A stretch of 64,000 nucleotides of DNA from Erwinia sp. HDF1-3R (GTDB lineage Bacteria > Pseudomonadota > Gammaproteobacteria > Enterobacterales > Enterobacteriaceae): NCBI RefSeq assembly GCF_039621855.1, contig NZ_CP155071.1:62001-126000 (forward strand), given 5' to 3'. Both the position numbers and the translations under genes were made by a program. A model generated the notes under the pieces. The model saw only the letters and a program-made list of their open reading frames with translations. It was not told where the DNA came from and did not search any database. This document shows positions 1-64,000 of the stretch, in pieces (the stretch's first letter is position 1; the number at the start of each line of letters is the position of its first letter).

Positions 1-1
1 G

Positions 2-1306
<1,305 letters not shown>

Positions 1307-1363
1307 CCGCGCCACAGGTGCAGCCACTGATCGCCTTTTTAGAGCAGAATATTCCGGCACGGA

Positions 1364-1981
1364 TCAGTGCTCCGCATCATGGTAGTTAAAGACGGGTAGG
1401 CCGAGCTTAAAGCGCAGCGCCAGCAGGCGGGCAATAAAGCCAAACAATAGGGTAACGGTGATGGTCGTTTCGTGTGACAGGGGCGTCTTCAACAACAGGA
1501 TATAGAGCCAGCCTGATGCAAAGGCGATACCGGCGTAAAGCTCTTTCTGAAACACCAGGGGGATGCGGTTGCAAAACATATCGCGCAGCACGCCGCCAAA
1601 CACTCCGGTAACAACGGCACATATCGCGGCAATAATTGGCGCATGGCCCATATCTAAGGCCACTTTGGCTCCGATAATGGAAAATACCACCAGGCCGAGC
1701 GCATCCAGCACCAGGAAAACCTTGCGCAGGTGGGGCATCAGGTGGGCAAGCTGGGTAGTCACTACCGCTGCGGCAGCGACAATAATGATATATTCAGGAT
1801 GTTTTACCCAGCCAAGCGGATAGTGCCCCAGCAGCATATCTCTGACGGAGCCGCCGCCAATGGCGGTAACCGAGGCGATAATAATCACGCCGAACATATC
1901 CATCTGACGACGGCCTGCCGCCAGCGCGCCGGTCATCGCTTCTGCCGTGATGCCGATGATATAGAGAACAGTAAGTAACAT
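1364..1981 (-). CDS. yicG: YicG, TRIC-type inner-membrane channel family protein
   Basis: Small hydrophobic membrane protein with two copies of the UPF0126/TRIC-like domain, related to trimeric intracellular cation channels; its transported substrate in bacteria is not settled. The two repeats show the paired 'GGGSVRD' and 'FGGVLRDMF' glycine-rich motifs, and hydrophobic segments run throughout. The start at 1979-1981 gives 205 residues, the E. coli length, with AGGAG six bases upstream; an in-frame ATG nine codons earlier lacks that spacing. It lies convergent to ligB, as in E. coli. Confidence 0.93.
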
Positions 1982-2153
1982 AGCCAGCTCCTGAATAACC
2001 GGCAGCAAGCATGAAGGATCGGCAGTAGTTTGACGACTGGAATTTTAAAAATATTACATGGATCTTGCGGCTTTCTGATTACAGGGGAGCGGAAGATTTT
2101 GATATCCGCGTAAATTTGCTGGCTGGGGTCACTCGCAAAGTCGCAACATATAA

Positions 2154-2188
2154 AACATGCGCTGGTGGAAGCCCCGCCAGCGCATGTT
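2154..2188 (-). terminator. Rho-independent terminator behind phnA
   Basis: A near-perfect inverted repeat (arms 2154-2168 and 2174-2188, five-base loop) lies about 50 bp past the phnA stop. On the minus strand it is followed by TTTTAT. The rest of 1982-2240 shows no gene. Confidence 0.6.
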
Positions 2189-2240
2189 AACGGCATAGTG
2201 CATCAATCTCTACGAGATAAAACCGTGCCGACCCGCCGAA

Positions 2241-2579
2241 TCAGTTTTTCTTCACGAACTCTGATTTAAGCTTCATCGGACCAAAACCATCGATCTTGCA
2301 GTCGATATTATGATCGCCTTCTACCAGACGGATGCTTTTGACCCGGGTGCCGATTTTTAGCGGCGTCGAGCTGCCTTTAACCTTCAGGTCTTTGATCACG
2401 GTGACGCTATCGCCATCGGCAAGCAGATTGCCGTTAGCGTCTTTAACGATCAGTGTGTCTTCAACCGCCGCATCTGCGGTTTCAGACCAGACGTGCCCGC
2501 ACTCCGGGCAGTTGAGCATGGTGCCATCCTGCCAGGTGTATTCTGACTGGCACTTAGGGCAGGGAGGAAGAGTTTGCAT
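2241..2579 (-). CDS. phnA: PhnA/YjdM family zinc-ribbon protein
   Basis: Homologue of E. coli YjdM (formerly PhnA), a small protein once linked to phosphonate use but not part of the C-P lyase; its true role is unclear. Two CPxC pairs (CPKC and CPEC) near the N-terminus form a zinc ribbon. They are followed by the strongly conserved '[15 protein letters not shown]' and '[16 protein letters not shown]' blocks of the SH3-like C-terminal domain. The start at 2577-2579 gives 112 residues, as in E. coli, with GAGG upstream. In E. coli the gene lies elsewhere; here it replaces dinD between yicG and yicC. Confidence 0.9.
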
Positions 2580-2719
2580 GGTGAGCCTCAAAGTAATCCA
2601 TAAAAAAACAGGGGGCATTTTAGCCGGAAGGCGGCGGTAAGCCTACAATAAAAATCCGGGGGGCTTATGAAGCTGGCTCGGGTGCTTTAAGATTATTGTC
2701 GTAATCCACAGGGGGATCT

Positions 2720-2794
2720 ATGCAGAAGCTGAATATTTATGATGCAAAGACACATCTGTCCAGGCTGGTAGCGGATGTTGCAGCCACGTCGTGA
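2720..2794 (+). pseudogene. Phd/YefM-type antitoxin N-terminal relic
   Basis: A 24-codon frame (MQKLNIYDAKTHLSRLV...) preceded by an AGGGGG ribosome site matches the N-terminus of Phd/YefM antitoxins, which bind DNA and neutralise Doc or PIN-type toxins. It hits a TGA at 2792-2794, just where the second half of the family should begin. No toxin gene follows; the remaining bases up to 2880 show nothing I can name. I read this as a remnant of a toxin-antitoxin pair at the edge of the accessory island. Confidence 0.5.
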
Positions 2795-2880
2795 CAGCCT
2801 CCTGAGTATTTTGCTACTTCCGCATAGCTGGTGAAAGCCGTGGAGGAAGGGATGATGCTGTCTTTACGCGAGGGCGGGCA

Positions 2881-3348
2881 TTATTTGTCTTTAAGTTTTA
2901 TTATTTTCCCATCTTTTTCCATGCGATATTCGCCATCATTTACTGTAAATATAATGCCTCTGTTCTTACTGGAACTAATTGAAAAAACCCTATCTTTTTC
3001 AATGCAATTTACTGGCGGCTTCATATCAATAAAGCAAAGTCTGTCATATTTCCCTTCCTCCTTATATCCTTCACCAAACACCCAGAAGGTTACATAAAAG
3101 TAACCATTTGAATAAGATTTTGGAATGCCATATTTATCATTCAACATATCCTTATTTTTTAACCACCAGTTGATTTTTTCTTTATCTGTCAACGGGAACC
3201 TGGTAACCAGAACATCACTAAACCCGCTACTTCTGTGATGAACAGCGACAATCTCCACTGGGCGCAGAGACAACCAAAGCCAGTAGCCAGGTAGTACGCA
3301 GACCGCCAGAAAGAGCAGAAGAATGGCTTTCTTATTGTTCACTTTCAT
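2881..3348 (-). CDS. DUF943 family membrane-anchored protein
   Basis: Protein of 155 residues with one N-terminal hydrophobic anchor (about residues 9-28) and a soluble part rich in Lys, Tyr and Trp. It includes the 'WWLKNKDML' and 'FWVFGEGYKEEGKYDRLCF' blocks I associate with DUF943. The function is not known. Its start codon overlaps the stop of the DUF3289 gene by four bases (ATGA), so the two are probably translated together. Base composition is clearly more AT-rich than the flanking housekeeping genes, which suggests transfer. DUF943 genes are often found in enterobacterial accessory loci near toxin or secretion genes; that link is recalled, not shown here. Confidence 0.75.
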   Translation of the reverse strand: MKVNNKKAILLLFLAVCVLPGYWLWLSLRPVEIVAVHHRSSGFSDVLVTRFPLTDKEKINWWLKNKDMLNDKYGIPKSYSNGYFYVTFWVFGEGYKEEGKYDRLCFIDMKPPVNCIEKDRVFSISSSKNRGIIFTVNDGEYRMEKDGKIIKLKDK

Positions 3349-4187
3349 TTACGGGTTCCTGTAATTTCGACGGTAGCTTCCATATTGGTCATGAATGGCT
3401 TGAAGCCAAAGTGATTGTATCGCTGAAGAACAAACCAGATACGGAATAAATGGAACTGGCTAAATTTTTTTTTCAGAATATCATCATTATCCAGACCAAA
3501 ATGGTCCTGAACTTTGTAATGCACCACTGCCCGGAAACGGCCATTATCGATATGCAGTGATTTTATGTTGATATGCGTTGCCCAGGTATCATGAACGGTA
3601 ATACCCATTCCATTGAAATTATCCTGGAATCTGTCGAATTTAGGCAATTTACCACCAGATATGGCTTCATATAGCTTTGCCTTTTCAATAGATGGAAAAA
3701 TGTTATTTTCCCAGTCTATATTGTCTTCAAACGCTTTCTGCAATAACGCACGTGTACTATTTCCCTGCGAGTTATCCCTGATAATATGCTCCTTTAACGC
3801 CCGGTCCAAAGACACATCACGAAAGGGCGTACCGTTACCGTTCTGCATGTGAGTGATCATCTTTTCGATCAGGTGGCTGTACGGCCCATAAAGAGAAAAT
3901 TTGCGAGATAACTGTCGGAACTCATCAAACAGGATTATGGCACACTGCTGGCGGGTAATCTTTTCACCCTGGCTGCGCAGATTACAGCAGAACATGGACT
4001 GAGGACGATCCATTGAAGAACGCCGGGTCAGGGTGTAAGGATCAACCCGGTCAGAGATGTAATCCAGTCGGTAATGGGATTTTAACTGTGCTTCGGTCAG
4101 ATCGCCGCAGCGCATATCACTGGCGCTGTAGTCGTCCATCCACTTTTGGGTTTTGAATAGGGTACTGGGAAACTGTAATGCGGCCAT
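3345..4187 (-). CDS. DUF3289 family protein
   Basis: Protein of 280 residues recognised as DUF3289 by the blocks 'DMRCGDLTE', 'NFNGMGITVHDTWAT' and 'VHYKVQDHFGLD', and by the end 'FGFKPFMTNMEATVEITG'. No signal peptide or membrane segment is visible. The function is unknown; in other enterobacteria such genes sit in polymorphic toxin or type VI secretion neighbourhoods (recalled). It starts 21 bp after the end of a frameshifted gene and overlaps the DUF943 gene by four bases, so the three probably formed one operon. Confidence 0.75.
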   Translation of the reverse strand: MAALQFPSTLFKTQKWMDDYSASDMRCGDLTEAQLKSHYRLDYISDRVDPYTLTRRSSMDRPQSMFCCNLRSQGEKITRQQCAIILFDEFRQLSRKFSLYGPYSHLIEKMITHMQNGNGTPFRDVSLDRALKEHIIRDNSQGNSTRALLQKAFEDNIDWENNIFPSIEKAKLYEAISGGKLPKFDRFQDNFNGMGITVHDTWATHINIKSLHIDNGRFRAVVHYKVQDHFGLDNDDILKKKFSQFHLFRIWFVLQRYNHFGFKPFMTNMEATVEITGTRK

Positions 4188-4208
4188 TAGTTTACATTCC
4201 TTGTGTGA

Positions 4209-4557
4209 TCATCCGTGGTGGTCTTCACAGGGAATAATACGCGGTGAAAGGTCAGAGTGTAAATGTTGTCCTTTTGCATAGGTGGCCTGCGTCTGGAACT
4301 CAATAGTTCCGATCCACACGTCTGTACGCTGCGAAACCTGCCAGGAGGAATTGCTGATAGCGTTGCTGGTCATGGAGGCAACCGGATTGCTGGCCGCTGC
4401 CTGTAACTGCACCTGACCGCCATATGTCATATCCTGTGCTGGTGAGGGAATTAAATATGGTATCGCCTGCGCCGTCCCACAGCAGGGGATCCAGCAACCC
4501 TTTAATTTCGCCTTTCAGGTAATCAAGCACTTGCAGCGGATCGGTGAACAACATCAC
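4209..4557 (-). pseudogene. Frameshifted unknown gene upstream of DUF3289
   Basis: Two overlapping minus-strand frames look like parts of one protein. The first (4557 down to about 4430) reads MMLFTDPLQVLDYLKGEIKG and onward. The second, in another frame, carries 'SNSSWQVSQRTDVWIGTIEF' and ends at 4209 with 'IPCEDHHG'. The switch lies near 4425-4440. I do not recognise the family. Its position directly before DUF3289-DUF943, in the same orientation, suggests it was the first gene of that operon, cut at its 5' side. Confidence 0.45.
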
Positions 4558-4559
4558 AA

Positions 4560-4709
4560 ACGCATCCCACAGCGCCAGCCTGCCCGGCGTTCATCAAAAT
4601 ACTGGCGGCGGTTTTAGATACCTTCCACGCCCTTGATACGGTGATTCAGGCAGCGTTCGGTAACAATCGGATCAACGCAAAGTGCCGCTAAATGGGTACG
4701 GCCAGTGCG
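4560..4709 (-). pseudogene. Tyrosine integrase C-terminal relic
   Basis: The minus strand encodes a fragment like the end of P4-type phage or island integrases: 'RTHLAALCVDPIVTERCLNH', then 'RIKGVEGI', stop, 'NRRQYFDERRAGW'. The TAA (plus-strand 4614-4616) falls where the family has 'IYNRHDYF', which by alignment from memory is the catalytic tyrosine. A frame change after 'ERRAG' leads into 'ALWDAFV'. It lies about 250 bp from the 3' end of yicC, the expected side for an element integrated there. Confidence 0.6.
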
Positions 4710-4863
4710 TCAGCTTTGCGTTCCTGCTTCTCTCAGGCCTCAATACCATGCCCTCATCTGAATATCTACAGCTTCGCGGTAGTGCCGCCTGTATGCTGAA
4801 TAGGGGTGGACCCAAATTGGATCGCATAAATACGTCTGGGTACATCCTTTATCCGCGTTGTTA

Positions 4864-4951
4864 TGCAACCGTATGCAATAGCATAAAAATAAAAAAGCCC
4901 GCATTTAGCGGGCTGCAATGGTTTCTTGCTACTGAGTGCAACAGTATGCAA
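4864..4951. repeat. Pair of 15-bp direct repeats next to yicC
   Basis: TGCAACCGTATGCAA at 4864-4878 and TGCAACAGTATGCAA at 4937-4951 differ at one base and flank the yicC terminator. The second copy ends two bases before the yicC stop. They could be attachment or integrase arm sites of the island; this is inference. Confidence 0.45.
4885..4914 (-). terminator. Terminator of yicC
   Basis: Stem AGCCCGC/GCGGGCT (4896-4902 with 4908-4914) and loop ATTTA, followed on the minus strand by a run of T, about 40 bp past the yicC stop. Confidence 0.75.
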
Positions 4952-4953
4952 CG

Positions 4954-5817
4954 TTATTCGATATTCTGAATCTGCTCACGCATCTGCTCGATTAGAACCT
5001 TAAGCTCAATGGCAGAGGTGGTGACCTCGGCATTAATCGATTTGGAAGCGAGCGTATTGGACTCGCGGTTGAACTCCTGCATCATAAAGTCGAGGCGACG
5101 GCCTACGGCTTCTTTCTTCTTCAGAATGTTGTAGGTTTCTTTTACATGGGCTTCCAGCCGGTCCAGCTCTTCCGCCACGTCAACGCGCTGGGCCAGCATA
5201 ATCAGCTCCTGCTCTACGCGGTTACTGTCCAGCTGGACCTGGGCTTCTTCCAGTTTGGTGACCAGGCGCTCACGCTGCCACTTCAGTACGTCTGGCATCT
5301 GCGCGCGCACTTTGGTGACTTCAGCGCTGACGCCTGCCAGGCGCTGCTCAATCAGGGATTTCAGTGCGGCACCTTCGGTTTCGCGCGAGGTGATAAAGTC
5401 GTCCAGCGCGATCTCCAGCGCCTTCAGCAGCTCTGCGGAAATGGTATCAAGATCCTGTTCCTCAGCTGACATCACGCCGGGCCAGCGCAGAATGTCGACC
5501 GGATTAATTTCACCCTCGTCACTCTGCATCTTTACCCAGTTAGCCGCCTGCACCAGCTGAATGGCCAGCTTTTCATTTAATACCAGCGAGCTTTGGGCGC
5601 TCGGGTCTGCATCAAAGCGCAGATTGCACTCAATTTTACCGCGCGTCAGGCGGTTACGGATGCGTTCGCGGATAACTGGCTCCAGCCCGCGGAACTGCTC
5701 CGGGAGGCGGATATAGGTTTCCAGATAGCGCTGGTTAACGGAACGAAGTTCCCAGGCTGCGCTGCCCCATTCGCCTTTGGTTTCACGCCGTGCGTAAGCG
5801 GTCATGCTGCGGATCAT
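4954..5817 (-). CDS. yicC: YicC family endoribonuclease
   Basis: Cytoplasmic YicC/YloC-type ribonuclease; E. coli YicC cuts single-stranded RNA and affects turnover of the small RNA RyhB (known for the family). The 287-residue length and the whole sequence match E. coli closely, from 'MIRSMTAYARRE' to 'IELKVLIEQMREQIQNIE'. The C-terminal block 'DVAEELDRLEAHVKE', followed by 'GRRLDFMMQEFNRESNT', is typical of the DUF1732 part. In E. coli it is divergent from rph; here a lipoprotein gene and nupC have come between. The 3' end borders an integrase relic and direct repeats. Confidence 0.96.
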   Translation of the reverse strand: MIRSMTAYARRETKGEWGSAAWELRSVNQRYLETYIRLPEQFRGLEPVIRERIRNRLTRGKIECNLRFDADPSAQSSLVLNEKLAIQLVQAANWVKMQSDEGEINPVDILRWPGVMSAEEQDLDTISAELLKALEIALDDFITSRETEGAALKSLIEQRLAGVSAEVTKVRAQMPDVLKWQRERLVTKLEEAQVQLDSNRVEQELIMLAQRVDVAEELDRLEAHVKETYNILKKKEAVGRRLDFMMQEFNRESNTLASKSINAEVTTSAIELKVLIEQMREQIQNIE

Positions 5818-5950
5818 GTTGCGTACCCGTGTTCAGAAAAAGTTACGGGGATTATAGCGGCGCAGAGGATGCCTTAACAGGCATTCAGTCAAACAACGGT
5901 AAATGAGCGCGATCATCTGGCAATTTATTTCAGGTTAATTAATATGCTCT

Positions 5951-5999
5951 GCATCAGGCATCAGGCATCAGGCATCAGGCATCAGGCATCAGGCATCAG
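5951..5999. repeat. Heptanucleotide tandem repeat, seven GCATCAG units
   Basis: Seven exact copies of GCATCAG run head to tail, followed by a degenerate unit. The array lies between the divergent yicC and a lipoprotein gene, ending 62 bp before the ATG of the latter, where its promoter is expected. The rest of 5818-6061 holds only the two promoter regions. Confidence 0.95.
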
Positions 6000-6061
6000 G
6001 CGTCGTGGGGCGTGCGGCAGACGTCGCAGGTTAAACTGAAATAATTACACTGAGGTAGATT

Positions 6062-6481
6062 ATGAAATTAATGCCCCTGGCAATGCTGTCAATTTTTGCG
6101 TTAAGTGGGTGTATGTCGCCTGCCCATCAGCCTGTGCCAGCTCAATCCTGCACGGTGGGGCATGGCATGGTGCAGACGACCCTCTACTTTGGTATGAATC
6201 GTCCGCATGGACCGGCGGTAACCGCTGCGGAGTGGCAGTCATTTATTGACGCTGACGTGACGCCGCGCTTTAAAGACGGTCTGACGGTATTTGATGCACG
6301 GGGGCAGTGGCTGGGCGAGGATGGACAGGTTGCTCGTGAACAGAGCAAGGCGTTAATGCTGATTTATACGCCAGGGCAGCAGAGCAGTCAGGATGTTGAA
6401 GCGCTCCGCGCCCGCTACAGGCAGCGCTTCCAGCAGGAGTCGGTAATGCGAGTGGATGTCCCAGCCTGCGTATCATTCTGA
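6062..6481 (+). CDS. DUF3574 family lipoprotein
   Basis: Predicted lipoprotein of 139 residues. The signal sequence ends in the lipobox LSGC with the lipidated cysteine at residue 17; the next residues (MSPAHQ) lack the Asp inner-membrane retention signal, so outer-membrane location is likely. The mature part matches DUF3574 through 'TTLYFGMNRP', 'FIDADVTPRFKDGLTVFDARGQW' in two blocks, and 'KALMLIYTPGQQ'. The function is unknown. GAGGT lies eight bases before the ATG. The heptamer array just upstream may alter its expression. Confidence 0.85.
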   Translation: MKLMPLAMLSIFALSGCMSPAHQPVPAQSCTVGHGMVQTTLYFGMNRPHGPAVTAAEWQSFIDADVTPRFKDGLTVFDARGQWLGEDGQVAREQSKALMLIYTPGQQSSQDVEALRARYRQRFQQESVMRVDVPACVSF

Positions 6482-6520
6482 TGCGTCCCCCGGCGCGGTA
6501 GCAGCGCCGGGGAAGGCCGT

Positions 6521-7705
6521 TTACAGCACCAGCCCGGCAAAGGCGGCTGAAAGCAGGCTGACCAGGGTAGAGCCATATACCAGCTTCAGGCCAAAGCGGG
6601 ACACCACGTTGCCCTGTTTTTCGTTCAGGCCCTTGATGGCACCGGCGACGATGCCGATTGACGCAAAGTTGGCAAAGGAGACCAGAAAGACCGAGAGGAT
6701 GCCAAGACCGCGCGGCGTGAGTGTGGCAGCGATATTCTTAAGGTCGATCATCGCCACGAACTCGTTAGCGACCAGCTTGGTCGCCATAATACTGGCTGCC
6801 CGCAGCGCATCCGGGGCAGGAATGCCAATCAGCCACGCAAACGGATAAAAAACGTAGCCCAGGATCTGCTGAAAGCTGATGCCAAACAGCGCAGAGAACA
6901 TCGCGTTCACCGCGGCGATCAGCGCAATAAAGCCAATCAGCATCGCCATAATAATCATCGCGACCTTAAATCCGGCAAGAATATACTCGCCGAGCATTTC
7001 GAAAAAACTCTGGTCTTCGTGCAGCTTCTCCAGCCTGATCTCTGGCTCGTCATTCTGTGGCGTCGGGTTCAGAATCGACAGAATAATAAAAGTGCTAAAC
7101 ATGTTCAGTATCAGCGCGGCGACCACGTAGCGCGGATCGATCATCGACATATAGGCACCGACAATCGACAGCGATACGGTCGACATGGCCGTGGCCGCCA
7201 TGGAGTACATACGGCGGGATGAAATGTCCGCGAGAATACCCTTATAGGCGATGAAGTTTTCTGACTGGCCGAGGATCAGCGTACTGACCGCATTAAACGA
7301 CTCCAGCTTACCCATGCCGTTGATCTTTGAGAGCAGGGTCCCCACCAGCCTGATCAGGATCGGCAGAATGCGTAAATGCTGAAGAATACCAATCAGCGCT
7401 GAGATAAATATGATCGGGCAGAGTACGCCGAGGAAGATAAAGGCCATGCCCTGACTGCTCATCCCGCCAAAAACAAATTCTGAACCCTGGCCCGCAAATT
7501 TAAGCAGCGTTTCAAAAAATCCGGAGACGGCCGTGACGATGGTCAGGCCACTGGCGGCATGAAGGAAAAAGTACGCCAGCGCGGCTTCAATCACAATTAA
7601 CTGAATAATGATGCGCGGCCGGATTTGCCTTCTGTCGTGACTAAAAAGTAACGCCAGCAGAAAGATAACGGCCAGGGCCAGAATAAAGTGTAAGACTTGA
7701 GCCAT
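6521..7705 (-). CDS. nupC: Nucleoside:proton symporter NupC
   Basis: Concentrative nucleoside transporter of the inner membrane that takes up pyrimidine nucleosides and adenosine with protons. The sequence matches E. coli NupC over its full length, including '[13 protein letters not shown]', '[13 protein letters not shown]', '[18 protein letters not shown]' and '[19 protein letters not shown]', with the expected many hydrophobic segments. Starting at MAQVLHF (7703-7705) gives 394 residues, near the 400 of E. coli; the upstream extension to 7777 is hydrophilic and unlike the family. In E. coli nupC is elsewhere, so its place between yicC and rph is a lineage feature. Its 5' region holds a strong inverted repeat. 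Confidence 0.93.
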
Positions 7706-7802
7706 AAAAACGCGTTCCAGCATGCAGGAAGAGAGATGGGCTGCATTTAGCCACACTTTCAGGCGTTTTTCACCCATCGTACGAGAAGGCTCGCATTATG
7801 AA

Positions 7803-7830
7803 GAGAAACAGGCTGAGCAGCCTGTTTCTC
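7803..7830. repeat. Perfect 12-bp inverted repeat between nupC and rph
   Basis: GAGAAACAGGCT and its exact complement are separated by GAGC. There is no T run on either side, so it is not an ordinary terminator. It lies about 100 bp upstream of nupC and 130 bp upstream of rph in their shared promoter region; it could be a regulator site or a 5' UTR hairpin. Confidence 0.6.
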
Positions 7831-7959
7831 AGGTAAAAAACGAGGCAACCTTTGCTGGGCGGCAGAGAAAACCCACCCTGGCGCCCATCGCCATAGGCAA
7901 CGGAGGGTGAAATCCGTATAATGCGCAGCCAATCATGTTTTGCTAGCCGGAGAGAAACC

Positions 7960-8676
7960 ATGCGTCCAGCAGGCCGAAGCGCACAGCAGGTGCGTCCCGT
8001 CACACTGACCCGTCATTATACCAAACATGCAGAAGGCTCTGTTCTGGTCGAATTCGGTGATACTAAAGTTTTGTGTACTGCCACTATTGATGAGGGTGTA
8101 CCCCGTTTCCTGAAAGGTCAGGGACAGGGTTGGGTGACCGCCGAGTACGGCATGCTGCCACGCGCGACGCACAGTCGCAACGCGCGTGAAGCCGCCAAAG
8201 GTAAGCAGGGTGGTCGTACGCTTGAAATTCAGCGACTGATCGCGCGCTCCCTTCGCGCCGCACTGGATCTTAAGGCGCTGGGCGAGTTTACCGTCACCCT
8301 CGACTGTGATGTGTTGCAGGCGGATGGCGGCACGCGTACCGCATCAATTACCGGCGCCTGCGTTGCGCTGGCGGATGCGCTTAACCATCTGGTGGCCATT
8401 GGTAAACTCAAAGCCAACCCGATGAAAGGCATGGTGGCGGCGGTATCCGTAGGGATCGTGAAGGGTGAAGCGCTCTGTGATTTGGAATACGTAGAGGACT
8501 CCGCTGCTGAAACCGATATGAATGTGGTGATGACTGAAGATGGCCGCATGATTGAGGTGCAGGGCACCGCAGAGGGTGAGCCCTTCACTCATGAGGAGCT
8601 GTTAACGCTGCTCGCACTGGCCCGGGGCGGTATTGACACCCTTATTCAGGCGCAGAAAGCCGCGCTAACAGACTGA
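7960..8676 (+). CDS. rph: Ribonuclease PH
   Basis: Phosphorolytic 3'-5' exoribonuclease that trims tRNA 3' ends, working as a hexamer in the cytoplasm. All 238 residues are present and match E. coli wild-type Rph: '[15 protein letters not shown]', '[15 protein letters not shown]', '[18 protein letters not shown]' and '[17 protein letters not shown]'. The start at 7960 has GGAGAGA upstream; an ATG 13 codons earlier is less likely. The 3' end is intact, unlike the K-12 rph-1 allele. It is followed 53 bp later by pyrE, with the attenuator hairpin between them. Confidence 0.97.
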
Positions 8677-8682
8677 TATTTC

Positions 8683-8707
8683 AGGCGGCCACAGGGTCGC
8701 CTTTTTT
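8683..8707 (+). promoter_or_regulatory. pyrE attenuator hairpin
   Basis: An eight-base-pair stem with loop ACAG (arms 8683-8690 and 8695-8702) followed by TTTTTT sits between rph and pyrE. In E. coli the same arrangement couples pyrE transcription to UTP supply through translation of the rph end. Confidence 0.8.
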
Positions 8708-8729
8708 ATGACTATGTGAGGATCGAGAC

Positions 8730-9371
8730 ATGAAAGCCTGGCAGCGCCAATTTATCGAATTCGCCATCAACAAGCAGGTGCTGAAGTTTGGTGAATTCAC
8801 GCTGAAATCAGGGCGTAAAAGCCCCTATTTCTTCAATGCGGGCCTGTTTAATACCGGTCGCGACCTTGCCCTGCTGGGGCGTTTTTACGCGCAGGCCCTG
8901 ATTGACTCCGGTATTGATTTCGACCTGGTCTTTGGCCCCGCTTATAAAGGGATCCCGATAGCCACCACGACGGCAGTCGCCCTGGCCGATCACCATGACC
9001 GCGATGTTCCCTACTGCTTTAACCGTAAAGAAGCAAAGGATCATGGCGAGGGAGGACTGCTGGTCGGTAGCCCGCTACAGGGGCGAATTATGCTGGTCGA
9101 TGATGTGATCACTGCGGGAACCGCGATTCGTGAATCCATGGAAATTATTGCGGCTCACCAGGCTACGCTGGCCGGAGTGTTAATCTCTCTCGACCGCCAG
9201 GAGCGCGGGCGCGGCAGTGAGTCGGCTATCCAGGAAGTGGAACGCGACTACGGCTGTAAGGTGATTTCGATTATCACGCTAAAAGAGCTGATTACTTACC
9301 TGGAAGAGAAGCCCGAGCTGGCCGACCACCTGGTGGCGGTACGCGCCTACCGTAAAGAATACGGTATCTGA
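8730..9371 (+). CDS. pyrE: Orotate phosphoribosyltransferase
   Basis: Makes orotidine 5'-phosphate from orotate and PRPP in pyrimidine synthesis. The 213 residues match E. coli PyrE, with the PRPP-binding loop '[17 protein letters not shown]' at about residues 120-136, the flexible loop '[12 protein letters not shown]' near residue 100 and the conserved 'FGPAYKGIP'. It is cotranscribed with rph and subject to the attenuator described before it. A bidirectional terminator separates it from slmA. Confidence 0.98.
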
Positions 9372-9402
9372 TTTTACGGGCCAGCGATGCTGGCCCGTAA
9401 AA
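9372..9402. terminator. Bidirectional terminator pyrE/slmA
   Basis: Perfect 14-bp stem TTTTACGGGCCAGC with three-base loop GAT; a T run flanks it on both strands. It sits between the convergent pyrE and slmA, two to three bases from both stops. Confidence 0.85.
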
Positions 9403-9404
9403 GC

Positions 9405-10001
9405 CTACACCAGCTGCGAGGCGAGCAGTGGCCAGCGGGTATCGAAGTCAACCGTGGGCCGGTAGCGGAAACCGGAGCGCACAAAGCGGGACAGCATACC
9501 TTCACAGAAGGCCAGCAGCTGGCTTGCCAGCAGGTTCTCGTCCGTTATAAAACCTTCCCCTTCACGCATTACCTTCTCGCGCAGTACCTGGCGTAGCTGA
9601 ACCTCAATGCGTTCAAACAGCTGATTGATGCGGCTTTGCAGTCGATCCTGTTCAAACATCAGTGCATGACCGGTCAGGATACGGGTTAAACCTGGATTAC
9701 GCTCACCAAAGCCCAGAATCAGCTGGATTATCAGACGCAGCCGCGGCAGCGTCTCTTTTTCGTCCTTGAGTATCAGATTGATGCGCGTAATCAGGCTGTC
9801 TTCGATAAACTCGATCAGGCTGTCAAACATCCGGGTTTTGCTGGGAAAATGCCGGTAAAGTGCCGCTTCAGAAACGCCAACGTTCGCGGCGAGTTTAGCG
9901 GTAGTTATACGCTGGCTACCATCACTGGATTCCAGCATCTGCGCCAGAGCCTGCAGTATTTCCTCGCGACGATTCCTTTTCGCACTCTTTTTTTCTGCCA
10001 T
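9405..10001 (-). CDS. slmA: Nucleoid occlusion protein SlmA
   Basis: TetR-like DNA-binding protein that blocks FtsZ ring assembly over the nucleoid. The helix-turn-helix is seen as '[20 protein letters not shown]' and the FtsZ-binding C-terminal domain includes '[20 protein letters not shown]'. The start at [12 protein letters not shown] (9999-10001) gives 198 residues, the E. coli length; the 24 codons upstream look non-coding. It stands alone on the minus strand between pyrE and dut. Confidence 0.97.
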
Positions 10002-10120
10002 GTCCTGTAAGACCCCTGAAATATCACCTTGAACGGCAAATTGCCACGCAACATCCGTGAGCAACATGCTCACGGTGGAATAAAGACAAGTTAATCGCTA
10101 TAGGAGCGGATGAGGCGATG

Positions 10121-10579
10121 CTACTGACGTCCTGAATGGCCAAAGCCACCTTCGCCACGAATGCTGGCATCGAAATCTTCTACCAGATTAAATTCAGCCT
10201 GTACGACCGGAACGAATACCATCTGAGCGATGCGTTCGCCCGGTTCGATGGTAAAAGCATTCTGTCCGCGGTTCCATACGGAAACCATTAGCTGTCCCTG
10301 GTAATCGGAGTCAATTAACCCCACCAGGTTACCCAGCACCACGCCATGTTTATGGCCGAGACCAGAGCGGGGTAAAATGACCGCCGCCAGTTGAGGATCG
10401 CCAATGTGAATAGCCAGACCCGTTGGCACCAGGGTGGTAGCCCCCGGCGCCAGCTGGATGGCCTCATCAAGACAGGCGCGCAGGTCAAGGCCCGCTGAGC
10501 CGGATGTGGCATAGGTTGGCAGTGGGAAATCTTTACCGACTCGCGGGTCGATTATTTTAACGTCGATTTTTTTCATCAT
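10121..10579 (-). CDS. dut: dUTP diphosphatase
   Basis: Trimeric enzyme that hydrolyses dUTP to dUMP, keeping uracil out of DNA and supplying thymidylate synthesis. All five dUTPase motifs are present: 'GSAGLDLRA', 'RSGLGHKHG', 'GLIDSDYQG', 'GERIAQMVF' and the C-terminal '[12 protein letters not shown]' that closes the active site. Length is 152, or 151 from the second Met as usually drawn. The 5' end overlaps coaBC by about 20 bp, so the two are one operon, as in E. coli. Confidence 0.97.
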
Positions 10580-11771
10580 AACGGCTGACTATCTCGTCCA
10601 GTAACTGTTGGCTAAGGCGCGACTTATCGCTAAGCGGTAAGGCTTTATCGCCTCCCTGCCAGAAAAGGTGTAGAGCGTTGTTATCACTGTTGAAACCTTG
10701 CCCGGCCTTCGATACATCGTTGGCGCAGATGACATCCAGGTTTTTGCTTACTCGTTTTTGTCGGGCGTATTCTTCCACATTGTGGGTTTCAGCGGCAAAT
10801 CCTACTACAAAGGGGCGGTTGTCCTGCATGGCCGCAACGCCTGCAACGATATCAGGGTTTTTTATCATTTTGAGGGTAATTTCATCACCCTGCTTTTTGA
10901 TTTTTTCCACGGCGACCTCAGCCGCACGGTAATCGGCAACCGCCGCCGTCGCGATAAAAATATGCTGTCCGGCAGCGCGATCCATGACGGCCTTCTGCAT
11001 CTCCAGGGCGGTATTCACATCAATGCGCGTCACCTGCTGTGGGGTATCCAGCGCAACAGGACCGGCGATTAACGTGACGTTTGCGCCTCGTTTCGCTGCC
11101 GCCGCTGCAATAGCGAAGCCCATCTTACCCGAGCTGTGGTTAGTTATGAACCGCACTGGATCAAGATCCTCACGGGTTGGCCCCGCCGTCAGCATAATAT
11201 TGAGATGTTGCAGATCGACGACGTCAGAAGCCCAGTGAACGGCTTCTTCTACAATCGCCAGCGGATCTAACATGCGGCCTGGGCCAACGTCACCGCAGGC
11301 CTGGCTGCCGCTCTCTGGCCCCCAAATTGGCAGGCCCCGAGCGGCGAGCACCTGCAGGTTATGCTGAGTAGGCAGGGCGCGGTACATCTGCTGGTTCATC
11401 GCCGGAACAACCGCAATGGGCGCTGCCGTAGCGAGACACACCGTGCTCAGCAGGTCGTTTGCCATCCCGGCCGCCAGGCGGGCAATCAAATCGGCGGTGG
11501 CGGGTGCAAGAATGACCAGATCGGCCCATTTTCCCAGCTCAATATGCCCCATTGCTGCCTCAGCGGCGGGGTCGAGCAGATCGTCGGAAACCGGATATCC
11601 TGACACCGCCTGCAGGCTGAGCGGGGTCACAAAGGCTTTTGCCGCCTCGGTGACAACCACCCGAACCTGGGCGCCGCGATCGCGAAGCCGCCTGACCAGC
11701 TCCGGCGTTTTGTAGGCGGCAATCCCCCCACTTATGCCCAGAACAATGTGCTTGCCCGTTAATCCCATCAT
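10557..11771 (-). CDS. coaBC: CoaBC, phosphopantothenoylcysteine synthetase/decarboxylase
   Basis: Bifunctional coenzyme A enzyme: CoaB joins cysteine to 4'-phosphopantothenate using CTP, and CoaC decarboxylates the product with FMN. The N-terminal CoaC domain shows '[10 protein letters not shown]', the active-site His in '[11 protein letters not shown]', 'PAMNQQM' and the Cys of '[14 protein letters not shown]'. The CoaB domain begins near residue 190 with '[20 protein letters not shown]' and has the catalytic lysine in 'VEKIKKQ'. Length 404. Upstream of dut in one operon, and divergent from radC across about 190 bp. Confidence 0.97.
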
Positions 11772-11966
11772 ACTGACGTCCGCCCTGTTGAGTCAGATTA
11801 GCGCACTGCATAGCGCCAGAATTTGCGTATTTTATCACAATCCCATCCACCGTCCTTTTTGCAGAGGCACTATTGCTGTGAGACAGCTCGATAAAATGCG
11901 CCAGGGAGGTTGGAAAGTACTGTATATAATGCCATGATTTTGGCGGCACAGGAAGGAGGGATGCAG

Positions 11967-12638
11967 ATGGAAAAGCAATGGCAGAGTGTTCCACCCAGAG
12001 AAAAATTGTTGCAGGGCGGGGCGGCAGAGTTAACGGATACTGAATTACTGGCTATTTTTTTAAGAACGGGGGTGGAAGGGGTACACGTTATGTCCCTGGC
12101 CTCGCAGCTTCTTGAGGAATTCGGCTCGCTTTATCGTTTGCTTACGGCTGAAAAAAAGGCGTTTCAACATATAAAGGGCGTAGGAACGGCTAAGTATGCG
12201 CAGCTCAATGCAATTGCAGAGCTGGCCCGCCGCTTTTTTACCTGCAACGATGCGCTCGACCATCATAGCGTCACCAGCTCCAGCGATCTGCTTAATTACC
12301 TTCACAGTACGCTGGCGCACCGTGAGCGGGAAATCTTCATGGTGATTTTCTTTGATAATCAGCACCGGGTTATTGAGGCCAGTGAAATGTTTGCGGGTAC
12401 GTTCAACAGCGTTGAAGTGCATCCCAGGGAAATCGTGCGTGATGCGCTCAGGCTGAATGCGGCCGCATTAATTCTTGCCCACAATCACCCGTCTGGCGTA
12501 TCGCGCCCCAGCCCGGCCGATCGGGATGTGACCCAGCAGGTGGTCATCGCCTGTCAGCTTTTCAATATTCGGGTTCTGGACCATATGGTGATCGGGCGCG
12601 GCGAATACGTTTCATTTGCTGAAAAAGGGTGGTTATAG
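11967..12638 (+). CDS. radC: RadC family protein (YicR)
   Basis: Member of the RadC/JAB1 family. The N-terminal part contains a helix-hairpin-helix-like stretch ('[15 protein letters not shown]'). The C-terminal domain has the metal-binding motif 'LAHNHPSG' followed by an Asp ten residues on ('SPADRD'), typical of zinc metalloproteases. The biochemical role in bacteria is unsettled; an old repair phenotype in E. coli was later ascribed to recG. I chose the ATG at 11967 because AGGAGG lies seven bases before it; the ATG at 11961 is too close. Length 223, near the 222 of E. coli. Confidence 0.93.
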
Positions 12639-12746
12639 CCTGGAGAAATGCTGTCCTGCCCGCGGCGAAGAGGCCGTCCGGCGTCCGTTTAACGTTCAAA
12701 TGCAGTAATTTTGCACGATCCGCAGGGATCTTTATCTGTTCGGGAC

Positions 12747-12775
12747 TTGAGCAGCGCCGCCGCAGGGCGTATACT
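12747..12775 (+). promoter_or_regulatory. Sigma-70 promoter of rpmBG
   Basis: TTGAGC (12747-12752), a 17-base spacer and TATACT (12770-12775) lie about 145 bp before rpmB. The long leader that follows (about 12782-12920) could carry a control structure; the rest of 12639-12746 shows no gene. Confidence 0.65.
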
Positions 12776-12899
12776 ACGCCACCTTTGAGAATCTCGGGTT
12801 TGGCATTTGGGCCTGCTCAGCGGGTTCGCATTGAACTCGCCTGGATGGGCTATGAGCCTGACGAGGCGGCCAAAACCTTTTTTTTAAAGCTCGAGCTGA

Positions 12900-13157
<258 letters not shown>

Positions 13158-13170
13158 GGTAAGGAACTGA

Positions 13171-13341
<171 letters not shown>

Positions 13342-13360
13342 TTGGTTTTAGTGGATAGTG

Positions 13361-13388
13361 AAAAACCCCGCCCCGGCGGGGTTTTTTG
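13361..13388 (+). terminator. Terminator of rpmBG
   Basis: GC-rich stem AACCCCGC/GCGGGGTT followed by TTTTTT, 20 bp after the rpmG stop. Confidence 0.85.
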
Positions 13389-13434
13389 TTTTTGTGAGAC
13401 GGTCAACCATCAACGCAGCACGGGAGGCGAGGCC

Positions 13435-14244
13435 ATGCCGGAGTTACCTGAGGTAGAAACCAGTCGACGGGGTATCGAACCCCATCTGGTGGGTGCCACC
13501 ATTCTTCACGCTATTGTGCGCAATGGGCGGCTGCGCTGGCCCGTCTCTGAAGAGATCCATCGGCTTAGCGATCAACCTGTGTTGAGCGTACAGCGGCGGG
13601 CCAAGTACTTGCTGCTGGAGCTGCCCCATGGCTGGATTATTATCCATTTGGGAATGTCCGGTAGTCTGCGGGTGCTGTCCGAAGAGTTGCCACCGGCTAA
13701 ACATGACCACGTAGACCTGGTGATGAGCAATGGCAGGATATTGCGCTATACCGACCCGAGGCGCTTTGGCGCGTGGCTCTGGAGCAGCGATCTTACCGCC
13801 AGCAACGTGCTGGCTCATCTTGGCCCGGAGCCGCTCAGTGAAGATTTTTCCTCAGGCTATCTGTTTGATAAGTCGCGCGGCAAGCGTACGCCGGTTAAAC
13901 CCTGGCTGATGGACAATAAGCTGGTGGTGGGGGTAGGCAATATCTATGCCAGCGAATCCCTGTTCGCCGCCGGTATTCACCCCGATCGTCAGGCGATGTC
14001 GCTAACTGCGGATGAAGCCGACCTGTTGGTCAGCACCATCAAGGCCGTGCTGCTGCGTTCCATTGAGCAGGGGGGAACAACGCTGCGTGATTTTTTGCAG
14101 ACCGATGGCAAGCCCGGCTATTTTGCCCAGCAGCTTCAGGTCTATGGGCGGGCGGGCGAGCCCTGTCGGGTATGTGGTACGCCCGTTAAGGGTACGAAGC
14201 ACGCCCAGCGCAGCACGTTTTACTGCCCAACCTGCCAGAAATAA
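13435..14244 (+). CDS. mutM: Formamidopyrimidine-DNA glycosylase
   Basis: Removes oxidised purines such as 8-oxoguanine and cuts the abasic strand. The start at 13435 gives [13 protein letters not shown]; after Met removal Pro2 is the catalytic nucleophile and Glu3 assists. '[10 protein letters not shown]' holds the conserved lysine near residue 57. The H2TH segment '[20 protein letters not shown]' follows, and the C-terminal zinc finger has CRVC and CPTC pairs. Length 269, identical to E. coli. An upstream in-frame extension to 13342 overlaps the rpmG terminator and is not coding. Confidence 0.97.
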
Positions 14245-14267
14245 CCTGTTCGCGGCGGTTTAGCCGG

Positions 14268-15532
<1,265 letters not shown>

Positions 15533-16807
15533 TTAGTGATTCCGCTGTGGTAAATAGGGTTCGAGTAACTGTAGCAGACGCTGCAGCGCTCCCTGATTCT
15601 GGTGAAGCACCTCCACGGCATGTCGACCATAGTACAGACGATAATCCTCATCGGTCAGCAGCGTAGTAATCTCTTTATCCAGCGAGTCAGCATCGGTAAC
15701 GGTTATCATGCCGTCAGCATTTTGCAGTCTGGCGCAGATATCCTTAAAGTTAAAGATATGTGGACCCATCAGCACCGGCAGCGCATGTGCGGCGGCTTCC
15801 AGAGGATTATGACCGCCCCGCTCAACCAGGCTACCGCCAACAAAGGCCAGATCGGCGATGCCGTAAAGCAGCATCAGCTCGCCCATGGTGTCGCCAATCA
15901 CGACCTGCGTACTGCCGGAGGGGATCTCGCCGCTGCTGCGCAGGGTATAGCTTAAACCTGCCTTCTGCGTCAGTTCGCGGGCAGTTGAGAAGCGCTCGGG
16001 GTGGCGGGGCACCAGAATTAACAGCAAATTAGGGAAGCGGGCCAGCAGCTTGCGGTGCGCATCCAGAATAATACTCTCTTCACCCTCATGCGTACTGGTC
16101 GCTATCCAGACCGGACGGCGAGGCGCCCACTGGCGGCGAAGTGTGATCGCCCGGGCAGCCAGCTCCGGCGTAACGGAGATATCAAACTTCAGGCTGCCGG
16201 TTACCGTCAGCTGAGCGCGTTTAAGCCCCAGGCTGACAAAGCGATCGCCATCTTCCTGGTTCTGCGCCGCAATCAGCGTAATTTTTTGCAGCAGCTGCTG
16301 CATAAATTTGCCCAGCTTTTTATAGCCCTTTGCCGACCGTTCGGAGAGCCTGGCATTGGCGATCACCAGCGGTATTTTGCGGGCGTGCAGCAGGGAGATC
16401 ATATTCGGCCACAGCTCGGTTTCCATGATAATGACCAGCCGGGGGCGGGTATTATCCAGAAAGCGGTTCATCGATCCAGGCAGATCGTAGGGCAGATAGA
16501 CGTGGTGGACATCGGTACCAAACGCAGAGGCGGCGCGTTCCGAGCCGGTCGGAGTCATGGTGGTAACCGTGATCGGCATCGAAGGGTAGCGATGACGTAA
16601 GGCTCTGACCAGAGGCACGGCGGCCAGCGTTTCGCCGACGGAAACCGAGTGCAGTAAAATGCCGTCTGGCAGCACTTTACCTTCACAATAACCGTAGCGT
16701 TCGGCCCAGCGCCTGCGGTAAGCAGGGGCTTTACGGCCACGCAGCCAGAGGCGAAGCCAGATTAGGGGCTGAATGAGATAGAGCAGGACGGTATAGAGTG
16801 TTGTCAT
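15533..16807 (-). CDS. waaA: Kdo transferase WaaA
   Basis: Adds two 3-deoxy-D-manno-octulosonic acid residues to lipid IVA at the inner membrane, the first essential step of LPS core assembly. An N-terminal anchor ('TVLLYLIQPLIWLRLWL') precedes 'LLHSVSVGETLAAVPLVRAL' and 'TVTTMTPTGSERAASAFG'. The GT-B C-terminal half has 'IATSTHEGEESIILDAH', 'LVPRHPERF' and 'GGSLVERGGHNPLE'. Length is 424 from this ATG; a GTG one codon earlier gives 425 as in E. coli. About 100 bp separate it from wabG upstream. Confidence 0.96.
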   Translation of the reverse strand: MTTLYTVLLYLIQPLIWLRLWLRGRKAPAYRRRWAERYGYCEGKVLPDGILLHSVSVGETLAAVPLVRALRHRYPSMPITVTTMTPTGSERAASAFGTDVHHVYLPYDLPGSMNRFLDNTRPRLVIIMETELWPNMISLLHARKIPLVIANARLSERSAKGYKKLGKFMQQLLQKITLIAAQNQEDGDRFVSLGLKRAQLTVTGSLKFDISVTPELAARAITLRRQWAPRRPVWIATSTHEGEESIILDAHRKLLARFPNLLLILVPRHPERFSTARELTQKAGLSYTLRSSGEIPSGSTQVVIGDTMGELMLLYGIADLAFVGGSLVERGGHNPLEAAAHALPVLMGPHIFNFKDICARLQNADGMITVTDADSLDKEITTLLTDEDYRLYYGRHAVEVLHQNQGALQRLLQLLEPYLPQRNH

Positions 16808-16910
16808 CACAGTATTTACAATGTGCGCAGCGACCCACGCCAGAGAGTATCAAAAAAGATAAGTAATAGGGCATGTTAGCAGATAAGTTGCTCCCGCTCA
16901 CACAACTTCA

Positions 16911-18044
16911 TCAGCGCTGTTGCAGCACTTGTTGATAGAGCGCATTAAGCTGGCCCGCCAGCTGCTGAGGCGAGCAGGGTAGCACCCGTTCACGCGCTGC
17001 ATCACCCATGCGGCTGTCTGCCGTTCGCAGCGGTATTGCGTTTGCGGCCCGGGTCAGTGCCGGAACATCCAGCGCATCGCAAACGAATCCCTGCTGACCC
17101 TCAACAATAAACTCTGCACCGCCGCAGGTGAAGCTGGTGATTACGGGCAGGCCGCAGGCCATCGCTTCCAGAATGACGTTGGGAAAAGGATCGTACAGCG
17201 TTGGCAGCATGAGCGCGTCGGCGGCATGATAGAAGGGGATCACCTCATGCTGCACGCCGGCAAAATGGATGCGATCCGCACAGTTCAGACGCTGAGCGAG
17301 CGCAGCGTAACGAGGCTGATGTTTGTCCTGTCCGATCACCAGCAGATGGGCGTCAGTCGGCGCAAGCGCTTCGATACAGGCTTTTAAACCCTTTCGTTCA
17401 AAGCCCGATCCAACGTAGATAAAGACCCTGGCATGCTCCGGCAGACCCAGTTTTTCGCGCATTTGCTGACGCTGTTCGCGGGTGGCGGGTTGGAAACGCT
17501 GCGCGTCGATAGCGTTATAGATAACCGCAAATTTCTCCTCCGGCACCTGAAAACAGCGCATGATATCGTTTTTCACCATCTGCGAATTACAGATGATTTT
17601 CTTCAGCGAGGGCGAACGGAACATCGCCTCCTCGGCGGCCATAACGTAACGATGATAAGCACTGGCCTGGGTTAGCAGACGCTGGAACGGTGAAACGATT
17701 CTGGCACGCTGCGCAAGCCATACGCGGTGTACGCCATCGCCCGCGCGAAAAATATCACAGCCACTGATGCGCTCGTGGCTCTGTACGATATCAAACTGCT
17801 CGCGCTGCCAGCAGGCCCGAGCCGCCTCGGCAAAGCCCCGCTCGCGCGAGATGCGGCCCCACTTTTTAGGATTGCAGATATGCAGGTGCCAGTCTGGTCG
17901 GGGTTCTCCCTGCCAGTCGCGCGTGATGATATTCAGTTCAAGGCTGCTGTCGTCCAGTGCTTCCAGCGCGCGGGCGATAAAACGTTCGGCGCCGCCGTCG
18001 GGGCGATACTTCTGCCGAACGATTGCCAGTCTGACTTTATTCAT
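16911..18044 (-). CDS. wabG: WabG-like glycosyltransferase, GT4
   Basis: Family 4 glycosyltransferase of 377 residues. It resembles Klebsiella WabG, which links galacturonic acid to heptose II of the inner core, from 'RLAIVRQKYRPDGGAERF' through 'VQSHERISGCDIFRAGDGVH' to the GT-B donor site 'PTLYDPFPNVILEAMACGLP'. WabG similarity is from memory; other GT4 core enzymes (WaaG) share the fold. I chose the ATG at 18042-18044, with AAGGA nine bases upstream. It overlaps waaQ by eight bases and belongs to the same transcript. Confidence 0.75.
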   Translation of the reverse strand: MNKVRLAIVRQKYRPDGGAERFIARALEALDDSSLELNIITRDWQGEPRPDWHLHICNPKKWGRISRERGFAEAARACWQREQFDIVQSHERISGCDIFRAGDGVHRVWLAQRARIVSPFQRLLTQASAYHRYVMAAEEAMFRSPSLKKIICNSQMVKNDIMRCFQVPEEKFAVIYNAIDAQRFQPATREQRQQMREKLGLPEHARVFIYVGSGFERKGLKACIEALAPTDAHLLVIGQDKHQPRYAALAQRLNCADRIHFAGVQHEVIPFYHAADALMLPTLYDPFPNVILEAMACGLPVITSFTCGGAEFIVEGQQGFVCDALDVPALTRAANAIPLRTADSRMGDAARERVLPCSPQQLAGQLNALYQQVLQQR

Positions 18045-19128
18045 CCAGATATTTCCTTGCGGCAGCGACAACTTCATCAAGTGGTATCGCGGAGAGGTAG
18101 CGGAGTTTCGTTTTGGTATCAATACTGTCAGGCGACGGCAGGGGCGCATAGTCTCCCGCCCAGATGACCCGATTATTGTTTCCCCAGGGGCGCCACTGGG
18201 TGAGCTTGGTAGGGCCAAACAGCGCAATGCACGGCGTATTCAGCGCCGCAGCCATATGCATCGGCGCTGAGTCCACGCCGATAAACAGTCTGGCATGGTC
18301 GATCAGGGCTGCCAGCTGCGACAGCGACAGCTGGCCTGCCAGCGAAATAACCCGGCGGCCGTGGCAAAGCGAAAGAATATGTTCGATCATCGCCAGCTCG
18401 TTTTTGTCCGGGGCCGCAGTAAGAATGATGTCGCTGCTGTCATCGCTAAGGGCATCGACCAGTCCGGCGACCTTATCGTCTTCCCAGCACTTATAGGTCC
18501 AGCGCGAAGTCGGCTGAATCACGATATAGGGCCTTTCCACCGGCTGATATGCGAGAAGCGTGCTCCGCGTTTTCTGCCAGTCCGCCTCGCTGTAATGCAT
18601 CGCCGCCGACCAGCCTTCAGGGGCGATCCCCAGTGGAGCCAGCGCCGCCAGGTTTTGTTCGACGGTGTGCAGCTGCGCATGGCGGTCGGTGGAGACCAGA
18701 TGGGTATGGGAATGCCGCCAGAGGGCGTTACGCCGTTTTTTATAATCAAAGCCAATCCTGACTTTTGCGCCTGTCATTCGGGTAATAATCGCACTGCGCC
18801 ACTGGTCGGCAAGGTTGATGACCAGATCGTAACGACACTGCCGGAGCGTCTTAATCAGTCCGATTTCATGAGAAATATGCTTTACGCCACCCTCTTTCTT
18901 CCAGTTGCGGTCAATAAAATGCAGATGGCGGAGCAGCGGGTGCGCCTTGAGCATGGGCAGGGTTTCTTTATAAAGCAGCACATCAATGTTGGCATGGGGA
19001 TAGCGCTGATGAAGCGCCTGAATAACCGGCGTGGTGAGCAGCATATCACCATGGTGACGCAGCTTGATCAGCAGTATATTTTGCGGCACAAAGGCGTCAG
19101 GGATCGTTTGAGGCGTTGGCATACTCAT
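18037..19128 (-). CDS. waaQ: LPS heptosyltransferase III WaaQ, GT9
   Basis: Adds the branch heptose III to heptose II of the LPS inner core at the cytoplasmic face of the inner membrane. Typical GT9 features are 'ILLIKLRHHGDMLLTTPVI' at the N-terminus, 'IQPTSRWTYKCWEDDK' and the donor-site block 'LFIGVDSAPMHMAAALNTP'. Length 363, near the 344 of E. coli WaaQ. The 3' end overlaps wabG by eight bases; about 70 bp separate it from the waaH-like gene upstream. Confidence 0.88.
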   Translation of the reverse strand: MSMPTPQTIPDAFVPQNILLIKLRHHGDMLLTTPVIQALHQRYPHANIDVLLYKETLPMLKAHPLLRHLHFIDRNWKKEGGVKHISHEIGLIKTLRQCRYDLVINLADQWRSAIITRMTGAKVRIGFDYKKRRNALWRHSHTHLVSTDRHAQLHTVEQNLAALAPLGIAPEGWSAAMHYSEADWQKTRSTLLAYQPVERPYIVIQPTSRWTYKCWEDDKVAGLVDALSDDSSDIILTAAPDKNELAMIEHILSLCHGRRVISLAGQLSLSQLAALIDHARLFIGVDSAPMHMAAALNTPCIALFGPTKLTQWRPWGNNNRVIWAGDYAPLPSPDSIDTKTKLRYLSAIPLDEVVAAARKYLDE

Positions 19129-19198
19129 GAAATCTCAAAAGGAAGTGAGCCGATTGTAAGGCAAACGCCGCGAGGGGGAAAGCCAGCGCGGCACGACG

Positions 19199-20200
19199 CT
19201 ATCGCTGACGCCAGCGGTAAATTCGGCAAAGCCAGAGCAGCAGTTGATACCACTGTCGAATACCCCGCGCGTTCCGCAGCATACGGCCAGGCGTACCGGT
19301 AGCAAAAAGGTCCGCTATTATTGCCTGGCGAGCCGCTTCTTCCGGCTCACGGCGCACAGAGTGACAGACGCTGAGCGCCTCTTTTGTCACCTGCCGATGA
19401 AACTCGGGGTAAATTTTTACTTTGCGCCGGTAGCGCTGGTTAATCTCTTCCAGCATCCGCGCAATTTTCATGTAATGTTTTTGATACTCGACATTACGCT
19501 GGCCGGTGCGCGTCTGATTACTGATCGACTGGTCATGAACATAATAACGGTACAGGACGGTATCGATATAGCGCACCCGCTGAACGTTCATCATCAGCTC
19601 GGTCGTCCAGGGAATGTCCTGATGGTGCAGACCGGGTTCAAAGCGCAGGTTGAGCTGCTCAATCAGCGAACGGCGGTAAATGCCCAGCCAGACGACATGC
19701 AGGTAACGATTACTGGCCAGCGCCCTGCTGAGCCATGCCGGGCCGCTAAGGACTTCCGTCGACCCCAACCGCTCGAGAGGGATAAGCGGGCGGGCTTCAC
19801 TTCCTCCCCAGAACACCCGCTCGGCATTACACTGTGCGACATCCAGGTCGTCCCGTTCTGCCATGCTGACCAGGGTGCTGTACATCTCAGGTGAGAGCGT
19901 ATCGTCGGCATCCGGGAAAGTGACATATTTTCCACGCGCAGCGGCAAGGCCGTCATTTCTGGCTCTTGATACACCGCCGTTTTCACGGTCGATCACCTGA
20001 ACGTGTGGATAGTCTGCGGCATAGCGATGGGCCAGTTCCGCAGACCGATCCGTGGAGCCGTCATTAACGATGATCACCTCCAGGTCTTCCAGGGTTTGAG
20101 CCAGCAGGGACGACATAAAGGCCTGAAAACTCTCTCCTGCGTTATACATCGGGATTATTACGCTCAGGCGCGGGGCTGGGGCTTCAGAATGCGGATTCAT
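19199..20200 (-). CDS. waaH: WaaH/YibD-like glycosyltransferase, GT2
   Basis: Family 2 glycosyltransferase of 333 residues with the GT-A signature 'LSVIIPMYNAGESFQAFM', 'IVNDGSTDRS' and the metal motif 'TFPDADDTL'. Downstream blocks 'VVWLGIYRRSLI', 'LHHQDIPWTTE' and 'NVEYQKHYMKIARMLEEIN' closely follow E. coli YibD, renamed WaaH. That enzyme adds a uronic acid to the core heptose III under phosphate limitation. In E. coli the gene lies between yibQ and hldD; here it is inside the core cluster next to waaQ, the enzyme that makes its likely acceptor. Confidence 0.75.
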   Translation of the reverse strand: MNPHSEAPAPRLSVIIPMYNAGESFQAFMSSLLAQTLEDLEVIIVNDGSTDRSAELAHRYAADYPHVQVIDRENGGVSRARNDGLAAARGKYVTFPDADDTLSPEMYSTLVSMAERDDLDVAQCNAERVFWGGSEARPLIPLERLGSTEVLSGPAWLSRALASNRYLHVVWLGIYRRSLIEQLNLRFEPGLHHQDIPWTTELMMNVQRVRYIDTVLYRYYVHDQSISNQTRTGQRNVEYQKHYMKIARMLEEINQRYRRKVKIYPEFHRQVTKEALSVCHSVRREPEEAARQAIIADLFATGTPGRMLRNARGIRQWYQLLLWLCRIYRWRQR

Positions 20201-20202
20201 AC

Positions 20203-21306
20203 TCAGGGTAACGTCTTCTTTTCCTGGGCCAGGAGGGGGCTTCTGGCACTGATAAAATGATAAATATCATCAAGCTTTCGCGGATCAAGCTCAAAAAGCT
20301 GCTCGACGGGGTGGTTAAATGCATACAGCGCATGAAACACAAAAGACGAGGGTGAAATATGGTTTGGACCAATCAGTAAAACGTCACCCAGCGGCCGCTG
20401 CTCTTCGACGCAGCAGGGGCCGTAAATCAGAATAACCGGCACGTTTTGCGAATCTGCGATGTAAACATTGCCTGAATCGGACGCGACATAACAATCCATG
20501 TTGCTGATTGCCCACGGAAGGCCTTCCAGTGACACTTTACCAATCAGATTCACGATGTTATCGGCGTTATCGATCGCCTCATAGAGCGCGTTCAGCCGGG
20601 GAAGTTCTTCAGGCGAGCCGAAAACATAAAACAGGCAGGGCAGATCGCTCAGTCGCTCAAAAAGACGCTTCCAGATGGCCGGAGGGATCGTTTTCGCCTG
20701 ATTCCCAGCCGAAATGCTGATACCAATCTTTATCCGATCCGTGCGGAAAATCTCCTCGGGCGTATTCTGCGGCTTCAGCAGCGGCAGTGTGGCATGCTTA
20801 GGATAGCTCGCACGCGTCAGAGAGCGGTCAGCCAGCTTAAGGTAGTTTTCCAGGGTCAGCGTGGTTTTTGTATGCTCAACCGTGCCGCTGGCGGTCAGAT
20901 AAAATAGCTGCTGATACCACTTCCGACGGTACATCGACAAAAACTGCTTATTACCCGCGTTGCAGCAGGCGGCAAAAAACAGATTGGCGTTGTTAGGCTG
21001 TAACAGATAGATATTTTCATAGCGATTCATCAGCATGAAGGCGAGCTTAAGCTTACTCAGCGTGCTGCTTTTATGTTCTTCGATATAAAAAATCTCATCC
21101 AGCGTGGCATCATGCCGCGCCAGCGGCGCGACAGAACGGCTCAGCAGGGCATCACTGTGCTTCAGATGGCTTAGCAGCGGCGTAATATTGACGAAATCGC
21201 CAATCTTCGCCGTCTGGATAACCAGATTACGTGCCGTCTTCTTTTGCACCAGCTTTAAGGCCAGCTTCAAAGGAAGAAGCAGGATAAAGAGCAGAACATA
21301 ATTCAC
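20203..21306 (-). CDS. Glycosyltransferase family 9 protein
   Basis: Heptosyltransferase-like protein. GT9 features are 'NLVIQTAKIGDFVNITPLL' near the N-terminus, 'GISISAGNQAKTIPPAIW', 'NLIGKVSLEGLPWAI' and 'DCYVASDSGNVYIADSQNVP'. A hydrophobic stretch at residues 2-17 may anchor it to the membrane. The acceptor is unknown; it may be a further heptose or another core sugar. I favour the GTG at 21304-21306 (367 residues) because GGGAG precedes it and the longer frame to 21435 adds a hydrophilic stretch unlike the family. It ends two bases before waaH. The bases 21307-21552 show no gene. Confidence 0.7.
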   Translation of the reverse strand: MNYVLLFILLLPLKLALKLVQKKTARNLVIQTAKIGDFVNITPLLSHLKHSDALLSRSVAPLARHDATLDEIFYIEEHKSSTLSKLKLAFMLMNRYENIYLLQPNNANLFFAACCNAGNKQFLSMYRRKWYQQLFYLTASGTVEHTKTTLTLENYLKLADRSLTRASYPKHATLPLLKPQNTPEEIFRTDRIKIGISISAGNQAKTIPPAIWKRLFERLSDLPCLFYVFGSPEELPRLNALYEAIDNADNIVNLIGKVSLEGLPWAISNMDCYVASDSGNVYIADSQNVPVILIYGPCCVEEQRPLGDVLLIGPNHISPSSFVFHALYAFNHPVEQLFELDPRKLDDIYHFISARSPLLAQEKKTLP

Positions 21307-21552
21307 GCTCCCAACTCCCTGAATGTACCGCTGCCTGTCCCTGCGTGCAGAGGGATACAGGCGTGCCCCATCGCTGGAATCTGGTAATAAGAGTTCAGAT
21401 AGCCGTTCCTGCGTGTGAGCGTTATCATGGGCCAAAACCTTAGGTATTGAATAAACAAATTGTTCTCTTCATCCCGGATAAACAGGAGTCGCTTTCGGGT
21501 GGCAGTATCATCATTTTAAATGAGTTTTAGGGAAGCTTCTGCCAGCGTGTTG

Positions 21553-22659
21553 TTAGTCTGGGTTAATTAAATCAAGGTACTGTTGGCAAACTGTTTCAAT
21601 AGTGTAAGCCTGCAGGTCCAGCGCAGTCACCGCGGGAGGGTTGAACCAAACTTCCCTGAGCGTCGCGGCCAGCGACGCTTCACTCATATCAGCAAGGCCG
21701 CGAGCAAGATCGCCGGTCAGGATGCTTATCGGACCGCCAGGACAGCGGGTACTGACCACCGGACTGTGACAAATCAGCGCTTCAACCAGGACGTTGCCAA
21801 AACCTTCGCTATCTGAACTGACGACTAAAATTTTTGCCTGGCGTATATAGGGGTAAGGATTATCCATAAAGCCTTTGAAGATAACCCTGTCTTCAATCCC
21901 CAGTTCAGTGACCAGCCCTTTGATTTTTGCGGTAATTTCAGGGTTCCCCTGACCAATCAGCAGCAGTGGGGCAGAGAGGCCACTTTGGGCATAGGCCCGC
22001 AGCAGACGGTCATGGCGTTTAGTCTGGTGAAAACGTCCAACGTGGATGAGGTACTCTTTTCCTTCCATGCTACAGGGCTGTAGCGACAGCTGCTCAATGA
22101 CGTCAAAGTCAAAGGGATTAGATATCACACGCTCGCGCTTCGGTCTTACCAAAAAAGCACTTTTGAGATCGTCCATCACATACTGTGATACGCCAATCAG
22201 GTTGCGGTTTTGATAGACGCAGCGGGTTTTACGCTCCTTTAACCAGCGTGAGAAACCTTTGCGGTGACCCAGGTAAGAGGCGGAGAAGACCCCGTGCAGG
22301 CAGAACCAGGTTTTATCGGCATCCAGCACCCTGGAGCGGCTGACGATACGATCGGTTTTATGCAGATGCGAGACAACCAGATCGAAAGCACCGCCCGTTT
22401 TCTCCGCTTCGCTGATGGCACGATCGAGCCCTGCGGCACGGCGGTTAAGCTCAGTCAGCTTGCGCCAGGGCTTTTTGCAGCGATCTTTTATCACCTGATA
22501 ATCAAGCCCCTCAGGAATGCTGTAGTCGCACACGGTACGCAGTGAAAACAGCGAAACCCGATGCCCGCGCTCAATCAGCCCTTTTGAAAGCGTCAGAACC
22601 ACCTTCTCGGCTCCCCCGCCCGGCAGGCCATCAATGATCATCAAAATGCGCTTGGACAA
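21553..22659 (-). CDS. wabH: WabH-like glycosyltransferase, GT4
   Basis: Family 4 glycosyltransferase of 368 residues similar, from memory, to Klebsiella WabH, which adds N-acetylglucosamine to the core galacturonate. It starts 'ILMIIDGLPGGGAEKVVLTL'. Other marks are 'DLVVSHLHKTDRIVSRSR', 'LIHVGRFHQTKRHDRLL' and the donor site 'VVSSDSEGFGNVLVEALICH'. It is the first gene of the leftward part of the core cluster and is divergent from the deacetylase wabN, which would act on its product. Confidence 0.72.
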   Translation of the reverse strand: MSKRILMIIDGLPGGGAEKVVLTLSKGLIERGHRVSLFSLRTVCDYSIPEGLDYQVIKDRCKKPWRKLTELNRRAAGLDRAISEAEKTGGAFDLVVSHLHKTDRIVSRSRVLDADKTWFCLHGVFSASYLGHRKGFSRWLKERKTRCVYQNRNLIGVSQYVMDDLKSAFLVRPKRERVISNPFDFDVIEQLSLQPCSMEGKEYLIHVGRFHQTKRHDRLLRAYAQSGLSAPLLLIGQGNPEITAKIKGLVTELGIEDRVIFKGFMDNPYPYIRQAKILVVSSDSEGFGNVLVEALICHSPVVSTRCPGGPISILTGDLARGLADMSEASLAATLREVWFNPPAVTALDLQAYTIETVCQQYLDLINPD

Positions 22660-22788
22660 ATTTTTACCCTTAAAAAGAGAAGATAGCTGCGATGTGGCGC
22701 CATACCCACCGCATTAATACTGGCCTGAACCCTGTTTTAGCGCTGTCAGTGCGTCCTTGCTTATAAAGAGTGAGCTTTAGATGTAGAG

Positions 22789-22830
22789 GCTATCTTAGAA
22801 AAATAATAAAGATAGCGCTACCTGGAATCC
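22789..22830 (-). promoter_or_regulatory. JUMPStart/ops-like element upstream of wabH (candidate)
   Basis: Reading leftward the region contains CCAGGTAGCGCTATC, which shares GGTAGCG with the ops element bound by RfaH. It is followed by an inverted repeat (GCTATCTT at 22789-22796 with AAGATAGC at 22809-22816). Its place about 150 bp upstream of a long LPS transcript fits, but only 7 of 10 ops bases agree. Confidence 0.3.
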
Positions 22831-22924
22831 TGTCCGGCTGTGAGCCAGCTCAGCAAATCTCTTTGCGGTTCTCATTGCTGCTGCGTAACATAGCCGCAAG
22901 GTCACTACGGAGCCTGCAATCTGC

Positions 22925-23884
22925 ATGAAGAAACCAGCATTTATTATTACTATCGATACTGAAGGCGATAATTTATGGCGTAATCGTTCCGGGAACGTTA
23001 CGACCAAAAACGCGCAATATCTTGCCCGATTCCAGCAAATTAGCGAGAAGTATGCCTTCAAGCCGACCTGGCTGACCAACTATGAAATGGCCATCGACCC
23101 CGTCTATATCGATTTCGCCCGCGATGTGATTGCCCGTGGTCAGGGGGAGGTGGGTATGCACTTACATGCGTGGAACAGCCCGCCCGTCAGTCCATTGACC
23201 GATGATGACTGGCGTTTTCAGCCTTATCTGATCGAATATCCCGCTGAGGAAATGCGCAGCAAAGTCGTCTATATGACCGACCTGCTGGAAGAGACGTTTC
23301 AGACAAAAATGCTGAGCCACCGCGCAGGCCGCTGGGCGTTTAACGAAGCGTATGCCCGGCTGCTGATCGAACTGGGATACCGCGTTGACTGTTCGGTGAC
23401 CCCACGCGTGAACTGGACCTTCTCGCCAGGTGCCCCGCAGGGGCAGGGTGGTACCGATTATACCCACTTCCCGCGTGATGCTTATTATCTTGATATCAAT
23501 GATATTTCGCGGCCCGGCAACTCACCGCTGCTGGAAGTTCCCATGACCACGTACTATAAACATTCGGGGTTAATGAACAGCTTTAAGCAGGGCTATGACA
23601 AACTTCGCGGTAAGCAACGCAGCCCCTCAGTCTACTGGCTGCGCCCGACCGGAGGCAATGCGCAGCAGATGATCGCGGTGGCGGAAAAGACCCTGGCGCA
23701 AGGTGCGGACTACGTTGAATTTATGCTGCATTCGTCGGAGTTTATGCCAGACGGCAGCCCAACCTTTAAGAACGAGGGTGATATTGATCGATTGTATGAC
23801 GATCTGGAGACGCTGTTCAGCTGGTTGCACCATCGGACCCAGGGAATGACTCTCGCAGAATTTGCGCAAACAAAACCACAATAA
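22925..23884 (+). CDS. wabN: WabN-like polysaccharide deacetylase
   Basis: Carbohydrate esterase 4-like protein of 319 residues without a signal peptide. The motif 'ITIDTEGDNLW' gives the catalytic and metal-binding aspartates; 'GEVGMHLHAWNSPP' supplies the His pair; 'SHRAGRWAFNEAY' and 'FMLHSSEFMPDG' are further family blocks. In Klebsiella and Serratia WabN removes the acetyl group from core GlcNAc added by WabH, exposing a positively charged glucosamine. The divergent neighbour here is wabH-like, which supports the assignment. Its stop shares one base with the waaL start (TAATG). Confidence 0.75.
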   Translation: MKKPAFIITIDTEGDNLWRNRSGNVTTKNAQYLARFQQISEKYAFKPTWLTNYEMAIDPVYIDFARDVIARGQGEVGMHLHAWNSPPVSPLTDDDWRFQPYLIEYPAEEMRSKVVYMTDLLEETFQTKMLSHRAGRWAFNEAYARLLIELGYRVDCSVTPRVNWTFSPGAPQGQGGTDYTHFPRDAYYLDINDISRPGNSPLLEVPMTTYYKHSGLMNSFKQGYDKLRGKQRSPSVYWLRPTGGNAQQMIAVAEKTLAQGADYVEFMLHSSEFMPDGSPTFKNEGDIDRLYDDLETLFSWLHHRTQGMTLAEFAQTKPQ

Positions 23885-25173
23885 TGAGCCGCATGGCATC
23901 CAGTCCCGACCTGAGAATCACTATGCTAATCAGACGTAATACGGAACAGCTTCGCACAGTTTTTTATTTTCTGACGCTGGTCAGCGCAATGCTATCGATC
24001 ATGCTGACCTTTATTGATATCAAGGCAGCCAAGGTCCTGTTTTATTGGTCTTTCTATTTCTCTCTCGCCGGTATCCTGTTTAACCGGAAAGACGTTGACC
24101 GCTCGCGACTGTGGTTTCTGGCGATGCTGGCGATACTCGGTGCCAGCAAGCTGATTTGGTTTTACTGGGAGTATTATGGCGGCCCGGATTACACCACCTA
24201 TAACGACTATATGAACGCCGGGAAACGCCTGCTGCTGGTCTGCGTGACGGGCTACTGGCTCTTTTCACAGATGCAGCATTTCCGGGCGAAAAGCATCCTC
24301 TGCATTAAGTATGGCCTGCTAACGGCATTCGCCGCCGCGACCGCGTATGGCTTCTGGCAGTATTTCAGCGACATGCACCGGGTAGAATTTGCGCTCGATC
24401 GCGCCACTATCTCTGCATATGGCTATGCGATGCTCTCTATGGTGGTGCTGTTTCTGCTGGCTTCCGAAAAGCATTCGCCGGGCAGCATGCTCTGCTGCCT
24501 GGCCATTTTCCTGCTCTCCTGGTTTGTACTGATGCAAACCGGTACGCGCAATATGATGGCGGCTTATCCGTTAATCATCCTGGTGGTGGGCGTGCTGCAG
24601 TTTCGTCATTTTGGGTTAAAGTCGCTGCTGGCGATACTGGTTGCCGTTGGCGTCCTGGTCGCGCTGAGCTATAAGCCGATCATTAAGCCGAAGCTGGATA
24701 CCACCTTCCAGGAATACACCCTTTATAATCAGTCAAACGGCAACGAAAACGGCTCTCTCACTACCCGACTGGCGATGTGGCAGGTTGGCTGGTGGTGCCT
24801 GAGCGCCCATCCGTTGGGAATGAAGTCTGAAGATCGCACCGCCTGTTTTCAGCGGTATGTCGACACCTATCACAAGGACAGCGTGTCGATGCTGTACGAG
24901 AAGGTGCATCTGCATAACGAGGTGCTGGATACTGCCAGCCTGCAGGGGATTCAGGGCGCGGTGGTGCTGCTGATGTTTTATCTGTCGCTGGTGGTTTACG
25001 CTCTGCGCTCGCAAAACTCACTGCTGCTGGCGGTGATGCTCGGCGTAATTGTCAGCGGTCTGACTGATGTGGTGTTTATAAGTCGGGAACTGACGGTATG
25101 CGTCGCGCTGATGTTGGTCGTGTGTGAGATGTGGAATGCGCTGACCCGGCCACGGATAACGCACAGCGATTAA
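23884..25173 (+). CDS. waaL: O-antigen ligase WaaL
   Basis: Inner-membrane protein that joins undecaprenyl-linked O antigen to the finished lipid A-core on the periplasmic side. About a dozen hydrophobic segments are seen, with the periplasmic loop carrying 'SLTTRLAMWQVGWWCLSAHP' and the Wzy_C/WaaL motif 'HLHNEVLDTASLQGIQG' with its functional His. 'MQTGTRNMM' holds the conserved arginine. Length up to 429; an internal ATG at 23923 is an alternative start. It is cotranscribed with wabN on the plus strand and convergent to a GT2 gene. Confidence 0.88.
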   Translation: MSRMASSPDLRITMLIRRNTEQLRTVFYFLTLVSAMLSIMLTFIDIKAAKVLFYWSFYFSLAGILFNRKDVDRSRLWFLAMLAILGASKLIWFYWEYYGGPDYTTYNDYMNAGKRLLLVCVTGYWLFSQMQHFRAKSILCIKYGLLTAFAAATAYGFWQYFSDMHRVEFALDRATISAYGYAMLSMVVLFLLASEKHSPGSMLCCLAIFLLSWFVLMQTGTRNMMAAYPLIILVVGVLQFRHFGLKSLLAILVAVGVLVALSYKPIIKPKLDTTFQEYTLYNQSNGNENGSLTTRLAMWQVGWWCLSAHPLGMKSEDRTACFQRYVDTYHKDSVSMLYEKVHLHNEVLDTASLQGIQGAVVLLMFYLSLVVYALRSQNSLLLAVMLGVIVSGLTDVVFISRELTVCVALMLVVCEMWNALTRPRITHSD

Positions 25174-25188
25174 CTCTCCAGGTGGGGC

Positions 25189-26109
25189 TTACCAGCCCCG
25201 CCTGCGCACGGCCAGCATCTTCCTTTTGTAACTCAGCCTGATTTTTCCGTTCAGCAAAAACCGCAACAGACTCACCTGACGGATCCGCGTCCTGACAGTC
25301 TCTCCCTGCGGCGTGTTCTGAAGCTGGGTATGATAGCGGTTGGCGATATCCAACCAGTGGCAGGTAATCAGGTGCTGAAAGGCGTGAGGCAGTACCCGGT
25401 CCATATTTTGCGTGGCGGCAATCAGGCAGCGAATTTTTTCGGCGTTAACGTCTGAAGAGAGGCTGTGCGCATGTTTGCGGTAGAGGTAAAATCCCGCCCG
25501 GCTGTAGAGCGTTCTGGTGCTGAGAGTCAGCATTAAGGGGAAGAGCCAGGTGTCTTCGTAGCAGATGAAGTCCGGAAAGGCGTGCTGCTGAAACAGGCGA
25601 CGGGAAAAAAACTGCCCGATAAAATGTGCCTGGTAATCACGATGAACAAGGAAGCGTTCAATAGACTGGTCCCGGTTAAGCTCGATGGGCTCGTCAGGCT
25701 GCCATGACGGGAGCGAGTCGTCGCCCCGCACCTCAATGATTTTACTCAGCAAAATATCTGGCGCGCGCTGTTGCAGCAGGGTAAGCCGCTCCTGTAGCGC
25801 GCCCGCAAGCAGCGAATCATCGCTGTCTACCATCAGAATGTATTCGCCGCGCGCCAGGCTTACCGCGTGATTTCGCACTTTGCCGACGTTGCGGAACGCT
25901 GTCCGGTCGGTACGGATCTGCGAGTAACGAGCGGCATAGTCATCAATAATGCTCTGGGTGGCATCGGTGGAGGCGTCATTGATGATGATAATCTCGGCGC
26001 GCTGCTGGGCCGTGCCCAGGGAGGCAAAAATCGTGTCCAGCGTATTCGCCAGATAGGGCTCGCAATTGTGCGCTGCGATCAGAATGCTAAGCTGACAGGG
26101 TGTGTTCAT
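25189..26109 (-). CDS. Glycosyltransferase family 2 protein
   Basis: GT2 enzyme of 306 residues. Visible marks are 'LSILIAAHNCEPYLANTL', 'IIINDASTDATQSI' and the metal-binding 'LMVDSDDSLL'. The second half ('CYEDTWLFPLMLTLSTRT', 'FYLYRKHAHSLSSD') is typical of LPS outer-core or capsule transferases, but I cannot name the sugar. It is the last gene of the hldD-waaF-waaC transcript, its ATG overlapping the waaC stop (TGATG). Confidence 0.7.
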   Translation of the reverse strand: MNTPCQLSILIAAHNCEPYLANTLDTIFASLGTAQQRAEIIIINDASTDATQSIIDDYAARYSQIRTDRTAFRNVGKVRNHAVSLARGEYILMVDSDDSLLAGALQERLTLLQQRAPDILLSKIIEVRGDDSLPSWQPDEPIELNRDQSIERFLVHRDYQAHFIGQFFSRRLFQQHAFPDFICYEDTWLFPLMLTLSTRTLYSRAGFYLYRKHAHSLSSDVNAEKIRCLIAATQNMDRVLPHAFQHLITCHWLDIANRYHTQLQNTPQGETVRTRIRQVSLLRFLLNGKIRLSYKRKMLAVRRRGW

Positions 26110-27101
26110 CAGTATTCGCGGTGAGGCGCTCCGGAATGGATAAGCGGCAGCAGCTGTTCTTCCACCTGCTGAGGGGAAATATCCGCCATATTGTTTCCGC
26201 TCGCGGGTCGCAGCACAAACTGGTTTTGGCCGTAGCCGCCAATCAAGCCGGGATCGGTGGGGCCATACAGAGTGAGATTGGGGCAGGCCAGCGCGGCGGT
26301 AAGATGGCTGAGTCCGGTATCGACTGACACAACCGCCCTGGCGCCAGCCAGCGTACGCGCGACCTGTTCAAGCGTCAGCTTTGGCAGCACCTCAACATAA
26401 TCAAAGTCAGCCGCTATCCGCTGCGCCCGCTGGTGTTCATGCTCGGCGCCCCAGGGCAGTTTGATGCGCATTCCGCTCTCTTTCAGCAGGCCAGCCAGCG
26501 TGCGCCAGTGGGCCTCTGGCCAGTGTTTTGCATCGCGCGTAGTGGCATGCAGAAAGACCAGGTATTGCCCGGCATCAGGCGGTGGGCTGCTGAGGAAGTG
26601 ATCGGCTATGGCGTAATCTCCCGGTCCCTCGGGTAACGGGTAGCCAAGGCTTTTCGCGAATAGCTCACGCGTACGCTGCACGGCGTGCTGCTGCTTGTCG
26701 ATTTCGTGGCGTTTATCAAACCACCAGCTGGCAAAAGGCTCTCTGGCGCTGCGACTGTCATGGCCATGCTTTTCACCTTTCGCGATGCGGGTTACCAGCG
26801 CGGCACTTTTGATCAACCCCTGGGCATCGATTACGCGGTCATACTGGCGTGACTGTACTTCGCGCTTGAAGAGAAAGCGTTCTTCACGGACCTCGCTGCC
26901 AAACCAGTGCTTGCGCCAGCGGCGGATCGCCACCGGGATCACCCGGTCAACGGCGGGATGCCACGCCGGGATTTGAGCAAAGCCCTCTTCCACCACCCAG
27001 TCAAAGCGGATCCCCGGAATGGCGTTCATCGCATCGGTCAGCGCAGGCAACGTATGCAGTACGTCGCCCATTGATGACGTTTTAACAATCAGGACCTGCA
27101 T
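26109..27101 (-). CDS. waaC: LPS heptosyltransferase I WaaC
   Basis: Adds the first L,D-heptose to Kdo in the LPS inner core. GT9 features: 'VLIVKTSSMGDVLHTLPALT' at the N-terminus with the catalytic Asp, 'VFLHATTRDAKHWPEAHW', 'LPWGAEHEHQRA' and the donor motif 'VVSVDTGLSHLTAALACPN'. Length 330, near the 319 of E. coli WaaC. Its 5' end overlaps waaF by 13 bases. Confidence 0.95.
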   Translation of the reverse strand: MQVLIVKTSSMGDVLHTLPALTDAMNAIPGIRFDWVVEEGFAQIPAWHPAVDRVIPVAIRRWRKHWFGSEVREERFLFKREVQSRQYDRVIDAQGLIKSAALVTRIAKGEKHGHDSRSAREPFASWWFDKRHEIDKQQHAVQRTRELFAKSLGYPLPEGPGDYAIADHFLSSPPPDAGQYLVFLHATTRDAKHWPEAHWRTLAGLLKESGMRIKLPWGAEHEHQRAQRIAADFDYVEVLPKLTLEQVARTLAGARAVVSVDTGLSHLTAALACPNLTLYGPTDPGLIGGYGQNQFVLRPASGNNMADISPQQVEEQLLPLIHSGAPHREY

Positions 27102-28150
27102 TCGCTCTCCTGGTTTTCCGCCAGCAGGGTATCAAGTTCGGAGATAACCCGCTCAGGCGTGATGTCGATCAGGCTCTGATGGTAGCCCTGCTCAGCATCG
27201 CCCTTACGCACTTTGTGGTAACCGGTAATCAGGCGAATGACGCGCGCCTTATGTGACAGCGGCGGCGTAAAATCCGGGCTGCTGGGGCCATATAGTGCCA
27301 CCAGCGGACGGTCCAGCGCGGCGGCGATATGCATCAGACCGGAATCATTACTGACCACGGCGCGGCAGTGAGCCAGCAGGATCACCGCCTGCTCAAGCTG
27401 CGTGCTGCCGGCCAGATTGCTGCAATTCCCGCGAGAGTGCGGTTGCAGCGTCTGGAGGATCTCTTCCCCGGTTTCTCTGTCTTTGGCTGAGCCAAACAGC
27501 GCGATTTGAAAGCCACGATCAATCAGCTTTTGCGCCAGCGCGGCGTAGTGATAATGAGGCCAGCGCTTGGCCGGACCAAATTCTGCACCGGGACAGAAGC
27601 CAATCACGGGGCGCTCAGGCCGCAGGCCAAACTCTGCTGCCGTCGCCCGTTTTTCCGCTTCGCTGACCTGCAGGGCAGGCCACAGCAGCGGCTGGGGGAG
27701 ATCGGCAGCGCGGCTTATCCGTGATGAGTCATATGCCAGCGCGACGTAGCGTTCCACCATTAGCGGGAATGCGGTTTTCTCAAGCACCCGCAGGTCGTTC
27801 AGCAATCCATAGCGCATCTCCCCGCGCCACCCGATACGCTTTTTAATCGCGGCAAAAAAGGGCACCAGCGCGGACTTGAACGAATTGGGCAGCACGTAGG
27901 CGCGATCGTATCCTTTGTCACGTAGCGTCCTGCCCAGGCGGCGGCGCTCGCCCAGCGCCAGGGCACCGTGACCGAGCGGCATCGCCAGCGCGTCGTTGAC
28001 CTCTGGCATACGCGACAGTAAAGGTCGGCACCACGCCGGTGCCATGACGTCAATCACGGCATCGGGATGAGCGGCCTTCAGCGTACGATAGAGACTTTGC
28101 GACATCATCATATCGCCGACCCAGGAAGGGCCGATTACCAGAATTTTCAT
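27089..28150 (-). CDS. waaF: LPS heptosyltransferase II WaaF
   Basis: Adds heptose II to heptose I of the LPS inner core. GT9 features: 'ILVIGPSWVGDMMMSQSLY', 'IGFCPGAEFGPAKRWPHYHY' and the donor site 'VVSNDSGLMHIAAALDRPLV', ending with 'KGDAEQGYHQSLIDITP'. Length 353, close to the 348 of E. coli. Translationally coupled to waaC and 16 bp behind hldD. Confidence 0.96.
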   Translation of the reverse strand: MKILVIGPSWVGDMMMSQSLYRTLKAAHPDAVIDVMAPAWCRPLLSRMPEVNDALAMPLGHGALALGERRRLGRTLRDKGYDRAYVLPNSFKSALVPFFAAIKKRIGWRGEMRYGLLNDLRVLEKTAFPLMVERYVALAYDSSRISRAADLPQPLLWPALQVSEAEKRATAAEFGLRPERPVIGFCPGAEFGPAKRWPHYHYAALAQKLIDRGFQIALFGSAKDRETGEEILQTLQPHSRGNCSNLAGSTQLEQAVILLAHCRAVVSNDSGLMHIAAALDRPLVALYGPSSPDFTPPLSHKARVIRLITGYHKVRKGDAEQGYHQSLIDITPERVISELDTLLAENQESECRS

Positions 28151-28166
28151 CGCCGGAATTACCCTG

Positions 28167-29099
28167 TTACGCGTTGCGGTTCAGCCATGCCATATAGTCG
28201 TTCACGCCTTCGGCGACGGTTTTGAACGGCTTGTCATAGCCAGCCGCGCGAAGTTTGGTCAGATCGGCCAGCGTATAGGCCTGATAGCGACCCTTGAGTT
28301 TTTCCGGGAAAGGGATGTACTCGATCTCACCCTGCTGGTGGAAATTGAGCGCCGCGTCGGCCACTTCCTGGAAGGACTCAGCGCGACCCGTGCCACAGTT
28401 ATAGATACCGGATACGCCGTTTTCCCAGAACCACAGATTGACCGAGGCCACGTCTTCAACGTAGATAAAGTCGCGCTTAAAGCCGTCGCTACCCTCGAAC
28501 AGTTTGGGATTTTCGCCGTTGTTCAGCTGGGTATTAAGATGGAAGGCCACGCTGGCCATGCTGCCCTTGTGGCCTTCGCGCGGTCCGTAGACGTTGAAGT
28601 AGCGGAAACCGCATACCTGCGAGCCAGCTTCCGGAAGGATCTGGCGCACGTAGTGATCGAACAGCATTTTCGAGTAGCCGTAGACGTTAAGCGGCTCTTC
28701 AAATTCACGCGCTTCAATGAAGTTATCATTGCGTCCGCCGTAGGTGGCAGCCGATGAGGCATAAAGGAAGGGGATCTGATGCTCAAGGCAGTAGTGTAAA
28801 AGCTCCTTGGAGTACTGATAGTTGTTTTCCATCATGTACTTGCCGTCCCACTCGGTGGTCGAGGAGCATGCGCCTTCATGGAAAACGGCCTCCACATCGC
28901 CAAAATCCTCATCAGCCAGAATGCTAATCAGGAAATCTTCCTTGTCCATGTAGTCAGCAATATTCAGATCCACCAGGTTGGCAAACTTAGTGCCATCCTT
29001 CAGATTGTCTACCACGAGAATGTCAGTGTGGCCTTTGTCATTCAGCGCTTTGATGATGTTGCTACCGATAAAGCCCGCACCGCCGGTGACGATAATCAT
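28167..29099 (-). CDS. hldD: ADP-L-glycero-D-manno-heptose 6-epimerase
   Basis: Short-chain-type epimerase that makes ADP-L-glycero-D-manno-heptose, the donor for WaaC, WaaF and WaaQ. The NADP-binding glycine motif '[16 protein letters not shown]' is at the N-terminus, '[11 protein letters not shown]' holds the catalytic Ser region and '[12 protein letters not shown]' the YxxxK pair. Length 310, identical to E. coli. First gene of the hldD-waaF-waaC operon. On the mRNA an inverted repeat (GTGAAAC/GTTTCAC) lies about 30 bases before the ATG. Confidence 0.97.
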
Positions 29100-29227
29100 A
29101 AGCTATAACCTTAAAAAATGGGGTGAAACAGGAGGTTTCACACGCTAATGCCGAATATCATAACATCTCATCACCCGGCAGACAGCCAGATGACTCCGTA
29201 ACGGTATGCGTTTGCTTTAAGCAAGCG

Positions 29228-30136
29228 CTACTGCTGTTTTTCCGCATCGGTCAGATAGCGAACCTTGCGCGTGTAATCCTGCCCCTTAAAACTCACCAGG
29301 GCATCCGATGAATCAAGGTATTTTTGCCATTCGGAAAGTGGAAAACCGCCGTGGGCGCCAATCACTTCTTTGGGAATGGCAGCCGTCGTCCCACCAATTT
29401 TCTTTGATACCGGCCAGTTCATCCAGTCGCCCAGATTCACCGTTTTCAGATCCAGCAAGTCCAGCAGGGCGGCAAGCGGCAGCTGATCGGTTGGCGGCTG
29501 GGAATCGTCCATCAGCTCCCAGGTATCCTGAAACAGCGTCAGCCAGAGCGGGCAGATCCGTTTCCATGTCTGCCGCGTCGCCGCCAGGAAAGCCCCGTTA
29601 ACGTGATCGACAATAAACGGACGGACGCTGTGACGATAATAGGCCGGACGACGCGCCTCCGGCGTGTTCATCAGCTTGGCGATCATTTTCCCCTGACGAA
29701 AGCTGGAGTAAATATGGCCATCAAGCATATTAATTTCAGGCATTTTTAGCAGGTTGAGATCTGAATCGATCATCAAAACCCCCTCCGTTCTGGCCTGTAG
29801 AGGCGCCTGAAGTTTGATCAGACGACTGCGGTAAATCTGCTTATAGCGGTAGGTCTCTTCGCGAAAAGGCACATCCAGCGTGACGACGCGCGTCTTTGCC
29901 GGCAGCTCGCCGAACTCTTCAGCCGGTCTGTCGCTGACAATCACAATCTCCTGTGCGTCCGGCGCAAAGCGGGCGGAAAACAGCGCGCTCAGTTTAGCTT
30001 CTTCAATGAAGTCCACGCCCGTGCAGGGGATCACCACCGAGGTGACCGGTATGGCACCCTGCACCTCTGATTGCTGATAGGGAATATTGTGACGTGCGCG
30101 AATCTGTCGGAAATGGGGTTTTAAGAATTCAAACAT
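29228..30136 (-). CDS. Putative GT-A type glycosyltransferase
   Basis: Unrecognised protein of 302 residues. A DxD-like metal site occurs in 'VLMIDSDLNLLKM', preceded by 'VIPCTGVDFIEEAKLSALFS' and followed by 'VDHVNGAFLAATRQTW', which together suggest a nucleotide-sugar transferase. No signal or membrane segment is seen. I start it at the ATG at 30134-30136, with GGAA 13 bases before it; a longer frame reaches 30160. It overlaps the upstream GT4 gene by eight bases and is probably made together with it. The sugar and acceptor are unknown. Confidence 0.55.
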   Translation of the reverse strand: MFEFLKPHFRQIRARHNIPYQQSEVQGAIPVTSVVIPCTGVDFIEEAKLSALFSARFAPDAQEIVIVSDRPAEEFGELPAKTRVVTLDVPFREETYRYKQIYRSRLIKLQAPLQARTEGVLMIDSDLNLLKMPEINMLDGHIYSSFRQGKMIAKLMNTPEARRPAYYRHSVRPFIVDHVNGAFLAATRQTWKRICPLWLTLFQDTWELMDDSQPPTDQLPLAALLDLLDLKTVNLGDWMNWPVSKKIGGTTAAIPKEVIGAHGGFPLSEWQKYLDSSDALVSFKGQDYTRKVRYLTDAEKQQ

Positions 30137-31364
30137 GCGAAGAGTTTCCATGGGCCGCATTTTTTAAAATAGTTTCTACGCCGGAGACGTAGTGCTCAAT
30201 AGCATAGTGTTGCTTTACGCTTGCATTGGCCTGATGCAGTAGAAAGCTGCGCTTTTCCGCGTCCAGATAGAGCATTTTCATCTCTTCAAACAGGGTCTGG
30301 ACATCACCATACTCAAAAAGCAGGCCGGTTTTGTCGTGCTCAATCAGCTCAGCGGTGCCGGTGACGCGGGAGCCGATCACCGCCGTGTTCAGCAGCATGG
30401 CTTCCAGTACCACCCGTGGCAGACCTTCGCTTTTTGATGCCAGAATAAAGACGTCCAGTGCGGCGAGATACTCCAGCGCATTGCTGCGAAAGCCGGTAAA
30501 TACAACCCGATCGGCAATACCGGCCTGCTCCGCCTGCTGCTGAAGTTTCGACAGTTCAGGGCCTTCGCCCAGTATAACCATCCGCCAGCGGGCGGCGGGA
30601 AAGGCGGCGGAAAATTTCTCCAGCGCGCTCAAAATATGGTGATTCGATTTGCGTGGGATCAGTGAGCCGATGCTGCCAAATACAAACGTGTCATCACTGA
30701 TTTGCAGGAGCTGACTGCGCATCGCCGCGCGGACGGGCAGCGGCTGCCAGATATCTATCGCGTTGAATACCGTAAAGCACTTCTGCGGCATTACGCCGTT
30801 ATCCAGCAGTACCTGGCGCACGCCGTTGGAAACGGCGATGATCGCGTCCACGCGGTGATTCACCCGCTCTACCAGCTCGCGGTTTAACACCGGCTCGATG
30901 CGGCAGTGCTGCACAACCGTCACCGGCAGCCCTTCTGCCGCGAGATAACCCTCCAGGTTCGATCCCGGCTGATTGTTCATATAGAGCAGGTCGAAATGAC
31001 CGTCGGTCAGCCGCTGGCGGATTTGCCGGGCATTAGGCCGGATGCGCCAGACGGCGTCGACGCGCTGCGTGGCCCGCAGGCGCAGTTTTCGATTGAAAAA
31101 GACCAGCGAACGCAGCAGCTCTTTGCCGAGCTTGGCCCAGCGGGGCTGTTTCCGCTGGGGAATAAACAGGATGGGGATGCCGAGCGCAGTTAGCACCTGC
31201 TCAATCGAATCGCCTTTCCCCCGGGAATAGTTGTGGTAGAAGCAGCAGTGAAGATCGAACTGGCTGCGATCAATACGTTTTAGCAGCTCCAGCATGCTGT
31301 TGGTGCCGCCCCCCCATTCGTTGCCGGTATCCAGCAGCAGAATTTTTTTACGCTGTTCTACCAT
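30129..31364 (-). CDS. Glycosyltransferase family 4 protein
   Basis: GT4 enzyme of 411 residues. The N-terminal 'ILLLDTGNEWGGGTNSMLEL' binds the acceptor side, and the donor half shows 'FGSIGSLIPRKSNHHIL', 'MVILGEGPELSKLQQQAEQA' and the E-x7-E motif in 'ASKSEGLPRVVLEAMLLNTA'. It may act in LPS core or another surface glycan; no named homologue comes to mind. It is followed by the GT-A gene with overlap and lies 64 bp downstream of yibQ on the same strand. Confidence 0.72.
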   Translation of the reverse strand: MVEQRKKILLLDTGNEWGGGTNSMLELLKRIDRSQFDLHCCFYHNYSRGKGDSIEQVLTALGIPILFIPQRKQPRWAKLGKELLRSLVFFNRKLRLRATQRVDAVWRIRPNARQIRQRLTDGHFDLLYMNNQPGSNLEGYLAAEGLPVTVVQHCRIEPVLNRELVERVNHRVDAIIAVSNGVRQVLLDNGVMPQKCFTVFNAIDIWQPLPVRAAMRSQLLQISDDTFVFGSIGSLIPRKSNHHILSALEKFSAAFPAARWRMVILGEGPELSKLQQQAEQAGIADRVVFTGFRSNALEYLAALDVFILASKSEGLPRVVLEAMLLNTAVIGSRVTGTAELIEHDKTGLLFEYGDVQTLFEEMKMLYLDAEKRSFLLHQANASVKQHYAIEHYVSGVETILKNAAHGNSSHV

Positions 31365-31428
31365 CGTACGGCTTCCGCATCGGTCAGTCAGGCTTAGCGG
31401 GCAGTCAGACCGCTAAGCCGCCGAGATA

Positions 31429-32364
31429 TTAAGGGGTCTTTCCGAGCTGAAGGCTCAATCCGGAAAAGTTCGTTTTGATGTAGCGCATAGCCTGACTCTC
31501 AGCGATGCTGTCTGCCACCACGTTCAGGGCGAGAATTGCCGGAACGGGCTGTGGGGTCACCGGGCAGGTTTTCACGCCACGGAACGGATTACGCGGCGGC
31601 GTTGGCTTCGCGGGCAGCGGCAGCGGTCGGTGGCCGACCGACTGGGGTTCATTCAGCAGCTGACTCGGACGCACCAGGGTAATGTCCGCAGGGAGCGTGG
31701 GCAGCATTTGCAACAGCACTTTCACCGTGGTGGGATGCGGATGACCAATCGCAATGGCTGAACCGTCGCGCTGTGCCAGATGCACGGCGCGGAGGAACTG
31801 TTTGCGAATATCCGCTTCATTCTGCGTGTCGTCGAGGAAAACGCGACGCTTAATGACTTTCACACGCGTGCCCGCAGCCGCGGGTACAGACTGGCTGTTG
31901 CCAATGGTCATGCTATCGAGAAAGTAAAAATTGTAGTTGTTCAAAACCTGCATAACTTTTTGCATCGCAGGCAGGCTGGAGGTCATCGCGCTGCCCATAT
32001 GATTATTAAGGCCGACCGCATAGGGTACGCTGGCGACCGCCGCACGAATAATGCGCTCGATTTCGGCGCTGGACATATCCGGACGCAGGGTGTTTTTTTC
32101 CAGCGGCTGCTTGCTCAGCGGTGCCATCGGCAGATGGATCAGCACCTCATGGCCGCGCTGGTGCGCCTTCGTGGCCATGACGCGCGCACCCGGCGCATCA
32201 GGCAGGACAGCAACGGAAATGGCAGGCGGCATCTGCAGCACCTGGTTTTCCTGCGCGGGGCGGTAGCCGAAATCATCAATGACAATTGAGAGTTTGCCGG
32301 CGTGAACCGGGCAGGCCATCAACAGGCCTGCCAGCATGCCGCTAAGTTTGTGCAGACGTACCAA
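31429..32364 (-). CDS. yibQ: YibQ, divergent polysaccharide deacetylase
   Basis: Exported protein of the divergent polysaccharide deacetylase 2 family (311 residues). A signal peptide of about 22 residues ends 'MACPVHA'. The mature part opens with 'LSIVIDDFGYRP' and shows 'EVLIHLPMAPLSKQP', 'GLNNHMGSAMTS' and 'AIAIGHPHPTTV', which keep the metal-binding Asp and His positions of the fold. A proline-rich tail follows. It lies three bases behind envC, as in E. coli, and so is linked to cell-wall hydrolysis at division; its exact reaction is unknown. Confidence 0.9.
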   Translation of the reverse strand: MVRLHKLSGMLAGLLMACPVHAGKLSIVIDDFGYRPAQENQVLQMPPAISVAVLPDAPGARVMATKAHQRGHEVLIHLPMAPLSKQPLEKNTLRPDMSSAEIERIIRAAVASVPYAVGLNNHMGSAMTSSLPAMQKVMQVLNNYNFYFLDSMTIGNSQSVPAAAGTRVKVIKRRVFLDDTQNEADIRKQFLRAVHLAQRDGSAIAIGHPHPTTVKVLLQMLPTLPADITLVRPSQLLNEPQSVGHRPLPLPAKPTPPRNPFRGVKTCPVTPQPVPAILALNVVADSIAESQAMRYIKTNFSGLSLQLGKTP

Positions 32365-32367
32365 AAG

Positions 32368-33675
32368 TTATCTTCCTAACCACGGGAGTGGATTAACAGC
32401 CTGTCCCTGGCGGCGGATTTCAAAATAGAGTGAAGGGGTGCCGCGCCCACCGCTGGTACCTACCAGCGCAATAGGCTGCCCGGCTTTAACCTGGGCGCCA
32501 ACGCTGACCAGCGCGCTCTGGTTATAACCATACAGGCTCATGTCGCCTTTGCCGTGTTCAACCACCACGACCAGCCCATAACCCTGGAGCCAGTCGGCCA
32601 TCAGCACGCGGCCATCGGCGATCGCTTTGACCTCGGTGCCTTCCGGTGCGTTAATGACCAGCCCCTTCCAGCGCAGTTCACCCTGCAGCTGTTCACCGAA
32701 GCGATGCTCAATGGAACCCCGTACCGGCCATAGCGCCTGACCCGCAGGCCGCCCGAGGCCTCCGGTGCGGGAGACCAGTGCGCGTTCGCTTTCGGTAGGT
32801 TTATAGGTTCTGCCCTTGCTCTTAGCCTGCGCCTCACGCTGGCGAACGCGCTGAGCCTCTTTCGCTTCGCGTTCTGCCCGTGCCCGCGCTTCCTGTTCGG
32901 CTTTCGCGATTTTATCGCGCAGGCGGCTCTCATTCTGACGCATCTCAACCAGCTGGGCCTGGTCTTTTTCCAGCGAGGATTCCAGCGTGGTCAGCGTTTT
33001 CTTACGTGCCACGCGGGCGCCTTCCAGCTTCTGATGCTGAGACTGCTGCTCAGCCAGCAGGGATTTCTGCCGGGCGAGTTTATCCACCCGCGAGGCTTTC
33101 TGCGCAGAGAGCTGGCTGCGGGTTTTTTTCAGATCGTCGATGGACTTCTGGCGCGCATCATTCAGGTAGCTGAAATAGGCCAGAATGCGTTCGCTCCGCT
33201 GGCTCTCTTCGCCGCTGAGTATCAGCTGTACGCCGCCGTGCTGGCCCTGACGAAACGCCGCATCCAGCTGCTCCGCCAGCAGTTTCTCCTGCGCATCCTG
33301 CTGTGCCTGGAGCTTGCTGATGGACGCCGACAGATCGGCGATCTCTTTATTTAAGCCAGTGAGGATTATCTGCGTTTCGCGCAGCTGTCGGCTGGCCTGA
33401 GCAATGATTTTTTCCTGACTTTGCAGCTGATCGAGCAGTTTGCCGCGCTGCTGCTTTTGCTGCTGAACGCTTTTCTCTTTTTTAGCGATGTCCTGCTGCA
33501 GGCTGGAAAGTTGCGATTTGTTATCATCCGCTGCCCTGCCGGGAGCGGGCAGCAGAAAAAAGCCAGCGCAGAGCACGCAGGCTGACAGGGTGAACACGCG
33601 AGATCGTAGCAGAACGCCTGTGGCCGATCCGTTAACCTGGGTTCGTTGAACTGAAACTGTCGCTTTTTCCCTCAT
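32368..33675 (-). CDS. envC: Murein hydrolase activator EnvC
   Basis: Periplasmic division protein that activates the amidases AmiA and AmiB at the septum. An N-terminal export segment (about residues 25-48) ends 'GRAA'. Two long coiled coils rich in Gln and Lys follow to about residue 280, then the LytM/M23 domain from 'GQALWPVRGSIEHRFGEQLQ' to 'SLYFEIRRQGQAVNPLPWLG'. As in E. coli EnvC, the metal-site residues are degenerate, so it activates rather than cuts. Length 435. Just before the start the minus strand reads CCTCCTCCT, so no normal ribosome site is seen and the start is uncertain. Confidence 0.94.
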   Translation of the reverse strand: MREKATVSVQRTQVNGSATGVLLRSRVFTLSACVLCAGFFLLPAPGRAADDNKSQLSSLQQDIAKKEKSVQQQKQQRGKLLDQLQSQEKIIAQASRQLRETQIILTGLNKEIADLSASISKLQAQQDAQEKLLAEQLDAAFRQGQHGGVQLILSGEESQRSERILAYFSYLNDARQKSIDDLKKTRSQLSAQKASRVDKLARQKSLLAEQQSQHQKLEGARVARKKTLTTLESSLEKDQAQLVEMRQNESRLRDKIAKAEQEARARAEREAKEAQRVRQREAQAKSKGRTYKPTESERALVSRTGGLGRPAGQALWPVRGSIEHRFGEQLQGELRWKGLVINAPEGTEVKAIADGRVLMADWLQGYGLVVVVEHGKGDMSLYGYNQSALVSVGAQVKAGQPIALVGTSGGRGTPSLYFEIRRQGQAVNPLPWLGR

Positions 33676-34003
33676 AGGAGGAGGATTATTCCACGATGAA
33701 CAGCAGCTTACCAGCTATCTGTGGCGGGATTTGCGTTTCTGACGGTAACAGCGGAGTGAAGGATAGCGCGCGATAAGGCACGTTCCTCCGGGGAAGGGGG
33801 GAGGGAACTGGCTGACTTTTAACCGCCTAAGATTGCATCGGGCAAAAGCCGCGTCAGGGATTTGCAGCTGAGGTAAATTATTTTGAGGATCTGGTCCAGA
33901 AAACGTAACTCTGAGGGCTTCACGTCTGTACATGGCAGCACTGGCAGGTATACTCAGAAGCCTTGTTTTCGCTTATTAACCCTTTCGGGAGTTGTTACCC
34001 CTC
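33676..34003. other. Gene-free interval between envC and yibN
   Basis: About 330 bp with no protein I can support. In E. coli the phosphoglycerate mutase gene gpmM lies here; none of its sequence is recognisable. A TATACT at 33949-33954 could be the -10 box for yibN. Confidence 0.5.
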
Positions 34004-34435
34004 ATGCAAGATATTATGCAGTTCGCAGGCAGCCATACCATTCTGAGTCTGGCGTGGGTTGTCCTGCTGGTTTTGGTGATCGTGACCACCGTTAAGGGCA
34101 TGTTCTCCAAGGTAAAAACAGTTAGCCGTGGTGAAGCAACCCGATTAATCAATAAAGAAGAAGCCGTTGTCATTGATGTCCGTTCTCGCGATGACTACCG
34201 TAAAGGCCATATTTCTAACGCAATTAACATCCTGGCGGCCGATATCAAAAAAGGCAGCTTTGGCGAACTGGAAAAACATAAAGCGCAGCCGATTATTGTC
34301 GTCTGTGCCAATGGCACCACTGCGGCCGAGCCGGCTTCTCAGCTCAATGCAGCGGGTTTTGAACGGGTTTTCGTATTGAAAGATGGCGTTTCCGGCTGGA
34401 GTGGTGAAAACCTGCCGCTGGTTCGCGGTAAATAA
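34004..34435 (+). CDS. yibN: YibN, membrane-anchored rhodanese-like protein
   Basis: One N-terminal membrane segment (about residues 9-29) anchors a rhodanese domain of about 100 residues: '[20 protein letters not shown]', '[12 protein letters not shown]' and '[20 protein letters not shown]'. The position of the sulfur-carrying cysteine reads '[12 protein letters not shown]', so a Cys is present at the start of the active-site loop. In E. coli YibN is linked to the protein insertion machinery of the membrane (recalled). The start at 34004 gives 143 residues, as in E. coli. First gene of yibN-grxC-secB-gpsA-cysE. Confidence 0.93.
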
Positions 34436-34450
34436 TATTTGGAGAGTGGT

Positions 34451-34702
34451 ATGGCGAACGTAGAGATCTACACCAAAGCAACCTGTCCTTTCTGCCATCG
34501 CGCTAAAGCGCTGTTAAGCCAGAAGGGCGTGAATTATCAGGAAATTGCCATTGATGGGGATGCCGATAAGCGCGAAGAGATGATCAAACGTAGCGGTCGT
34601 ACCACCGTTCCACAGATTTTCATTGATGCGCAGCACATCGGCGGCTGCGACGACCTGTTTGCGCTCGATGGCCGCCACGGCCTCGACCCGCTGATAAAGT
34701 AA
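34451..34702 (+). CDS. grxC: Glutaredoxin 3
   Basis: Small glutathione-dependent thiol reductase of 83 residues. The dithiol active site CPFC is at residues 12-15, and the GSH-binding 'TTVPQIFIDAQHIGGCDDL' follows near residue 50. Complete; the start at 34451 has GGAGAG upstream. Lies 15 bp behind yibN. Confidence 0.97.
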   Translation: MANVEIYTKATCPFCHRAKALLSQKGVNYQEIAIDGDADKREEMIKRSGRTTVPQIFIDAQHIGGCDDLFALDGRHGLDPLIK

Positions 34703-34752
34703 GACGGGCGAGTGGCGCAATAACGGATTATTAACCCATAGGATCACGTACC

Positions 34753-35217
34753 ATGTCAGAACAAAACAACACCGAGATGTCATTCCAGATCCAGCGTATT
34801 TATACCAAGGATATTTCTTTTGAAGCGCCAAACGCGCCACAGGTTTTCCAGAAAGAGTGGGAGCCAGACGTAAAGCTGGACCTGGATACCGCTTCCAGCC
34901 AGCTGGCTGACGACGTTTACGAAGTCGTGCTGCGCGTTACCGTGACGGCAACTGTGGGTGAAGAGTCGGCGTTTCTGTGTGAAGTGCAGCAGGCGGGTAT
35001 TTTCTCTATCTCCGGTATTGATGGTAACCAGATGGCTCACTGCCTTGGCGCCTACTGCCCTAACATTCTATTCCCGTATGCGCGCGAATGCATCACCAGC
35101 CTGGTTTCCCGCGGTACGTTCCCGCAGCTTAACCTTGCACCGGTCAACTTTGATGCGCTGTTTATGAACTACCTGCAGCAGTCAAATGAAGGTGCCGCTC
35201 CTCAGCAGGACGCATAA
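34753..35217 (+). CDS. secB: Protein-export chaperone SecB
   Basis: Tetrameric cytoplasmic chaperone that keeps preproteins unfolded and hands them to SecA. The 154 residues match E. coli closely: '[19 protein letters not shown]', '[20 protein letters not shown]' and '[20 protein letters not shown]'. Its TAA shares a base with the ATG of gpsA (TAATG), so the two are translationally coupled, as in other enterobacteria. Confidence 0.98.
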
Positions 35218-36257
35218 TGCCTCAAGCAAATGCTTCTATGAGCGTTATCGGTGCCGGTTCGTACGGCACCGCTTTAGCCATTACCCTGGCCCGTAATGGC
35301 CACCCGGTAGTGATGTGGGGCCATAACGCCGCGCATCAGGCACAGCTTCAGGCCGATCGCTGCAATGCGGCCTTCCTGCCTGACGTCCCTTTTCCCGACA
35401 CCCTCAGCCTTGAAAGTGATTTAGCCGCAGCGATTGCGGCCAGCCGCGATCTGCTGGTGGTGGTCCCAAGCCACGTATTTGGCGATGTCCTTAAGCAAAT
35501 CAAACCCCACCTTCGCACAGATTCCCGCATTGTCTGGGCGACCAAAGGTCTCGAAAAAGAGACCGGCAGGCTGCTACAGGATGTCGCACGGGAAATAGTG
35601 GGTGACGAGGTACCTCTGGCGGTCATTTCCGGGCCAACCTTCGCTAAAGAGCTGGCAGCTGGCTTGCCCACGGCCATTGCGCTAGCGGCAACGGAGGCGG
35701 AATTTGCTGACGATCTGCAACGCCTGCTGCACTGTGGTAAAAGCTTTCGCGTCTATAACAACCCGGATTTTATCGGGGTTCAGCTTGGTGGGGCGGTGAA
35801 AAACGTGATTGCCATCGGTGCGGGGATCTCAGACGGCATTGGCTTTGGTGCGAATGCGCGTACGGCGCTGATTACGCGTGGACTGGCCGAAATGACCCGC
35901 CTGGGAACGGCGCTGGGCGCCGATCCCACCACCTTTATGGGCATGGCCGGGCTGGGCGATTTAGTTCTCACCTGCACCGATAATCAGTCACGTAACCGTC
36001 GCTTTGGCATGATGCTCGGGCAGGGTGGTGATGTGGAGACAGCGCAAAATACCATCGGTCAGGTGGTAGAAGGATTCCGAAATACAAAAGAAGTAAAGGC
36101 GCTGGCCGCGCGCTGTGGCGTGGAAATGCCAATAACTGAGCAAATTTATCAGGTACTGTATTGTGAAAAGAGTGCGCGCGAGGCAGCATTAAGTCTGCTA
36201 GGGCGAACAAGGAAGGATGAGAACAGTCCAGCTGAAAAGGGAAGCTCAGCGCATTAA
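35217..36257 (+). CDS. gpsA: Glycerol-3-phosphate dehydrogenase [NAD(P)+]
   Basis: Makes sn-glycerol 3-phosphate from dihydroxyacetone phosphate for phospholipid synthesis. The nucleotide-binding motif '[20 protein letters not shown]' is at the N-terminus; '[19 protein letters not shown]' and '[21 protein letters not shown]', with the catalytic lysine, follow. Length 346, slightly longer than the 339 of E. coli. The 3' end comes within 40 bp of the cysE start. Confidence 0.98.
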
Positions 36258-36294
36258 CGTCCTGCCGGACGTTATATTCGATGGGGAGAGAGCA

Positions 36295-37116
36295 ATGCCG
36301 AGCGCAGAACCTGAACAGGTGTGGGACTTTATCAGAGCAGAAGCGCGGGCGCTGGCCGAATGCGAACCAATGCTGGCCAGCTTTTATCACGCTACGCTGC
36401 TAAAGCACGACGATCTCGGCAGTGCGCTGAGCTATATGCTGGCTAACAAGCTGGCAAATCCGATTATGCCTGCGATGGCCATCCGTGAAATCGTGCAGGA
36501 AGGCTACAAGCAGGATCCCTCGATGATTCAGTCCGCTGCCTGCGATATACGGGCGGTGCGCCAGCGCGATCCGGCGATTGATAAATACTCCACGCCGCTG
36601 CTTTACCTCAAAGGCTTCCATGCTCTCCAGGCCTACCGTATCGGACACTGGTTATGGAATCAGGGGCGGCGGGCACTGGCCATTTACCTGCAAAATGAGG
36701 TCTCCGTTTCTTTCGCTGTAGATATCCATCCTGCGGCGAAAATAGGGCGCGGTATCATGCTGGACCATGCAACGGGCATTGTTGTCGGGGAGACGGCGGT
36801 AATCGAAGATGATGTGTCGATTCTGCAGTCCGTTACGCTAGGCGGGACGGGTAAAACCAGCGGCGATCGTCATCCCAAAATCCGTGAAGGGGTGATGATA
36901 GGGGCGGGTGCAAAAATTCTTGGTAATATCGAAGTGGGGCGCGGAGCCAAAATCGGTGCCGGTTCGGTCGTCCTGCAGCCTGTGCCCCCCCACACCACAG
37001 CCGCTGGCGTGCCTGCGCGTATCGTGGGTAAACCCAGCAGTGACAAGCCGTCGATGGAGATGGATCAGCACTTCAACGGTATGGTGCCGGGCTTTGAATT
37101 CGGCGACGGCATCTGA
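36295..37116 (+). CDS. cysE: Serine O-acetyltransferase
   Basis: First step of cysteine synthesis: acetylates L-serine with acetyl-CoA, and is inhibited by cysteine. An N-terminal helical domain ('ALAECEPMLASFYHATLLKH') precedes the left-handed beta-helix of hexapeptide repeats. The active-site His residues lie in 'GIMLDHATGIVVGET' and 'GGTGKTSGDRHPKI'. The C-terminus ends 'EFGDGI', the tail needed for feedback and CysK binding. The start at 36295 follows GGGGAGAG and gives 273 residues, as in E. coli. The last 33 coding bases form the first unit of a 41-bp triplication. Confidence 0.97.
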   Translation: MPSAEPEQVWDFIRAEARALAECEPMLASFYHATLLKHDDLGSALSYMLANKLANPIMPAMAIREIVQEGYKQDPSMIQSAACDIRAVRQRDPAIDKYSTPLLYLKGFHALQAYRIGHWLWNQGRRALAIYLQNEVSVSFAVDIHPAAKIGRGIMLDHATGIVVGETAVIEDDVSILQSVTLGGTGKTSGDRHPKIREGVMIGAGAKILGNIEVGRGAKIGAGSVVLQPVPPHTTAAGVPARIVGKPSSDKPSMEMDQHFNGMVPGFEFGDGI

Positions 37117-37206
37117 TGCAGCAGGTAGCCGGTCTTGAAGTTAGTGACGGCATCTGACGCAGCAGGTGCCCGATTTTGAAGTTGCTGACGGCATTCCCTG
37201 CATCAG
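37084..37206 (+). repeat. Three 41-bp imperfect tandem repeats including the cysE 3' end
   Basis: Units at 37084-37124, 37125-37165 and 37166-37206. Unit 1 is the coding end and stop of cysE; units 2 and 3 are diverged non-coding copies sharing 'TTGAA..T...GACGGCAT' and the 'GCAGCAG' end. Unit length is not a multiple of three. Confidence 0.85.
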
Positions 37207-37241
37207 GGCACTGCATAGTTCATGCGCCCATCCCCCATCCC

Positions 37242-37715
37242 CTATGCTTTAATCACGGCACCGCAGTAGTCCAGCTGCCGCCAGGCCTCATACACGACTA
37301 CCGATACAGCGTTTGAAAGGTTCATGCTGCGGCTGTCGGGCTGCATAGGGATACGGATCTTTTGCTGGGCCGGTAGCGCATCGAGGATATCAGCGGGCAG
37401 GCCGCGCGTTTCGGGGCCGAAAAGCAGATAGTCGCCCGCCTGATAGCTGACCGCACTGTGCGCTGGAGTACCTTTGGTGGTCAGTGCAAACAGGCGCGCG
37501 GGAGCTTCAGCGGCCAGAAAAGCCGCATAGCTGCCGTGACGTTTCACTGCGGTGAATTCATGGTAGTCCAGACCAGCGCGACGTAAACGCTTGTCATCCC
37601 AGGCGAAGCCCAGAGGTTCAATCAGATGCAGGCGGAAGCCGGTGTTAGCACAAAGCCGGATAATATTGCCCGTATTGGGCGGGATCTCAGGTTCAAATAA
37701 AACGATATTCAGCAT
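37242..37715 (-). CDS. trmL: tRNA (cytidine/uridine-2'-O-)-methyltransferase TrmL
   Basis: SPOUT-class enzyme that methylates the wobble ribose of leucine tRNAs. The whole 157-residue sequence follows E. coli TrmL: '[20 protein letters not shown]', '[20 protein letters not shown]' and the knot motifs '[15 protein letters not shown]' and '[19 protein letters not shown]'. The start at 37715 lies just after a hairpin (37719-37746) whose stem holds the only purine-rich ribosome-site candidate. Confidence 0.95.
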
Positions 37716-37718
37716 CGG

Positions 37719-37746
37719 CTTCGGCCCCATTAAACGAGGGCCGAAG
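37719..37746 (-). promoter_or_regulatory. Hairpin between cpxA and trmL
   Basis: Perfect nine-base-pair stem CTTCGGCCC/GGGCCGAAG with a ten-base loop, three bases before the trmL ATG and 23 bases past the cpxA stop. It has no T run. It could end the cpxRA transcript or mask the trmL ribosome site. Confidence 0.45.
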
Positions 37747-37769
37747 CATAGCAAATTATTCCGGGACGA

Positions 37770-39146
37770 TCAGGTTTTGCTGCTATAAAGCGGCAGCCAG
37801 AGGGTAAGGCGCAGGCCGCCTAACGGGCTGTCATCGGCCTTAACCCAACCACGATGCTGCTGGATAGCCGTGTCAACAATCGCCAGCCCCAGTCCCGTTC
37901 CGCCTGACTCCCTGTCGCGCGCCTCGTCAGTACGGTAGAAGGGCCTGAAAATCTGCTCGCGGTCGCCCTCGCTAACGCCCGGGCCATCATCGTCCACGTT
38001 AACGGTAATTCCCTGTTTATCAACGGAAAAACCCACACAGATTTTGGAGTGAGAGTAGCGCAGCGCGTTACGTACAATATTCTCCAGAGCGCTTTCCAGT
38101 GCGTTCGGATTGCCATACAGAGGCCAGGGACCCGGGGGATAAGGTACCTCAAGCGTTTTCCCCATCTGTTCGGCTTCAAATTTGGCATCATCCAGTACGC
38201 CAGCCCAAAGATGGTTAGCCTTCATCGCCTCGCTGACCAGCGCATTTTTATGCTGAGTACGGGATAACACCAGCAGATCGTTGATCATGCCGTCCAGTCG
38301 CTGGGCTTCCATTTCAATACGCTGTAGCTCTTTGCTCTCTCCCTGCCGACGGCGCATCAGCGCAGTACCCAGCTGTAAACGGGTAAGCGGCGTCCTAAGC
38401 TCATGCGAAATATCCGACAGCAGACGCTGCTGCCCGGTCATCATCCTTTCCAGCGCGCTGACCATCTGGTTAAAACTGGCACCGGCCGCCAGGAACTCCT
38501 GCGGGCCCGCCTCCAGCTCAGGGCGTTGACGCAGATTACCGGCGGCGACATCATCGGCCGCATGTTTCAGCTTACGTGCGGGTTTCGCCAGGCTCCAGGC
38601 CAGCCAGAGCAGTAGCGGTGTGCTGATTAACATCGTCACCATCAACAGCAGCAGGGGACGGTCAAACAGCAGGTTGATAAAGTCCAGCTGTGAGCTGCCA
38701 GCGGGACGGATCAGGTAGAGCTGGTAGCTATCCTCACCGTCGCGGACGGTGAAGGGACCAACCATCTCCACCCGACCATATTTTTTCTTCTGCGGACGGT
38801 TTGCATTATCGGACTGGCCGATAAAATTACGGATAACCTGCATTTCGTTATGCTGCGCGCCGATCACCCGCCCTTCGCTGGTAACCAGCAGCAGCCGCTG
38901 TCCGGGCGGTGCCCACTTGTCCGTCGCGCGAAACAGCCTTCTCCACCACATCAGATCGTTAGGGGGATCCTGCATCAGCTCCGCCTCGACGTGCTGCTCA
39001 ATCATGGTTCCCTGCCGCTGCTCACTGTCGAGCAGCGGGGTCATCTGACGGGTATCAAGCTTGGGCACCATTAATACCAGCATCAACACCAGCGCCAGCG
39101 TCAGCCAGAAAATGGCGAAGATACGGGTAGTCAGGCTTGAGATCAT
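37770..39146 (-). CDS. cpxA: Envelope-stress sensor histidine kinase CpxA
   Basis: Inner-membrane kinase/phosphatase that senses envelope protein misfolding and phosphorylates CpxR. Two membrane segments (about residues 8-28 and 163-184) flank a periplasmic sensor domain. A HAMP region ('SLAKPARKLKHAADDVAAGN') follows, then the dimerisation box 'SDISHELRTPLTRLQLGTA' with the phospho-accepting His, and the ATPase motifs 'NIVRNALRYS', 'DDGPGVSE' and 'GGTGLGLAIV'. Length 458, near 457 in E. coli. Overlaps cpxR by four bases. Confidence 0.97.
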   Translation of the reverse strand: MISSLTTRIFAIFWLTLALVLMLVLMVPKLDTRQMTPLLDSEQRQGTMIEQHVEAELMQDPPNDLMWWRRLFRATDKWAPPGQRLLLVTSEGRVIGAQHNEMQVIRNFIGQSDNANRPQKKKYGRVEMVGPFTVRDGEDSYQLYLIRPAGSSQLDFINLLFDRPLLLLMVTMLISTPLLLWLAWSLAKPARKLKHAADDVAAGNLRQRPELEAGPQEFLAAGASFNQMVSALERMMTGQQRLLSDISHELRTPLTRLQLGTALMRRRQGESKELQRIEMEAQRLDGMINDLLVLSRTQHKNALVSEAMKANHLWAGVLDDAKFEAEQMGKTLEVPYPPGPWPLYGNPNALESALENIVRNALRYSHSKICVGFSVDKQGITVNVDDDGPGVSEGDREQIFRPFYRTDEARDRESGGTGLGLAIVDTAIQQHRGWVKADDSPLGGLRLTLWLPLYSSKT

Positions 39147-39841
39147 GTCGCGGAAACCATCAGATAACCGCGGCCACGCAGGGTTTTGAACCAGGGGTGA
39201 CCATCTTTGCGGTCCGGCAGCTTCCTGCGCAGGTTAGAGATATGCATATCAATCGCGCGGTCAAACGGGGTGAGGCGTTTACCCAAAACCTCCTGGCTCA
39301 GGTGCTCACGGGAAACCACCTGCCCCAGATGCTGTGCCAGTAAATAGAGCAGGGTGAACTCTGTTCCGGTCAGGTCGAGCGCCTCGCTGTCGAAGCGGGC
39401 CTCCTGGCGGCCTGGATTCAGGCGCAGGTGGTCAACTTCCAGCGTCGGGGAGCTGCTGTCGTGCTGCTGTTGCTGTTCGCTCCAGACGGAACGGCGCAGG
39501 ATTGCACGTATACGGGCCACCAGTTCCCGATCGTTAAAGGGCTTAGGAAGATAGTCATCCGCGCCAAGTTCCAGCCCCAGAACGCGGTCAAGCTCGCTAC
39601 CGCGTGCGGTTAGCATAATGACCGGCGTCTGGTGCTGCTGGCGCAGCTCTTTAAGGGTATCAATGCCGTTTTTCCGTGGCATCATCACATCAAGCAAAAG
39701 CAGATCGATAGAGTTATCCAACAGGGCCAGTGCCTGTTCGCCATCACCGGCGACCACCACCTCGAACCCTTCCATCTCAAGTAATTCTTTCAGCAGCGAA
39801 GTCAATTCGCGGTCATCGTCAACTAACAGGATCTTATTCAT
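39143..39841 (-). CDS. cpxR: Envelope-stress response regulator CpxR
   Basis: OmpR-family regulator activated by CpxA. The receiver domain carries the acidic pair in 'ILLVDDDREL', the phosphorylated Asp51 in 'LLLLDVMMPRKNG' and the Lys of 'YLPKPF'. The winged-helix domain ends 'ISNLRRKLPDRKDGHPWFKT', then 'LRGRGYLM'. Length 232, identical to E. coli. First gene of cpxRA and divergent from cpxP; they share a promoter region with a CpxR box. Confidence 0.98.
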   Translation of the reverse strand: MNKILLVDDDRELTSLLKELLEMEGFEVVVAGDGEQALALLDNSIDLLLLDVMMPRKNGIDTLKELRQQHQTPVIMLTARGSELDRVLGLELGADDYLPKPFNDRELVARIRAILRRSVWSEQQQQHDSSSPTLEVDHLRLNPGRQEARFDSEALDLTGTEFTLLYLLAQHLGQVVSREHLSQEVLGKRLTPFDRAIDMHISNLRRKLPDRKDGHPWFKTLRGRGYLMVSAT

Positions 39842-39895
39842 TTTTATTGCCCTCCGCAGGCAAAATACCGTGAACGAATGCAGTCATTCCATGAC

Positions 39896-39910
39896 TTTAC
39901 TTAGTTTTAC
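39896..39910. promoter_or_regulatory. CpxR-binding box between cpxR and cpxP
   Basis: On the minus strand it reads GTAAA-N5-GTAAA, the exact CpxR consensus; plus strand TTTAC ttagt TTTAC. It lies 83 bp before cpxP and 55 bp before cpxR, fitting control of both. Confidence 0.85.
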
Positions 39911-39992
39911 AACCTCTGACGCATGTTTGCAGCTGGCCCCGTAGACTGAATTTTATCGAATCGAGACAGGCAAACCAATCTGGGAGTTAACG

Positions 39993-40490
39993 ATGCGCAA
40001 TGTTACCGCCGTCGTTGCGGTTCCGGCGCTGATACTCAGCTTCTCCGCCGCGTGGGCTGCAGATGTGACGACGACTGACGGGATGCATCAGGAAGACGCG
40101 GCGCCACGTAGTATGACGCAAGTTCCGCAGACTCACATGTTTGATGGCATCAATCTTACAGAGCAGCAACGCCAGCAGATGCGGGATTTAATGCAGCAGG
40201 CGCGTCACGAACGTTCTCCCATAAGTATTAACGATTTAGAGCAGCTGCACGAACTGATTATTGCAGAAAAATTTGATGAAACGGCCTATAAGGCAAAGCT
40301 GGACAGTATTGCGCAGGCGGAAGTCGCGCGGCAGGTTGATATGGCGAGAGTGCGCAACCAGATGTATCACCTGTTAACCCCAGGCCAGCAGGGCGTTTTA
40401 AACCAGAAACATCAGCAGCGTATGAACCAAATGCGCCAGCTAACGGACATGCAGCCATCTTCATCGTTGCATGCTGTAAGCAGTAAATGA
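39993..40490 (+). CDS. cpxP: Periplasmic Cpx inhibitor/chaperone CpxP
   Basis: Cap-shaped periplasmic dimer that damps CpxA signalling and delivers misfolded proteins to DegP. A signal peptide ends near 'SAAWA'. The mature protein has the two family LTxxQ motifs, 'LTEQQRQQM' and 'LTPGQQGVL'. Length 165, near 166 in E. coli. It is the first strong target of CpxR (box upstream), and its 3' UTR carries the CpxQ small RNA. Confidence 0.93.
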   Translation: MRNVTAVVAVPALILSFSAAWAADVTTTDGMHQEDAAPRSMTQVPQTHMFDGINLTEQQRQQMRDLMQQARHERSPISINDLEQLHELIIAEKFDETAYKAKLDSIAQAEVARQVDMARVRNQMYHLLTPGQQGVLNQKHQQRMNQMRQLTDMQPSSSLHAVSSK

Positions 40491-40540
40491 AGTGAGTAAC
40501 ACCCTGGGTGCATGCGTTGTACCTTCCCCAGAGTGAGTTT

Positions 40541-40590
40541 TACCCGTAGTAAGCTTTATCGTCAGTATCAGTATCAGTACCCGTAGTAAG
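40541..40590 (+). repeat. Direct repeats in the cpxP 3' UTR
   Basis: The 13-mer TACCCGTAGTAAG occurs at 40541-40553 and 40578-40590, with CAGTAT repeated between them. The stretch 40491-40649 is of low complexity and non-coding in all frames. Confidence 0.65.
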
Positions 40591-40649
40591 AGTAATCAGT
40601 AACGTAGTAACCCGCATCAAACGCAGTAACCAGTATCATAGTACCCCTG

Positions 40650-40707
40650 TTTTCCTTGCCATAGACACCATCCCTGTCTTCCCCCTCATGATGAGGGGGT
40701 TTTTTTT
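40650..40707 (+). ncRNA. cpxQ: CpxQ small RNA (cpxP 3' UTR)
   Basis: CpxQ is cut by RNase E from the cpxP mRNA and, with Hfq, represses inner-membrane and other envelope mRNAs during Cpx stress. Here 58 bases match the E. coli RNA as I recall it: it opens TTTTCCTTGCCATAGACACC, continues with CATCCCTGTCTT and ends in a terminator stem CCCCCTCA/TGAGGGGG (40681-40699) with eight T. Both seed regions appear conserved; only the loop of the terminator differs. Confidence 0.85.
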
Positions 40708-40801
40708 ATCCATTCCTTTTAATTCAATAAAAACTCTAATGATATCGAACAGTTGAGAGCCCTTTGAGCGTAAAAATATTCTTACGTGGAGCTGCTTGAG
40801 T

Positions 40802-40890
40802 TCAAAGCCGGGGTTGGTGACGATACCTCATCCTAAAAAAGATTTACCGGTTGGTACGGTAAAAGAATCAGAAAACAGGCGGGCATTTAA
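40802..40890 (+). pseudogene. HicA toxin 3' relic
   Basis: The frame reads 'SKPGLVTIPHPKKDLPVGTV', the conserved C-terminal half of HicA mRNA-cleaving toxins. It then needs one extra A in an A4 run (about 40860-40864) to continue 'KRIRKQAGI' to a TAA at 40888-40890. The N-terminal half with the catalytic His region is missing. Confidence 0.6.
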
Positions 40891-40916
40891 CCCCGCTTTC
40901 TCGAAGAGGCTTAAAT

Positions 40917-41177
40917 ATGTTTTATCCAATTGCGATCGAGCCAGGCGACGACCAGCACGCTTATGGCGTGACAGTGCCTGATTTACCAGGCTGTTTTTCC
41001 GCAGGCGATACCCTGGACGAAGCGATAGCAAAAGCAAAAGAGGCCATCACAGGCCATATTGAATTATTGGTCGAGCTGGGGCAGGACATTCCGGCTGTGT
41101 CTACGGTGGGGGCGCTGGCTGAAAAGTCCGGGTTTGCAGGTTACACGTGGGCACTGGTTGATGCGGTCAATGCGTAA
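40917..41177 (+). CDS. HicB-like antitoxin, C-terminally truncated
   Basis: An 86-residue protein with the HicB fold: 'AYGVTVPDLPGCFSAGDTLD', 'EAIAKAKEAITGHIELLVEL' and 'WALVDAVNA'. Full HicB proteins continue 40-60 residues with a DNA-binding domain ('YLGK...INVTLP'), absent here. It sits 26 bp after the HicA relic, in normal hicA-hicB order. Since the toxin is broken, this is probably a decaying toxin-antitoxin locus between cpxP and the catalase gene. Confidence 0.7.
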   Translation: MFYPIAIEPGDDQHAYGVTVPDLPGCFSAGDTLDEAIAKAKEAITGHIELLVELGQDIPAVSTVGALAEKSGFAGYTWALVDAVNA

Positions 41178-41566
41178 GGCTGTAAGAAGCGCTGAATATC
41201 AAGAGCGTAGACAACTTTTTCATAATGATGATCCACCGCCCAGCGGGAAGAACATCACCCTTCATTACCAACCGGTAATACCCTGGCGATAAAACCGCCT
41301 GTCATCCCCATTTTCTCTTCCATAATGCTGAAAACCGCGTAAGTGTGATCGAGATCGCATATTGGTAATGAATTTTCACATCATGTAACAGGCTTCTAAC
41401 TGCGTTAAAGCGCGACCTGACTGTCTTTTTGAGTGGTACTAATTTGAGTTATAAGCCCCAGCCTATTAATTCAATAGCGGTGCGACCCTCATCATTCAAC
41501 GCTATGAAGGTTAAAGTCATTTCCCACGGTAACTTTGCGGGTTAGCGACAATATGATGAGGAAGAG
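41178..41566. other. Gene-free interval before the catalase gene
   Basis: About 390 bp without a convincing gene. It must contain the katB promoter; I see no clear OxyR site by eye. The minus strand has a short frame (MEEKMGMTGGFIARVLPVGN) near 41260-41325 that may be a relic of an unknown gene. Confidence 0.4.
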
Positions 41567-43117
41567 ATGATGAGACGAAAGAGTAATTCAGGTTTTTGTA
41601 GCCAGCGTAAGGCACTCTGCGTGGTGATTTCTTCGCTGCTGGTAAGCTCCGCCGCGATGGCAGAGACTCTGACGCGGGATAACGGTGCGCCAGTAGGTGA
41701 CAATCAAAATTCACAAACCGCGGGAGCATCCGGGCCGGTATTATTACAGGACGTTCAGCTGCTGCAAAAATTACAGCGTTTCGACCGCGAGCGTATTCCT
41801 GAACGTGTCGTCCATGCCCGGGGAACCGGGGCCTTTGGTGAATTTAGCGCAACGGCAGATATTTCTGACCTGACCACGGCTGCGGTATTTACTAAAGGTG
41901 AACAGACTCCGGTGTTTGTCCGTTTTTCCAGTGTGGTTCACGGCAACCATTCGCCCGAAACGCTGCGCGACCCGCATGGCTTCGCCACTAAGTTTTATAC
42001 CAAAGAGGGGAACTGGGACCTGGTTGGCAACAACTTCCCGACGTTCTTTATACGCGATGCGATTAAATTCCCCGATATGGTCCATGCGTTCAAGCCCGAT
42101 CCACGCACCAACCTTGATGATGATTCACGTCGTTTTGATTTCTTCTCCCACGTTCCCGAAGCAACCCGTACGCTAACGGAGCTCTATTCCAATGAAGGAA
42201 CGCCAGCCTCTTTCCGCAACATGGACGGGAACAGCGTTCATGCCTACAAATTCGTGAATGCGAAGGGTGAAATCCACTACGTTAAATTCCACTGGAAAAC
42301 GCTACAGGGCATCAAAAATCTCGACCCGAAACAGGTTGAGGCGGTACAGGGTAAAGATTACAGCCACCTGACACACGATCTGGTATCAGCCATTAATCGC
42401 GGTGATTTTCCCAGGTGGGATCTCTATATCCAGGTGCTGAAGCCTGAGGATCTGAAGAAGTTTGACTTCGATCCTCTCGACGCCACCAAGATCTGGCCTG
42501 ACGTGCCCGAACGTAAAATTGGTCAACTGGTGTTGAACAAAAACCCCGATAACGTCTTCCAGCAAACGGAGCAGGTAGCGATGGCGCCGTCCAACCTGGT
42601 GCCAGGTATCGAAGCGTCAGAGGATAAACTGTTGCAGGGCAGACTCTTTGCCTATGCCGACACGCAGATGTACCGCATCGGCGCGAACGGTTTTAGCCTG
42701 CCCATCAACCAGGCCCGGACGCCGGTGAATAACGGCAGTCAGGATGGCAGCCTTAACGCCGGCCACACTCAGGATAAGGGCGTTAATTACCAGCCCAGCC
42801 GACTTTACCCGCGTGAGGAACTCTCCTCTGCGCGCTACAGTCAGCTGCCGGTGGAAGGCACCACGCAGCAGACTAAGATCCAGCGCGAGCAGAACTTTAA
42901 GCAGACCGGCGATCTCTACCGCTCTTACAGCAAAAAAGATCGGGACGACCTGATCGCCAGCCTGGGCAGCGCGCTGGCGATCACCGATACGGAGAGCAAA
43001 AACATCATGCTTTCCTATTTCTACAAGGCAGACAAAGAGTACGGTACCCGTCTGACAACGGTCGCTAAAGGTGATTTAGCCACGGTGCAGAAGCTGGCGG
43101 ATAAATTATCTGACTGA
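41567..43117 (+). CDS. katB: Periplasmic monofunctional heme catalase (KatB type)
   Basis: Breaks down hydrogen peroxide. A signal peptide of about 32 residues ends 'SSAAMA', so the enzyme is exported. The small-subunit catalase fold follows: the distal His in 'PERVVHARGTGAFGEF', the Asn in 'GNNFPTFFIRDAIKFPDMVH', and the proximal heme ligand Tyr in 'RLFAYADTQMYRIG'. Length 516. The arrangement with a following exported ankyrin protein matches katB-ankB of Pseudomonas, where the partner is needed for full catalase activity. Its place between cpxP and fieF is not seen in E. coli. Confidence 0.92.
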   Translation: MMRRKSNSGFCSQRKALCVVISSLLVSSAAMAETLTRDNGAPVGDNQNSQTAGASGPVLLQDVQLLQKLQRFDRERIPERVVHARGTGAFGEFSATADISDLTTAAVFTKGEQTPVFVRFSSVVHGNHSPETLRDPHGFATKFYTKEGNWDLVGNNFPTFFIRDAIKFPDMVHAFKPDPRTNLDDDSRRFDFFSHVPEATRTLTELYSNEGTPASFRNMDGNSVHAYKFVNAKGEIHYVKFHWKTLQGIKNLDPKQVEAVQGKDYSHLTHDLVSAINRGDFPRWDLYIQVLKPEDLKKFDFDPLDATKIWPDVPERKIGQLVLNKNPDNVFQQTEQVAMAPSNLVPGIEASEDKLLQGRLFAYADTQMYRIGANGFSLPINQARTPVNNGSQDGSLNAGHTQDKGVNYQPSRLYPREELSSARYSQLPVEGTTQQTKIQREQNFKQTGDLYRSYSKKDRDDLIASLGSALAITDTESKNIMLSYFYKADKEYGTRLTTVAKGDLATVQKLADKLSD

Positions 43118-43182
43118 CAGCGTCTTTTCCCCTGCCCGGTTAAACCTGCCCGGGCAGGAGAAGCCCTGAAGGAGATCGCGAA

Positions 43183-43734
43183 ATGAAAGCATTAAGCGTC
43201 CAGCTATGGCTGATAGCATTTTTGCTGCTGTCCGTGACGGCTAAAGCGGCAACGACGCAAACCGATGATCGTCAGGTAAGAGCAGAGCTGAATAATTATC
43301 TTTGGGATGCGGCACGACGCGGAGATAACACCCTGATCAAAACGCTCGTTGAGGCGAAATACAATCTCAATGCGGCCGATGAAAAAGGGTACACCGCCAT
43401 TATCCTTGCGGCCTATCACGGCCATGATGATACGGTAAAAATGTTGATTGATGGCGGTGCCGACCCCTGCCAGCGCGATCGGCGCGGCAACAGTGCGCTG
43501 ATGGGGGCCATCTTTAAGGGTGAACTAAAGGTGGCGCGCCGTTTGATCGACGCCCATTGCCAGCCCGATATGCGTAACAATGCCGGTCAGACCGCGGCAA
43601 TGTATGCTTCGCTGTTTCAGCGACAGTCACTGCTCCAGGCGCTGCGTGAAAAAGGGGCTGATATGCATGCCGTCGACGCCAAAGGAAACTCCGCCGAAAG
43701 CCTGGCATCAGGGAGAATTAACGGCATCCCGTAA
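43183..43734 (+). CDS. ankB: Periplasmic ankyrin-repeat protein (AnkB type)
   Basis: Exported protein of 183 residues: a signal peptide ends near 'VTAKAA', followed by about four ankyrin repeats ('DEKGYTAIILAAYHGHDDTV', 'DRRGNSALMGAIFKGELKVA', 'NNAGQTAAMYASLFQRQSLL', 'DAKGNSAESLASG'). It lies 65 bp after katB on the same strand, with a GC-rich hairpin in between. In Pseudomonas AnkB supports activity of the exported catalase; the same role is inferred here. Confidence 0.85.
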   Translation: MKALSVQLWLIAFLLLSVTAKAATTQTDDRQVRAELNNYLWDAARRGDNTLIKTLVEAKYNLNAADEKGYTAIILAAYHGHDDTVKMLIDGGADPCQRDRRGNSALMGAIFKGELKVARRLIDAHCQPDMRNNAGQTAAMYASLFQRQSLLQALREKGADMHAVDAKGNSAESLASGRINGIP

Positions 43735-43767
43735 CGCCCGGAAACGCGCAATTAACCGGCCGATCTC

Positions 43768-43798
43768 AGCCCCGCTATTACTGGCGGGGCTTTTTTTT
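43768..43798 (+). terminator. Terminator behind ankB
   Basis: Stem AGCCCCGC/GCGGGGCT with an eight-base loop, followed by eight T, 33 bp past the ankB stop. Confidence 0.85.
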
Positions 43799-43845
43799 GC
43801 TCAGGATCCAGTATACTTACGCCACTAACCTGAACGGAGTAAGGC

Positions 43846-44748
43846 ATGGAACATCACTACGCCCGGCTGGTAAACTCTGCTGCGCTGGCGGCAACTTCAC
43901 TGGCTTCGATTCTGCTGTTGGTGAAGATTTTTGCCTGGTGGTACACCGGATCGGTAAGCCTGCTGGCTGCCCTGGTCGACTCGCTGGTGGATATTGCCGC
44001 CTCGCTTACTAACCTCTTCGTTGTCCGCTACTCCCTACAACCTGCTGATGCTGAACACACGTTTGGACATGGCAAAGCAGAGTCACTGGCCGCGCTGGCG
44101 CAAAGTATGTTTATCTCAGGATCCGCGCTGTTTCTTTTTCTGACGGGTTTACAACATCTTGCTTCGCCAAACGACATGCGCGCCCCGCTGGTAGGGATCG
44201 TGGTGACGCTGGTTGCACTGGTGTCTACGCTGGTGCTGGTTACGTTCCAGCGATGGGTTGTGCGGCGAACCCGCAGCCTGGCGATTCGTGCCGATATGCT
44301 TCACTACCAGTCTGATGTGGTAATGAACGGTGCCATTCTGCTGGCGCTGGGCCTGAGCTGGTATGGTTTTAAGCGCGCCGATGCGCTTTTTGCCCTCGGG
44401 ATAGGCGTGTGGATCCTTTATAGTGCATTACGGATGGGCTATGAAGCGGTCCAGGCGTTGCTTGACCGTGCACTGCCCGATGAGGATCGCCAGGCGATTG
44501 TTGATATTGCCTCCCGCTGGCCCGGGGTGAGTGGGGCGCATGATATTCGTACCCGACAGTCGGGGCCGACCCGTTTTATACAGCTCCATCTTGAGATGGA
44601 CGACAATCTGCCGTTATATGAGGCACACCGGGTCGCCGATCAGGTTGAACAGGCGCTGTTAAAAAAATTCCCGGGTTCTGACGTCATTATTCATCAGGAT
44701 CCCTGTTCGGCAGTGCCTTCATCAGACAGAAGCAGCAGTGAACGATGA
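43846..44748 (+). CDS. fieF: Ferrous-iron/zinc efflux pump FieF
   Basis: Cation diffusion facilitator of the inner membrane that exports Zn2+, Fe2+ and Cd2+ in exchange for protons. Six hydrophobic segments are seen; the metal site is formed by 'LVDSLVDIA' (two Asp in helix 2) and '[13 protein letters not shown]' (His and Asp in helix 5). The C-terminal cytoplasmic domain has the zinc-binding '[20 protein letters not shown]'. Length 300, identical to E. coli. Precedes pfkA as in E. coli. Confidence 0.97.
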
Positions 44749-44959
44749 TTCTTGTGTTAAATAAATTACTTAGCCCTCTTAACCGCCAAAACGTGACGCC
44801 GCTCAAAAAAATTAGCGGGACGATGACTGACCTGAATCAATTCAGCTCACAGGCTTTGATATACTATGGCGATTATCAGTTGGCAGATACGCCCGCGTTC
44901 GTCGAGTCATCCCGGCGTTAAGAGTTTAAAAATTTGCATTAACAAGTTCAGAGGTTGTC

Positions 44960-45922
44960 ATGATCAAAAAAATCGGTGTACTGACAAGTGGCGGAGATGC
45001 GCCGGGTATGAACGCGGCCATCCGGGGCGTTGTGCGCGCTGCCCTGAGTGAAGGACTGGAAGTAGCGGGGATTTATGATGGCTACCTGGGCTTGTATGAA
45101 GATCGTATGGTCAATCTGGACCGCTACAGCGTATCCGACATGATTAACCGCGGCGGCACCTTTCTTGGCTCAGCGCGTTTCCCTGAGTTCCGTGAAGAGT
45201 CCGTGCGGACTGTCGCTATCGAAAATATGAAAAAACGCGGGATTGACGCGCTGGTGGTTATCGGGGGCGATGGCTCTTATATGGGGGCTAAGCGTCTGAC
45301 CGAAATGGGATTCCCCTGCATTGGCTTGCCGGGCACCATTGATAACGATGTGGCGGGCACCGACTATACCATCGGCTACTTCACCGCGCTCGAAACGGTG
45401 GTGGAGGCGATTGACCGCCTGCGCGATACCTCATCGTCTCACCAGCGTATCTCTATTGTCGAAGTGATGGGCCGCTACTGTGGCGACCTGACCCTGGCGG
45501 CGGCCATTGCCGGCGGCTGCGAGTTTATCGTGCTGCCGGAAATTCCCTATACGCGTGAAGAGCTGGTAGAAGAGATTAAAGCCGGTATCGCTAAAGGGAA
45601 AAAGCATGCCATTGTGGCGATCACCGAGCATATCTGCGATATCGACGAACTGGCGAAATACATCGAGTCTGAAACGAAGCGTGAAACACGCTCAACGGTG
45701 CTGGGACATATTCAGCGTGGTGGTGCGCCGGTCGCCTATGACCGTATTCTCGCTTCGCGCATGGGCGCTTACTCTATCGAACTGCTGTTACAGGGCTACG
45801 GTGGACGCTGCGTCGGTATTCAGAATGAGAAGATGGTCCATCACGATATTATTGATGCGATTGAAAATATGAAGCGTCCCTTCAAGGGCGACTGGCTGGA
45901 AACGGCGAAAAAACTTTACTGA
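44960..45922 (+). CDS. pfkA: ATP-dependent 6-phosphofructokinase
   Basis: Main glycolytic phosphofructokinase, a cytoplasmic tetramer activated by ADP and inhibited by phosphoenolpyruvate. The ATP site '[19 protein letters not shown]' is at the N-terminus; '[19 protein letters not shown]' holds the catalytic Asp, and '[13 protein letters not shown]' the sugar-phosphate site. Length 320 as in E. coli. It stands alone with its own terminator; 44749-44959 is its promoter region. Confidence 0.98.
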
Positions 45923-45930
45923 GATAAATC

Positions 45931-45957
45931 AAGGCGCTGATCGACAGCGCCTTTTTT
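45931..45957 (+). terminator. Terminator of pfkA
   Basis: Stem AAGGCGCTG/CAGCGCCTT with loop ATCGA followed by a T run, eight bases past the pfkA stop. Confidence 0.88.
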
Positions 45958-46064
45958 ATGCAGAGCCATATTCCATCCAGTTATTAAGGCTTCATTTTAA
46001 TTCTTTAATTCAACCTGTGCTTTGTGTCACGCTCTCTGCGATAAAACCTTTGGGAGAGCATAGA

Positions 46065-47057
46065 ATGAATAAGTGGAGTATTGGGTTTACCCTGCTGCTG
46101 GCCTCGACCAGCGTGCTGGCGAAAGATATCCAGCTGCTGAACGTTTCCTATGATCCAACGCGTGAATTATACGAACAGTATAATAAAGCCTTTAGCGCGC
46201 ACTATAAGCAGGAAACCGGCGACAACGTGGTGATCCGTCAGTCGCACGGCGGCTCAGGCAAGCAGGCGACCTCTGTGATTAATGGTATTCGTGCCGACGT
46301 CGTGACCCTGGCGCTGGCTTCCGATGTGGATGCCATCGCCGATCGTGGCCGTATTGATAAAAACTGGATCAAGCGCCTGCCCGATAACTCCGCTCCCTAT
46401 ACCTCCACCATCGTTTTCCTGGTGCGCAAAGGCAATCCTAAGAAAATCCACGACTGGCAGGATTTAACCAAACCTGGCGTCTCGGTGATTACCCCTAACC
46501 CTAAAACGTCCGGCGGGGCGCGCTGGAACTATCTGGCGGCCTGGGGCTGGGCGTTAGATCATAACAACGGTGACAAGGCAAAAGCCCAGGACTACATCAG
46601 AGCACTGTTTAAAAACGTTGAGGTGCAGGATTCCGGTGCGCGCGGTGCCACCAATACTTTCGTTGAACGCGGCATTGGTGACGTGCTGATCGCGTGGGAA
46701 AACGAAGCTTACCTGGCCGTGAATAAACTGGGCAAAGACCAGTTTGAAATCGTGACCCCCGGCGAGTCTATTCTTGCAGAACCCACGGTTTCCGTCGTTG
46801 ATAAAGTGGTGGACGAGCGCGGCACCCGTAAGGTCGCCGAAGATTATCTGAAATACCTCTATTCGCCTGAAGGTCAGGAAATCGCTGCGCAAAATTACTA
46901 TCGTCCACGCGATCCCGCCGTGGCGAAAAAGTATGCTGATAAGTTCGCACCGGTGAAACTCTTCACCATTGACGATGCAAAATTCGGCGGCTGGGCGGCT
47001 GCTCAGAAGACTCACTTCGCCGATGGCGGCACTTACGATCAAGCTATGAAGCGTTGA
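46065..47057 (+). CDS. sbp: Sulfate-binding protein Sbp
   Basis: Periplasmic binding protein delivering sulfate to the CysTWA ABC transporter. The signal peptide ends 'STSVLA' near residue 19, and the mature part starts '[17 protein letters not shown]'. '[20 protein letters not shown]' and '[20 protein letters not shown]' are ligand-binding blocks. The start at 46065 follows GGGAGAG; length 330, near 329 in E. coli. Probably under CysB control as in E. coli (inferred). Confidence 0.96.
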
Positions 47058-47100
47058 AAGAAAAATAGTTAAGTAGGTGAATTATTTAACATGATCTTTG

Positions 47101-47131
47101 TCGCCTGTTCGTTTACATTATGAACAGGCGA
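47101..47131 (+). terminator. Hairpin between sbp and cdh
   Basis: Ten-base-pair stem TCGCCTGTTC/GAACAGGCGA with an 11-base loop, without a clear T run. It may end the sbp transcript or protect its 3' end. Confidence 0.5.
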
Positions 47132-47149
47132 TAATCAGAGGTTTAGATC

Positions 47150-47926
47150 ATGAAGGGGCGAAAGCGACTCCTGACAGGCGTTGTAGTAGCAGGGGTAGTT
47201 GCGACGGCTGGTTTCGCCTCTATTGCATTTAAATATAAGCATAATTCTGCCGTGCTTTGGGCAATTGTCAGCCAGAAATGCGTGCCCGGAGAGCTGGAAA
47301 ATAACGATCCCACACCCTGCCGACAGGTGGATGTACATAATGGCTTTGTGGTACTAAAAGATCGCAATGGCCCGCTGCAATTTTTACTTCTTCCAACCAA
47401 AAAAATCGCCGGTATCGAAAGTCCTGAGCTGCTCAACCCCGCGACCCCCAATTTTTTTGCTGAAGCCTGGCACTCCCGCCACTTTATGGACGAGCGCTAC
47501 GGCGCACACGTCGATGACAGCGCTATCGCGCTCAGCATTAATTCCCCCACGGGCAGAACGCAAAATCAGCTTCACATTCATATTTCCTGTCTGAGGCCGG
47601 ATATCCGACAGAAGCTGAACGCGCTGGATGCCACGCTGACTCCCCGCTGGCAGTCGCTACAGCTGGTGGGGCATGATTATCAGGTACGTACCGTCACGCG
47701 GGACGAATTCAAGAGAACCAGCCCCTTTATTCGCCTTGCGGCCGACCTGCCGGGTGCACGGGAAGAAATGGGTAAATACAGCATCGCCGTGGCGGCGCTA
47801 TCGGATGGGCGTCGCGCGTTGCTGGTGGTTAAGCGTAATCTGCTGGTATTGAATCGGGCCTCTGCCGAGGAGCTACAGGATCACAGCTGCCAGATACTGC
47901 ATCCCCGGGGCGCTGTTAAGTCGTAA
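47150..47926 (+). CDS. cdh: CDP-diacylglycerol pyrophosphatase
   Basis: Hydrolyses CDP-diacylglycerol to phosphatidate and CMP at the inner membrane. An uncleaved N-terminal anchor (about residues 7-27) precedes the Cdh domain: 'AIVSQKCVPGE', 'VLKDRNGPLQFLLLPTKKIA' and the HIT-like catalytic 'GRTQNQLHIHISCLRPD'. Length 258, near 251 in E. coli. Follows sbp as in E. coli. Confidence 0.94.
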   Translation: MKGRKRLLTGVVVAGVVATAGFASIAFKYKHNSAVLWAIVSQKCVPGELENNDPTPCRQVDVHNGFVVLKDRNGPLQFLLLPTKKIAGIESPELLNPATPNFFAEAWHSRHFMDERYGAHVDDSAIALSINSPTGRTQNQLHIHISCLRPDIRQKLNALDATLTPRWQSLQLVGHDYQVRTVTRDEFKRTSPFIRLAADLPGAREEMGKYSIAVAALSDGRRALLVVKRNLLVLNRASAEELQDHSCQILHPRGAVKS

Positions 47927-47994
47927 TCCTGAAATCGGTTGTCAGTCACTACAGGCTCAACGCTGGGGCTACAAGCACCCCCAGCGCAGGTTCA

Positions 47995-48999
47995 TTACGG
48001 CTTAACCGGTTTCGTCCCGACCGGCTCATCATCCTTATACTTCGCCGTGGCTATCCACGCCGCGCAGAACAGCGTCAGTCGGGCAAAGAAGTAGAAAAAC
48101 GCCATCAGCCCCAGAACGGAACCAAAGGCGGCACCTGACGGGGAGGACGCCAGCTTAGGCAGCGTCAGGGTCATAATAAATTTAATCACTTCAAAACCTA
48201 TCGCGGCTAAAAGCGTACCGCGAAACAGCGCCTTTTTGCGTGGTTTATGGCGGGGCAAAATCCAGAAAATCCACAAAAAGAGCAGATAGTTAGCCATGAT
48301 TGAAATGGAAAGCGCTATCAGCGTCATGGCCGGACGAAGCCAGTCGATCCCATCCAGTCCCAGCGCATGCACGATGGCTTCCTGTGCCGAACCGGCAATG
48401 GAGGTGAGGGACAGGGTGATAATCAGCGCGACCACCAGACCCATCAGGGAGATAAAGTCACGCGTGTATTTGAACCAGATTTTCTCTTTATCCTGTTTGT
48501 TACGCTCCCAGACGTCTCTCGACTGGGCCAGAATCGCTTCACGCAGGTTCCCCATCCAGCTAATCCCGGAATAGAGGGCGATCAGTAATCCCGTCAGGCC
48601 GACGGTAGTGCGCTGCTGGACGGCGGTGTTAACCGTATTTTGCAGGGTCGATGCCAGGGTGGCGTCGCTGATATTACTCACAATTTTATTAATAAGCTGG
48701 GTAAGCAGATCCTGGTTGGACGCGAGCACGAATCCGATGGCGGCAAAAGAGACCATCAAAATAGGGATCAGGGAAAGGAACGAAAAGTAGGTGATTGCCG
48801 CGCCAAACTGGCTGCCCAATCGGTCGTTAAAGCGTTCCCCGGCTCTTAAGAAGTGTGCGACGGCTGGAATGGCCTGAAACCAGCTGACAAAGCGCGACAC
48901 GCGCGTAATGGAGTGATCAACGGTCGCGTTGCCGGTTTTGATGTTGATCAGCGGCTTTTCTTCGTCATGCTGACGCTCTGATGAGTGATTTTCCTTCAT
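47995..48999 (-). CDS. yhjD: YhjD, YihY/BrkB-family inner-membrane protein
   Basis: Polytopic membrane protein of 334 residues with about six hydrophobic segments; blocks 'RLGSQFGAAITYFSFLSLIP', 'QNTVNTAVQQRTTVGLTG' and 'PSGAAFGSVLGLMAFFYFFA' match E. coli YhjD. In E. coli a point change in YhjD lets cells live with lipid IVA precursors by allowing their export, so a lipid-related transport role is suspected (recalled). In E. coli it is not near cdh. A single gene, convergent to cdh. Confidence 0.9.
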   Translation of the reverse strand: MKENHSSERQHDEEKPLINIKTGNATVDHSITRVSRFVSWFQAIPAVAHFLRAGERFNDRLGSQFGAAITYFSFLSLIPILMVSFAAIGFVLASNQDLLTQLINKIVSNISDATLASTLQNTVNTAVQQRTTVGLTGLLIALYSGISWMGNLREAILAQSRDVWERNKQDKEKIWFKYTRDFISLMGLVVALIITLSLTSIAGSAQEAIVHALGLDGIDWLRPAMTLIALSISIMANYLLFLWIFWILPRHKPRKKALFRGTLLAAIGFEVIKFIMTLTLPKLASSPSGAAFGSVLGLMAFFYFFARLTLFCAAWIATAKYKDDEPVGTKPVKP

Positions 49000-49058
49000 G
49001 AAATGTTCTTCTGTAGCCCTTAAAAGTGAGTTATCTGTATGAAATTATAGACGGTCGA

Positions 49059-49958
49059 TCAGCTAACGTAGTTTTTCATTGTCCGCGTCAGCCACTCCAT
49101 AAAGACGTGCACCCGACGCGCCAGGTGACGTCGATGCGGATACAGCAGCGAAATCGGCATCGGCTTTGCGCGGTAATACGGCAGAATTTCTACCAGCTTC
49201 TTCGCTTTCACCGCTGACCGCATGGCGCATTCGGGTGCCTGGATAATGCCCAGTCCGTTCAGGCAGGCGGCACGGTAGGTTACCGTGCTGTTGACCGTCA
49301 GCGCCCCGCCCGTTTTGATAAACCGGCTGCTTTCGCCGTCAAAAAACTCAAAGCCTGGGATCTGCGTGCCCAACTGCTGGCCGTAATGCACCATGGCATG
49401 TTGGGATAGTTCTTCCAGCGTCTGCGGCGTACCAAATCGCGCCAGGTAGTCGGGGCTGGCGCAGTTGATCAGGGTCAGCGCGCCCAGCGGGCGGGCGATC
49501 AGTCCGGAGTCTTCCAGCGAGCCGACGCGCACCACACAGTCAAACCCCTCGCGAATCACGTCAACCCGACGATCATTGCTGCTCAGTTCCAGCTCAATGG
49601 CGGGATACTGCTGAAGAAATTCCGGGAGCCGGGGCAGAACATAGTCGCTGGCCAGGTTGACGGGCATATCCACTCGCAGGCGACCGCTCAGGGTCGCGGG
49701 ATCGTTCTGAAATAGCCCATCCATCTCTTCCAGCGTGGCCAGAACCTCCTGACAGCGATCGAAGTAGACCAGGCCATCCTGAGTCAGCTGCACCCGCCGC
49801 GTGGTGCGGTGCAGAAGACGGGTGCCAAGGGTATTCTCCAGCGCCTGTAGCTGTCGTGAAAGGCTGCCTTTCGGTACGCCCAGACTCTCTGCGGCGCGGG
49901 TAAAGCTGCGAAGCTCTGCTACTCTGACAAAAGCCCGCATTGTGTGAATTTTGTCCAT
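49059..49958 (-). CDS. LysR family transcriptional regulator
   Basis: LysR-type regulator of 299 residues. The N-terminal winged helix is 'MRAFVRVAELRSFTRAAESL', then 'GVPKGSLSRQLQALE'; the effector domain begins near residue 90 ('LSGRLRVDMPVNLASDYVLP'). It belongs to the large group that controls neighbouring oxidoreductases. It is divergent from the SDR gene, with 115 bp between starts, so that gene is its likely target. Inducer unknown. Confidence 0.9.
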   Translation of the reverse strand: MDKIHTMRAFVRVAELRSFTRAAESLGVPKGSLSRQLQALENTLGTRLLHRTTRRVQLTQDGLVYFDRCQEVLATLEEMDGLFQNDPATLSGRLRVDMPVNLASDYVLPRLPEFLQQYPAIELELSSNDRRVDVIREGFDCVVRVGSLEDSGLIARPLGALTLINCASPDYLARFGTPQTLEELSQHAMVHYGQQLGTQIPGFEFFDGESSRFIKTGGALTVNSTVTYRAACLNGLGIIQAPECAMRSAVKAKKLVEILPYYRAKPMPISLLYPHRRHLARRVHVFMEWLTRTMKNYVS

Positions 49959-50073
49959 AGGATATGCCGATTGTTATTTTCTGTGAAACAGTAAAGCGCA
50001 TTTGAGATTATTTATAGTTCAGGATTTACATAATATCCTGCAAATGTCCATGACAAATGAACCGGAGAAGAAA

Positions 50074-50832
50074 ATGAACGCTAAAATCGCACTGATTACC
50101 GGCGGAAGCCGGGGATTAGGTAGAAATTCTGCCTTAAAACTCGCTAAAAAGGGTGTTGATATCATCCTGACCTGGCGGAGCGGTGAACAGGACGCACAGC
50201 GGGTGGTGGATGAAATCACCGCGCTGGGTGGGCGTGCAGCGGCTATCCAGCTGGATGTGGCCGACAGCAGTCGCTTCGACGACTTCGCAGAGAGTGTACA
50301 AAATAAACTCAGCGAGGTGTGGCAGCGCGAAACCTTTGATTATTTAATCAACAACGCCGGAACGGGCCTGCATGTAGCCTTTGTTGAAACCAGCGAAGCG
50401 CAGTTCGATGAGATGGTTAACGTCCATTTCAAAGGCCCATTTTTTCTCACGCAGAAGCTACTGCCGCTTATTACGGACGGCGGACGTATTTTGAATATCT
50501 CCAGCGGCCTGGCCCGTTTCAGTCAGCCAGGTTCCAGCGCCTACGCGGCAGTTAAAGGTGCCATGGAGGTCCTGACCCGCTATCAGGCGAAAGAGCTGGG
50601 CGCACGCGGCATTACTGTGAATATCCTGGCCCCCGGGGCGATTGAAACGGATTTCGGCGGCGGCAGGGTACGTGATAATCCTGAGGTTAACGCCTTTATC
50701 GCGGCACAGACGGCTCTGGGCAGGGTAGGACTGCCGGATGATATTGGCAATGCAATAGCACAAATTCTGAGCGACGAAAGTGGCTGGATCAACGGACAGC
50801 GTATTGAAGCTTCCGGCGGCATGTTTCTCTGA
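50074..50832 (+). CDS. SDR family oxidoreductase
   Basis: NAD(P)-dependent short-chain dehydrogenase of 252 residues. The cofactor motif 'ALITGGSRGLGRNSALKLAK' is at the N-terminus, 'LINNAGTGLH' the NNAG motif, and 'SAYAAVKGAM' the YxxxK catalytic pair, preceded by the Ser of 'ILNISSGLA'. The start at 50074 follows GGAGAAG; an earlier in-frame start is weaker. Divergent from the LysR gene, which probably controls it. Substrate unknown. Confidence 0.88.
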   Translation: MNAKIALITGGSRGLGRNSALKLAKKGVDIILTWRSGEQDAQRVVDEITALGGRAAAIQLDVADSSRFDDFAESVQNKLSEVWQRETFDYLINNAGTGLHVAFVETSEAQFDEMVNVHFKGPFFLTQKLLPLITDGGRILNISSGLARFSQPGSSAYAAVKGAMEVLTRYQAKELGARGITVNILAPGAIETDFGGGRVRDNPEVNAFIAAQTALGRVGLPDDIGNAIAQILSDESGWINGQRIEASGGMFL

Positions 50833-50929
50833 TACAGCAAAGTCACCTTACGACCTGATTTGGTTAAATGCCCCGGTTTGCGCCATAGTAGAAGTTCTTT
50901 GGGAAGTCATAACCTGGGAGTATCACACT

Positions 50930-51553
50930 ATGTTGAAAATACTGGGGCGCGCCTCATCGATTAACGTCAGAAAGGTGCTGTGGGTTTGCGATGAGCTGGA
51001 TATCGCTTTTAATCGCGAGGAGTGGGGCGACGGTTTTAAGTCGCTTCAGGACCCGGCATTCAGAAAGATGAATCCTAATGGGCTGATCCCGGTGATTCAG
51101 GACGGGGATTTCATTATGTGGGAGTCCAACGCCATAATTCGCTACCTGGCTAACAGCCGGGGCGGTGACTGGATCTATCCGCAGGATCCCCGCGCGCGGG
51201 CGCCAGTCGACCAGTGGATCGACTGGCAGGCCACCGAACTCAATACCGCCTGGCGATACGCGTTTATGTCGCTGGTTCGTCACTCTCCGGCACATCAGGA
51301 TGCGCGCTTGCTTGCCGCCGCCTGTAAGGGCTGGTCGCATACCATGGGGATCCTGAATCAGCAGCTGGAACGTACCCAGGCCTGGGTGGCCGGCAGCGCA
51401 TTTTCACTGGCCGACATACCGGTTGGGCTATCCGTTAACCGCTGGTATGAAACCCCGTTAGACCACCCAGAACTGCCCGCCGTTAGGGCCTATTATGAGC
51501 GGCTGACTCAGCGAAAAGGCTATGCCAAATGGGGACGTAACGGCACGCCTTAA
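50930..51553 (+). CDS. Glutathione S-transferase family protein
   Basis: Cytoplasmic GST-like protein of 207 residues. The thioredoxin-fold N-terminal domain shows 'ILGRASSINVRKVLWVCDEL', the cis-Pro region 'MNPNGLIPVIQDGDF' and the glutathione-binding 'MWESNAIIRYLAN'. The helical C-terminal domain has 'GSAFSLADIPVGLSVNRWY' and ends 'KWGRNGTP'. The start at 50930 has GGGAG upstream. Its last 48 coding bases recur twice downstream and form the boundary of the toxin-immunity modules. Confidence 0.9.
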   Translation: MLKILGRASSINVRKVLWVCDELDIAFNREEWGDGFKSLQDPAFRKMNPNGLIPVIQDGDFIMWESNAIIRYLANSRGGDWIYPQDPRARAPVDQWIDWQATELNTAWRYAFMSLVRHSPAHQDARLLAAACKGWSHTMGILNQQLERTQAWVAGSAFSLADIPVGLSVNRWYETPLDHPELPAVRAYYERLTQRKGYAKWGRNGTP

Positions 51554-51712
51554 CGTGAGGGCTGCACTTTTGAAACCCTGGCGGAGTCAGCCTGGTTTAA
51601 ATCCCGGTTTGCCGTTAGCTGCACGCCATTCCTTCACCTCTTTTACGATACCTTCGGGACTATCTTCCCTGCTATCATCAGGGTAATAGATTAGGTCAGA
51701 TCCCGAAGGGTG
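51506..51712. repeat. GST-tail/immunity repeat, copy 1
   Basis: 207 bp that recur without a difference I can see at 52593-52799. The unit contains the last 48 bp of the GST gene, the spacer, and the 3' half of an immunity gene on the opposite strand. Confidence 0.95.
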
Positions 51713-51844
51713 TTCAGATAGTTTTTCAAATTCAGCGACTAATTTATCATCTTCCTTTTCTGTCGCTCCTTCTGCCCGGCAAATTTTTTGGACAAATGCC
51801 TGAAATTCAGCTTCGGTATAATCAGAAATCGTTTTTTTTTGCAT
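51587..51844 (-). CDS. Im-type nuclease-bacteriocin immunity protein (orphan module)
   Basis: Immunity protein of 85 residues of the colicin E2/E7/E8/E9 Im family, which binds and blocks HNH DNase domains. It starts [14 protein letters not shown] and has the invariant helix III block '[15 protein letters not shown]' and the end '[16 protein letters not shown]'. The helix I-II region (about residues 20-42), which sets specificity in this family, differs strongly from the second immunity protein in this window, while residues 43-85 are identical. It follows the frameshifted orphan nuclease by one base. It may still protect the cell against the matching toxin. Confidence 0.88.
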
Positions 51845-51845
51845 C

Positions 51846-52592
51846 TCACTTTTCTCCTTTATGAATTTCTATATGGCGTTTGGGTGTTGTTACGCGAATA
51901 TTATCAATGAAGTACACGGCTCCATTATCTTTAATGCTTTGTACATGATGTAACTCGAACCGTTTCCTTGCTCCCACACTCTCTATTTTTTTACAAATGG
52001 AGACTTACTACTTTTTATATTCACCTGGTTCTGTTTATTAAACTGTTTACTTAACTCAGGATCTTTCCCTACTTCCAGCCAGAAGGCCTTACGGAACGCA
52101 TCAAAGCTGCTGAATTCTCGCCCCAGCAATCTCTCCGCTATCTGGCCTGGGATTGGTGCGCCAGGCCCCTGCCCGGCTTTATTCAGCCAATCTGTGCCGA
52201 CATTTTCACCTTTCCCACTGACCCGGCCTGGCCTGTCGCGGGGGCTACTTATTACGACATAAATGGGCACGACGCCCGTACCGGACGCATCTGGCCGCCA
52301 ATAAATAAAGTCCTGCAGATGCTGCGTATTTCCTACAGGCGGTGACAGGGTGATATTACCCACCGGTTTCACATCCGTGCCAGTGTGCACCGGTGTGTTC
52401 GGAACCGGCCCCCAATTGCCCGTATCCGAAGGTTTTGCGGATTCCGGAACAGGATTTATCAGGATAGTTCGCGGCGGTGTGCCCGGCATTGCCGGAAGTC
52501 TGATGATATCCAGCCCGCTCACCGCATCGCGCACCGCATTTAGCACCGGCACCGCGGCGGGTACATTATCCCCGGTTTTCAGCAGCTTCAGT
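51846..52592 (-). pseudogene. Orphan nuclease-bacteriocin C-terminal module
   Basis: Truncated copy of the bacteriocin downstream of the intact one. The frame from 52592 carries the end of the pyocin-S-like domain and the start of the DNase domain ('GQIAERLLGREFSSFDAFRK'), then stops at a TAG (51990s) after a run of seven A. One frame over, the HNH core continues: '[20 protein letters not shown]', then '[20 protein letters not shown]', to a TGA at 51846-51848. The N-terminal half and promoter are missing; its 5' side is joined directly to a GST tail. It shares about 554 bp with the intact gene (52041-52594 with 53129-53682) at near identity. Confidence 0.85.
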
Positions 52593-52799
52593 ACTCAGCG
52601 AAAAGGCTATGCCAAATGGGGACGTAACGGCACGCCTTAACGTGAGGGCTGCACTTTTGAAACCCTGGCGGAGTCAGCCTGGTTTAAATCCCGGTTTGCC
52701 GTTAGCTGCACGCCATTCCTTCACCTCTTTTACGATACCTTCGGGACTATCTTCCCTGCTATCATCAGGGTAATAGATTAGGTCAGATCCCGAAGGGTG
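52593..52799. repeat. GST-tail/immunity repeat, copy 2
   Basis: Second copy of the 207-bp repeat. At its left edge it is fused at an AC dinucleotide to the middle of the orphan bacteriocin gene, so the GST tail here has no GST gene before it. Confidence 0.95.
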
Positions 52800-52931
52800 C
52801 TCGCTTAACCGCTTAAACTCCAGGATATTGTTTATATCTTCTCCTTCTGTCGTATTCTGGACGTTAATTATTTTTTCCACAAAAGCCAAAAACTCGGCTT
52901 CGGTGTAGTCAGATAACGTTTTCTTTTCCAT
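52674..52931 (-). CDS. Im-type immunity protein (cognate to intact bacteriocin)
   Basis: Im-family inhibitor of 85 residues, [17 protein letters not shown] at the N-terminus and '[15 protein letters not shown]' in helix III. It differs from the other immunity protein in residues about 20-42, the specificity helix region. I start it at 52929-52931, where GGGAG lies nine bases upstream; it begins one base after the bacteriocin stop, the usual toxin-immunity coupling. It should bind the adjoining HNH domain and protect the producer. Confidence 0.9.
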   Translation of the reverse strand: MEKKTLSDYTEAEFLAFVEKIINVQNTTEGEDINNILEFKRLSEHPSGSDLIYYPDDSREDSPEGIVKEVKEWRAANGKPGFKPG

Positions 52932-52932
52932 C

Positions 52933-54369
52933 TTATTTACTCCCTTTATGGTTCTCAATATGACACTTCGGAGTCGTTACACGAATATTGTCAATATTAT
53001 ATATCTCACCATTATCTTTAATCGGTTTTACATGGTGTAACTCATATTTAACACGCCGCCCCTTTTGTTCACTCTCTTTAGGTGCGGGTGCTTTGCCAGC
53101 CCGGATATTACCCAAGTTACCTGCCTTGAACTGTTTACTTAACTCAGGATCTTTCCCTACTTCCAGCCAGAAGGCCTTACGGAACGCATCAAAGCTGCTG
53201 AATTCTCGCCCCAGCAATCTCTCCGCTATCTGGCCTGGGATTGGTGCGCCAGGCCCCTGCCCGGCTTTATTCAGCCAATCTGTGCCGACATTTTCACCTT
53301 TCCCACTGACCCGACCCGGCCTGTCGCGGGGGCCGCTTATTACGACATAAATGGGCACGACGCCCGTACCGGACGCATCTGGCCGCCAATAAATAAAGTC
53401 CTGCAGATGCTGCGTATTTCCTACAGGCGGTGACAGGGTGATATTACCCACCGGTTTCACATCCGTGCCAGTGTGCACCGGTGTGTTCGGAACCGGCCCC
53501 CAATTGCCCGTATCCGAAGGTTTTGCGGATTCCGGAACAGGATTTATCAGGATAGTTCGCGGCGGTGTGCCCGGCATTGCCGGAAGTCTGATGATATCCA
53601 GCCCGCTCACCGCATCGCGCACCGCATTTAGCACCGGCACCGCGGCGGGTACATTATCCCCGGTTTTCAGCAGCTCCAGTACCATTTCACCGTTGCGTTC
53701 AATCAGCGCGCCCCGTACCGGCAGATTGATACTCGCTGAGCCTGGATTGATTTTTCTCTGACCGGCCAGTAGCCTGGCATTTAGCGCAAACATTGCTTCC
53801 GTGTCCCGTCCCGGAACACGGTCGCTGCCTTTTCCTGCCTGGGATGAGAACAGTAAAACTGAAGCGGCAGCTGCCATCGGCCCCAGGCTACTGGCGGTCA
53901 GCAATGCTACAGCGCGGCTGACTGCTGAGGTCAGCATGCCGCCAATCTCTCCGGCAAGCGTCATCACGCCCTCTCCGGCCACCGAAAGAAGCATACTCCA
54001 CTGCCCGCTGCTCAGCAGCATCGCCCCCGGAGCACTCAGCATCAGCGCAGCGGTATCAGCCTGCTCCTGCGTGTAGGCAGGCGCCGGAAGCTGCCCCGTC
54101 AGCAAAGTCACGGCCACTTTCTGCTCGGCCTTTGTGCAAAAACATATTGCCACGCCATACTCGTCGCCCCTGTCCATCACCCATGTCCAACCGAGTGCGT
54201 TAAGGTTCTTCAGATAGCAGGCTTTTGTTTGTGATTTGAACTGGAACTTGCCGTCGCCGAGGTCGGTGACGAGGGGTTCAGCAGGGTGATTTTCGGGACC
54301 CGTGGTGATGACTTTTCCAGAGGCATCGTAAGGTACACCATCTTTGTAATAGGCAGGAATTATTGACAT
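52933..54369 (-). CDS. S-type pyocin-like HNH nuclease bacteriocin
   Basis: Toxin of 478 residues. Residues 1-100 are an unrecognised N-terminal part; about 115-180 form a hydrophobic, glycine- and alanine-rich stretch. Residues about 190-335 resemble the pyocin S translocation domain ('PVRGALIERNGEMVLELLKT', 'FIYWRPDASGTGVVPIYVVI'). The DNase domain starts near 345 ('GKGENVGTDWLNKAGQGPGA') and has the HNH residues in 'YELHHVKPIKDNGEIYNIDN' and 'TPKCHIENHKG'. It resembles the colicin E9 end. No receptor-binding domain, signal peptide, lysis gene or LexA box is evident, so the delivery route is open; type VI secretion is possible. Confidence 0.85.
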   Translation of the reverse strand: MSIIPAYYKDGVPYDASGKVITTGPENHPAEPLVTDLGDGKFQFKSQTKACYLKNLNALGWTWVMDRGDEYGVAICFCTKAEQKVAVTLLTGQLPAPAYTQEQADTAALMLSAPGAMLLSSGQWSMLLSVAGEGVMTLAGEIGGMLTSAVSRAVALLTASSLGPMAAAASVLLFSSQAGKGSDRVPGRDTEAMFALNARLLAGQRKINPGSASINLPVRGALIERNGEMVLELLKTGDNVPAAVPVLNAVRDAVSGLDIIRLPAMPGTPPRTILINPVPESAKPSDTGNWGPVPNTPVHTGTDVKPVGNITLSPPVGNTQHLQDFIYWRPDASGTGVVPIYVVISGPRDRPGRVSGKGENVGTDWLNKAGQGPGAPIPGQIAERLLGREFSSFDAFRKAFWLEVGKDPELSKQFKAGNLGNIRAGKAPAPKESEQKGRRVKYELHHVKPIKDNGEIYNIDNIRVTTPKCHIENHKGSK

Positions 54370-54620
54370 TTTTCATCCTTTTTGTGGTATCCGGTGGCCT
54401 ACACTCAGGGCATCAGGTGTACTGACCAGATAGTTCCTTTGATTTATACTGAATATAAAAGGGTCTTCTTCGATCATGGTGGCTTAGGATAAAGCGTTTT
54501 TTTATAGTTCTTAATATGCCAGGATGCTATAAGGTGTTGCCTTGATAGCCGAATTTTGATTTAAAACAATACTCCCAACCTCAACCTGATTTGATTGAAA
54601 AGGTAAAATATTATGCCAGC

Positions 54621-54905
54621 ATGTTCTGGACTTTCTTCTTGTCTTTCCAGCCCCCAATACCCAGAGAATGTAAAGACACATATACTAGCGTTAAGCAGCA
54701 AAGAATCGGCGATTATGATGTTTCTCATTCCAGCCAGAAAGATATCCGTCCTGCTAACAGAAGCAAGGCAAATACCAGAATATCAGCAAAAGAGTTAGTA
54801 TTTGCGCGTTCTCTTTTAAGAGAGCTGGGTATAACAAAAAATCCTTATCAAGATCCCACTGTGAAATCAAATAATTGTGGCATGCCTTATTTCCCAGTAA
54901 TGTAG
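54621..54905 (+). CDS. Hypothetical small protein
   Basis: A frame of 94 residues (from MFWTFFLSFQPP to 'NNCGMPYFPVM') between the bacteriocin promoter region and the ISL3 relic. The N-terminus is slightly hydrophobic; the rest is basic and polar ('FARSLLRELGITKNPYQDP'). I do not recognise it, and the ribosome site (AAGG) is distant. It may be a real gene of the toxin locus or the 3' relic of a longer one. Confidence 0.3.
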   Translation: MFWTFFLSFQPPIPRECKDTYTSVKQQRIGDYDVSHSSQKDIRPANRSKANTRISAKELVFARSLLRELGITKNPYQDPTVKSNNCGMPYFPVM

Positions 54906-54920
54906 TAAAATATCCATATA

Positions 54921-55433
54921 TCATAATGCCATATTTAGCCTGCCGTAATGAAACATTTCAGCCACCTCGAAGCGTTCTCTGTTTCGATATCCGCGCGCCT
55001 TTATCCTGAGCAGCCCTATTTTACTGTTCAGGAACTCCGCATTACCATTCGATACCCGGTTTTTCATTGCATTCAGGATGCCGTAAAGGCGCTTTGTCAC
55101 CAGGTGGGCAACTTTAACCTCTCAGTCCGGCGTCCGAGCGGTTTTGATGGATGCGGGCTGCACTGATACAGGCCATATTCATGTCCATCGACAGCGTTTT
55201 TATATCATCCAGTTGATGATCTCTCAGAGCACGCATCAAGGTGACGCCATTTACGACGTTGGTGATCATGTACGGGGCAAGGTTTACCACAGGTTGGACA
55301 GGTAAGTGGAGTGTGCTCAGCAATGCCGACAATCAACGTCACTGAGCCAGATTTTTCAATCAAGAGAAAAAGATTTTACCTGTCACGCGGCTGACAGATT
55401 AAGGATATGGGCATAGAGGGACTTATCGTCCAT
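54921..55433 (-). mobile_element. ISL3-family transposase relic
   Basis: Pieces of one transposase in order on the minus strand. The start MDDKSLYAHILNLSAA is at 55433, then a zinc motif '[20 protein letters not shown]' near 55262-55325, then '[20 protein letters not shown]'. The C-terminal 'LYGILNAMKNRVSNGNAEFL' and 'RIKARGYRNRERFEVAEMFH' run to a TGA at 54921-54923. Stops and frame changes separate them, and most of the 400-residue protein is deleted. No terminal inverted repeats were found. Confidence 0.7.
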
Positions 55434-55574
55434 GGCAGGCTCCTCAGAAAATCAAGACTGCCATCATAATGCCCTTAGCCTGCACAACAGGGGAATACCC
55501 ATCTAAAAACAGTAAATTGGGATGCCATCTTTCGTCCTCCGGTCAGTCAAATGAGATTTTATTACGCTGGGCGT

Positions 55575-55696
55575 CAGGCCCGGCATACAGAAAGAAGAAT
55601 CCTGATGGTCCGATCCTGGCGATTCAGGAGGGGGATTATGGGCGGCTGACTCAGCGAAAAGGCTATGCCAAATGGGGACGTAACGGCACGCCTTAG
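55575..55696 (+). pseudogene. Deleted GST copy with GST-tail repeat, copy 3
   Basis: The frame reads 'PAYRKKNPDGPILAIQEGDY', the diverged equivalent of residues about 44-63 of the intact GST. It then jumps in frame to 'RLTQRKGYAKWGRNGTP', the exact GST end. The last 59 bp (55637-55695) match the intact gene with one difference, whereas the upstream part is clearly diverged. Confidence 0.8.
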
Positions 55697-55707
55697 CGTA
55701 AGGCCGG

Positions 55708-57159
55708 CTACGGTGGGGCAATGCCGCTCATTTCACAGGCCAGCGCGCCGGTCCGCTTCAACGCATAGGTGTAGCGCTCATCAAATGGGTAACAGCAGGA
55801 GAGACGCAGCGCACTGTTGCAGCGATCGCTAAGGGTATAGAGCGCGCCGGGGGTCAGGCATATTTTCTCCTGTAGAAGCCGGTGAAACAGCTGCACGCTA
55901 TCGACGTTATCCGGCAGCTCAACCCAGAAGACAAAGCCGCCGCTGGGCAGCGTTGCCCGCGTTCCCTGGGGAAAGTGCCGGGCGATGATGCTCCGAGCCT
56001 CATCAAGCTGTGCGGCATAGCGGCGGCGCAGCGTGCGCAGATGGTGGTCGTAGCCACCTGATTCCAGAAAATGGCCCAGCGTTTCTGAAAGCAGGCGCGA
56101 TTCCGTCAGGGAAGAGACCGATTTCAGCCGGGCCAGCTTTCCGGTAAAGCGTCCTGCGGCAATCCATCCAACGTGGAAATCGGGTGCAACCGTTTTAGTG
56201 AAGCTGGTGCAGTAGAGAACCCACCCCTCCCGATCGAAGGCTTTTACCGCGGGTGATAGCGGCCAGCAGAATTGCAGTTCGCCGTAAAGGCCGTCCTCAA
56301 TCAGCGGCACCTGATAGCGGTTGACCATCTCCGCCAGACGCTTTTTCTCCTCCAGTTTCATGCTGCATCCCAGCGGGTTTTGCACGGTCGGCATGGCGAC
56401 GATAGCCTGAATGCGCCGCTCCTGGAGTAGCAGCTCCAGTGCATCCAGCGACAGGCCGAACTGGGGGTCAGTGGGGATCTCGATGACCCTCAGACCCAGG
56501 CTGGCCAGCAGGGGAAAGAGATAAAAATAGGTGGGGGTTTCAATGCCCACGCAGTCGCCGGGCTGAGTGACCGTTCGTAATGCCAGCTGGAGGGCTTCCA
56601 TGCAGCCATGCGTCAGCGTGATATCTTCCAGGGTAAGGCGGATACCCAGATCCATCGATCGGCGTGCCACTTCGCGCCTCAGGCGCTCGCTTCCGGGCGG
56701 CAGCGCGTAGCGCCCAATCAGCGACGGTTCGCGACGTAGCAGCGAGGCCATGATGCGGCTGATTTTTGCCGTAGGAAAAAAATCGCTGTTTTGCGGGCAG
56801 GCGAGCGAGATGTTGGTGTAGTCCGGGTGGTTCTGCGCGGCAAAAACGGCATCAATCAGATCCAGTTTCTCACTGCTGGGAGAGCGCACCTGTGCCTGGC
56901 GGTCACCCGAGGATTTTACTGACGGTAGTACGCTACGGACGTAATAGCCTGACTGAGGACGCGCTTCGATAAGTCCGCGATCCTCCAGAATCCGGTAGGC
57001 AGCCAATACGGTATTCACGCTGAGCTGGTGATTGCTGGCACAGCGGCGAATAGCGGGCAGACGGCTGCCAGGGGGATAGGTGCCAACGTGGATCGCTTCC
57101 GCCAGCGTCTGCGCCAGCTGCTGATACAGCGTACTTTCCTGCATATCAATAATGGACAC
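55708..57159 (-). CDS. MocR-type GntR/aminotransferase regulator
   Basis: Transcription regulator of about 483 residues: an N-terminal GntR winged helix ('TLYQQLAQTLAEAIHVGTYP', 'LSVNTVLAAYRILEDRGLIE') joined to a fold-type I aminotransferase domain. The pyridoxal phosphate lysine is in 'TSFTKTVAPDFHVGW'. The GTG at 57157-57159 has AAGGGAG eight bases upstream, so I prefer it to an ATG at 57213. It is divergent from a LysE exporter across about 135 bp containing the palindrome ATTACA-ATAG-TGTAAT, a possible operator. Effector unknown. Confidence 0.88.
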   Translation of the reverse strand: MSIIDMQESTLYQQLAQTLAEAIHVGTYPPGSRLPAIRRCASNHQLSVNTVLAAYRILEDRGLIEARPQSGYYVRSVLPSVKSSGDRQAQVRSPSSEKLDLIDAVFAAQNHPDYTNISLACPQNSDFFPTAKISRIMASLLRREPSLIGRYALPPGSERLRREVARRSMDLGIRLTLEDITLTHGCMEALQLALRTVTQPGDCVGIETPTYFYLFPLLASLGLRVIEIPTDPQFGLSLDALELLLQERRIQAIVAMPTVQNPLGCSMKLEEKKRLAEMVNRYQVPLIEDGLYGELQFCWPLSPAVKAFDREGWVLYCTSFTKTVAPDFHVGWIAAGRFTGKLARLKSVSSLTESRLLSETLGHFLESGGYDHHLRTLRRRYAAQLDEARSIIARHFPQGTRATLPSGGFVFWVELPDNVDSVQLFHRLLQEKICLTPGALYTLSDRCNSALRLSCCYPFDERYTYALKRTGALACEMSGIAPP

Positions 57160-57295
57160 AGTTAACGCTCCCTTAAGGGGGTACAGATGGGATAATTTGC
57201 AGATTGTACTCATTACAATAGTGTAATTGTGAGTCTGTTACCATTAGCGTGCCGCTTTTATTATGGTCATCTCATTCATCTGTCGGATAGCCACT

Positions 57296-57880
57296 ATGCT
57301 CGATCCCTCCTTTTTCAGCTATGTTACCGTGATGTCGATTACCCCAGGCCCTAATAACCTTCTGCTCGCCACCTCCGGCGTCAATTTTGGCATACGACGT
57401 ACCCTGCCGATGATGCTGGGCATTATGGTCGGATGCGCAATCCAGACGGTGATCACCGGGCTGCTGCTGGAGGGACTCCTTCAGTGGATGGGAACTGTCA
57501 GAATGCCACTGACGCTGATGGGGTGTGCTTACCTGTTCTGGCTGTCATGGAAGATATTTCGCGCAGGGGTTCCTGAACTGCACGAAAAGGCCCGTCCGAT
57601 GACGCTACTGGGCGGCGCGCTTTTTCAGGCGGTCAACCCCAAAGCCTGGCTGATGGCGACGAACGTCGCCCTGATGTATACCGCCAACAGCGGCATACTG
57701 GCGGTGATGATTGGGTTTATGGCGCTGAATCTGCCCTGTATTCTGGTGTGGGCCGCGCTGGGCGACAGGCTGGGGAAACACTTACAGGTGGCGTGGAAGC
57801 TGCGGTTATTCAATACCATTATGGGGCTGTCGCTGGTGATCACCACGCTGTGGATGCTGACCGAAGTCATTCATCCCTGA
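57296..57880 (+). CDS. LysE family amino-acid exporter
   Basis: Inner-membrane protein of 194 residues with about five or six hydrophobic segments. The family signature 'SITPGPNNLLLATSGVNFGI' is near the N-terminus, and 'GALFQAVNPKAWLMAT' is the second conserved block. Probably exports an amino acid or related compound. Likely controlled by the divergent MocR-type regulator. The start at 57296 is preceded by GGATAG. Confidence 0.87.
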   Translation: MLDPSFFSYVTVMSITPGPNNLLLATSGVNFGIRRTLPMMLGIMVGCAIQTVITGLLLEGLLQWMGTVRMPLTLMGCAYLFWLSWKIFRAGVPELHEKARPMTLLGGALFQAVNPKAWLMATNVALMYTANSGILAVMIGFMALNLPCILVWAALGDRLGKHLQVAWKLRLFNTIMGLSLVITTLWMLTEVIHP

Positions 57881-57887
57881 GCATCAG

Positions 57888-57913
57888 CAGGGGCGGCACA
57901 TTCGCCGCCCCTG
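57888..57913. terminator. Terminator between LysE gene and xfp
   Basis: Ten-base-pair stem CAGGGGCGGC/GCCGCCCCTG with a six-base loop between the convergent genes, seven bases past the LysE stop. Confidence 0.7.
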
Positions 57914-57916
57914 TTA

Positions 57917-60316
57917 TTAATCGGGCGCGCCGCCCTTATCTTCGTGCGAAGGCCACTTCCAGTTGTGCACCTCCGGGATATCCTCGCCATACTCCCTTAC
58001 CCAGGCATGGTGTGCCGCGAGTTTTTCCTGTAGCGCATCCAGTACGCTCCCCGCTTCTTCCTGCAATCCTGGCACGCGCAGAATGGCGTTTTGCGCCAGA
58101 TGATAGCGATCCAGCTCGTTTAACACCGTCATATCGAAAGGCGTGGTGGTGGTGCCTTCCTCGTTAAAGCCGTGAACATGAATATTACGATGATTATTTC
58201 GTTGCCAGGTCAGGCGGTGGATCAGCGCCGGATAACCGTGGAAGGCGAAAATCACCGGCTTATCTGCGGTGAAGATAGTCTCCCACTCCTGCTCATCCAG
58301 CCCGTGCGGATGCTGCTCTTTCGTCTGCATCGCCAGCAGATCCACGACATTCACCACTCTGACGCGCAGGCCGGGAAGGTACTGGCGCAGCAAATCTACG
58401 GCGGCAAGCGTTTCGAGGGTGGGAACGTCACCTGCGCAGGCCATCACGACGTCGGCAGGATCCTCCGCCGTTTCATTACCGGCCCAGTGCCAGATACCCA
58501 TGCCTTTTTCACAGTGTCTGATGGCCTCATCCATGGTCAGCCACTGAGGCTCAGGCTGCTTTCCGGCAACGATCACATTGATCCTGTCCCAGGTGCGCAG
58601 ACAGTGATCCCCCACCCACAGCAGCGTATTGGCATCCGGCGGCAGATAGATGCGGGCGATATCGGCCTTCTTATTGGCAACATGGTCCATAAAGCCCGGA
58701 TCCTGATGGCTGTAGCCATTGTGGTCCTGACGCCAGACGTGGGATGAGAGCAGATAGTTGAGCGAGGAGATCGGTTTGCGCCAGGGCAGCTTACGGGAAA
58801 CTTTTAGCCATTTCGCATGCTGGTTAAACATTGAGTCGATAATGTGAATAAAGGCTTCGTAGCAGTTAAACAGGCCGTGCCTGCCCGTCAGCAAATAGCC
58901 TTCAAGCCAGCCCTGACACTGGTGTTCACTGAGGATTTCCATGACCCGTCCATCCTGCGCCAGCTGTTCGTCCCAGGGAAGGATCGCCTCCATCCAGCTG
59001 CGATTCGTCACGTCAAACACCTTACCCAGTCGGTTAGAGGCCGTTTCATCCGGGCCAAACAGGCGGAAATTTTCCGGGTTGCGGGTAAAAATCTCGCTCA
59101 GGTAGCTGGCCAGCACCGCCGTTGACTGCGCCAGCGTCTCGCCCGGCCTGTTAACCTCCACCGCATACTGACGGATATCAGGCACCTCCAACAGGTTGCG
59201 CAGTCGTCCACCGTTGGCATAAGGGGTGGAACCCATACGTTTATCCCCGGTTGGTGCCAGCGCCTGCAACTCCGGCATCAACCGGCCCGCGTCGTCGAAC
59301 AGCTCATCAGGATGATAGCCTGCCATCCACTGCTGGAGGATCTCCCGGTGCGCCTCATTTTCCCGACATTCTGCCACCGGCACCTGGTGCGCACGCCAGA
59401 ACCCCTCTACTTTTTTGCCGTCCACGGTTTTTGGCCCGGTCCAGCCTTTTGGGCTGCGCAAAATAATCATCGGCCAGCGGGGGACGCGCTTCTGTGCTTC
59501 ACCGCGGCGTGCCGCCTGCTGAATCTGCTGAATGCGGTCGAAGGCTTTATCCAACACGTCGGCCATCTGACGATGCATCAGCTGGGGATCATCGCCGACC
59601 ACAAACAGAGGTTCATATCCGTAACCGTTGAAAAGCTGCTCCAAATCGCCGTCGTCGGTGCGGCCCAGAATTGTGGGGTTGGCGATTTTATATCCGTTGA
59701 GATGCAGAATGGGTAATACAGCCCCGTCACGTACGGGATTAAGAAATTTCGTGCCGTGCCAGCTGGCGGCCAGCGGCCCGGTTTCCGCCTCGCCGTCGCC
59801 GATAACGCAGGGGACAATCAGATTGGGATTGTCGAAGGCGGCACCAAAAGCATGAACCAGTGAATAACCCAGTTCGCCCCCTTCATGAATCGATCCCGGC
59901 GTTTCAGGCGCAGCATGGCTGGGAATGCCGCCGGGGAACGAAAACTGCCGGAATAGCTTACGCATACCTTCAGCATCCTGGCTGATATCAGGGTAAATTT
60001 CGCTGTAGCTCCCCTCCAGCCAGGTGTTCGCTACCATGCCGGGGCCACCGTGTCCCGGGCCGCAGATGTAGAGCAGATCGGTATCCCGCTGGCGGATAAT
60101 TCGGTTCAGGTGAGCGTAAATGAAATTCAGGCCGGGGGTGGTTCCCCAGTGGCCCAGCAGGCGAGACTTAATATGACCTGCCTCCAGGGGCTGCCGCAAC
60201 AGCGGGTTGTCCAGCAGATAGATCTGCCCGACCGACAGGTAGTTAGCGGCGCGCCAGTAGCGATCCAAAAGCGTTAAATCAGGGTCTGAGACTGGCGGGT
60301 GTAAAGGCGTATCCAT
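57917..60316 (-). CDS. xfp: Phosphoketolase
   Basis: Thiamine diphosphate enzyme that splits xylulose 5-phosphate (and possibly fructose 6-phosphate) with phosphate into acetyl phosphate and a triose or tetrose phosphate. Complete at 799 residues. The N-terminal domain shows '[20 protein letters not shown]' and the cofactor motif '[20 protein letters not shown]'. Later blocks are '[14 protein letters not shown]', '[20 protein letters not shown]' and '[17 protein letters not shown]'. The start at 60316 has AGGAGGA upstream. Which of the two substrates is used cannot be read from sequence by eye. Confidence 0.95.
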
Positions 60317-60486
60317 TAATGTCCTCCTCATTAGCGCATCAGATCAAAGCATAGACGCCTGAGTCGGGCATGCAGAGAAAGGGCGCGGGGACGGGAGCGT
60401 AACGACATAAACAGGTCGGGTGTGGCAGATAAGAGGGGGATTATGCTGCCCGGCGGGCACATGTTGCCACCGGGCGTTTCGGGGAA

Positions 60487-62106
60487 TTACTTACCCATTG
60501 CCGTCGAGCCGGCCTGCTGCGCTTCATCGTTGGCCGCCACGGGTGGCGTATAGGCCAGCTGAAGAAGCCGGCTGGTTTCTGCCAGCACCTTCTCCGTTGC
60601 AGCGACGTTACCGTTCAGGCTCTGCCCGAGGGACGGGATCATCGTTTTCAGCGTCGACTGCCATGCCGGGGTAGCCATCTTTTCTGCGAAGACCTTTTTC
60701 ATCAGCTCCAGCATAATATGCGCCGCCGTTGAAGCGCCCGGCGATGCACCCAGCAGGGCAGAAATCGTGCCATCCTGCGAAGTCACCACCTCGGTACCCA
60801 GTTTAAGTACGCCGCCTTTACCCGCCTCTTTTTTGATAATTTGCACGCGCTGCCCCGCTTTTACGCGACGCCAGTCCTCTTTTTTCGCCTGCGGTAAATA
60901 GGCCTGTAGCGCCCGGTGCCGATCGTCATCGGTCAGCATCACCTGGCCTACCAGGTATTTCACCAGATTGAAGTTATTCAGCCCAACCTGCGCCATCGGT
61001 AAAACGTTCGATGAGGTCATTGAACCAAACATATCCCACAGCGAACCCTGCTTCAGATACCGCGTAGAAAATGAGGCAAAGGGGCCAAATAGCAGAACCT
61101 GTTTACCGTCCAGCGTCCGGGTATCCAGATGCGGCACGGACATCGGCGGCGCACCCACCTCGGCTTTACCATAAACTTTGGCCAGGTGGCGGTTCACCAC
61201 CTCCTGATTATCGGTGACGAGGAATTCACCGCCCACCGGAAAGCCCGCATAATCTTTCGCTTCCGGAATGCCGGAGGCCTGTAGCAGCGTCAGCGCCGCC
61301 CCGCCCGCACCGATAAAGATGTACCTGGCGCGAAGGGTTTGTTTACGCCCGCTGTTTTTCAGATCGGACAGGGTAACACGCCACATTCCGTCCCGGTCAC
61401 GCTTGATATCACGCACCTCATGATGATTTTGCAGGCTAAATCCGGCGCTTTTCTTTAGCGAGGCAATCAGCTGGCGCGTGATTTCACCGAAGTTAACGTC
61501 GGTCCCCATCTCGCTGCGGGTCGCGGCAACGCGCTGATGCGCATCACGCCCTTCCATAATCAACGGGATCCATCTCTTGATCTGCTCAGGGTTTTCCGAG
61601 TATTCCATATCGCGAAACAGCGTATTTTTCTGCAGCGCGGCATAGCGTTTTTTCAGAAAGTTAACGTGTTCCTCCCCCCAAACGAAGCTCATATGAGGCA
61701 CGCTGGTGATAAAGCTGCGGGGATGACTCAGCACGCCCTGCTGAACCTGATAAGCCCAGAACTGTCGGGAGATCTGAAATGCCTCGTTGATCTCGACCGC
61801 CTTCCCGATAGCCACCGTACCGTCGCTGTTCATCGGGGTGTAGTTCATCTCAGCCAGCGCAGCATGTCCCGTGCCCGCATTATTCCAGCCATTTGAACTC
61901 TCTTCCGCGACGTCATCCAGGCGCTCGACCATGCCGATGCGCCAGTTTGGCTCAAGCTGCTGGAGGTAGGTGCCCAGCGTCGCGCTCATAATGCCGCCGC
62001 CAATCATTAATACATCGACGTCGCCCCTATTTTTCTCATCAGAGGTCGCATTTGACTTGCCTGGGGCAGTGTGACAAATGGACTGGCGTTGTGCTGATTT
62101 CCGCAT
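60487..62106 (-). CDS. mqo: Malate:quinone oxidoreductase
   Basis: FAD enzyme at the inner membrane that oxidises malate to oxaloacetate and passes electrons to quinone. The FAD-binding motif '[17 protein letters not shown]' lies near residue 32; '[20 protein letters not shown]', '[13 protein letters not shown]', '[13 protein letters not shown]' and '[18 protein letters not shown]' are family blocks. Length 539, near 548 in E. coli. The first 28 residues are basic and polar, without a clear membrane segment. GGAG lies nine bases before the start. Confidence 0.96.
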
Positions 62107-62515
62107 GATGCGACATCTCCATATGCTGAATTTTCAACATGTTATGCAGGTAATACAGGGCTGTTTCCCGGTTCAGTCTGGTCATCTGGCTGGATCCGGG
62201 GGGACGTCTTATAAAACCCACATGAATAAAATGGATTATTTAACAAGCAGTTAATGCTCTGGAAATATACCATTGTTACGAGGGAATTAAAAAATTGTTT
62301 AAAGATTAAAAGTGATAATGAAAATTCAAACAAAATTAGTAACATTTATGGGCGTTGAGAGTGTGGGCCTTGTGGACCGCCAGCAGGCGCCCAGGGGAGT
62401 GCGGATAACGCATCGGGAAACCAGGGTAACCCTGGGGATCAGAAGAGGGATGTGCGGCTAAAGCATGAAAAAAGGCTGAACAGTGAGACAAAACCGGGGG
62501 TCAGAAAATCAGGCA
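62107..62515. other. Gene-free interval between mqo and tpiA
   Basis: About 400 bp without a gene. The part 62220-62345 is very AT-rich and should hold the leftward mqo promoter. I see no small RNA I can name. Confidence 0.5.
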
Positions 62516-62539
62516 CCCTGCTCCGTGGCCGGAGCAGGG
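62516..62539 (-). terminator. Terminator of tpiA
   Basis: Nine-base-pair stem CCCTGCTCC/GGAGCAGGG with a six-base loop, directly past the tpiA stop; on the minus strand it is followed by a short T run a few bases on. Confidence 0.65.
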
Positions 62540-62547
62540 GACGTTTA

Positions 62548-63315
62548 TCAGGCGTTTTTCGCCGCTGCCGCTGCTTTCACAATGGCCGCAAAGGCATCTG
62601 CCTTCAGCGATGCGCCGCCAACCAGCGCGCCGTCAATATCCGGCTGGGCAAACAGCTCGGCCGCATTTTTATCATTTACGGAGCCGCCGTACTGGAGGAT
62701 GACCTGGGCCGCTACAGCATGGTTTTCTTTCGCGATATGATCGCGGATAAATTTGTGTACTGCCTGAGCCTGCGCAGGCGTAGCAGATTTGCCCGTACCG
62801 ATGGCCCAGACTGGCTCGTAGGCAATGACCACGCCGTTGAACGCTTCAGCACCCTGGGTTTTTAACACCGCGTCAATCTGACGTGCGCACACTTCTTCGG
62901 TTTTGCCTGCTTCATTTTCGGCTTCGGTTTCGCCGATACACAATACCGGGATCAGACCTGCCGCTTTCAGTAAGGCGAACTTCTTCGCGATAAGCTCATC
63001 GCTCTCTTTATGGTAGGTACGACGCTCAGAGTGACCGATGATAATGTACTGTGCACCGACGTCTTTCAGCATGTCCGCGGAGACTTCACCCGTGAAAGCA
63101 CCGGAAAGGTTAACGTCCACGTTCTGCGCGCCGAGCACAATCTGGCTGCCAGAAAGGGCGTGTTTAGCCTGATCCAGATACATCACCGGCGGGGCGATAG
63201 CGACACCGCAACCGTCAACGCTGCTCAGCTCGTTTCGCAGGCCTGCAATCAGCTCTTTAACCACTGTTTTGCTGCCGTTCAGTTTCCAGTTACCCATAAC
63301 TAATGGATGTCGCAT
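62548..63315 (-). CDS. tpiA: Triosephosphate isomerase
   Basis: Interconverts dihydroxyacetone phosphate and glyceraldehyde 3-phosphate in glycolysis. '[10 protein letters not shown]' has the substrate lysine, '[14 protein letters not shown]' the catalytic His, '[20 protein letters not shown]' the catalytic Glu and loop 6. '[10 protein letters not shown]' and '[14 protein letters not shown]' bind phosphate. I use the second ATG (63315), five bases after GGAGG, giving 255 residues as in E. coli. Confidence 0.98.
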
Positions 63316-63430
63316 CATATCCTCCGCGTCGCGAAATACGTTAAATTACCCTGCCGGAGCAGCGTTGTCTGCCAGACAGTATAGAGATGAAAACTATGAA
63401 AGGCTTTGCTTTTCGTCATCTTTGCCCGCG

Positions 63431-64000
63431 TCAGTTGGGGGTCATGGCCAGTTTTATTGGCTCGATAGCAAAGGTCAGCCCCTTATCACCGTTATCCGCA
63501 ATGACATAGCGTAATGCCCCTTCGCTCTGTTCAAAGTAGCGCGATCCTTTACCCCTGTTTAGCAGGTCATCCAGACGTTTCAGGCTCAGCGCTTCGGTCA
63601 GCGTGGGCTCAAAAAAGCGCGCCAGGGCGGCCATATAAGCGCGGGCTTTATCACGTGCCGCCTTCTCATCAGGGCCAGGCACCGGCAGCCAGGTAATTTG
63701 CAGGGTTTTGACCTTACCAGTGCCCTGTTCAATGGCGGTAGAGCTATAGAGATTTTCATTGATCTTGCTGGCGGCACGGGTCAAATTACTTTTGTCCCCG
63801 CGATTGTCGATTGCCCGATACTCCGGGATCGTTAATGCTGGATTAATCGCATTATACTTTTCCCGAAACTGGCCGATAGTAAAATCAAATGTTGGCGCCC
63901 CCGCCATAAGATAGGGAGCAGTCGGCATATGCTCGGTACGATCCTGTGGCACAGGATCAGCCCAAAGCGGAGGCGCCGCCAGCGTAACGAGAAGTGTAAT
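63431..64000 (-). CDS. yiiQ: YiiQ, DUF1454 family exported protein (5' partial)
   Basis: Homologue of E. coli YiiQ, a periplasmic protein of unknown role. The reading frame continues to the window edge through a hydrophobic stretch ending 'LAAPPLWADP', the end of a signal peptide, so the first residues lie outside. Family blocks are 'PYLMAGAPTFDFTIGQFREK', 'NLTRAASKINENLYSSTAIE' and 'EGALRYVIADNGDKGLTFAI'. It follows tpiA on the same strand order as in E. coli, about 115 bp upstream of it. Confidence 0.93.
   Translation of the reverse strand: MTLLVTLAAPPLWADPVPQDRTEHMPTAPYLMAGAPTFDFTIGQFREKYNAINPALTIPEYRAIDNRGDKSNLTRAASKINENLYSSTAIEQGTGKVKTLQITWLPVPGPDEKAARDKARAYMAALARFFEPTLTEALSLKRLDDLLNRGKGSRYFEQSEGALRYVIADNGDKGLTFAIEPIKLAMTPN

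Follow-up and report, generated by a model that had tools for sequence, protein, structure and literature searches.

A partly duplicated toxin-immunity cassette between a colicin/pyocin-type DNase gene and a GST gene in a relative of Erwinia

Orphan modules in described toxin systems

Orphan toxin-immunity modules were described for cdiA-CT/cdiI and rhs-CT/rhsI by Poole et al., 2011 (PMC3150448) and Koskiniemi et al., 2014 (PMC3967940), where recombination of an orphan tip with the main gene, duplication included, was reported and modelled. In displaced T6SS arrays of V. cholerae, an old immunity gene is kept behind a new module, and homology-facilitated illegitimate recombination is the mechanism proposed in that report (Kirchberger et al., 2017, PMC5361080). 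In S. aureus, tandem esaG paralogues undergo homologous recombination through conserved stretches that surround the variable segments (Garrett et al., 2022, PMC9484751).

The locus analyzed here lies in a 64,000-nucleotide stretch of DNA (the window) from a relative of Erwinia, and carries a gene for an antibacterial DNA-cutting toxin and a partly duplicated second toxin-immunity cassette. Its closest precedents are the orphan Cdi/Rhs modules and the displaced T6SS immunity arrays, and it belongs to a known style of weapon-gene evolution. As in Cdi and Rhs orphans, a startless toxin-tip fragment with an immunity gene sits downstream of a full-length toxin gene, and the two share sequence upstream of the tip, over 557 bp at 98.9% identity here and over 522 bp at 95% in Salmonella rhs. 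Unlike in those systems, the protein is a colicin/pyocin-type DNase and not CdiA or Rhs, the two modules, A and B, represent allelic versions of a single fold, and the repeat takes in the tail of a neighbouring gene. As in V. cholerae, an old immunity gene is retained behind the newer module; there, duplication was argued against, the members being of different origin (PMC5361080), whereas the units at this locus have near-identical ends. The esaG case differs in that it is described for immunity genes alone, in a Gram-positive T7SS (PMC9484751). Among the papers listed by literature searches, none describes this locus in its title or the beginning of its abstract, or a repeat of an adjacent gene's tail between modules of this kind. 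The locus offers a base-level view of how an orphan module may be born beside a colicin/pyocin-type nuclease gene, and would extend to this class a process known for Cdi, Rhs and T6SS toxins.

The toxin gene and its neighbours

An intact GST-family gene (50930..51553, plus strand) encodes 207 amino acids matching Pfam GST_N_3, GST_N_2, GST_N and GST_C. Convergent to it is the main toxin gene (52933..54369, minus strand), whose 478-residue product has an N-terminus without assignment, a Pyocin_S domain (PF06958) and a C-terminal colicin/pyocin HNH DNase domain (PF21431, E = 3.1e-49, residues 352–475). With regard to the receptor-binding and Tol/TonB translocation regions of nuclease bacteriocins, the Pyocin_S domain was recognised, the N-terminal ~200 residues had no match in Pfam or NCBIfam, and residues 88–357 align to colicin D. 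The solved relatives of the protein include colicin D, klebicin G, colicins E2/E7/E9 and pyocin S2. The HNH DNase domain and a PF01320-type immunity protein are shared with colicins E2/E7/E9, pyocin S2 and klebicin G, and the Pyocin_S domain is present as in related toxins. Unlike those nuclease bacteriocins, the protein is only 478 residues long, its N-terminus is unassigned, and a LexA-box scan was empty, with no match to CTGT-N8-ACAG at one mismatch or fewer within 50800–57847. An SOS (LexA) box upstream is a trait of nuclease bacteriocins, though not obligatory for every member. The match to the VPA1263 type of T6SS effector (NF047924) scored 144.5 bits, where the family cut-off is 900, and covered the C-terminal part only. 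Given a T6SS_VasE (PF05936) homologue in the same genome, delivery by a T6SS is possible. A terminator scan found 7 terminators against 4.7 expected.

Immunity gene A (52674..52931, minus strand, 85 aa from ATG) starts at 52931, just behind the toxin stop codon (52933–52935), as a cognate-type gene directly downstream. A TTG-initiated open reading frame (ORF) extends it to 52958 and matches PF01320 with E = 7.8e-36. Immunity gene B (51587..51844, minus strand, 85 aa) matches the same family with E = 3.1e-37. Beyond the toxin gene lie an internally deleted GST relic (55579..55696, plus strand) and a MocR-like regulator with GntR and Aminotran_1_2 domains (55708..57213, minus strand). Remnants of an ISL3-family transposase (54921..55363, minus strand; PF01610 at 54921–55100, PF14690 at 55205–55363), absent from the account in an earlier note on this DNA, occupy the interval between toxin and relic.

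Repeats, junction and module alleles

The earlier note had reported three copies of the last 48 bp of the GST gene, and these repeats are real. Copy 1 (51506–51553), which ends the intact gene, is identical to copy 2 (52593–52640), while copy 3 (55649–55696) matches at 47 of 48 positions, its stop codon being TAG versus TAA. Exact matches run to 207 bp between copies 1 and 2 and to 54 bp between copies 1 and 3, far beyond chance. Copies 1 and 2 form the beginning of the 207-bp exact repeat (51506–51712 = 52593–52799), which in turn opens a ~1,087-bp tandem duplication (51506–52592 and 52593–53680) spanning the boundary between the GST and toxin genes; its distal part is the 557-bp stretch noted above (52038–52594 and 53126–53682). 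In self-comparison, unit 1 (the orphan, module B, 51506..52592) comprises the GST tail, a spacer, immB, a broken DNase tip and a portion of the Pyocin_S domain, and unit 2 (module A, 52593..53680) comprises tail copy 2, a spacer, immA, the DNase tip and a portion of the main toxin. Where the units meet, at the illegitimate junction 52592..52593, the GST tail is fused to mid-toxin sequence, as the note had said. A tandem duplication keeps both genes whole and joins mid-toxin to the GST tail, so that copy 2 needs no model in which the tail is a landing site.

The cassette in unit 1 is indeed an orphan: its toxin fragment lacks a native start, and its immunity gene is intact. The longest ORF in the fragment (51983..52552, minus strand, 189 aa, from an internal GTG) covers positions 1–80 of 124 of Col-Pyo_DNase and stops before the HNH motif through a frameshift. 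Copy 3 does end a deleted GST relic beside MocR, the relic lacking the middle of the gene. The absence of an integrase also held, none being found by a Pfam scan of 12 island and flank proteins. An integrase-type attachment event at the GST tail was considered and rejected, as only ISL3 transposase remnants turned up among these proteins. A gene-tail repeat next to a module does not alone indicate an attachment site.

Divergence between the two units is confined to the segment encoding the DNase tip and immunity specificity. The N-terminal parts of ImmA and ImmB are identical at 22 of 39 residues and the C-terminal parts at 44 of 44. The best solved relative of ImmB is the colicin E2 immunity protein, to which its variable part is identical at 29 of 39 residues, more than to ImmA. 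We thus regard B as a separate allelic lineage; the reading as a locally mutated copy of A was rejected. The DNase tips of the two modules share 76.7% identity, which makes A and B no closer to each other than A is to P0005 and P0017. A difference in specificity only, between otherwise matching units, points to cassette exchange via homologous recombination. The array offers two flanking stretches of homology for it, one of 207 bp that includes 48 bp of GST and one of ~557 bp within the toxin gene.

A second strain, Erwinia sp. ErVv1, encodes a 100% identical GST protein, and a genome (G264) whose GST place equals that of ErVv1 is listed under the same species. ErVv1 has the mid-toxin/GST-tail junction at the same position (L034:9317/9318), in gap-free sequence. 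The putative AC microhomology at 52593–52594, for which the earlier note had proposed a comparison of junctions, did not hold up as a shared feature: ErVv1 reads CCAG/GACTCAG and the window TCAG/TACTCAG, the two strains having different first junction bases. Both modules are present in ErVv1, A at 99.8% over 584 bp and B at 98.6% over 585 bp, and the orphan toxin frame that is open there is shifted in the window by a run of 7 T versus 8 T. In the ErVv1 draft scaffold, which has seven N gaps, A and B stand in reverse order relative to the window. At unit positions 815 and 830, both window copies read A and T, and the separate orphan and main pieces of ErVv1 read C and C. Among sites read separately in all four copies, just these two are concerted, the remaining variable sites being single-copy, module-linked, or covered in ErVv1 by one possibly collapsed contig. 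The reversed order, in a gapped scaffold, and the two strain-specific sites suggest that the copies exchange sequence. The two main toxins seen complete, one from the window and one (P0001) from a further strain, both have tip A. The single instance of tip B on a main gene, in ErVv1, is read across an N gap, and P0001, carrying tip A, lends it no support.

Accounts of the array and of the island's arrival

The best account of the array, to which we assign a probability of about 0.7, is a tandem duplication across the GST/toxin boundary followed by allele exchange through recombination. The starting point would have been an S-type-pyocin/colicin-E-like DNase toxin gene and its immunity gene, convergent to the GST gene. 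A single illegitimate joint, in an ancestor shared by both strains, would have duplicated the boundary in tandem, leaving GST and full toxin whole, separated by the 3' part of a toxin gene with its immunity gene and a GST tail. A different DNase-tip/immunity allele may then have entered one unit by homologous recombination; alternatively, it may have arrived with the joint itself, the second unit being carried by incoming DNA that was anchored in the toxin gene. Later, the repeats would have exchanged sequence, homogenising their shared parts and possibly changing the cassette on the full-length gene. The route would thus run from one boundary-spanning joint, through allele exchange of the specificity segment only, to exchange between repeats. 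A probable role of the orphan is to provide spare immunity and a switching reservoir. The repeated GST scraps are best read as by-products of duplication. Against this account, it leaves copy 3 and the arrival of the island unexplained.

A variant that we consider possible, with the odds somewhat against it, is displacement in one step by homology-facilitated illegitimate recombination: DNA from another strain, carrying GST tail, immunity gene, DNase tip and toxin body, would have recombined through homology within the toxin body, its far end joining illegitimately to mid-toxin and orphaning the resident cassette. A single event would yield the whole anatomy, two alleles and one non-homologous joint included, and the mechanism was put forward for the V. 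cholerae T6SS arrays, where it is nevertheless called rare (PMC5361080). It leaves the same traces as duplication followed by exchange, and the two are inseparable on these data.

For copy 3, an account that complements duplication and exchange is tentative and on the unlikely side: a circular or duplicated GST-bearing segment may have recombined into the GST gene, with the relic by MocR as the original GST end. The relic does sit at the ancestral GST–MocR junction, and island-like pieces occur on plasmids, but a donor with a GST segment was not seen and the ISL3 remnants permit other histories. GST stands directly beside MocR, with no toxin, at 37 of 37 listed enterobacterial loci (L035–L071), where absence of immunity genes rests on toxin and immunity B queries. 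With the toxin missing from all of these and the module order apparently swapped in ErVv1, the arrangement is not one fixed in every relative.

More doubtful is a two-slot switch in which sister strains would swap tips A and B on the full-length toxin through the 207-bp and 557-bp repeats, both immunity genes being kept, and in which the GST–MocR boundary would be a recurrent acquisition site where tail duplication admits cargo with GST unharmed.

The earlier proposal, in which the GST tail would serve as a homologous landing site that gains a tail copy with each cassette entry while older cassettes become orphaned, is improbable in our view. Two modules bounded by three tail copies fit it, as does the relic, whose tail part resembles the intact gene (60 of 62 identical) more than its body does (51 of 59), as if tails recombine. 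The corresponding values in ErVv1 are 62 of 62 and 52 of 59, so that body and tail differences are 7/59 versus 0/62 (Fisher p = 0.005) there and 8/59 versus 2/62 (p = 0.05) in the window. In one further locus (L030), a duplicate of the same topology, which also speaks for the duplication account, holds an unrelated cargo gene at the same boundary, with a GST-tail-like 24-mer. Against this, tandem duplication already accounts for copy 2, the toxin gene offers longer homology, and toxin arrays are not confined to this site: a second one lies between other genes of the same genome (L148), and multi-module arrays were found in 6 of 8 relatives' loci in a hand-picked set. Foreign cassettes with GST tails on both sides were seen solely in the window and ErVv1. 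The orphaned cassette, the signs of homologous recombination in the array and the lack of an integrase among the 12 proteins scanned uphold part of the proposal, whereas the GST tail as cassette entry site, and as driver of cassette gain, is not supported. Copy 3 and the L030 cargo remain compatible with GST homology acting at first entry of the island.

An assembly artefact is highly unlikely as the source of the duplicated tails: tandem repeats are error-prone and the orphan frameshift lies within a T run, but the independently assembled ErVv1 has the junction in gap-free sequence.

Among plasmids, 1,847 of 72,556 records match part of the island, and in 0 of them does a single place cover 80% of it. 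Two plasmid stretches yielded nothing on the origin of the island. In a further one, from K. pasteurii, the ISL3 gene lies on the opposite side of the toxin.

A tandem duplication behind the GST gene

By self-comparison of the sequence, the 48-base GST tail occurs three times, as the earlier note had reported: exactly at 51506 and 52593, and at 55649 with a single difference, which falls within the stop codon. Between the first two copies the exact identity extends to 207 bases (51506-51712 and 52593-52799), and 3' of this repeat lie a diverged segment and then 557 bases at 98.9% identity (52038-52594 and 53126-53682). The two stretches thus form a tandem repeat of a ~1,087-base unit. A single non-homologous joint, 52592/52593, marks the end of the left unit and the start of the right, and here the middle of a toxin gene meets the GST tail, the fusion described before.

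The intact toxin gene (52933-54369, - strand) encodes Pyocin_S and colicin/pyocin DNase domains (Pfam), with likeness to colicin D, klebicin G and colicin E DNases; a motif scan found no clear LexA box for it. Immunity proteins A and B (genes at 52674-52931 and 51587-51844, both - strand) both match PF01320. The orphan toxin fragment, in the left unit, lacks the toxin start and has a frameshift before its HNH motif. The site reads seven T in the window and eight T in a second strain, Erwinia sp. ErVv1, where the frame is open, and this difference is possibly a homopolymer sequencing error. The interval between the toxin and the GST relic contains ISL3 transposase remnants and, on the toxin side of these, an ORF of 104 aa (54591-54905, + strand) that matches neither Pfam nor NCBIfam. 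Delivery of the toxin may be colicin-like or through a T6SS, a T6SS_VasE (PF05936) homologue being present in the genome.

The GST-MocR boundary in relatives

We scanned with the GST protein and took the best 80 of 217 loci encoding a relative, one of them ErVv1. In all 37 of L035-L071, enterobacterial by title, MocR directly follows GST. The other 42 (L072-L113) are mostly Pseudomonas, with L111 enterobacterial, and were, except L072, reported only on a toxin or immunity match; queries with the toxin and immunity B found no match in the fetched DNA of the 79 non-ErVv1 loci among these best 80. In a further set of 29 loci with 1.5-kb flanks, whose species partly overlap with the previous set, MocR lies at most 100 bases after GST in 26. 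Of the other three, L030 carries an additional gene between the two, and L014 and L033 have no MocR adjoining GST within the flanks. These loci indicate that the toxin island at this site is specific to the window's species, as far as sampled, and that the GST relic (55579-55696, + strand), ending in the third tail copy beside the MocR-like gene (55708-57213, - strand) as the earlier note had it, sits at the ancestral GST-MocR junction. SDR and GST are separated by ~100 bp in the window (50832-50930) and in ErVv1; in L035, L036 and L039, among others, the distance is roughly 1 kb.

Duplication across the boundary of two convergent genes would leave both intact, with part of one gene abutting the tail of the other; the second tail copy would then need no special role. 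The idea of the tail as a landing site is thus unnecessary for that copy, but it keeps some footing in L030. There (L030:606-1501, genome G005) a cargo gene, hydrolase-like by reading of its ORF, lies between GST and MocR in the order GST, a 39-base, 90% relic of the cargo gene's 3' end, a GST-tail-like 24-mer, and the intact cargo gene. The 24-mer matches the window's tail at 22/24 positions, and its local score is 20 with that tail and 18 with L030's own, the maximum in 300 shuffles being 17 (a post hoc test, run after the likeness was noticed). L030 supports boundary-spanning duplication as a generic event; with a different cargo gene and a tail-like 24-mer at the same boundary, it can also be read as repeated entry of cargo there. 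No second tail-like copy above 27/48 occurs within the searched span of L035-L071. As for the third copy, relic and GST differ in ErVv1 at 7/59 positions in the body and 0/62 in the tail (Fisher p 0.005), and in the window at 8/59 and 2/62 (p 0.05). Since the relic tail is closer to GST than the relic body is, the relic and intact tails may have recombined.

Possible exchange and module order in two strains

Over 7.7 kb of flank, the window shares 99.6% identity with ErVv1, which is known from a draft scaffold (L034); a genome with its GST at the same place as ErVv1 is listed under the same species. ErVv1 carries the same joint (L034:9317/9318) within a gap-free stretch, and it has both modules, with 99.8% identity for A and 98.6% for B. 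We aligned all window and ErVv1 pieces to the right unit. Positions 815 and 830, read separately from the orphan and main pieces of ErVv1, are the same across both copies within a strain and different between strains. At positions 722, 725, 742 and 743 the two copies in the window disagree, and ErVv1 is represented there by one contig, which may be collapsed; the remaining variable sites are single-copy or module-linked. The two concerted sites provide modest evidence that the copies exchanged sequence after the joint formed.

In the ErVv1 scaffold the order is opposite to that of the window, with A next to GST and B next to the toxin body. The scaffold has N gaps at 7765, 8350-8375, 8588-8805, 9065-9221, 9507, 10093-10107 and 10497. 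The GST-A order may well be right, because the shared sequence that the link has to bridge is just ~110 bases long (variable positions 99 and 208); on this gapped scaffold, we give a module swap between the strains roughly an even chance. The third main toxin, P0001 (8 member sequences), has residues at positions 59 and 280 that neither strain has, and it shares R290 and Q321 with ErVv1. It carries tip A, as does the window's, and these are the two main toxins available in full.

Divergence between A and B is limited to the toxin-immunity specificity segment. The immunity proteins are identical at 22/39 residues N-terminally and at 44/44 in the remainder, and ImmB shares 29/39 residues of its N-terminal part with colicin E2 immunity. 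Identity between the DNase tips is 76.7%, which is also the figure for A vs toxins P0005 and P0017. Replacement of one cassette through homologous recombination in conserved flanks would be expected to give this pattern. For Cdi systems, two papers describe orphan immunity genes as protective and orphan tips as able to recombine onto the main gene (PMC3150448, PMC3967940); by analogy, the orphan here may confer immunity and supply a tip to the main gene.

Toxin arrays elsewhere

Matches at 1e-10 were found in 28/198 family genomes searched, the window's own included. Eight loci from six matching genomes were selected because they had several matches or a close one. Six of them (L164-L169) hold at least two tandem DNase/immunity modules and two (L170, L171) hold one; the units of these arrays possibly include the tail of a flanking gene. 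The window's genome has a second toxin locus, L148. Two full-length S-type toxins stand there in tandem (L148:6523-10000), spaced ~1,907 bp apart. Their N-terminal parts and upstream sequence are near-identical and their tips differ, one being of the tRNase type (PF11429, P0113) and the other of the DNase type. Behind the tRNase-tip toxin lie five immunity genes in tandem (L148:4639-6819), colicin D type by reading. In front of four of them stands a remnant of the tRNase tip, ~40 residues long, so that the stretch looks like a displaced-effector immunity array. ErVv1 has this stretch too, in pieces (L162). In the window's genome, L149 (C1:804000-813000) holds, by ORF reading, serial Rhs-type C-terminal fragments, one with a colicin-like DNase tip broken by a stop.
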